Under the pieces are notes generated by a model. The model searched no databases and was not told where the DNA came from. It saw only the letters and a list, made by a program, of their open reading frames with translations. A program made the translations under genes and the position numbers. A stretch of 33,113 nucleotides of DNA from Rhodospirillaceae bacterium (GTDB lineage Bacteria > Pseudomonadota > Alphaproteobacteria > Rhodospirillales > UBA2165), in assembly GCA_002725625.1 (NCBI GenBank), contig PBQI01000106.1:1-33113 (forward strand), given 5' to 3'. Positions 1 through 33,113 of the stretch are shown here, in pieces (positions within the stretch are counted from its first letter, which is position 1; each line of letters begins with the position of its first letter).

Positions 1-65
1 AAATTTGTGGGTAAATTTACCAGAAATTATTAACTTATTGTATTTACTATGGAAATTATGTACAA

Positions 66-158
66 TGGCGGAGGGAGAGGGATTCGAACCCTCGATAGAG
101 CTTTAAACCCTATACCGGTTTAGCAAACCGGCGCCTTCAGCCGCTCGGCCACCCCTCC
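66..158 (-). tRNA. tRNA-Ser (anticodon GCU)
   Basis: On the minus strand the acceptor arm starts GGAGGGG and pairs with TCCCTCC (one G-T pair), followed by discriminator G and an encoded CCA. The anticodon stem-loop is CGGTTT-GCT-AAACCG, giving GCU, which reads AGC/AGU serine codons. A long variable arm and the T arm GAGGG-TTCGAAT-CCCTC fit the class II serine shape. Length is 93 nt with CCA. Confidence 0.97.
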
Positions 159-839
159 GTATATATAATTTATTGATATCCCATATAAATATTTGAAAAA
201 CAACTATTTTTTTAACCGCATAAAGTTAAATAGGGTCGCTAATTGATCACAAGAATTTACTTTATTGAACCTCCAGTTTGCTTCCTGAAAGTAGTTTGGC
301 TGGGCACTGATACCGGCACCGCTCAGCACCGTCCGGTTTATGCCGTAAATGTTGTTGACCTGGAGGATGGATTCGCGCCAGTGGCCGCCTTCGGTGCCAG
401 CTTTCAGCAAAAAGTTCAAAGTGGGAATAAGGACCCAGACACCGACGAATTATATACAGTTTTGAGGAAAGTATAGAAGCCAATTGGCAATGGTAATGCT
501 GCCAAAAGAGCAACAATCATTGGGACGTATAATATTCTTTTATCGATTGCAGTAAGGACCTCCCCTTAATCTATCATCAAGCCTACCTAAAAAAACAGCG
601 TACCTTAGGCAGCCCCAAATATGCTCCATTATCTAAATGAAAATGTGTCAGGTGATTGCGATCAGATGGAGGACCGAGGGCAAGCGAGCATTTCCAGCAA
701 GCTGAATGAAAAGCCTTTCTTAAAAACCATGCTTGTATATTATTTTTCCTGTAATCCTCAACTTTTACTGACATTGATCCCATTATAAATTTTTTGATGT
801 CGATACCATTCGCATATGCATGTTCACTCATAACCGGGG
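159..839. other. gene-poor AT-rich stretch, no recognisable gene
   Basis: About 680 bases with no convincing gene. On the minus strand a 34-residue reading frame at 416-520 encodes one hydrophobic segment (MIVALLAALPLPIGFYTF). It is followed in another frame by a longer open stretch (204-419), which could be a decayed membrane-protein gene. Another minus-strand frame at 583-831 has no family I recognise. None has clear ribosome-binding signals. The tRNA-Ser promoter should lie just right of 158 but I see no clear boxes. Confidence 0.4.
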
Positions 840-986
840 ATGGTACACGCGCTTAAAAAGGCCCAAAAGAAGGTTGAATTCATCGTCTATCCGCCCTATG
901 GCGGCGATGGATACCAGTTGTTTTCCTCCGTCAGCGGTTATTGGAAAGACGTCACCGCCTTTCTGGACAGGCATCTGAAGGGCTAA
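840..986 (+). pseudogene. C-terminal fragment of a dienelactone hydrolase-family alpha/beta hydrolase
   Basis: An open stretch of 48 codons ends at a TAA. It reads as the last part of a dienelactone hydrolase-family protein: a short helix rich in Lys, the strand VEFIVYPPYGGDGYQLF, then GYWKDVTAFLDRHLKG. In intact relatives this end carries the loop preceding the catalytic His and the final helix; full proteins are usually 230-300 residues. Here the reading frame upstream closes at once (TAA at 831-833) and no nucleophile or Asp portion is visible nearby, so this is a truncated relic. Family assignment is by motif only. Confidence 0.55.
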
Positions 987-1162
987 CCGGCGAGTTCTAG
1001 CGATTTGCCGATTGGCGGGAGCCCTCGTGTTTATTCCCTTCGGGGATTACGATAAACCAGAAATCCTACTTTATAAAAACTCCTTATTTTGTCCCAAAGC
1101 GTTGAAGGAGAAAACCGTATATTATATAAGGTGACAGCCAGTTCTAGATATCGTTTCTGTCC

Positions 1163-2023
1163 TTATTGTCTGGTTTGGAAGGCCCGCCCGCAGCCAATTG
1201 GATCTTTTAAATACCATTCGTGCAGTTCTTTTATTTCGGAACAATATTTTCCCCCCGCCTCCTGGTATGCTTTCGCTTCTTCTGAACCCACGCTAACTTC
1301 TGCCATTGCAAAGCTCGAGCGCTCCTGAACGCTATTCCACCATTTAGTTGACAATGGGCGATTTTCAAGCCAAATCGGTAGAATTTGTAGATCTTGCAGC
1401 CGGGCAAAAAATGGGCCCAAAGCGATTTCCACGAGCGAGTATTGCTGGCCTAAAATCCAGGGGCCGCCTTTATCGAGAGCAACCTCGAGATTTTGAAGTA
1501 AGTCTTCCCAGGCTGCGACTGCGCGTAAAACATAAGGTGATTGGATACCGTCTGCGACACAAGATCTTTGCCGGTGCGTTCGATCGATATCTGTCTGTTT
1601 TATGAAATGTGATTCCCGCGCCTCTTCCCCCATTCCGTTTAGGCGGTCTCGGAAGACCATACTGAAACTTAGTGAAGAAACCGATTGATAAAGTGCTTCA
1701 TCGCTATTTTTTATCCATTCCTGCATTCGGGTCCTGCCTTGAGGTGATTCAGGTTTCAGTGCATTTTGGGAAAACACGTTATCGAGATAATTACTGATAA
1801 TCGAGGATTCACGTACTGCATGCCCATTATGTACCAGTGTCGGCACTTGCGCTTTCGTATTCAGCTTCAGATATTCGGGGTCAAACTGTTCATCCTTGAA
1901 CAAAAGGATTGGATGGTCTACCCAATCCTGGATATTCTTTTCATAAAGGGTCATCCGAACCCTTTCAGAGCAAATCGATTCGATCGAATGATAAAGTTCA
2001 AGGCGGTTTTCTCGATCTGTCAT
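1163..2023 (-). CDS. glutathione S-transferase family protein (LigF-like)
   Basis: Encodes 286 residues. Residues about 8-85 form the thioredoxin-fold domain with an active-site segment SICSERVRMTL near residue 16 and the cis-proline/glutathione-binding motif QVPTLVHNG followed by ESSIISNYLD. The rest is the helical GST domain. By eye it resembles the LigF beta-etherase lineage more than MaiA; the Ser of ICSER falls where LigF has its active-site Ser (recalled alignment, not computed). A strong GGAGG lies 7 bases before the ATG. It follows the arylsulfotransferase-like gene on the same strand after 186 bp. A close paralogue, by eye roughly half identical, is at 16203-17027. The true substrate is unknown; reductive aryl-ether cleavage or glutathione conjugation are plausible. 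Confidence 0.85.
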   Translation of the reverse strand: MTDRENRLELYHSIESICSERVRMTLYEKNIQDWVDHPILLFKDEQFDPEYLKLNTKAQVPTLVHNGHAVRESSIISNYLDNVFSQNALKPESPQGRTRMQEWIKNSDEALYQSVSSLSFSMVFRDRLNGMGEEARESHFIKQTDIDRTHRQRSCVADGIQSPYVLRAVAAWEDLLQNLEVALDKGGPWILGQQYSLVEIALGPFFARLQDLQILPIWLENRPLSTKWWNSVQERSSFAMAEVSVGSEEAKAYQEAGGKYCSEIKELHEWYLKDPIGCGRAFQTRQ

Positions 2024-2081
2024 TTCTTTTCCTCCATTCGGTTTAATGTCCTTTTGTCGAGATTATAATCCGAGGAAACTG

Positions 2082-2098
2082 ATGCAACATGGTTGCAT
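2082..2098. promoter_or_regulatory. possible operator palindrome upstream of the 1163-2023 GST
   Basis: The perfect inverted repeat ATGCAAC-ATG-GTTGCAT lies 59-75 bases before the GST start, in a plausible place for a dimeric repressor or activator site. No cognate regulator is adjacent. It differs from the MarR-type element near hmgA, and could instead be chance or part of a small reading frame that overlaps it. Confidence 0.35.
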
Positions 2099-2209
2099 TG
2101 GCGGCGATTTTTTCCCACTTGGCGAGGTTTTTGACGTGAGCAGCCATTATCCGCTTGATGACCTTGGGAATGGCAGTTAATAAACTTTTACGGTGCTTAG
2201 CCAACAAAC

Positions 2210-3280
2210 TTACAGTTTAATCAGCCGGTTTTGAATTTCAGGACCGTCGAAATCGTATCGATAAGCCCGGAAGATTAAATTGGTGCCGCTATCGGGCCGG
2301 TTCGAGATGTTTGGTACGAAGAAAGGTGAAATATATTCCCAAACCACTTCTTTTTGTGGTGTAACCTCGAAAACGCGTCCCCATTGACCTTCGCAAATCA
2401 AAGTATTTCCATTTTTCAGACGCTGGGCACCTGAAATGAACGGACTTGCAAAAGTATATTTGGGTGTTCCTTGATATTCCCACACCGGTTCCTTTGTAAC
2501 AGGATCAAACTCCAAGACCTTGGACCCCTGGCCGATGCCGCCGGGAACTTGGTTACAGAAGACCATGTAGTTGCCGTTCTCAAGCATTTGGAAATCGTGC
2601 TGATGGCCCAATTCGCTCCCCATCCATTCAAAACTGAACTGGCCGGTTTGACGGTCGATGACAGCGATTAGATTGTTGTGCCGCCAACTCACTAGGACAT
2701 CACCGTTCTCCAGTGGTTGGATAGAATTGGCATGTGCCCATTCATTTTGAGGCGCCATTGGCGCCCTGGGGTATTTTTCAATCTCAAGGTTTTCGTGGGC
2801 GTACCACTCCCAGACCGTTTTGCCAGCTGAGTTTACTTCGCGAATATATTCACCATAGATGCCGTCTTCGTGTTCGGTCCCGGGCAGGCCACCCTGAACT
2901 CGTGCAGCCGCTGCCGTTGGCAGCGCCACCCACCCGAGATAAATCGTGTTGCCGTTGTCACAGCGGCGAAAGTCGTGATGTTGGTTGTCGTCTTGATATT
3001 CCCATACCACCGTGCCTTCCCAGGTAATTTCTTGGATTTTTCCGCCTTTGGCATGTAACCCTTTTGGACCATTAGGCGTTTTGATTGCCGCCAGAAGATT
3101 GCCATTAGGCAGCAGATAGGCGTAGTTGCCTGGCGGCGCTTCAAGCATCCACCGATGCAGAATTTCGCCTTTCATGCCGATAAGGTACGTCATATTCTGG
3201 CCTAAGGGTGAAAACAAAGTGGCGCCGTTATGGGCGCGCTCACGCTTGTGCTCAGTAACGCCAAAATTGCTAAATCTCAT
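2210..3280 (-). CDS. arylsulfotransferase (ASST)-like beta-propeller protein
   Basis: Encodes 356 residues built of repeated blades with the rhythm 'L-x-NGN' followed by 'W-E-Y/W' (for example LLPNGNLL, GTVVWEYQ, CDNGNTIYLGW, LENGDVLVSWR, LENGNYMVFCN, LKNGNTLICEG). This pattern, with WAHANS (H183), SWRHNN (R200) and GHQHDF (H226/H228), fits the arylsulfotransferase propeller family, whose classical members move sulfate between phenols independently of PAPS. Unlike classical periplasmic ASST, no signal peptide is present: the protein begins MRFSNFGVTEHKRER, so it should be cytosolic. Many such homologues have no proven sulfotransferase activity. It starts with ATG behind a GGAAG-like site and lies upstream of a GST gene on the same strand. 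Confidence 0.75.
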   Translation of the reverse strand: MRFSNFGVTEHKRERAHNGATLFSPLGQNMTYLIGMKGEILHRWMLEAPPGNYAYLLPNGNLLAAIKTPNGPKGLHAKGGKIQEITWEGTVVWEYQDDNQHHDFRRCDNGNTIYLGWVALPTAAAARVQGGLPGTEHEDGIYGEYIREVNSAGKTVWEWYAHENLEIEKYPRAPMAPQNEWAHANSIQPLENGDVLVSWRHNNLIAVIDRQTGQFSFEWMGSELGHQHDFQMLENGNYMVFCNQVPGGIGQGSKVLEFDPVTKEPVWEYQGTPKYTFASPFISGAQRLKNGNTLICEGQWGRVFEVTPQKEVVWEYISPFFVPNISNRPDSGTNLIFRAYRYDFDGPEIQNRLIKL

Positions 3281-3330
3281 GATAATTGCTTCCAGTTGGG
3301 TGAGAATTCAATTTCAAGTCTAGCCCCTCA

Positions 3331-3359
3331 ATTTGTGAAAACATGGGCCTATCTGTCAA
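3331..3359 (-). promoter_or_regulatory. candidate sigma-70 promoter for the ASST-like gene
   Basis: On the minus strand a perfect TTGACA (3354-3359) is followed after exactly 17 bases by ACAAAT (3331-3336), a weak -10. It sits about 50 bases before the ATG at 3280. The -35 is convincing, the -10 only half matches consensus. Confidence 0.35.
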
Positions 3360-3368
3360 ACTGATTTT

Positions 3369-4067
3369 TTATCCCTCCTCATCTTTGCTGCCATAAATCC
3401 GCTCCATGTCCGGTTTTTCCGTGGCGAAATAGTGAACCCAGATATAGGCATGGCTGAACGCGGCCAGGATCATGGCTGTCACTGACTGAAACAGAAACAT
3501 GGGGATCCAAAGCGAGAAAAAGCCGAATACATACATGGCGTTGGACGTCCAGCCGAAAATACCCTGATGCACCAAAGGCGCTGAGCGATAGGAGGGGTCG
3601 AAGTGATCGATCCCGAAGGCACGCCGGAAAGTGAAAAAGTGAACGATGGAATACATCATATATATGACCGGCAGTACCAAGATCACCGAAACACAGAAGC
3701 CGATCCAGGCATTGAGATCGAGGGTTCCCCGATTTGACCAGCCCAGCGAAAAAACGAGCATTGGTCTTAGAACGAATAAAAGGGTAAACAGGGCGGCATA
3801 AAGATCAAAGGCCTTTTCCCCGAACCATCGGGTCAGCGCCTGGTCATGAAGTTGCACCCGCCAGCAGAACCAAACATAGACTTGGTGAATTACCGCATCG
3901 GCAATTACCAGGACGACCCAGCAGGATGTAGAAAGGCCCAAAAAAGAACCAGTTCGGAACCCGGGCGTGTCGCGCAATGCGTATATGGCACCTAAAAGGA
4001 TTGCCAAGGCTGCAAAATGCAGGACTTGCCCTTCGAAGATCAGTTTGGGTTTCGACGTTTTGTTCAT
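3369..4067 (-). CDS. integral membrane methyltransferase-like protein (ICMT/PEMT type)
   Basis: Encodes 232 residues with about six hydrophobic segments (near residues 15-30, 45-65, 90-108, 122-140, 172-190 and 192-212). The C-terminal pattern HAYIWVHYFATEKPDMERIYG resembles the cytosolic signature of isoprenylcysteine carboxyl methyltransferase and phospholipid methyltransferase relatives, where a conserved Glu and Tyr lie near the S-adenosylmethionine site. The substrate cannot be told. ATG follows AAGGGAAAA. It stands alone between the P450 (260 bp away, same strand) and the arylsulfotransferase-like gene (88 bp), and may be co-transcribed with either. The assignment rests on topology and this tail only; an uncharacterised membrane family is the alternative. 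Confidence 0.6.
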   Translation of the reverse strand: MNKTSKPKLIFEGQVLHFAALAILLGAIYALRDTPGFRTGSFLGLSTSCWVVLVIADAVIHQVYVWFCWRVQLHDQALTRWFGEKAFDLYAALFTLLFVLRPMLVFSLGWSNRGTLDLNAWIGFCVSVILVLPVIYMMYSIVHFFTFRRAFGIDHFDPSYRSAPLVHQGIFGWTSNAMYVFGFFSLWIPMFLFQSVTAMILAAFSHAYIWVHYFATEKPDMERIYGSKDEEG

Positions 4068-4277
4068 AATTTTCCCTTTTTGAGAATTAAGTGTAAACGA
4101 CCTCTGGGTAGTAAGACGAATACGGTTTCAATGAACAATCCAACAGCAGGCTCACAGGAGTTGCCAGGAATAGGATTTCTCGGGTTCCGTGCCAAAGGAT
4201 TCTTCGAGCCTGGCATGATTCGAATTCAGGAGGCGTTAATCTAGCTGAACGTCTGCAAATCCGGAAAACTGGGGCTG

Positions 4278-4291
4278 GTGATAGCTATCAC
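4278..4291. promoter_or_regulatory. perfect 14 bp palindrome between P450 and membrane protein genes
   Basis: GTGATAGCTATCAC reads identically on both strands. It lies 37 bases past the P450 stop and about 210 bases before the start of the membrane protein, in an otherwise empty 260 bp gap. It has no spacer and no T-run, so a protein-binding site is more likely than a terminator. No regulator is adjacent. Confidence 0.35.
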
Positions 4292-4327
4292 GGTCAGCAG
4301 CCGACAGCCAGGTTTTAGGACGTAAAA

Positions 4328-5548
4328 TCACGTCACTGCGACAGGAAGTTTGTCCAGACCTCGGAAACGGGCACGGCCGTGAAATTTCTTCTCGCCGTTT
4401 TTTCTCAATTTAGGAAAACGGTCAACAAACTTGCCGATGGCAATACGGCCTTCGATGCGGCCCAGCGTATTACCCATGCAGATATGCTTGCCAATACCGA
4501 AGGCAATCTGCGGATTGTGCGCGCGGCCGACGTCCACGGATTCCGGGTTGTCAAATTCTTCCGGGTCCCGGTTGGCTGCGCCGATGCAGGTGTGGATAAA
4601 AGCGTCCTTGGGGATGGTCACTGTTGCATCTTCCGGCCCGAACTCAACATCGGCCGTGGCCTTGCGGTTTCCAATCTGAAGAGGACTCTCGAAGCGGAGA
4701 AATTCTTCAACAGCGGTTTTGATAAGGCCAGGATCATTCTGTAATCGTTTCAACTGATCAGGATAATCTAGCAGGATGGAAATGCCGTTTCCTACAAGAT
4801 TGGCCGTGGTCTCATGGCCGGCATTCAAAAGAAATATACAGTTCTGCACAAGTTCTACAGGGGTCAATTTCTCGCCGTCAATTTCACCAAAGATCAAAGC
4901 TGCTAAAACTTCGCCCTGGCCGGCCTGGCCCGGCATTTTCCACCGCACTTGGATCAGTTCTTCCAGCATGGCACCAAACTCCTCCACCGCATCATGCCCG
5001 GCCTGCAATTTTTCGGGCGGTACGACGGGATCAAGGGCACCCAATATCAGGTTGGAATAATTGTGGAGAAGATGACGGTGTTCTTCCGGCACACCCAGCA
5101 TGTAGGATATAACTTCTGTCGGCAGAGCTAGAGCGTAGTCCTCAATGATGTCAAACTCCCCTTGCCTTTCCAGGCGGTCTAGAAGATTATTTATTACTTG
5201 CTCCACCAGGGGTTCCAACTCCGTCAACTTTCTGGGAGAAAAAGCGCTAGCCAACAACTTGCGAATTCGCGTGTGGACGGGCGGGTCGTTGAACACCAGG
5301 CTGGTCGTGTGATGGGTATAGAGAGGCCCGTCACCAAACTTAGGCTTGAAGTCGACCGTCTTGTCGGAACTCATGCCCGGATGTTTGAAGGCTTTCACCA
5401 CATCGGCAAAGCGGGTGAGAATAAACGTTCCGTCGGGATTGCGGTAAACGGGTGCTTGCTCCCGCAACTTCCGGTAAACAGGATAAGGATCGTCAAGAAA
5501 ATCCTGATCGATCTTATTTATGTCAAACGCCAGTTCATGATCCGGCAT
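4328..5548 (-). CDS. cytochrome P450
   Basis: About 406 residues, normal for a soluble bacterial class I P450. Visible landmarks are the I-helix oxygen-activation motif AGHETT (around 243-248), the K-helix ExxR in EEFLRFESP (around 282-285), the meander region, and the haem loop FGIGKHICMG with the Cys thiolate near 357. No membrane anchor is present. A TTG lies one codon upstream, but the ATG at 5546-5548 is the natural start. It needs a ferredoxin and reductase, not encoded here. The gene is divergent from a UbiD-family decarboxylase, which with nearby ring-cleavage genes suggests hydroxylation or O-demethylation of an aromatic or isoprenoid substrate; that is inference. Confidence 0.95.
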   Translation of the reverse strand: MPDHELAFDINKIDQDFLDDPYPVYRKLREQAPVYRNPDGTFILTRFADVVKAFKHPGMSSDKTVDFKPKFGDGPLYTHHTTSLVFNDPPVHTRIRKLLASAFSPRKLTELEPLVEQVINNLLDRLERQGEFDIIEDYALALPTEVISYMLGVPEEHRHLLHNYSNLILGALDPVVPPEKLQAGHDAVEEFGAMLEELIQVRWKMPGQAGQGEVLAALIFGEIDGEKLTPVELVQNCIFLLNAGHETTANLVGNGISILLDYPDQLKRLQNDPGLIKTAVEEFLRFESPLQIGNRKATADVEFGPEDATVTIPKDAFIHTCIGAANRDPEEFDNPESVDVGRAHNPQIAFGIGKHICMGNTLGRIEGRIAIGKFVDRFPKLRKNGEKKFHGRARFRGLDKLPVAVT

Positions 5549-5656
5549 CAAATTTCAAGGACCTCTGTTTTTGCATGATTTCCCCATGAATTTCCTCTAA
5601 TTTCCTGACTTCTTCAAGTTCAAATGATGTCAACAAGATCAGAGGAGTGGCTTAAA

Positions 5657-6979
5657 ATGACTGCCGAAAAAGACCTCCGTGCCTATCTGGACAAGCTGCG
5701 AAAAGCTGGTGAGCTTTTCCACATCGATAAAAATGTTGATCCCAAAACGGAAGCACCAGCGCTGCTTAAAATGAGCGTAAAAAGGGGAAAGGCTCTTTTC
5801 TTTGAAAGCATTACCGGCAGTTCGATGAAGGTCATTGGCAACACCCTGGCATCCCGAGATTGGATTGAGAAGGCCCTAGGCTGTGGCAATCAGAGTATTA
5901 TTGAATGGTTTAGCGATCGATCGTCAACCAACCTGCCCGCCGTTAAGGTTGAGACAGCTCCTGTAAAAGAGGTAGTCGAAAGCTCCATCAATCTTCATAA
6001 AATGCCAATTTTTACTTACCATGAGGAAGATGGGGGACCCTATATCACGGGCGGCGCCTGTATTCAGAAAGACCCGGAATCGGGTCGGCAAAATGCCGGC
6101 TATTACAGTCTTCAACTAAAATCCAAAGACGAACTGGCGTTAAGAATGTTACCCAGCGCTCAAGGCTTCGATATTTTCGAGAAACGGATAAACCATGAAA
6201 AAGCGGCCGAGATGGCGGTGGTAATTGGCCTCCACCCCATAGAGATGCTGGCAACGGCCGCCCATACCCATTTTGACGAATTTGAATTGGCGGGGGCACT
6301 GAGGGGCGAACCACTTGAATTGGTGAAGTGCGACAGTATCGACGTGGACGTGCCGGCCCATGCGGAAATAATTCTTGAAGGGGTAATCTTTCCAGACAGA
6401 AAAGAACCCGAAGGCCCAATCGGCGATTGGCTCGGTTACTATCCTTTGGTTGAAGACCGTAACATTTTTAAAGTTCAGCACATAACCACCCGTAAGAACC
6501 CGATCTATCAGGCTATACTGTCCGGTTCGGGTGACGAGAATATTCTTTTGTCAATACCGCGCATGGCCGATGTGCTTAAGGCAGCGCGCAAGGCCGCTTC
6601 CGGGGTTAAGGATGTTTCCCTCGATCCGTTTTTAATGATCTGCATCATTCAGATGAGCAAACGTTTCGAGGGCGAACCCATGAACGCCATTCTGGCTGCC
6701 TTCGGCGAAGTTCCATTTGTCAAGATCTGCATCGCCGTTGACGAGGATGTTGACCTCTTGAATATGAACGATGTCATGTGGGCGGTTGTGACGCGAACGC
6801 GGTTGGAAGAGGATACTAACATCATCGGTAACTTGATGGGTTTTTCCAGAGATCCCAACCGGCACTACAAATCCAAACTGGCCATCGACGCTACCTGCCC
6901 AATCGACAGCAAAGACGACTACCGCCGCGCCCAAGTAGTCAATCCGGGGATTGATCTGGACAGTTATCTGGCTGATTAA
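5657..6979 (+). CDS. UbiD-family decarboxylase
   Basis: About 440 residues reading through as a UbiD-family protein: N-terminal DLRAYLDKLRKAGEL, central ITGGACIQKDPESG, the block HAEIILEGVIFPD, then EGPIGDWLGYY, and a C-terminal region ending near NPGIDLDSYLAD. UbiD enzymes use prenylated FMN made by UbiX to (de)carboxylate aromatic or alpha,beta-unsaturated acids. AGGAG at 5643-5647 is well spaced for the ATG at 5657; an ATG at 5624 would add 11 residues without a ribosome site. No ubiX is in the window. The gene is divergent from the P450 and converges with the molybdoenzyme gene (22 bp between stops). It is probably catabolic rather than the ubiquinone-pathway UbiD, given its context. Confidence 0.9.
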   Translation: MTAEKDLRAYLDKLRKAGELFHIDKNVDPKTEAPALLKMSVKRGKALFFESITGSSMKVIGNTLASRDWIEKALGCGNQSIIEWFSDRSSTNLPAVKVETAPVKEVVESSINLHKMPIFTYHEEDGGPYITGGACIQKDPESGRQNAGYYSLQLKSKDELALRMLPSAQGFDIFEKRINHEKAAEMAVVIGLHPIEMLATAAHTHFDEFELAGALRGEPLELVKCDSIDVDVPAHAEIILEGVIFPDRKEPEGPIGDWLGYYPLVEDRNIFKVQHITTRKNPIYQAILSGSGDENILLSIPRMADVLKAARKAASGVKDVSLDPFLMICIIQMSKRFEGEPMNAILAAFGEVPFVKICIAVDEDVDLLNMNDVMWAVVTRTRLEEDTNIIGNLMGFSRDPNRHYKSKLAIDATCPIDSKDDYRRAQVVNPGIDLDSYLAD

Positions 6980-7001
6980 AAATTTCTGGCCACATTATAC
7001 A

Positions 7002-9998
7002 CTATTCGGCAGGGACGGGTTCGCGTCGGATTGCTTTTTCTGTCGCCAGTTCGCTGCTGCCATCCCAGGGTTCTACTTCCACCAAAGCTGCACTGGTCGC
7101 CATGGAGTGGGTCTGCTTGGCCTGGGTGCGCTTGGATGTCAGTTGGTTGAGACAACCGCCCCGATCCACAGAATAACCCGGATCGCCCAAAGGATCGTAA
7201 ACCGCGCAGGATTCATAGCCATGCACGATACCGGGCCGCAATCGCTTGGTAGGCATGGCGGCGCAGACCACGGCGCCCCGGTGATTATGAACCTTCACTA
7301 GGTCGCACATTTTAATGCCTCGGGTCTCAGCGTCTTTGTCGTTCATGCGCAGGGTCCAATAGAAATATCCGTCCACTTCGATACGATGATCAACGATATC
7401 ATTGATATAGGCGTCTTTGCCATCTCCCTGGCTGTGATAGCTGAAGCGGGCATGGGGCGTGATCATTTGCAACGGGTATTTACCGATCATCTCAGTCGTC
7501 CGCGGACCTTCCCAGGACGGCATATATTTAACGATGGGCGGACGTTCGGAATCGTCGGGATCGAAACGCTTCAACGTATTGCACTCGAATTCGATCTTGC
7601 CCGATTGGGTCTGCAGGCCACTGAGGAATTCTTCCGTGTAGTCGGCCGGCAAAGGATGGGGCTCCGGCACGTTCTTTTTCTTGCCTTCGGCAAACCAGCG
7701 GAATGAAACCGGCGAACGCAATTCCTCTTTCAGAGGTTCCACCACGTAGTAGCCTTTGCGGATGAATTCCTTCCAGGAAATTTTCTGCGGCAAGTCAGAT
7801 GAGTCAAACATCCGTTTCACCCAGTCGATTTCGCTCATGCCTTCCGAGAACAAAAGCCCGAGGCCCAACCGGTTGGCCAGCTCGAGGAAAATCTGATAGT
7901 CGGATTTTGACTCGCCCAGGGGTTCGATACATTTGTGCTGGAAGGTAATGACCCGGTGGTTGAGCTGGTTCTGGCCGTGATGGGTATAACCACCGATGCC
8001 GGCCCACTCAGAAATGTCCGGCCGTTCCAGATTGGTGCAGGCAGGCAGGATAATATCGGCAAACTTGGCGTCCCCTTCCAACCAAATGGATTGATTGACG
8101 ACGAATTCCAGCTTGGGCGTACGGTACATTTTTACATAACGGTTGGTGTCGCTCATGGTGCCGAACATGGAGCCGCCATACTTGTATATCATCTTCACCG
8201 GCGCCTGGCCCTTTTTGGGATAGACAATTTTGTCGAACTGGGCTTCGATGGTCTTTCCGTTCCAGGCGTAACCTTCAGCCTTGCCTTCCAGAATAGCTTC
8301 CGGCAATTGCAGGCGCGGAATTTTCTGACTGTTGGTATTGATGGTCGGTAGTTGCGGCATGCGCTGATAGAGGGATACCGAAAGCGCCGTGCCTTGAAGA
8401 TCGCCCGACATGCCGCCGTCGGCATAACCGGGAAAATAGAAATTCAGATCAAGGGGGGTCGCCCGCTGCATATTGCCCAGATTAACCCCGGGCTTGCCAA
8501 TACCCTGCATGGCCATGAGGCAGATCATCGTCCGCGACCATTGAATCCCCGTAGGATTGCGGCAGGCCCCACCGTAGCCATTGCCGGCGCCGCCAGCGGA
8601 CAAATAGGTTTTTTTGTTTCCCCAGGAACGGGCCAGAGCACGCACGTCCTTGGCGGCAATGCCGGTTTCATCGGCCTGCCATTCGGGCGATTTGGGCACA
8701 CCATCCTCATCGCCGAGGATGTAGGCTTTCCATTTGTCAAACCCCCCGGTGCGCTTCTCTACATAGTCCTTGTCGTAAAGATTTTCTGTGATCCAGACAT
8801 AAGCGATGGCCATGGCCATGGCCGGGTCCGTCGTCGGCTTGGGCGCCAGCCACTTGCCGCCCAGCATCTGGGCCGTATCGTTGTAATGGGGATCGATATG
8901 GACGAAATCGATGTCCAATTCCTTCAGCCACTGGCGGCGGATGGAGCCTTCCTGAGATGCATAATTACCGGACGTGGATTCCGGATTGCTCGACCAGAAT
9001 ACCACCATCTCGCAATGCTTGAGGAGGTCTTCGACGGTGCCGTAGCTCTCCGACATGCCAACCCGCAGACTGTGACCCCAATGATGGAGACCGCCCCAAT
9101 ACCAGCCCTCCCAGCTGTCCGGGTTATGGTGGACCTCGGTATGACCGATCAAATTCATAAAGCGAAAATTGGCCGAAAGGTAATAACCAATATTGCCCCA
9201 GGTATGGTGGGAGCCATGGGAAGATGCAATGGCGCCGGGCCCGTAATCCCGCTTCATGCGTTTGATCTCCCCGGCAACGATATCGAGGGCCTCGTCCCAG
9301 CTGATGCGCTCATATCCGGAGACGCCCCGGTTTTCGCAGTTACGCTCCCCATTCGGGTCGAAATCCACCCGTTTCAGCGGGTGCAAAATTCGGTCTGGAG
9401 AATAGACCGCCGACTTCCAGTTCTGACCGTGGGGCGAAAGCGTGGTCTTTCGAGGCGGCGTGAACTTTTTACCACGGGCCTCGATGGTCCAGGTACCGGG
9501 ATCGCTGTCATCGAAATCGATGGTAGTGGTGCGGATCAGTTTGCCGTCCTTGACGTAAACGAAAACCGGACCGCCATTGGTCATGCTGGTATAGCGTTTC
9601 ACGCCGGCAGGCATATCGATGCCATATTTCCAGCCGATATTCTGGGTCAGCATCACCGTCTGGGCGAACCAGAAGGCGTCCTCATCCGAGCCCGCCATGG
9701 TCAGGTTGAATTCCTTCTGGGCATCTATTTGCTGCTGGTAATCCACCGGTGGCACCAACAGACGGAAGCCAATATCCACGTCCTTAAAGCCCATGCAGAT
9801 GTCGGGATCCGGATGTATACCGACTTTTGACGTCACACGGCCGTCTTTGAAAGTAAAGTAACGCCCGGCGCTTCCGTCGTTGATCCTGATTTGGGCAACG
9901 AGGTTTTTCTCCCTAAGCCGTGCCCGGAAAGCCGGGTACCGCCACGCCGTAATTTTAAACAGCCAGTGAAGTCCATAGAGGATTAAGGAGAATTTCAT
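7002..9998 (-). CDS. SCP2-like domain fused to a transhydroxylase-type molybdopterin enzyme
   Basis: 998 residues. From about residue 139 ([16 protein letters not shown]) to near residue 985 it follows the large subunit of pyrogallol-phloroglucinol transhydroxylase: the GSHHTWGN segment (H264/H265), NPDSWEGW (D294-S295-W296, where S295 would ligate molybdenum), [28 protein letters not shown] and [10 protein letters not shown]. As in that subfamily, the usual N-terminal Cys cluster for a 4Fe-4S centre is absent. Residues about 20-125 form an extra N-terminal part ([31 protein letters not shown]) that looks like an SCP2/sterol-carrier lipid-binding domain. There is no Tat signal, so it is cytoplasmic. 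The iron-sulfur small subunit of the known enzyme is not encoded nearby. It is third in the hmgA-fahA operon, 33 bp after fahA, with AGGTAACGAT before its ATG. Confidence 0.88.
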
Positions 9999-10031
9999 AT
10001 CGTTACCTATTTCATTAAAATAATGACTTAT

Positions 10032-11369
10032 TTAAATTGGTCCGGGCGGTTTCACTTTCGACCGGCACTCGCCGAGCCCGATCCTCACCGCCCCTTCTTT
10101 TTCACACCAGGCGCGCATGATCACTTCATCACCGTCTTCCAGGAAAGTGCGGGTTTCGCCGGTGGGCAACTCAATGGGCCTTTGACCGGCCCAGGACGCT
10201 TCCATGATCGATCCAAACTGTCCCGGTTCCTGGCCTGAAATAGTGCCGCTGCCGAGATAGTCGCCAGGATGCAGGTCGCAGCCGTTGCTGGCGTGGTGGG
10301 TCACCATCTGGAATATGGTCCAGTAAGTGTCCTTGAAATTGGTCGCGCCGATCACCTGCGGCGCCACACCTTCAGTGCGCATGCGCGCCGTTTGAATGGA
10401 CGTTTCGAACCGAATATCAAGCCCGCCCGCCTCTTCAACTGCCGGCGATGATAAATACGGCAACGGCGCCGGGTCGCCGTCGGGACGATTGTAGGCATGG
10501 GTGCGGAACGGCGCCATGGCCTCCAGCGTGACGATCCACGGTGAGATATGGGTGGCAAAGTTCTTGGCCAAGAACGGGCCCAACGGCTGGTATTCCCAAC
10601 CCTGAATGTCCCGGGCCGACCAATCGTTGAGAATATTGATGCCGAAGATGTGATCCTCCGCCTCATCGATGGCAAAGGGCGCGCCCAGATTGTTGCCAGG
10701 GCCGACAAATATGCCTAGCTCTGTTTCGTAATCCAGGCGCTTACTGGGTCCGAAGCTGGGGGAGTCTGCGTCGGGCGCTTTGGACTGTCCCATGGGCCGT
10801 ATGGTGGGCTCACCCGAAACCCGGATTGACGACGACCGGCCATGATAAGCAATGGGTACGTGCTTGAAATTAGGCATCAGCGGATTGGGATTGTCGGGGC
10901 GGTTGATCATACCCATGTGGGTGGCGTGATTGACCGAAGAGAAGAAATCGGTGAAGTCGCCGATTTGCGCCGGCACCGCCATTTCCGCATCCACCATGGG
11001 AACTAATGATTCCCTGAGGGTGTCGCGCAGATCCGCTTCCGCCCCCCCTTCCCTCAGCAGTTCCGACAAGCGAGCCCGCAAAGCCGACCAGTATCTACCC
11101 CCCAACGCCATCAGAGGATTAAGATACAGACCCGTGCAGGCCTGAGCGGCTTCCTTGGCAGCACCTTCGAAAAGGTCTTTGTCCAGGCAGGCATCGATAT
11201 CCAGAATTTGGTCGCCGATGGCGACTCCGCCCCGCATATATTCTTCCGGTCCATTGGCCCGAAAGACGCCGAAAGGCAGATTCTGGATGGGAAAGTCAGC
11301 GCCGGCTTCGTTGGCCGACTTGACCCAGCTCTTCAAAGCCGGATCATGGGTTCCATTGAGCTGGCTCAT
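10032..11369 (-). CDS. fahA: fumarylacetoacetase
   Basis: 445 residues, the full size of fumarylacetoacetate hydrolase, which splits fumarylacetoacetate to fumarate and acetoacetate at the end of homogentisate degradation. The small N-terminal domain ([10 protein letters not shown]) precedes the FAH fold with [13 protein letters not shown] (metal Asp and catalytic His), [13 protein letters not shown] (metal Glu residues), [19 protein letters not shown] and [15 protein letters not shown]. Its ATG overlaps the hmgA stop by four bases (ATGA), showing translational coupling, and the molybdoenzyme gene follows after 33 bp. Catalysis is divalent-metal dependent in the cytosol. Confidence 0.97.
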
Positions 11370-12679
11370 GAGGCGTCTCCCGGGAAATGCTTCTTCAGAC
11401 CCTGCCAGCAGTCGGCGTAATCATCCTGAAGTAGTTCCGTCTCCATGGCGAACTGGGTCGCCCGGTAGTTGAGGCAGGTCTCGAACATGAAGGCCTGGGT
11501 ATTGTCGATATATTCCGGTATCAACGTCACGTTGCTAGCGGCCTCGAAAACATCGCCGTCATTGCCATGGGGCACCATGCAATTGTGCAGGCTGCAGCCG
11601 CCGGGGACAAAGCCCTCCTTGCGGCCGTCATATTCACCCTCGATCAGTCCCATGAATTCGCTCATCACGTTGCGGTGGTACCAAGGTGGCCGGTAAGTAT
11701 TTTCCGCCACCATCCAACGGGGCGGAAAAATAACGAAATCGATGTTGGCTGTACCCGGCGATGTGGTAGGTGAGGTCAGTACGGTAAAGATAGACGGGTC
11801 CGGATGATCGTAGCTGACGGAACCGATCACGTTGTAATCCGCTAGATCGTATTTGTATGGCGCATAGTTGCCATGCCAGGCCACCACATCCAACGGCGAA
11901 TGGCTGATGGGCGCATCCCAGATGTTGCCCTGCATCTTGCAGGTCAGGGTGAAGTCCCCTTCCTTGTCCTCAAAGGCTGCTACAGGCGTTTTGAAATCAC
12001 GCGGGTTGGCCAGACCGTTGGAACCGATGGGACCTAGGCTGGGTATGCGCAGCAGCGCACCAAAATTTTCACAGACATAACCACGGGACGGGCCATCGGG
12101 TAGTTCCACCCTAAATTTAATACCCCGTTGAATAACGGCGATCTCGTTGGGAGCGATCTCGATAAAACCCATCTCCGTATGGAGGTGCAGCCTGCCTTGT
12201 TGAGGCACGAACAGCATCTCGCCATCGACATTGTAGAAATATCGGTCTGCCATGGATTTGTTGCAGGCATAAACATGAGCCGCCAAACCGGACCCGGTCG
12301 TGGCGTCCCCGGCGCCCGCCATGGTGACCAGACCGTCAATAAAATCGGATGGCTTATCGGGCATAGGCAGCGGGTCCCAGCGCTGCTGGTTGGGGGTGAT
12401 AGGCTGTCCATCGAAAGGCGCGCCCCGGATGAGGCCGCTGTCACCCGGCACGAACCGGTCATGCACTACGGAAGGCCGAATTCGGTAGAGCCAACTCCGC
12501 CGGTTGACTTCCCGAGGGGCGGTAAAAGCCGTCCCTGTCAGTTGTTCGGCATAGAGTCCCAAAAGTGCTTTTTGCGGTGAATTGCCACGGGCCGGTAAGG
12601 CGCCTTCAGCAGCTTCTGTCGCCAGTTCGTTGCCGAACCCGGTCTGGTATTTCTGATCTGTCTTAACTGTCGATTTCAT
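11366..12679 (-). CDS. hmgA: homogentisate 1,2-dioxygenase
   Basis: 437 residues, normal for the family. It opens homogentisate to maleylacetoacetate using Fe(II) and O2. Landmarks are [13 protein letters not shown] at the N-terminus, the segment [11 protein letters not shown], and the iron ligands in PPWYHRN (H335), SEFMG (E341) and MVPHGND (H371), which fall at the same numbers as in the human enzyme. It is the first gene of the minus-strand operon hmgA-fahA-molybdoenzyme and is divergent from a MarR regulator, with operator-like repeats 135-188 bases upstream of its ATG. A weak CAGGGAA site precedes the ATG. No maiA (maleylacetoacetate isomerase) or hppD gene is adjacent. Confidence 0.98.
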
Positions 12680-12813
12680 CTGACTGTGTTCCCTGAGCGT
12701 TAGAAATCCATTTGCGAATAAATATTACTAAATTTATCTCAAGTTAAGACTGGTTTATGGAAAAATGATCTCTTATCAACCGAAATTTTCATCGGAGGCC
12801 TTTTATATTTGCC

Positions 12814-12839
12814 ATATTAGTTTCATTTGCAACTAATAT
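12814..12839. promoter_or_regulatory. MarR-type operator 1 in the hmgA-marR gap
   Basis: A perfect inverted repeat, ATATTAGTT and AACTAATAT, with an 8-base spacer TCATTTGC. It lies between the divergent hmgA and MarR genes, 80-105 bases before the MarR ATG. A similar element follows with centres 28 bp apart. By position it is the likely autoregulatory and hmgA-control site of the MarR protein. Confidence 0.7.
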
Positions 12840-12843
12840 CAAT

Positions 12844-12867
12844 GATAATTTCATTTGAAACCAATAT
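12844..12867. promoter_or_regulatory. MarR-type operator 2 in the hmgA-marR gap
   Basis: An imperfect copy of operator 1. The core TTTCATTTGAAA at 12849-12860 is itself an inverted repeat (TTTCA and TGAAA), flanked by GATAA on the left and CCAATAT on the right. It is 52-75 bases before the MarR start. Confidence 0.6.
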
Positions 12868-12918
12868 ACGTTATTATGTGTAGACGAGCTTTTACTGACC
12901 AATCGGCGGCGGATAAGG

Positions 12919-13401
12919 ATGCAAAAAGTTCTGGGAATCAAAAAAAATGGCGACGGAAAAGCCCCGGACGCATTGAATCTACGGGATTTTCTCCCCTACC
13001 GTCTGGCCACATTGGCCAAGGAAATATCCACGTCATTCGCCATAACCTATGAGGCCCGATTCGGCATTACCATCCCCCAATGGCGGGTAATGTCGACCTT
13101 GGGTAATTTTCCCAACTGCTCGGCGTCACACGTGGCCGAATACGCCAACCTGGATAAAGTGCAGGTGAGCCGCGCCGTCTCCGGTCTGGTGGAAATGGGG
13201 TATGTCACCCGCAGCCTGGATGACCGCGACCGCCGCAACTCGGTTCTCAGACTTTCCGCCAAAGGCCAGGAAATCTACCAGCAGATCATCCCCGTCGCCC
13301 GCGACTTCGAAGCCCGCTTTACGGAAGTGCTGACCAGCGAAGAAAATGCCCAACTGGACATTCTTCTCGCCAGACTGATGAAAAAGGCCAAAAGACGTTA
13401 A
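12919..13401 (+). CDS. MarR-family transcriptional regulator of the homogentisate operon
   Basis: 160 residues with the MarR winged helix: FGITIPQWRVMSTLGNF (helix-turn-helix entry), SASHVAEYANLDKVQVSRAVSGLVEMG (recognition helix) and the wing DDRDRRNSVLRLSAKGQEIY. Helices at both ends would form the dimer and ligand pocket. It is divergent from hmgA, matching the usual arrangement of HmgR-type repressors that release DNA when bound by an aromatic intermediate; the ligand here is unknown. The ATG at 12919 has only a weak AAGG immediately before it. An earlier non-ATG start cannot be excluded because the frame is open upstream. The 3' end overlaps a small minus-strand frame. Confidence 0.93.
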   Translation: MQKVLGIKKNGDGKAPDALNLRDFLPYRLATLAKEISTSFAITYEARFGITIPQWRVMSTLGNFPNCSASHVAEYANLDKVQVSRAVSGLVEMGYVTRSLDDRDRRNSVLRLSAKGQEIYQQIIPVARDFEARFTEVLTSEENAQLDILLARLMKKAKRR

Positions 13402-13508
13402 AGAAACTGGCGGTGCACCACCATACCCAACTGCACAAAGCCATAGGTGATCATTCCGAAAATAACGGCGTACAGTACAACTTTGAGATGGGTCTTGAGG
13501 CGCTCCAT
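13398..13508 (-). CDS. possible small single-pass membrane protein
   Basis: A 36-residue frame beginning MERLKTHLK and followed by one clear hydrophobic helix (VVLYAVIFGMITYGFVQLGMVV), with a basic end HRQFL. The frame stays open upstream to about 13619 through a GTG, which would add a second hydrophobic patch. It is tail-to-tail with the MarR gene, overlapping by 3 bases. No good ribosome-binding site is visible before the ATG. The regular hydrophobic helix and positive N-terminus favour a real short membrane protein, but chance is possible. I do not recognise a family. Confidence 0.35.
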   Translation of the reverse strand: MERLKTHLKVVLYAVIFGMITYGFVQLGMVVHRQFL

Positions 13509-13680
13509 GGTGGGAGAGTAACGGAAAAGGCGAAAGATGAAAGCCCGCGGGGTAGGAGAAGGCTTTCTCACACGTACGCACAAAACGAAGAGTACAAAAA
13601 CCCAGCATTTACCGTGCACCTAAAAATGCCTGCTGTTTGTCCAATTCTATTGCAGCAAAATCTCTTTGGTACGGCTTTCA

Positions 13681-14427
13681 TTATGAAATCAAAATCATCA
13701 GGCTGATGGCGATGAGCATCCAATAAATGATTATTCGGAAGGCCTGCGCGGGTATGATGTTGAACAGACGCGCGCCGGCCCAAACGCTGGCCATGTAGGG
13801 CAGCACCAACACGGCGACGTTGATGAGAACTTTCTTGGATACCGCGTCGGCCATCAACATGGAGACCAGGACCGTTAATCCCATCATCGTCGTGATGATG
13901 GCGATGTTTGCCCGATGCTCTTTCGCGGTACCAGGTAGCGACATCAGATACAACACCAAAGGTGGCCCACCCACACCGGCGACACCGCTAACGGTGCCGC
14001 CGATGGCGCCGGTAATAAATCCAGGAATAAAGCCGCGCGGGCCTTTGTAAGTCCACCCCATCAGGCTGACGACCGTCACAAAAATAACAGCAGCAGCGAT
14101 AATTTTTTTCACGATTTCGGGGTCCAGGGTAATTAGTAAGACTGTCCCAACCGGCGTAAAACAAAGTCCCGCCACGATCATCGGCCGAACGTCGCGCCAA
14201 CTTACCAAAGGTATCGCCGGTATGGTGATTTGTATGGAGGCGAATATGCCCAACCCGACAACGGAAGCGATAGCTTCAACCGGGCCCCATAGTAGCGCCA
14301 ACAGCGGCACCATGACCAAACCGGACGCGAACCCCGTAAAGCCACGGATCACGCCGCCTGCAAATATGATCAGCAGCGCATATACATATTCAAGGGTCAG
14401 AGAATCCACGGACGACAGTACTTTCAC
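13681..14427 (-). CDS. TauE/SafE-family sulfite/organic anion exporter (copy 1)
   Basis: 248 residues, almost entirely hydrophobic with about eight membrane segments. It has the family's duplicated half: an N-terminal RGFTGFASGLVMVPLLALL and a central ITGAIGGTVSGVAGVGGPPLVLYL. TauE/SafE proteins move sulfite, sulfonates or other small organic anions across the inner membrane; the substrate here is unknown. It is the downstream member of a tandem pair (copy 2 at 14551-15279) with an exact 870 bp period. The central part is nearly identical between copies while the rest has diverged. No transport partner genes are adjacent; the nearby aromatic genes make an aromatic-acid or sulfonate export role possible but unproven. 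Confidence 0.9.
   Translation of the reverse strand: MKVLSSVDSLTLEYVYALLIIFAGGVIRGFTGFASGLVMVPLLALLWGPVEAIASVVGLGIFASIQITIPAIPLVSWRDVRPMIVAGLCFTPVGTVLLITLDPEIVKKIIAAAVIFVTVVSLMGWTYKGPRGFIPGFITGAIGGTVSGVAGVGGPPLVLYLMSLPGTAKEHRANIAIITTMMGLTVLVSMLMADAVSKKVLINVAVLVLPYMASVWAGARLFNIIPAQAFRIIIYWMLIAISLMILIS
13866..14049. repeat. near-identical block shared by tandem exporter genes (copy 1)
   Basis: Aligned without gaps at an offset of 870 bases to 14736-14919, I count 6 differences in 184 bases (about 97% identity). Flanking coding sequence diverges sharply: past 14049 many positions differ. It covers the ITGAIGGT and GVGGPPLVLYLMSL region. The sharp edges suggest gene conversion. Confidence 0.9.
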
Positions 14428-14550
14428 GGATTGGAAAAACTGTCATTGTAGATGGTGCCGCTGGACTCACAACCGGATTCAGGTAACCGTTGTGCTATCC
14501 GCAACCGGCCATAAAAACCAGCGCACCGGCAATACAAAGACGCAAAGCCC

Positions 14551-15279
14551 TCACGATATCAAAATCATCAAACTTATAACGACGAGCATCCAAAGGATAA
14601 TCAATCGGAATGCCCTTTGCGGGAGGATTAAGAAGAGCCGCGTCCCGACCCAAACACTGGCCATAAAGGGAAAAGCCAATACGGCAACGCGAATAAGCGC
14701 TTCGGTAGTTATAACATCTGCAACCAGCATCGACGCCAGGACCGTTAATCCCATCATCGTCGTGATGATGGCGATGTTTGCCCGATGCTCTTTCGCGGTA
14801 CCAGCTAGCGACATCAGATACAATACCAAAGGTGGCCCACCCACACCGGCGACACCGTTAACGGTACCGCCGATGGCGCCGGTAATAAATCCAGGAATAA
14901 AGCCGCTCGGACCTTTGTACTGCCATCCCAAAATGCTGATGACGGTAATGAACAGCACCGCAACGGCAATGATTTTTTTGATCAGCATAGGGTCCAACGC
15001 CACCAGCAGCGCCGTTCCAATCGGCGTAAAGCAGAAACCCGCCAGGATCATCGGTCTCACCGCACGCCAATTAACGATGGGAAGCACCGGGACCGTGATC
15101 TGTAGGGAGGCAAGAAAGGTCAAACCCACCATAATGGTAATAGCCTGCAAAGGCCCCCAGAGGAGCGTCAACAGCGGCACTATTATCAATCCGGACGCGA
15201 AACCGGTAAAACCGTGCACCACGCCAGCGGCGGAAATGATAAGCAAAGCGTACAGATAATCTAAAGTAAGGAATTCCAC
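14551..15279 (-). CDS. TauE/SafE-family sulfite/organic anion exporter (copy 2)
   Basis: 242 residues with the same fold as copy 1 (VHGFTGFASGLIIVPLLTLL, then ITGAIGGTVNGVAGVGGPPLVLYLMSL). It apparently starts with GTG at 15277-15279, giving MEFLTLDYLYALL; copy 1 has an ATG 18 bases further out in the aligned sequence (MKVLSSVDSLTLEYVY). It is the upstream gene of the pair, 123 bp before copy 1 on the same strand. Short identical words upstream of both genes (CATTGTAGATG and ACAACC, again 870 bases apart) show the duplication included the 5' region. The substrate is unknown, and whether both copies are functional cannot be judged; both are fully open. Confidence 0.9.
   Translation of the reverse strand: MEFLTLDYLYALLIISAAGVVHGFTGFASGLIIVPLLTLLWGPLQAITIMVGLTFLASLQITVPVLPIVNWRAVRPMILAGFCFTPIGTALLVALDPMLIKKIIAVAVLFITVISILGWQYKGPSGFIPGFITGAIGGTVNGVAGVGGPPLVLYLMSLAGTAKEHRANIAIITTMMGLTVLASMLVADVITTEALIRVAVLAFPFMASVWVGTRLFLILPQRAFRLIILWMLVVISLMILIS
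14736..14919. repeat. near-identical block shared by tandem exporter genes (copy 2)
   Basis: Partner of 13866-14049, offset exactly 870 bases. See that entry for the count of differences. Confidence 0.9.
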
Positions 15280-15507
15280 TCTGGGGCCAAACCTATGGAA
15301 ATAATTTATAAGCCATTGTAGATGAAGAAAACGGGCTTACAACCAGTATGGGATCAATGACTTACTCTCGTTTGTGGCTCTATTTGGCTTCAGCTTACCA
15401 TTCTTGGCGTCATCGACCAGACAATGCAGAACAACCGCCAGATAGATAACCTTTGCATAGCATAGTGCCAATTTCTCACTGCTCAGCGGCACCGATATTT
15501 CGGTTTC
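15280..15507. other. intergenic, duplicated 5' leader of exporter copy 2
   Basis: Contains CATTGTAGATG at 15314 and ACAACC nearby, matching the region before exporter copy 1 at the same 870-base offset. Nothing else recognisable is seen up to the small frame ending at 15508. Confidence 0.5.
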
Positions 15508-15747
15508 TCAAAACTTGATGAAAGACTGCCAGTTACCTTTATACCTGGACCGGGCCAGGGTGATCCGGCCACCGTGATTTAGATCACCCCACCACGCTAC
15601 ATCAGGCTCCAATTTGCAGTTGCAGACTTCTTCCTTAACGGCGGCGATTTTAAGATCAAGATCTGTCACCGATGTGGACAAGCATTTTGCCACGGCAACG
15701 CGTTCGTTAATTTTTTGAGCGTATTCGGCCAATTGCGAACCCTTCAT
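15508..15747 (-). CDS. hypothetical protein, possibly part of a stop-interrupted gene
   Basis: 79 residues starting MKGSQLAEYAQKINERVAVA and ending RYKGNWQSFIKF. The amphipathic N-terminal helix and later Cys pair (VCNCKL) look protein-like rather than random. I recognise no family. In the same frame, just upstream on the minus strand, 14 codons run back to a TAA (15790-15792). Beyond that lie 36 more open codons (15793-15900) containing KYKGDWYAYVWKW, which echoes the RYKGNW at this protein's end. The gene may therefore once have been longer. No strong ribosome site precedes the ATG (GGGGC about 10 bases away). Confidence 0.4.
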   Translation of the reverse strand: MKGSQLAEYAQKINERVAVAKCLSTSVTDLDLKIAAVKEEVCNCKLEPDVAWWGDLNHGGRITLARSRYKGNWQSFIKF

Positions 15748-16202
15748 TTTTATGCCCCGGAACTTCTTGACCGGAGTTTTCTTCGGCTTTTAAAGGTGAA
15801 CAACCTTTTTCCGATGGCTTTGCCATTTCCAGACATAGGCATACCAGTCGCCTTTGTATTTAGTATGTACGTAGGCGGAAATTTTATCATGGACCTTCGA
15901 TCATCAGGCGACGTCGGGCAAAGTCATCCACCGATCAATCAAACCTCTACCCCTACCAAATGGGACTGTGGCAATGGCTTGAGTATGGAGGTGGAATAGG
16001 CCGGAAATTGGGCTAAAGTCATCGTCGCCGGGAAAAGATAGCGCCTGCCAAGAGCACGTTCGGATGCCCGGTATTCCTCAGATGGCCGCGACGTGTGGAG
16101 TACCAGAACAAACTACGCTGGACCGATCTTAGCGCGCCGTCGCGCACCTGCCCGCGAATAGGCAATTAGTTTAAATCGCCAACGCCAATTTTAGCGGAAT
16201 TC
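15748..16202. other. intergenic with probable decayed coding sequence
   Basis: 15793-15900 on the minus strand is open and looks protein-coding (see the preceding small gene). From 15901 to 16202 there are only short open stretches in changing frames. I see no transposase, RNA or clear terminator. Confidence 0.35.
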
Positions 16203-17027
16203 TTAACTCAATGCCGATGAGTAGTCAGCTTTGTAAGCGTCCAATCGTTTCCGTGCTGCATCTATGATGCTGGCGCCGGCGCTGGCGTAAAGCTTCTGTT
16301 CTTCCGCTGGCGCACCGACGTTGCCTTCGGCGAAGCTTGGCCGTGCCGTAATACGTTCCCACCAGGCAATTGTGTTCGGCCGGTTGTCAAACCACAGGCT
16401 TAAAATTCCCATACTGCCGGTACGGGCGATCAGGGGGGCAAAGTTTATTTCCGCCAAACTGAACAGATCGCCCATAAGCCAATCTCTGCCGTCTTCAAGA
16501 GTATGTTCTATCTTATCGAAAATACGCTCCCAGGCGACCAGGGCGCGAATGGCGTAGGGTGAATTAATGCCATCATAAACACAGGATTGCTGGCGAATAG
16601 TGCGGTCGAGCAGGGTCTGACCGGCCCAGTATGCGGCACGGTCCTGATCGCTCATGTTCAATAGGCGGTCGCGAAAGACTGCCGTGAAACTCAAAGATGC
16701 CACAGCCTCGAAGGCAAATTCGTCCACCTCTTTCACCCATTCCCGCATTTGGGCGATTTCGGCGCGGTCAACAGGCTTCAAGGGCGGCTCCGGGTATAGA
16801 TCGTCGATATAGTCGCAGATAATGGAGGATTCGCGGATGATCTTGCCGTCGTGGATTACGGTCGGCACCTGGGCCTTGGGATTGATCGTAATATAATCCG
16901 GATCGAACTGTTCATGCTTGAAGAGATGAACGTGGTGGCGCACCCAATTGTCAACACCCTTTTCCGCCAGGGTCATCAAAACTTTTTCAGCGCAAATGGA
17001 ATCCTCGTAATAATAAACTTCAAGCAT
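16203..17027 (-). CDS. glutathione S-transferase family protein (LigF-like), probable MarR-regulon member
   Basis: 274 residues. Thioredoxin-fold domain with DSICAEKVLMTL near residue 10, QVPTVIHDG and RESSIICDYIDDLYPE, followed by the helical domain (MREWVKEVDEF, RARPSF-like end). It is a paralogue of the GST at 1163-2023 and shares its length and inter-domain pattern (RDRL, QSCV.DGI.SPYA.RA). It has Ala where the paralogue has Ser in the active-site segment, with Cys preserved before it. The ribosome site GGGGAGG is strong. An element like the hmgA-marR operators lies 37-61 bases upstream, so the same MarR may control it. It could serve as the missing maleylacetoacetate isomerase, but its sequence resembles LigF-type beta-etherases more than zeta-class MaiA; the substrate is undetermined. 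Confidence 0.85.
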   Translation of the reverse strand: MLEVYYYEDSICAEKVLMTLAEKGVDNWVRHHVHLFKHEQFDPDYITINPKAQVPTVIHDGKIIRESSIICDYIDDLYPEPPLKPVDRAEIAQMREWVKEVDEFAFEAVASLSFTAVFRDRLLNMSDQDRAAYWAGQTLLDRTIRQQSCVYDGINSPYAIRALVAWERIFDKIEHTLEDGRDWLMGDLFSLAEINFAPLIARTGSMGILSLWFDNRPNTIAWWERITARPSFAEGNVGAPAEEQKLYASAGASIIDAARKRLDAYKADYSSALS

Positions 17028-17047
17028 GGCTCACCTCCCCAGAATAT

Positions 17048-17589
17048 CTAATTTCGCCTCAGAATATTAGTTTCATCTGAAATTAACTGCAATAAAAACG
17101 AACAAGTTTTTAATATCTCGTCCCAATAGGGTCTAGGTCCGAAGCGATCAGCCATGAAATCGACATGGGCGCGGATTTTGGCCGACAGATGGCGTCTATG
17201 GAGTAGACGGCATAGATCGACGAGGCTGTCGTCAAAATCTATATCTACTTTCAGCTCAGGATAAATATCCATGAAGGGCGGGATTGCCGGTGCGATATGG
17301 AGAACGCCGAATGACATGGGGTATTAATTTCAAGCGTTCCGTGCGGCGCCACATGCAAACTGCTGATCTCCAGTTTCACTTCACCGGCCTCGGCAACAAT
17401 GCGCGCCGCCCGTTCGTTAAAAACAGCTCCGATTTCGGTCATATTGAGACGCCGTGTTGTTCGGTTGAGGAGGTGCGCGCCCAGGTGGTTCTCAAGCCTA
17501 GCAATTCGCTTTCTGACAGCTGATTCTGACAATCCCAATTGCCACGCCGCACCGGAAAAACCAGCGGCGGCCCTAAGAGTTCTATAAGC
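17048..17589 (-). pseudogene. LysR-family regulator, decayed
   Basis: Reading from 17589 downward: the helix-turn-helix AAAGFSGAAWQLGLSESAV, then RKRIARLENHLGAHLLNRTTRRL and HGTLEINTP. At about 17318 one base is missing (ACC-CC-ATG), moving the frame to MSFGVLHIAPAIPPFMDIYP and VDIDFDDSLVDL. There (near 17212) the text jumps to LHRRHLSAKIRAHVDFMADR and RFGPRPYWDEIL, which is normally the protein's very end, so roughly 130-150 residues of the effector domain are deleted. The first codons are also lost under the end of the oxidoreductase gene. Intact relatives have about 300 residues. It was probably once the regulator of the adjacent GST. The MarR-type element at 17064-17088 lies over its 3' end. 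Confidence 0.9.
17064..17088. promoter_or_regulatory. third MarR-type operator-like element, before the GST at 16203-17027
   Basis: Begins ATATTAGTTTCAT, identical over 13 bases to operator 1 near hmgA, and continues CTGAAATTAACT. It matches about 20 of 25 positions to that operator by eye, with core TTTCATCTGAAA at 17071-17082. It lies 37-61 bases before the GST ATG. Confidence 0.6.
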
Positions 17590-17600
17590 AAAAGTTTACT

Positions 17601-18731
17601 TCAGAACCTGTCGATCAGATCATTCAAATCATTGGGCAGTTTCACCACTTCGCCGGTCCGGGCCGACAAATCCATGGCCATGGTCAGCAACAAGTTGCGA
17701 TGGCCTTCTTCGGCGATGGCGTGGGGTCCCGGAACGCCGGTGGTAATGCGGTTAAACCAGGACAAGGTTTCGTCCCGGTTAGCCCCCCAAAGCTGACCAT
17801 CCAGGTAGCTGCCCGGCGGATAGCTTTCGAGAAAATCTACATGCCGTTCGACACCAGGCTCATAGCCGTCCGGATTATAGCCGTGACCCACGGGATTGTT
17901 GGTGGCCATAATGACATCCCTATGGGTGTCCTCGATATCGATAACACCTTCGCTGCCGACAATGCCGATTTCCAACCCATAGACCGAGCCCGGCCAGACC
18001 TCGGGCAGGCCCCAGCTTATGTTCATGCTGAAGATCGTGCCGTCGTCCATGGTAAAAACGCCAAAAGTGGAATCCTTGGTGCCCCATTCGGCCAACGTTT
18101 TATCCACCGACTGTGCGTAAACAGACACTGGCGTCTTGCCTTCCAGGAACCACAGCGACATATCCAGGCTATGAGTGCCAGAGATTACCATGGGCGACAT
18201 GTTGTGCCGCTCATTGGTTTTGCGCACGGTGGCGATGGGCACCATGCGGTTCATGAACGCCCGTGTAACCACAGAATGGACATCGCCGATCTGACCCCGC
18301 TGCAACCGTTCCTTGACGGTCAAAAAGCGGCGATTGAACCGGACCGTATAGCCGATGCTGGCGTCGATATTGTTGTCCTGGATAAGTTTGAGAATTTCCG
18401 CTGATTCAGCAGCTTCCGTCGCCAAGGGCTTTTCGATCAGCAGCTTTTTGATACCGGCGTCGATGGCTGCTTTAACCGGATCGAAATGGCGATTTTCTTC
18501 GGTGACAATCATGACCGCATTGACTTCGGGCCGGTTGACCAGTTCCATCATGTCGGTCGTAAAGAAGTCGGCGCTGGCATCATCGGCCAGCTTGCTGCCA
18601 AAATCTTCCCGCAGATCACAAAGTCCCAGCCATTTTACCCCGGGATAATCCCTGGCGATCTCGGAACGAAACCGTGCGATAACGCCACAACCGATTACGG
18701 CCAGGCCAATTTCCTTTAGGTTTTCTCCCAT
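17601..18731 (-). CDS. Gfo/Idh/MocA-family oxidoreductase
   Basis: 376 residues. N-terminal Rossmann fold with GLAVIGCGVIAR (dinucleotide loop, residues 9-20) and the family signature EKPLA (E100-K101-P102), where the Lys is catalytic. The C-terminal domain has GTHSLDMSLWF (H187, D190), which normally supplies the proton-transfer His. Members oxidise or reduce sugars, inositols, or other polyols and some aromatic-derived diols with NAD(P); the substrate is unknown. The gene lies on the minus strand, 24 bp beyond the trmO remnant, and its stop overlaps the decayed start of the lysR pseudogene. It may be expressed from its own promoter; no operator is visible. Confidence 0.92.
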   Translation of the reverse strand: MGENLKEIGLAVIGCGVIARFRSEIARDYPGVKWLGLCDLREDFGSKLADDASADFFTTDMMELVNRPEVNAVMIVTEENRHFDPVKAAIDAGIKKLLIEKPLATEAAESAEILKLIQDNNIDASIGYTVRFNRRFLTVKERLQRGQIGDVHSVVTRAFMNRMVPIATVRKTNERHNMSPMVISGTHSLDMSLWFLEGKTPVSVYAQSVDKTLAEWGTKDSTFGVFTMDDGTIFSMNISWGLPEVWPGSVYGLEIGIVGSEGVIDIEDTHRDVIMATNNPVGHGYNPDGYEPGVERHVDFLESYPPGSYLDGQLWGANRDETLSWFNRITTGVPGPHAIAEEGHRNLLLTMAMDLSARTGEVVKLPNDLNDLIDRF

Positions 18732-18755
18732 GATATCGAGCCCTCTATTGCTTTT

Positions 18756-18992
18756 TTATTCTAGCGGTTTCAATTGATCCGTATAGCGTTTGATATCCAA
18801 CAGCGATATTTTATCGAGACAACCCATTGAGCTCACCGTTAGATCGTTGCCTTCGACCACTTCACGGCACTGATGGCAATGGGATTCGGCCGCACCGACG
18901 AACGAAGGGTAAAAACATCGACCTTTGCCTTCATTTTCCGTCCGGCGCGGTATGGTCTGCAATATTGAACGCTCGCCGCTTTTTCCACGCAC
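18756..18992 (-). pseudogene. trmO (tsaA-like) tRNA methyltransferase remnant with compensating frameshifts
   Basis: Immediately follows gatB. In one frame it reads RSILQTIPRRTENEGKG and later VVEGNDLTVSSMGCLDK plus SLLDIKRY. Between them, another frame supplies VDVFTLRSSVRPNPIAISAV. Joined, these give the TrmO/TsaA core: the hallmark RPNPI followed by a strand, 'L-D-K/G-x-x-LLDIK-Y'. Two opposite frame changes (about 18920-18930 and 18855-18862) are needed, and the N-terminal SAM-binding half is missing. A continuous 78-residue frame exists from a GTG, so a short scrambled product could still be made. TrmO normally methylates N6 of threonylcarbamoyl-adenosine at tRNA position 37. Confidence 0.75.
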
Positions 18993-19000
18993 CGAACCTT

Positions 19001-20449
19001 CTAGCCTAGTTTTTTCTTTAAAAGTTCATTGACCATCTGCGGGTTGGCCTTGCCCTGACTGGCCTTCATTGCCTGGCCAACAAACCAGCCGGCGACCTTT
19101 TCATTACCGTCCTTGTATTGCTGGGCCTGATCGGGATTGTCGGCGATGAGCTGGTCGACCATGGTTTCGATCTCGCCCGTATCGGTAATTTGTTTCAGGC
19201 CTTTTTCCTCGACGATCTTTGCCGGGTCACCGCCATCCGAGACCATCACCTCAAAAACATCTTTGGCAATGCGCCCCGATATTGTGTCGTCGGAAATTAG
19301 ATCAATCAGCTTGCCCAGATCGTCGGCGTTTACCTGACTTTCAGCGATGCTTTTACCTTCTTTATTGAGAACGGCGAACAGTTCATGAATCACCCAATTG
19401 GCGGCCAGCTTGGCATTACGGCCTTCGGCAAGGGCCTCAAAGAACTCCGCCGAATCCTTATCCGCGACCAACACAGCTGCATCCTCAGGCGCCAATTCGA
19501 AGTCGGAAATAAACCGTTCTTTCTTGGCGTCGGGTAATTCCGGCAGACCCGACTTGATGGCGTCCACATATTCCTGAGTGATATCCAGTGGCAGCAGATC
19601 GGGGTCGGGAAAGTACCGGTAATCGTGGGCCTCTTCCTTGGACCGCATGGACCGGGTCTCGCCCTTGTTGGGATCATAGAGACGGGTTTCCTGCACCACG
19701 TCACCGCCGGATTCATAGACTTCAACCTGGCGTTCCGCTTCGTGTTCAATCGCCTGCATCACGAAACGAACCGAGTTAATGTTCTTGATTTCAGCCCTGG
19801 TGCGCAGCTCCTCGCCGGGATGGCGGACGCTGACATTGGCGTCACAACGGAGCGAACCCTGTTCCATATTGCCGTCACAGGTGCCGAGATAACGCAAGAT
19901 CGCGCGAAGCTTCCGCATATAAGCCCCGGCTTCCTCCGGGCTCCGAAGATCGGGCTTGGAGACAATCTCCATCAGCGCCACGCCGGAGCGATTGAGGTCG
20001 ATGTAGGTCCGTTTCGGGTCCTGATCGTGCAAAGATTTACCGGCGTCCTGCTCCATATGCAGCCGCTCCACCCCGATTTCGCGGGGGCCTTCGGGCATAT
20101 CCAGATGAATGATCCCCTCCCCCACGATGGGATTAAGAAACTGTGAAATTTGGTAACCCTGGGGCAGGTCGGGATAGAAATAGTTTTTGCGCTCGAACAC
20201 GGAATGCAGATTGATCTCAGCTTCAAGCCCCAGCCCCGTACGCACTGCCTGTTCGACGCAGACCTCATTGATCACCGGCAGCATGCCCGGCATAGCGGCA
20301 TCGACCAAAGATACCTGGGAGTTCGGCTCAGCGCCGAATTCAGTAGCGGCTCCGGAAAACAGCTTTGCCTCGGACACGATCTGAGCATGGACCTCAAGGC
20401 CTATCACCACTTCCCAATCACCGGTTTCGCCTTCGATCAGATACGTCAT
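19001..20449 (-). CDS. gatB: aspartyl/glutamyl-tRNA(Asn/Gln) amidotransferase subunit B
   Basis: 482 residues, the full size. GatB binds misacylated Glu-tRNA(Gln) or Asp-tRNA(Asn) and phosphorylates the acyl group for amidation. Landmarks: [11 protein letters not shown] at the N-terminus, [58 protein letters not shown], and the C-terminal YqeY-like tail ending [17 protein letters not shown]. Its ATG overlaps the gatA stop by 4 bases (ATGA), so GatA and GatB are coupled. It is the last gene of gatC-gatA-gatB. Confidence 0.98.
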
Positions 20450-21927
20450 GATCTCCCTCTCAGATAAGAAGGCTGGGCTTTGAATTCAGCCGCTGTTTCC
20501 AGGACTTCGGCTGCCCGGAACAAGGTTTCCTCATCAAACGGTTTGGTGATCATCTGCAGACCCAAGGGCAGTCCTTCCTCCGACAGGCCACTGGGCACCG
20601 ATATACCGGGTAGACCGGCAAGGCTGGCTGGTACGGTAAAGACGTCATTCAGATACATGGCCACGGGATCGTCCATTTTTTCACCGATAGCAAAGGCCGC
20701 CGACGGCGCCGTCGGCGTCAGCAGGACATCGACTTTTTCGAACGTCTTTTGGAATTCCTGTAGAATCAATGTCCGCAGCTTCATCGCTTTCACATAATAG
20801 GCGTCATAATAGCCGGCGCTCAGCACATAGGTGCCGCTAAGAACCCGGCGCTGCACTTCATCGCCGAACCCTTCACCCCGCGTGTTGGCGTACATTTCAT
20901 TCAAGTCACCGCCATCGACCCGGAGCCCGTACCGCACACCGTCATAACGGGCCAGATTTGAGGACGCTTCTGCCGGCGCAACGATATAATATGTGGGGAG
21001 CGCATATTTGGTATGGGGCAAGGAAACCTCTACTGGCTCAGCGCCGGCCTCTCTGATCCAGTCGACACCACGATGCCAAAGATCTTCGATCTCGTAAGGC
21101 ATGCCTTCCATGCGGTATTCGATGGGGATACCGACTCTAAGACCTTTAATATTGCCGGTGATGGCGGCCTCGAAATCAGGAAGATCCCGCTCAACACTGG
21201 TTGAATCCTTTTTGTCATACCCCGCCATGGACTGCAGCATGATTGCCGCATCCCGCACCGTTCTGGTCATGGGGCCGGCCTGATCCAAAGATGAGGCGAA
21301 TGCCACCATGCCCCAGCGGGAACAACGTCCATAAGTCGGTTTCATACCGACAATTCCGGTAAAAGACGCCGGCTGGCGGATGGAACCGCCGGTGTCCGAG
21401 CCTGCCGCCGCCATGGCCAAATGGCCCGCCACCGAAGCCGCCGAACCACCGGACGAGCCGCCTGGCACCCGGTCTTTACCGTCATCCAGCGACCACGGAT
21501 TTTTGACTGGCTCGTAATAGCTGGTCACATTGGCGGACCCCATGGCAAATTCGTCCATATTGGTCTTGCCGAGCATAACGGCGCCGCCATCTTGCAAATT
21601 CCGGGTTACTGTCGATTCATAGGGTGGAATAAAACCATCTAATATGTGCGATCCGGCCGTGGTCAAAACGCCTTCGGTGCAATAGAGGTCCTTCAGGCCG
21701 ATGGGAATACCGTCCATGCCACTTTTAGCGGCGCCATTTGCTCGGCGTTCATCCGATTCCGCAGCACGCGCCAGAGCGATATCCGGTGTTTCGGTGACAA
21801 AGGCATTGAGGTCCCGCCCCGCCGCCATGGCGGCAATATGGGCCGCGGTCAAATCGACCGACGTATAATCCCCCCTATCCAGACCATCCCTGGCTTGGGC
21901 AATGGTGAGATCGGTGAGGCGGCTCAT
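20446..21927 (-). CDS. gatA: aspartyl/glutamyl-tRNA(Asn/Gln) amidotransferase subunit A
   Basis: 493 residues. Amidase-signature enzyme that hydrolyses glutamine and channels ammonia to GatB. The catalytic Ser-cisSer-Lys set is present: Lys in IGLKDLYCT, the Gly/Ser loop [13 protein letters not shown] and the nucleophile loop [14 protein letters not shown]. The ATG overlaps the gatC stop (TAATG) and the stop overlaps gatB. The conserved gatCAB order means an alphaproteobacterium that makes Gln-tRNA and perhaps Asn-tRNA by transamidation. Confidence 0.98.
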
Positions 21928-22208
21928 TAATCCACCACCTTGGGAACCGTGTAGAAAGCGCCCTCGTGGTCTGGTGCGTTTTTTAACACTCTGTCCGCAT
22001 AGCCGCCGTCATTGACCTCATCGGCGCGCTGGGGAGCTTCCATTTCGGTGACGCTAGTCATCGGCTTGACGTTATCCGTATCGACCTCGTTCAACTGCTC
22101 AATCCAGCCAAAAATATTGGTCAGTTCACTGGCGAGACTATCCATTTTCTCTTCCGGTACATTTATACGGGCCAGATTGGCGATGTTTTTGACCGTTGCT
22201 TTGTCCAA
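21927..22208 (-). CDS. gatC: aspartyl/glutamyl-tRNA(Asn/Gln) amidotransferase subunit C
   Basis: 93 residues, normal. [21 protein letters not shown], then [22 protein letters not shown] and RADEVNDG, the usual belt that stabilises GatA-GatB. The start is TTG at 22206-22208, preceded by AAGGAAG with good spacing; no ATG fits the family N-terminus. This is the first gene of the operon. The upstream 165 bp to the GST pseudogene shows no clear promoter. Confidence 0.95.
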
Positions 22209-22373
22209 CGTTCGGCTTCCTTTTCGGGTTCAACTTGATTGGGAAATTTGGCGAAAACTAACACCGCCCAGGTGCAATCGCAAGGTCGTCAGAGGAACCC
22301 CTGCGATGGTTCAACAGCAAACTAATTGTGTCGGCCGGCCGTGAAATTTAGGATGGCCGCAAAGGAGACGCTC

Positions 22374-22740
22374 ATGACCAAACCGACGTTGATTATCGGC
22401 AACAAAAATTACTCCTCCTGGTCCCTCCTAGGATGGCTGGCGCTGACAATGCTCGACATCGATTTTGAAAAAAATGATCCCGCTGTTCCGGGAAGATCAC
22501 GCCGAAAAAAAGGCGGTCAGGTCATCTGGGAAAGCCTCGCCATCTTTGAATATGCAGCCGAGATGAAGCCCGGAGCCAACATGTGGCAGAAAGATACGGC
22601 GGAACGCAATCATGCCCACTCAGTCACCGCCGAAATGGCACCCAGCTTTTTCGGACTGCGCGATGAAATACCGCAAACAGGTTGGCGGTATAACGCCCAG
22701 TGCCGACGCCCAGAAAGACATCGTCAGGGATCAGGATTTA
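22374..22740 (+). pseudogene. glutathione S-transferase gene, decayed
   Basis: The start is intact: AGGAG at 22363-22367 and ATG at 22374, then MTKPTLIIGNKNYSSWSL and WLALTMLDIDFEKN. The frame then shifts to IPLFREDHAEKKAV, about 20 residues (including the usual VPVL glutathione loop) are deleted, and it resumes in the first frame with WESLAIFEYAAEMKP and TAERNHAHSVTAEM. Another shift is needed for VGGITPSADAQKDIVR, after which nothing remains. Intact relatives have about 220-230 residues. This GST is of another subgroup than the two LigF-like ones. Confidence 0.88.
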
Positions 22741-22901
22741 CCAATGTTCCCACAGCCATTGCGCTCTCCCCACAGTCATTATGGTCCCAATAGTATCATT
22801 TTATTTATCTCAAAGCGAAACACCTTTTCGTTGCTTACCGATGTAAGACCACAGAAATCAGCGATAATAGGCGCTGGACGCCATCCTTTGTTCCAGCCAC
22901 T

Positions 22902-23675
22902 ATGCCACCAATGTGGAATTTGGAACTTCTGACCATCGTATTCGCCACCTTCGTCCTAGCCGGCATGGTGAAGGGTATAATCGGGCTCGGCCTACCGTCG
23001 GTGTCGCTGGCTATCCTGACGGCCACCATCGGCCTGAAAGCCGCCATGGCGGCCCTGGTCATACCCTCGTTGGTCATGAATATCTGGCAAGCCAGTATCG
23101 GCGGCGCCTTTCTCGAAGCCTTGCGGAGAACCTGGGTGCTCATAGTAACAGCCGCCATAGGCACTTGGTTCGGCGCCGATATTCTAGCGGCCAGCGACGG
23201 TGCGCTTCTTTCCGCTCTGCTTGGTATTTTGCTGGTCCTTTATTCCGCCACCAGCCTGGCCACGCCGCAGATTGTTATCCCACCAAGATTAGAGCCCTAT
23301 TTGTCGCCGCCGATCGGCATCATCAGCGGCATATTTACCGGCATGACAGGCTCGTTCGTTGTGCCTGGTATTTTATATATGCAGGCCATGGGGCTGCCAC
23401 GGGATATTCTGGTGCAGACCATGGGGGTGGTTTTTACCGCTGCGACGATAGCTTTGGCCGTCAGCCTAGGCGGTCATGGACTGCTGACCAGCGAATTAAT
23501 GATTGTATCCACTGCCTCGCTTGTACCGGCCGCTCTCGGTATGGTGCTGGGCCAGAAAATTCGTGTCCGGCTTTCCGACAAGCGCTTTCGTCAGGTATTT
23601 TTCATTGGTCTGATTCTGCTTGGTCTTTATATTGTCGTGCGGGCGATGGATCGAATAGATTGGTTAGCCGCTTGA
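22902..23675 (+). CDS. TauE/SafE-family exporter (third, distant copy)
   Basis: 257 residues with about eight membrane segments, starting with the TauE/SafE pattern VLAGMVKGIIGLGLPSVSLAIL and repeating the half at GIISGIFTGMTGSFVVPGILYLQ-like text (here ILYMQAMG). It is clearly more distant from the tandem pair at 13681-15279 than they are from each other. ATG at 22902 or 22911; neither has a strong ribosome site. It sits between the decayed GST and ruvX. Substrate unknown. Confidence 0.88.
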   Translation: MPPMWNLELLTIVFATFVLAGMVKGIIGLGLPSVSLAILTATIGLKAAMAALVIPSLVMNIWQASIGGAFLEALRRTWVLIVTAAIGTWFGADILAASDGALLSALLGILLVLYSATSLATPQIVIPPRLEPYLSPPIGIISGIFTGMTGSFVVPGILYMQAMGLPRDILVQTMGVVFTAATIALAVSLGGHGLLTSELMIVSTASLVPAALGMVLGQKIRVRLSDKRFRQVFFIGLILLGLYIVVRAMDRIDWLAA

Positions 23676-23700
23676 TTGAAAGAATTTGATAATTTCGAAC

Positions 23701-24162
23701 ATGGTTTTCGGTACACTTAAGGACTTGCAGGACAACCTCGCCCCCCGCGCGCGCCTGTTGGGATTGGACGTGGGATCGAAAACCATTGGCCTCGCCGTAT
23801 CAAACAGCGACCTCACGGTCGCCACTTCCATTGACACCATACGCCGTAAGAAATTCACCAAGGATTTCGAAACCCTTCAATCGATAATCACCGAGCGCAA
23901 TGTGGGTGGTTTAGTGATCGGACTGCCGGTCAGCATGGATGGAGGTGAAGGACCAGCCTGTCAGCCGATCCGGCAGTTCGGCCAGAACGTTCTCGACCGC
24001 CTGGACATCGCCATCACCTATTGGGATGAGCGGCTGTCGACCTCAGCGGTGGAACGATTTCTCATCGATGAGGCCGACATGACACGCAAACGGCGGGGCG
24101 AAGTGGTGGATAAAATGGCAGCGACTTATATCCTGCAGGGTGCCCTTGATAGTATTAATTAA
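23701..24162 (+). CDS. ruvX: RuvX/YqgF-family putative pre-16S rRNA nuclease
   Basis: 153 residues from ATG 23701 (a TTG five codons earlier is in frame). RNase H-like fold: LLGLDVGSKTIGLAVSN with the first catalytic Asp, VIGLPVSMDG, YWDERLSTSAVERFL with the acidic pair, and DKMAATYILQ with the last Asp. The family processes the 5' end of 16S rRNA in E. coli; a Holliday-junction role is also claimed. It begins the plus-strand housekeeping run before pyrB, an order common in alphaproteobacteria. Confidence 0.95.
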   Translation: MVFGTLKDLQDNLAPRARLLGLDVGSKTIGLAVSNSDLTVATSIDTIRRKKFTKDFETLQSIITERNVGGLVIGLPVSMDGGEGPACQPIRQFGQNVLDRLDIAITYWDERLSTSAVERFLIDEADMTRKRRGEVVDKMAATYILQGALDSIN

Positions 24163-24176
24163 TTTCCCTTTAATTC

Positions 24177-24205
24177 TTGCCCTTAATACCCCTCATCCCT
24201 ATAGT
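24177..24205 (+). promoter_or_regulatory. candidate sigma-70 promoter for pyrB, giving a leaderless message
   Basis: TTGCCC (24177-24182), a 17-base spacer, and TATAGT (24200-24205). The pyrB ATG starts at 24214, only 8 bases past the -10, so the predicted transcription start falls within about two bases of the ATG. There is no Shine-Dalgarno sequence before that ATG, consistent with a leaderless mRNA. Confidence 0.5.
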
Positions 24206-24213
24206 GCGCCTTT

Positions 24214-25179
24214 ATGGCAGACAGCCCAAATATACTGAATTACAAGCACCGCCATCTCCTTGGTATTGAAGGGCTTTCCCATTTAGAAATCACCCATTTG
24301 CTTGATAAATCGGAAGAATATGTCGAGCAAAACCGACGCGCCGATAAAAAATCAGATTTGCTGAACGGTCGCACCGTCATTAATTTGTTTTTCGAAAATT
24401 CCACCCGCACCCGCACTTCATTTGAGCTGGCTGGAAAACGGCTGAGCGCCGATGTCATTGACATGTCGGTGGCCACTAGCGCGGTAAATAAGGGCGAGAC
24501 GCTGATCGATACAGCAGCCACCTTGAACGCCATGCACCCCGACGTCCTGGTCGTGCGCCACGGTAATTCCGGCGCCGTCCAGTTGCTGGCGGAAAAGGTC
24601 AATTGCGCCGTCATCAATGCTGGCGACGGCAACCACGAACATCCCACCCAGGCCTTGCTTGACGCTTTGACCATCCGGCGGCGGCGGGACGATCTGACGG
24701 GGCTGAAAATAGCCATCTGCGGTGATATTCTTCATTCCCGGGTTGCCCGGTCGAATATTTATCTGCTGGTAACGATGGGCGCGCAAGTCCGCCTAGTGGC
24801 ACCCATTACTCTCCTGCCGCCAGCCATCGACAAGCTCGGTGTCGAGGTCTACCACGACATGAAGGAAGGTCTGGACGACTGCGACATCGTTATGGTGCTG
24901 CGATTACAGAACGAACGAATGGACGGGAACTTTATTCCTTCCATCCGAGAATATTTTCACTTTTTCGGGCTTGATTATGAAAAGCTTTCCGCTGCCAAAC
25001 CGGATGCCCTGATCATGCATCCCGGCCCCACCAATCGGGGCGTCGAAATCGATTCTGAAGTTGCCGATGATTTCAGCCGCAGTGTCATTCGTGAGCAGGT
25101 TGAAATGGGCGTTGCCGTCCGTATGGCCTGCCTGGAAGTTCTGGCGAAAAATCTCCAACAAGAGAGGGCAGAGCAATGA
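24214..25179 (+). CDS. pyrB: aspartate carbamoyltransferase catalytic subunit
   Basis: 321 residues. Condenses carbamoyl phosphate with aspartate in de novo pyrimidine synthesis. Carbamoyl-phosphate motif [13 protein letters not shown], then [12 protein letters not shown], the aspartate-binding loop region and [12 protein letters not shown]. Its stop overlaps the next gene by four bases (ATGA). No regulatory chain gene (pyrI) is present, as expected for alphaproteobacteria. The likely leaderless start is discussed separately. Confidence 0.98.
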
Positions 25180-26507
25180 CCGGTGTTTGGACCGCAGCTC
25201 GGCCTGACGATACGATTGGCAAGACGGCCTACGTTAACGCCAGATTGATAGATCCGGCATCGGGACTGGATAGTGATGGCGGCTTGCTCACCAGTGGCGA
25301 AATAATTTCAGAAGTCGGTCCCGATGTATTCAAGAACGGCCCTCCCAAGGACGCGGAAGTCATCGACTGCGCAGGCAAGTGCCTAATTCCCGGATTGGTG
25401 GATATCAGGGTGCAAATACGGGAGCCCGGTCAGGAAAATAAAGGCACCATTGAATCGGCGGGTCGCTCGGCCACGGCGGGCGGTGTCACCACCTTGGTCT
25501 GCCTGCCCAATACCAAGCCGGTGATTTCCGGCATGTCCCAAGTTGAATTTGTTGCCCGTCGAGCTCGCAAGATAGGCCTGTCAAAAATTTATCCCTACGC
25601 GGCCGCAACCGAAGAACTTGAAGGCAAGGAGTTGACGGAAATGGGTATCCTGGCCCAGGCGGGCGCCATGGGTTTTACCGATGGCGACAGGGCAATCGCC
25701 AACGCCAATGTGATGAGACGGGCTTTGTCCTATGCCAAAACTTTTGGATTGCTGATTATTCAACACCCGGAAGAACCGACTTTGGCATCGTCGGGCGGTA
25801 TGAATTCAGGCGAATTGGCAACCAGGCTGGGACTTCCGGGCATTCCACCCGCAGCCGAAATAATAATGGTGGAACGGGATATACGGTTGGTGGAAATGAC
25901 CGGCGGCAGGTTGCATTTCGGTCACGTTTCCACTGGTGTAGCAATAGAGGCGATCCGCCAGGCAAAGGCCAGGGGGTTGCAAATTACCTGCGACACGGCG
26001 CCACCCTATTTTGCCCTCAACGAAACATCGGTAGGCGAATACCGCACCTACGCCAAGTTATCGCCGCCTCTGCGTTCGGAAGATGATCGTCTGGCTGTGG
26101 TTGAAGGGATAAAGGACGGCACCATCGATGCCATCGCCTCGGATCATGCGCCCCATGATGAAGACAGCAAACGGCTGCCTTTCATGCAGGCGGCTTTCGG
26201 CGGGGTGGGCTTGGAAACGCTGCTTGCCGTTTCACTTGACCTCTACCACAACGGTCAAATGTCTTTAATCGAAGTACTGGCGAAAGTGACTTCTGCGCCT
26301 GCCAATCTCCTGGGATTGCCGGCCGGACGATTGGCGAAAGGCGCCGCCGCCGATTTGACCATCATCGATCCCGGTGCCGGTTGGCAGGTCAAGGACAATG
26401 ATCTTTCCAGCAAAGCCAAAAACACACCTTTCGACGGTAGGCCCGTCCAGGGCAAAGTCCTGAGGACAATAATTGACGGGCGCTCCGTTTACCGGCAGAA
26501 AGACTGA
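25176..26507 (+). CDS. pyrC: dihydroorotase-like protein, probable non-catalytic PyrC' partner of PyrB
   Basis: 443 residues with the amidohydrolase barrel. The zinc motif that is normally D-x-H-x-H is [10 protein letters not shown] here: R78 and Q80 replace both His residues. Other usual ligands are kept: D170 (FTDGD), H197 (IIQHPEE), H250 (HFGHVSTG) and D323 (SDHAPHDED). In Pseudomonas a dihydroorotase-like protein lacking this His pair (PyrC') is encoded 4 bp overlapped with pyrB and is needed for PyrB assembly, while a separate gene makes the active enzyme. The same 4-bp overlap is seen here. Whether this protein is active is undecided; an authentic pyrC should exist elsewhere. Confidence 0.85.
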
Positions 26508-26509
26508 TC

Positions 26510-27127
26510 GTGCCCGAACAGCAACTTGGTATGGTCTCCCAGGCCCATTTAGTTACGGCTTTTTTGTCCTATATGCTAGGATCAATTCCCTTCGGTCTGG
26601 TGCTAACGAAAATTGCCGGTTTGGGCGATATCAGAGATATTGGATCGGGCAATGTTGGCGCCACCAATGTTCTCCGGACCGGCAACAAGGGGCTTGCCGC
26701 TGTCACGTTGATGTTGGATGCGGGCAAAGGCGCCTTTGCTGTCTTGGTTGCCCTGCGGTGGAATCTGGACCTCGCCATTGTCGCCGGCCTGTGCAGCGTA
26801 ATTGGCCACAATTTTCCCGTTTGGCTTAAATTTCAGGGCGGCAAGGGCGTGGCAACCACTCTCGGTGTTCTCAGCGCCATCGCCTGGCCGATGGGTTTGG
26901 CCGCCTGCACCACCTGGCTCGTTGTTGCCGCGGTTTTCCGCTATTCCTCCCTATCAGCTCTGCTGGCCCTTGCCGCTTCACCCTTTTACGGCTGGTTTTT
27001 GTCCGGTGAAAAAGTCGCGGTGCTGGCGACGCTCCTCGCGGTATTTTCGTTCATTCGCCATCATGAAAATATCCGGCGTCTATTGAAGGGCGAAGAAAGC
27101 AAAATCGGCGGCAATAAATCCGACTGA
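26510..27127 (+). CDS. plsY: glycerol-3-phosphate acyltransferase PlsY
   Basis: 205 residues from a GTG two bases past the pyrC stop; an ATG 21 bases on is an alternative. An inner-membrane enzyme with about five membrane segments that transfers acyl from acyl-phosphate to glycerol-3-phosphate, the first step of phospholipid synthesis. Motifs GSGNVGATNVLR (phosphate loop) and HNFPVWLKFQGGKGVATTLG are complete. It is in the conserved pyrC-plsY-dprA-topA order. Confidence 0.96.
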   Translation: MPEQQLGMVSQAHLVTAFLSYMLGSIPFGLVLTKIAGLGDIRDIGSGNVGATNVLRTGNKGLAAVTLMLDAGKGAFAVLVALRWNLDLAIVAGLCSVIGHNFPVWLKFQGGKGVATTLGVLSAIAWPMGLAACTTWLVVAAVFRYSSLSALLALAASPFYGWFLSGEKVAVLATLLAVFSFIRHHENIRRLLKGEESKIGGNKSD

Positions 27128-27228
27128 AAATAATTTAATTCTTTTGCCCACGATAGCCAAACGCCCTTCTGGCCACGCATACCCCGCATTGAATAAAAAC
27201 AACAATAGAGCACGCGGGCAAATGACTG

Positions 27229-27765
27229 ATGGTTAAACTGACTGATGATGAACGTAAGGATTGGCTGAACTTGATCCGGAGTGAGCGGCTTGGACCAATC
27301 ACCGTTTACAAATTGCTGGAGCAATTCGGCACGGCTAAGGCTGCTTTGGCTTTGTTACCCGCTTTGGCGTGGCGCGACGGCGCAAAAAGAATCAAGGTCT
27401 GTTCCAAGGGTGCCAACGACCTAATTCGCCAAGGCGCCCATTTGACAGAATCTCCCGAAGAAATAATTCAAACCCTTAACGGCCAATTCACAAACTTCAT
27501 TTCGGAGCATCAACCTATTGAAATTAAAAATAAAAACTTTGTACAACCATCCTCCTCAGAGATCGACACCAACCGTAGCACCGTAAAAAAAATGTTGAAT
27601 GTTTCACCAGTTAGTGTTGACGAAATCATTCGCCGGTGCCAAATGTCCCCTGCTGTGGTATCGACGGTACTGCTTGAAATCGAATTAGCAGGTCAGTTAG
27701 AACGTCATCCTGGCAATCAGTTTCAATTATTGGCTGACCCTAGTAGATGGGTTTTGAATCGATAG
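27229..27765 (+). pseudogene. dprA: dprA with an in-frame internal deletion of the Rossmann domain
   Basis: 178 residues against about 360-380 for normal DprA. Residues 1-50 are the N-terminal SAM-like domain (LTDDERKDWLNLIRSERLGP, LLEQFGTAKAAL). Around residues 54-61 the text jumps to GANDLIRQGAHLTESPEEII, the last helix of the Rossmann core, so the core carrying the GSR motif for single-stranded DNA binding is missing. Residues 118-170 are the C-terminal winged helix (VKKMLNVSPVSVDEIIRR, LLEIELAGQLERHPGNQFQLL). The frame remains open, so a shortened protein might be expressed, but RecA loading and ssDNA binding as in normal DprA are unlikely. It is placed in its normal context one base before topA. 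Confidence 0.82.
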
Positions 27766-27766
27766 A

Positions 27767-30355
27767 ATGTCCAACGTCGTTATTGTTGAGTCGCCGGCAA
27801 AGGCGAAAACCATAAACAAATACCTGGGAACGGATTTTACGGTTCTGGCCAGCTATGGCCATATTCGCGATCTTCCTTCCAAGGAGGGATCTGTTTTGCC
27901 GGATGCCGATTTCGATATGAAATGGGAAGTGGGCGAACGATCCCACAAGCAGATCAAGGAAATTGCCGCAGCTGTAAAAAAAGCCGACCACCTGTTTCTG
28001 GCGACTGACCCAGACCGTGAGGGCGAAGCCATATCCTGGCACGTGCAGGAAGTTCTCAACGAAAAAAACCTTCTGGACGGCGTCGAAGTTAAACGGGTTG
28101 TCTTCAACGAAATAACCAAATCCGCGATTCTCGACGCCTTTCAGCATCCCCGTAATCTGGACATGGAATTGATCGACGCTTATCTGGCCCGCCGCGCCCT
28201 GGATTATCTGGTGGGTTTCACCCTTTCACCGGTTCTCTGGCGTAAATTGCCCGGCAGCCGGTCGGCGGGCCGCGTGCAGTCGGTCGCCCTCAGGCTGATC
28301 TGCGAACGGGAAACCGAGATCGAAAACTTTAACGCCGTAGAATATTGGTCGGTTAAGGCTCAGTTCAAAAACAGCGCCGGTGCAAACGTCACGGCTCAGC
28401 TCACCCATTTGGACGGCAAAAAACTCGATAAAATGGCCCTGGGCAGCGAACAGGCCAGCGGTAACGCTGTCGCCAGAATCGAGGCGGCGAATTTTGCCGT
28501 TTCTAAAATCGAGAAAAAGCAGTCACGCCGCAATCCACCAGCGCCCTTTACTACTTCAACCCTGCAGCAGGAAGCTGCCCGCAAACTTCATTTCAGCGCC
28601 AACAAGACCATGCGAACGGCGCAGCGGCTTTATGAAGGCATCAACATCGACGGTGAAACTGTGGGCCTCATCACCTATATGAGAACAGATGGCGTTCAGA
28701 TAGCCAATGAAGCTATCTCAGCCATTCGTGATCATGTTGGTACCACCTATGGATCAAACTATCTACCGGGCAGCCCGAGAATTTATAAATCCAAGGCGAA
28801 AAATGCTCAGGAAGCCCACGAAGCCATCCGTCCCACCGATATAAAGCGGCTTCCACGCCAATTGGGCGGCCTTGATGACGATCAGCGTAGACTCTACGAG
28901 TTGATCTGGAACCGGACAGCCGCCAGCCAAATGGAATCGGCAGTTCTCAATCAGGTTGCTGCCGATCTCCGCCCGACAGGCGCCGGTCAAACTGACAATG
29001 CCGTAACCCTGCGCGCCACCGGTTCGGTCATCGCTTTCGACGGCTTTTTCAAGCTCTATCAAGAAGGAAAAGATGAATCACGTGACGGCAAAGGCGAAGA
29101 TGACAAGGAACGAATTCTACCGCCGCTGAACGAAGGCGAGAACCTTGACCGCAATGCGGTAACGCCGGAACAGCACTTCACCCAGCCGCCGGGCCGTTTT
29201 TCGGAAGCAAGCCTGGTCAAGAAACTGGAAGAACTCGGCATCGGCAGACCGTCGACCTATGCTTCCATCCTGTCAGTCCTGCAGGAACGCAACTATGTTC
29301 AGCTCGAGAAGCGCCGCTTTATACCGGAAGACCGAGGCCGATTGGTAACCGCTTTCCTATCGAGCTTTTTCACCCAATACGTGGAATATAATTTCACGGC
29401 CGATCTGGAAGGTAAACTAGATGACATATCCGGCGGCCGAATCAATTGGAAAACCGTCCTGCGGGATTTCTGGTCTAATTTTTCGATAGCGGTTGAAGGC
29501 ACCAACGATCTAAGGATTCGGGAAGTCCTCGACAATTTAAATGAAATTTTGGGGCCGCATTTTTTCCGCGACACCGGCAATGGTAATCCGCGCAAATGTC
29601 CAACCTGCGATGACGGAGAACTGAGCCTGAAGCTTGGCCGCTATGGCGCCTTTATCGGTTGTTCCAATTATCCCAATTGCAAGCACACCAGACCGCTGGC
29701 TGTCAGCAATGGCGAAGAAGCTTCCTCGATCACTGACAATGGGCCAAAGGAACTTGGCATCGATCCGGCGACGGCGTTGGGTGTTACCTTACGGCGGGGT
29801 CCGTACGGCTTCTACATTCAGCTGGGTGAGGCCGAGAGCAAAAAGAAACCCAAGCGGGCATCGCTCACCCGGGAAATGAACCCGGAAGAAATTGATCTGG
29901 AGACAGCGCTGGGGCTGTTGTCCCTGCCACGGGATGTTGGAATTTATCCGGAAACCGGTGAAATGATCCACGCCGGCATCGGCCGGTTCGGTCCGTTCCT
30001 CCGGCTGGGCGGCACCTATGTGTCTTTAAAAGAAGACAATGTGCTGAGCGTCGGCCTCAACCGCGCCATTGCGCTTTTGGCGGACGCACCGAAAAAGCCG
30101 GCGCCGGTGGAAATCGGCTTGCACCCCAAAGACAAAAAAATGATTACCCTGCGCCATGGCCGCTGGGGTCCCTACGTCCGCCACGGCAAAACCATGGCAA
30201 CCTTGCCTAAGGATATGAAAGAGAAGACGCCAACGCTGGAACAAGCCGTGGAGTGGATCGACGCCAAGTCTGCCAAGGGCGGCGGCAAAAAGAAAGCTGG
30301 TGCCAAAAAGAAAGTTGCCGTTAAGAGTGCGGGCACGACCGGCGACGACTCTTGA
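27767..30355 (+). CDS. topA: DNA topoisomerase I
   Basis: 862 residues. Type IA enzyme that relaxes negative supercoils. The N-terminal Toprim domain has VVIVESPAKAKTINKYLG and ATDPDREGEAISWH (metal acidic residues). The catalytic Tyr is in GLITYMRTDG (Tyr304). Around residue 611 is one C4 zinc element (CPTCDDGELSLKLGRYGAF followed by GCSNYPNC), then Topo-C repeats (RRGPYGFYIQLG, GIGRFGPFLRLGG, RHGRWGPYVRHG) and a Lys-rich tail. The ATG is one base after the dprA relic's stop. Confidence 0.98.
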   Translation: MSNVVIVESPAKAKTINKYLGTDFTVLASYGHIRDLPSKEGSVLPDADFDMKWEVGERSHKQIKEIAAAVKKADHLFLATDPDREGEAISWHVQEVLNEKNLLDGVEVKRVVFNEITKSAILDAFQHPRNLDMELIDAYLARRALDYLVGFTLSPVLWRKLPGSRSAGRVQSVALRLICERETEIENFNAVEYWSVKAQFKNSAGANVTAQLTHLDGKKLDKMALGSEQASGNAVARIEAANFAVSKIEKKQSRRNPPAPFTTSTLQQEAARKLHFSANKTMRTAQRLYEGINIDGETVGLITYMRTDGVQIANEAISAIRDHVGTTYGSNYLPGSPRIYKSKAKNAQEAHEAIRPTDIKRLPRQLGGLDDDQRRLYELIWNRTAASQMESAVLNQVAADLRPTGAGQTDNAVTLRATGSVIAFDGFFKLYQEGKDESRDGKGEDDKERILPPLNEGENLDRNAVTPEQHFTQPPGRFSEASLVKKLEELGIGRPSTYASILSVLQERNYVQLEKRRFIPEDRGRLVTAFLSSFFTQYVEYNFTADLEGKLDDISGGRINWKTVLRDFWSNFSIAVEGTNDLRIREVLDNLNEILGPHFFRDTGNGNPRKCPTCDDGELSLKLGRYGAFIGCSNYPNCKHTRPLAVSNGEEASSITDNGPKELGIDPATALGVTLRRGPYGFYIQLGEAESKKKPKRASLTREMNPEEIDLETALGLLSLPRDVGIYPETGEMIHAGIGRFGPFLRLGGTYVSLKEDNVLSVGLNRAIALLADAPKKPAPVEIGLHPKDKKMITLRHGRWGPYVRHGKTMATLPKDMKEKTPTLEQAVEWIDAKSAKGGGKKKAGAKKKVAVKSAGTTGDDS

Positions 30356-32559
30356 AGAAATCCGGCAGAAAACCAGCCCCTTTCCCCACCAAACAGCAAT
30401 TGATTGAGTTTATCGGTGATCACGATGACGGCGTTGCCCTCCGCAATATCATGATCGAATTCGGCCTCCGCCCGAAGGAACGAGCGCCCTTGAAAGACGC
30501 TCTTCAAAAGATTGTGGGTAGCGGCCGAATTCGGAAAGGAAAAGGCAAGCGGTACGCTTTGGCGGACCGATTACCACCGGTGGCGGTCGTTGAAGTAACG
30601 GGGACGGATGAAGACGGCGATGTCGTGGCCAAGCCCTTGAACTGGCGGGACGGAAATGACGACGAACCGCCACTTATTTACCTAAAGCCCGAAAATCGAA
30701 ACCGCCATCGGCCTGCTACTAATTCCGCAGCGGCCCTGCCGGCCATGGGTGTGGGCGACCGGGCACTGGTCCGGCTGACAGTCATCGACGAAGAATCCTA
30801 CGAAGCTGCCGTTATTAAACGGATAGGCGGGGGGGGCTATCGTGGGCCCAGGACCGTCATCGGCATTTACCGCAGAGGCGGTCGATTGGAACCGACGGAC
30901 CGCCGGTACAGGTATGATTTCGAAGTCCGCCCGCAGGACACGGGCGGGGCGAATCCCGGTGATCTGGTGGTGGCTGAAATATTAGCTAAAAAAAGGCGGG
31001 GCCGGACCAGAGCCAAGATTATAGAGAAACTGAACACTGAGGGTGATGCTTTACTGGCCAGCCAGTCCTTCACCCGAATTGCGCTCCACAGCCACGAGAT
31101 TCCATTCCTGTTTTCGGAACACGCGTTGGCCCAAGCGGCGGCGGCGGAAGGCGCACCGCTAGAAAACCGCACCGATTTGCGTGACATCCCGCTGGTCACC
31201 ATCGACGGCGCTGACGCACGGGATTTAGATGATGCCGTATTCGCTGAAACCGACAACGACCCTGCCAATCCGGGCGGTTGGCAGCTGATAGTCGCTATTG
31301 CCGATGTGGCCTGGTATGTGCGCCCGGGCGACGCTCTTGACCGGGATGCTTATGAACGGGGAAATTCGATATATTTTCCTGATCAGGTTGTTCCCATGCT
31401 GCCGGAAGTGCTGTCCAACGGCTGGTGTTCATTGAAACCGGAAGAGGACCATCCTTGCCTAGCCGTCCGTCTCTGGATCGACGCCGGCGGTAGTTTGCTG
31501 CGCCATCGCTTTGAACGAGCGCTGATGCGATCCCGGGCACGGTTGACCTATGAACAGATTCAGGCGGCCAGGGACGGCAGCCCAGACAGTGTAACGAAAC
31601 CACTAATGTCGGACGTCATCAACCCTCTCTATGAGGCCTACAAAAGCCTGTGCCGCAGCCGGGATGAACGTCAACCGCTGGATCTTGACCTGCCGGAAAA
31701 GAAAATCCTTTTGGACGAAAACGGCAATGTTGAAGAAATCGCTAACCGGCAGCGGGTGGACAGTCATCGGTTGATAGAAGAGTTCATGATAACCGCGAAC
31801 ATCGCCGCCGCGGAAACTTTAGGCAAAGCAGGATTGCCCGCCATATACCGCGTCCACGACGAACCGCCGGCGAAGAATCTTGAAAGTTTCAGGACTTTTC
31901 TGCGCAGCACAAATTTGTCACTTGCCAAAGGTCAAGTTCTGTTGCCCCGGAATTTCACACAAATCCTTAAATTGGCGGAAAAGCAGAATCTTTCGGAGGT
32001 CGTTGGTCAAATGGTTCTGCGCAGTCAATCCCAAGCGATCTATAGCGATACCGATGATGGCCATTTCGGTCTTGCGCTCCGGAATTATTGTCATTTCACG
32101 TCTCCGATTCGGCGCTATTCGGATCTAATCGTCCATCGAGCCCTGATCAAAGCTCTTGATTTAGGTGCCGGCGGACTGGAAACTCAAGCCTTGGAAATAA
32201 GCCAAATTGCGGAGCATATTTCCACTACGGAGCGGCGTGCCGTCGCCGCAGAACGGGAAGTCGTCGACCGCTATGCCGCCGCCTACCTCGTCGCCAAGGT
32301 CGGTGAGACATTTACCGGCAAGATATCAGGTGTCACCCGCTTCGGCGTCTTTGTGACCTTGGAAAAACTGTCTGTCGATGGTCTAGTTCCCGTTCGTTCC
32401 CTGCCGTCCGACAGATACCATTTCAACGAAAAAAGGCTACAGCTTAAAGGCACCCGCAACGGTCTTCGATTTACATTTGGAGACCCGGTAGACGTTTTGC
32501 TAGCTGATGCCAATCCGTTAACGGGATCGTTGATTTTCGAAATTATCGCTTCGCATTGA
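30352..32559 (+). CDS. rnr: ribonuclease R (RNB-family exoribonuclease)
   Basis: 735 residues. Processive 3'-5' RNase. N-terminal helix-turn-helix (PTKQQLIEFIGDHDD, LKDALQKIVGSGRIRK), cold-shock domains, the RNB catalytic core with IDGADARDLDDAVFAE (metal-binding Asp cluster) and PIRRYSDLIVHRAL, and a C-terminal S1 domain (GKISGVTRFGVFVTLE). The start is TTG at 30352, overlapping the topA stop as TTGA, indicating coupling. An ATG 33 codons in would cut the N-terminal domain, so TTG is preferred. The tail is short compared with the E. coli lysine-rich extension. Confidence 0.95.
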   Translation: MKKSGRKPAPFPTKQQLIEFIGDHDDGVALRNIMIEFGLRPKERAPLKDALQKIVGSGRIRKGKGKRYALADRLPPVAVVEVTGTDEDGDVVAKPLNWRDGNDDEPPLIYLKPENRNRHRPATNSAAALPAMGVGDRALVRLTVIDEESYEAAVIKRIGGGGYRGPRTVIGIYRRGGRLEPTDRRYRYDFEVRPQDTGGANPGDLVVAEILAKKRRGRTRAKIIEKLNTEGDALLASQSFTRIALHSHEIPFLFSEHALAQAAAAEGAPLENRTDLRDIPLVTIDGADARDLDDAVFAETDNDPANPGGWQLIVAIADVAWYVRPGDALDRDAYERGNSIYFPDQVVPMLPEVLSNGWCSLKPEEDHPCLAVRLWIDAGGSLLRHRFERALMRSRARLTYEQIQAARDGSPDSVTKPLMSDVINPLYEAYKSLCRSRDERQPLDLDLPEKKILLDENGNVEEIANRQRVDSHRLIEEFMITANIAAAETLGKAGLPAIYRVHDEPPAKNLESFRTFLRSTNLSLAKGQVLLPRNFTQILKLAEKQNLSEVVGQMVLRSQSQAIYSDTDDGHFGLALRNYCHFTSPIRRYSDLIVHRALIKALDLGAGGLETQALEISQIAEHISTTERRAVAAEREVVDRYAAAYLVAKVGETFTGKISGVTRFGVFVTLEKLSVDGLVPVRSLPSDRYHFNEKRLQLKGTRNGLRFTFGDPVDVLLADANPLTGSLIFEIIASH

Positions 32560-32612
32560 GCTTCAAATCTTAAATGTTAGACGCCTCCGCAAAAATATAG
32601 GAAAATCGCCCC

Positions 32613-33113
32613 GTGATCACAAAACGATGCATAAAGCTTGCTCAGAAGGCAGCTGCGGTATTTCTTATCGCCTCCCTGACGGCCTGTGCGGTCCCGGACA
32701 GACAAGCGTCGCGATCCGAGTTTCCCGTTGCGTTGGCCCAGGATACATTGGAAACTGGGTACCGCCAGATTTCTCAACGCTTTATAGAGAACGTCTCCGT
32801 CCGCGATCTGGCTTTGGAGGGACTGAGGGGGTTGTCCACCATTGAGCCGTCGTTACGCATTGAAGAATATGCGGATGAGATTTTGCTGCAATCCAGCTAT
32901 ATCGGCACACGCCGCTACAATGCACCATTCCCCGAAGACAGCGACGCGTGGGCGCGGCTGACTGTTCGGGCCTTGATGGATTTAAGGGCTCGCTCACCAG
33001 AATTCCGCGCCGCCGATTCGGAAAAACTTTATGAAGCCGTCTTTGACGGTTCCCTGTCCCTGTTGGATAAATTCTCGCGTTACGCCAGCGCCAAGCAGGC
33101 GACCGAGAACAGG
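32613..33113 (+). CDS. S41-family C-terminal processing peptidase-like lipoprotein, N-terminal part
   Basis: The frame is open from a GTG at 32613 to the window's end, 167 codons. A signal peptide (KRCIKLAQKAAAVFLIAS) ends in the lipobox LTAC with Cys25, indicating an outer-membrane or periplasmic lipoprotein. Downstream are VRDLALEGLRGLSTIEPS and LYEAVFDGSLSLLDKFSRYA, typical of the region before the PDZ and S41 protease domains, which would lie beyond the window. AGGAAAA about 10 bases upstream supports the GTG start. An ATG at 32627 in another frame gives only a short shadow. Catalytic residues are not in view. Confidence 0.8.
   Translation, partial: MITKRCIKLAQKAAAVFLIASLTACAVPDRQASRSEFPVALAQDTLETGYRQISQRFIENVSVRDLALEGLRGLSTIEPSLRIEEYADEILLQSSYIGTRRYNAPFPEDSDAWARLTVRALMDLRARSPEFRAADSEKLYEAVFDGSLSLLDKFSRYASAKQATENR

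Follow-up and report, generated by a model that had tools for sequence, protein, structure and literature searches.

Recent gene conversion between two strongly diverged tandem exporter paralogues very probably explains a 184-bp tract of near-identical sequence in the genome of a Rhodospirillaceae bacterium. The window analyzed (33,113 bp) corresponds to an entire contig (C106) in a 3.33 Mb genome made up of 215 contigs, with 78.8% completeness and 5.3% contamination. The genes and the tract are located as follows:

13681..14427, minus strand: copy A, a TauE/SafE-family exporter called at 248 aa (PF01925, E 1.1e-25, 91.1 bits)
14551..15279, minus strand: copy B, a TauE/SafE-family exporter (242 aa; PF01925, E 2.9e-23, 83.2 bits)
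13866..14049, minus strand: copy A part of the putative gene-conversion tract, encoding residues 127-187 in the 248-aa numbering (six of 184 bp differ)
14736..14919, minus strand: copy B part of the same putative tract, supported likewise by the six differences in 184 bp and by codon statistics and permutation

Both copies exceeded the curated Pfam cut-off for PF01925 (32.6 bits), with matches covering nearly the whole protein length, and were 72% identical to each other as proteins. The alignment at an 870-bp offset proposed in the preliminary description was confirmed to be ungapped over the gene, with the stop codons (TAA and TGA) aligned. The open reading frames as quoted differ in length (747 bp for A vs 729 bp for B) because the frame of copy A has an extra GTG 18 nt upstream; its GTG at 14407-14409 is aligned with the GTG at 15277-15279 of copy B, and this pair is probably the common start of both genes, giving copy A 242 aa. 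A third TauE/SafE-family gene was found on the same contig (22902-23675, plus strand; PF01925, E 7.9e-25) and was not among the matches when the proteins of the genome were searched with copy A.

The tract contains exactly six differences in 184 bp (13935, 13954, 13988, 13996, 14037, and 14041), as previously counted, and flanks described as differing at many positions did so at 183 of the 543 aligned coding bases outside the tract (66% identical), against 6 of 183 bases in the 61 whole codons inside it. A maximal-scoring-segment scan recovered the same ends (13866-14049; under the harshest mismatch penalty, 13866-14036), and the tract score was never reached when the aligned columns were shuffled 20,000 times. 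The longest exact run between the copies was 69 bp (13866-13934), compared with a maximum of 13 bp outside the tract. Codons for the same residue were identical in 52 of 55 cases in the tract vs 43 of 107 outside (Fisher p 1.9e-12), and fourfold residues in 29 of 32 vs 18 of 48 (p 1.8e-6); the high third-position identity reported earlier for the patch was borne out, being 0.95 in the tract and 0.41 outside. The NG86 dS value was 0.063 in the tract vs about 2.3 (saturated) outside, the 3' flank alone giving no dS by this method, and the dN values were 0.023 and 0.241, respectively. Protein identity between A and B was 58/61 in the tract vs 117/181 outside. A run of identical same-residue codons as long as that observed did not occur in 100,000 shuffles when one, two or three mismatches were allowed, and occurred in two of 100,000 when none was allowed.

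The edges of the tract are abrupt, and copy-specific sequence is retained on both sides: the 60 bp adjoining each edge were at background level (36/60 and 40/60 nucleotides identical), with synonymous identity in 2 of 10 and 4 of 12 codons. These edges bear on the number of events. Repeated conversion since the duplication, i.e., an ongoing local concerted evolution in which the tract never diverged, is a version of the same explanation that we consider unlikely. Divergence alone cannot separate it from a single conversion, and recurrent conversion limited to one domain was reported for the mtrA pair of methanogens in the part of that study used here (PMC4632066); however, repeated events with differing ends should give graded edges, so that the abrupt ones count against it. 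A collapsed or chimeric assembly of reads from the two copies over the patch is very improbable, despite the fragmentation into 215 contigs, since collapse would yield full identity, while the two copies of the tract differ at six positions, of which four are not close to either end (13935-13996), and match exactly over no more than 69 bp in a row. Moreover, compared with the orthologues, three of these differences alter an amino acid, and they are spread over both copies. They would have arisen since the conversion, two in copy B (P to A and R to S) and one in copy A (N to S), taking as the older residue the majority among 17 other sequences, in which it was kept in 16, 15, and 16 of 17 cases.

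The choice between recent conversion and constraint was made with orthologues. Protein and synonymous identities were compared in 16 sequences, comprising copies A and B and 14 homologues (L003 and L007-L019) selected from a larger set of matches. The excess of protein identity in the tract over the rest of the gene was +0.304 for the A-B pair, whereas the other 119 pairs had a mean of +0.026 (sd 0.066, maximum 0.197); for synonymous identity, the excess was +0.55 vs a mean of +0.012 (maximum 0.276) in the other 119 pairs. A set of 19 sequences, from which L003 was removed and to which L048, L049, L051, and L061 were added, was used for the flank and tract trees and the window test; it left out ten other close loci, the contigs of which have the same lengths as contigs included before, as well as eight distant loci (L062-L069). 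In this set, the best 61-codon window exceeded the rest by 0.304 in the A-B pair vs a mean of 0.105 and a maximum of 0.167 in the 170 other pairs. Column conservation, calculated without L018 and L019 (both kept in the trees and window test), was 0.677 in the tract vs 0.659 elsewhere, and 79 of 178 windows of equal length were better conserved than the tract in the orthologue columns. Equally low divergence of the patch among orthologues, named in the preliminary description as the sign of DNA-level constraint, was thus looked for and not found, and its preference for recent conversion over purifying selection was upheld by the synonymous jump in the tract together with the lack of an orthologue excess.

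Preservation of the patch by purifying selection on the GVGGPPLV core, or by a constraint on DNA or RNA (an antisense gene or structured RNA), is accordingly scarcely credible: the motif does lie within the tract, where protein identity is also higher, and a long antisense open reading frame (14222-15259, plus strand) crosses copy B, but the single-copy orthologues have no excess in the tract at the protein or synonymous level, its conservation is of middle rank, and the helix at residues 168-192 is weakly conserved among orthologues (0.51), yet differs between A and B in only 2 of 25 residues. An Rfam search of positions 12500-17000 gave nothing at the gathering score, and a structured RNA in the patch was rejected.

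Recent conversion also agrees with the phylogenetic data. In the 19-sequence flank tree, copies A and B grouped as sisters with 94% bootstrap support, branch lengths of 0.124 (A) and 0.377 (B), and a stem of 0.20. The same sister grouping was obtained in the tract tree, because the duplication is lineage-specific, with strongly different branch lengths (tips of 0.017 for A and 0.035 for B). The tract had a log-likelihood of -1396.0 when forced onto the scaled flank tree and of about -1378 when recent identity was allowed, so that the flank tree cost about 18 units. Both directions of transfer were nearly equal, with values of -1378.6/-1378.5 for A as donor and -1378.1/-1378.0 for B as donor (difference about 0.5) and A being better in 24 of 60 column bootstraps. 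At E <= 1e-60, 12 of 317 genomes of the order had a match; 11 contained one copy and this genome alone two. No second genome with both copies was found among 24 genomes of the family or the 317 of the order (this genome counted in each), so that, within this sampling, the duplication is confined to this lineage, the genome being the sole member of its genus in the sample. Scanning of named genomes with copy B alone as the query returned nothing, and with the alignment as the query it returned 22 loci; according to tblastn of A and B against these, 14 close loci (L048-L061) carry one copy each within the stretch covered. The duplication is old, as the synonymous sites are saturated, and the conversion is much younger.

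From these results, we infer the following order of events. One TSUP (TauE/SafE) exporter gene would have been duplicated in tandem together with its promoter, as a unit of about 870 bp, in this lineage. The copies would then have diverged to about 65% protein identity and synonymous saturation, copy B evolving at about three times the rate of copy A. At a much later stage, homologous recombination, probably in a single non-reciprocal event, would have copied about 184 bp from one copy to the other without exchange of the flanks, so that residues 127-187 were re-homogenised and the six differences have accrued since.

The alignment was previously stated to continue through the upstream leader. 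This held for one 31-bp block, which matched at the 870-bp offset in 22 of 31 positions, a level equalled at one of the 66,002 further positions compared within the window (this one being presumably the block's own 870-bp partner). On either side of the block, the leader was at chance level, with 8 of 34 matches for 14410-14443 and 20 of 76 for 14475-14550. The two blocks are:

14444..14474, minus strand: leader block of copy A with promoter-like TTGTGA-16-TACAAT at 14472-14445 (offset match and consensus scan)
15314..15344, minus strand: leader block of copy B with promoter-like TTGTAA-16-TACAAT at 15342-15315 (offset match and consensus scan)

The element TTGTRA-16 nt-TACAAT is present in both leaders and is promoter-like by consensus match alone; in the 2.3 kb scanned, five such consensus sites were found vs 2.9 expected. 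Each gene may be expressed from its own promoter. A 19-codon frame is present at 14495-14554 (minus strand), the GTG of which overlaps the stop codon of copy B; it resembles a lipoprotein signal ending in MAGCG and may be a chance frame or a remnant.

Genes near the two copies encode homogentisate dioxygenase, fumarylacetoacetase, a MarR-type regulator, a molybdopterin enzyme, UbiD, and cytochrome P450, and the neighbourhood is one of aromatic catabolism. One more gene is relevant to the substrate:

16203..17027, minus strand: glutathione S-transferase (GST)-family gene upstream of copy B, in the same direction (Pfam GST_N/GST_C; synteny)

Its homologue precedes the exporter in 5 of the 14 close loci (L053, L054, L055, L058, and L059), with L061 among the 14 having too little upstream sequence to judge, and in L055 and L058, the two loci examined for this, the exporter is followed by another GST-family gene that is distinct from the first. 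The aromatic-catabolism neighbourhood together with the GST genes beside the exporter suggests an anion from glutathione-linked aromatic metabolism as a candidate substrate. Farther upstream, the frame of a LysR-type HTH domain (17251-17538, minus strand) breaks off and overlaps a second open reading frame (17048-17317), and the region 17048-17538 (minus strand) looks like a frameshifted regulator gene. The interval of approximately 0.9 kb that separates copy B from the upstream GST gene (15300-16200) contained no convincing gene; two adjoining open reading frames there in the same frame (15508-15789 and 15337-15507, minus strand) suggest a decayed gene.

The AlphaFold2 model of copy A (mean pLDDT 83.9, pTM 0.81) contains ten helices in two sets of five, and the tract (residues 127-187) covers model helices 133-150, 155-163, and most of 168-192. 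The best solved match of the model was UppP/BacA (5oon), with Z 12.5, rmsd 4.0, 229 of 248 residues aligned, and 8% identity; the Foldseek comparison of the two gave E 0.01. For helical bundles, Z values under about 13 can reflect merely a common arrangement, and the gap to the next unrelated structure (12.5 vs 5.2) speaks for a more specific resemblance of the predicted fold. No convincing solved relative was found by sequence, the one match having E 0.021, and none of the papers returned by a literature search on TauE and BacA connects the two in its title. In UppP, helices 1-2 and 6-7 form re-entrant hairpins at the active site, and the authors of the UppP structure reported that it had no close structural homologue (PMC5861054). 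Given the UppP hairpin of helices 6-7 and the helix order, the tract would carry the second hairpin, as predicted from the collinear full-length alignment and helix order rather than residue by residue. A common UppP-like fold shows no common function. It is conceivable, although quite doubtful, that the tract represents a functional unit, namely the second re-entrant hairpin predicted for a UppP/BacA-like fold (residues 133-163, its turn carrying GVGGPP) together with the greater part of the helix that follows. Both exporters would then have acquired an identical half of the substrate-binding site as the remainder of the pair went on diverging, and selection would have kept the conversion because the two share a substrate but differ in coupling or regulation. 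The UppP-like fold of the exporter model may merit more attention than the conversion itself.

The same bacterial family contains further tandem TSUP pairs (L036-L040), with a spacing of 744-805 bp and about 36-45% protein identity between partners. None of these five pairs had a conversion patch, as the best 180-nt window did not exceed 0.63 and the longest run did not exceed 13, and conversion as a family-wide habit of such pairs was rejected.

Both proteins resemble the TauE/SafE (TSUP) family in matching PF01925 almost in full; the neighbourhood here is one of aromatic and glutathione metabolism and not evidently a sulfonate pathway. A literature search for gene conversion paired with TauE found no paper on the two together. 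As in the concerted evolution of tufA and tufB, paralogues were made alike by recombination within one genome; in the part of that study consulted, homogenisation is of full length and recurs across species, whereas here a short tract is shared by diverged copies (PMC6053082). The mtrA duplicates of methanogens, for which partial gene conversion recurring across whole orders is described in the available part of the report, are similar in that paralogues of one operon are homogenised over part of the gene and differ in the rest; they are unlike the present case, in which conversion is seen in one genome and probably involved one event over 184 bp (PMC4632066). Identity within such a tract says nothing on the age of the duplication. 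The A-B tract adds one more case to a phenomenon that is already known, with the mtrA pairs, as far as that source was used, being a close precedent (PMC4632066), and it provides a clean example of a short conversion tract between far-diverged tandem paralogues, in which the orthologue control separates conversion from selection.
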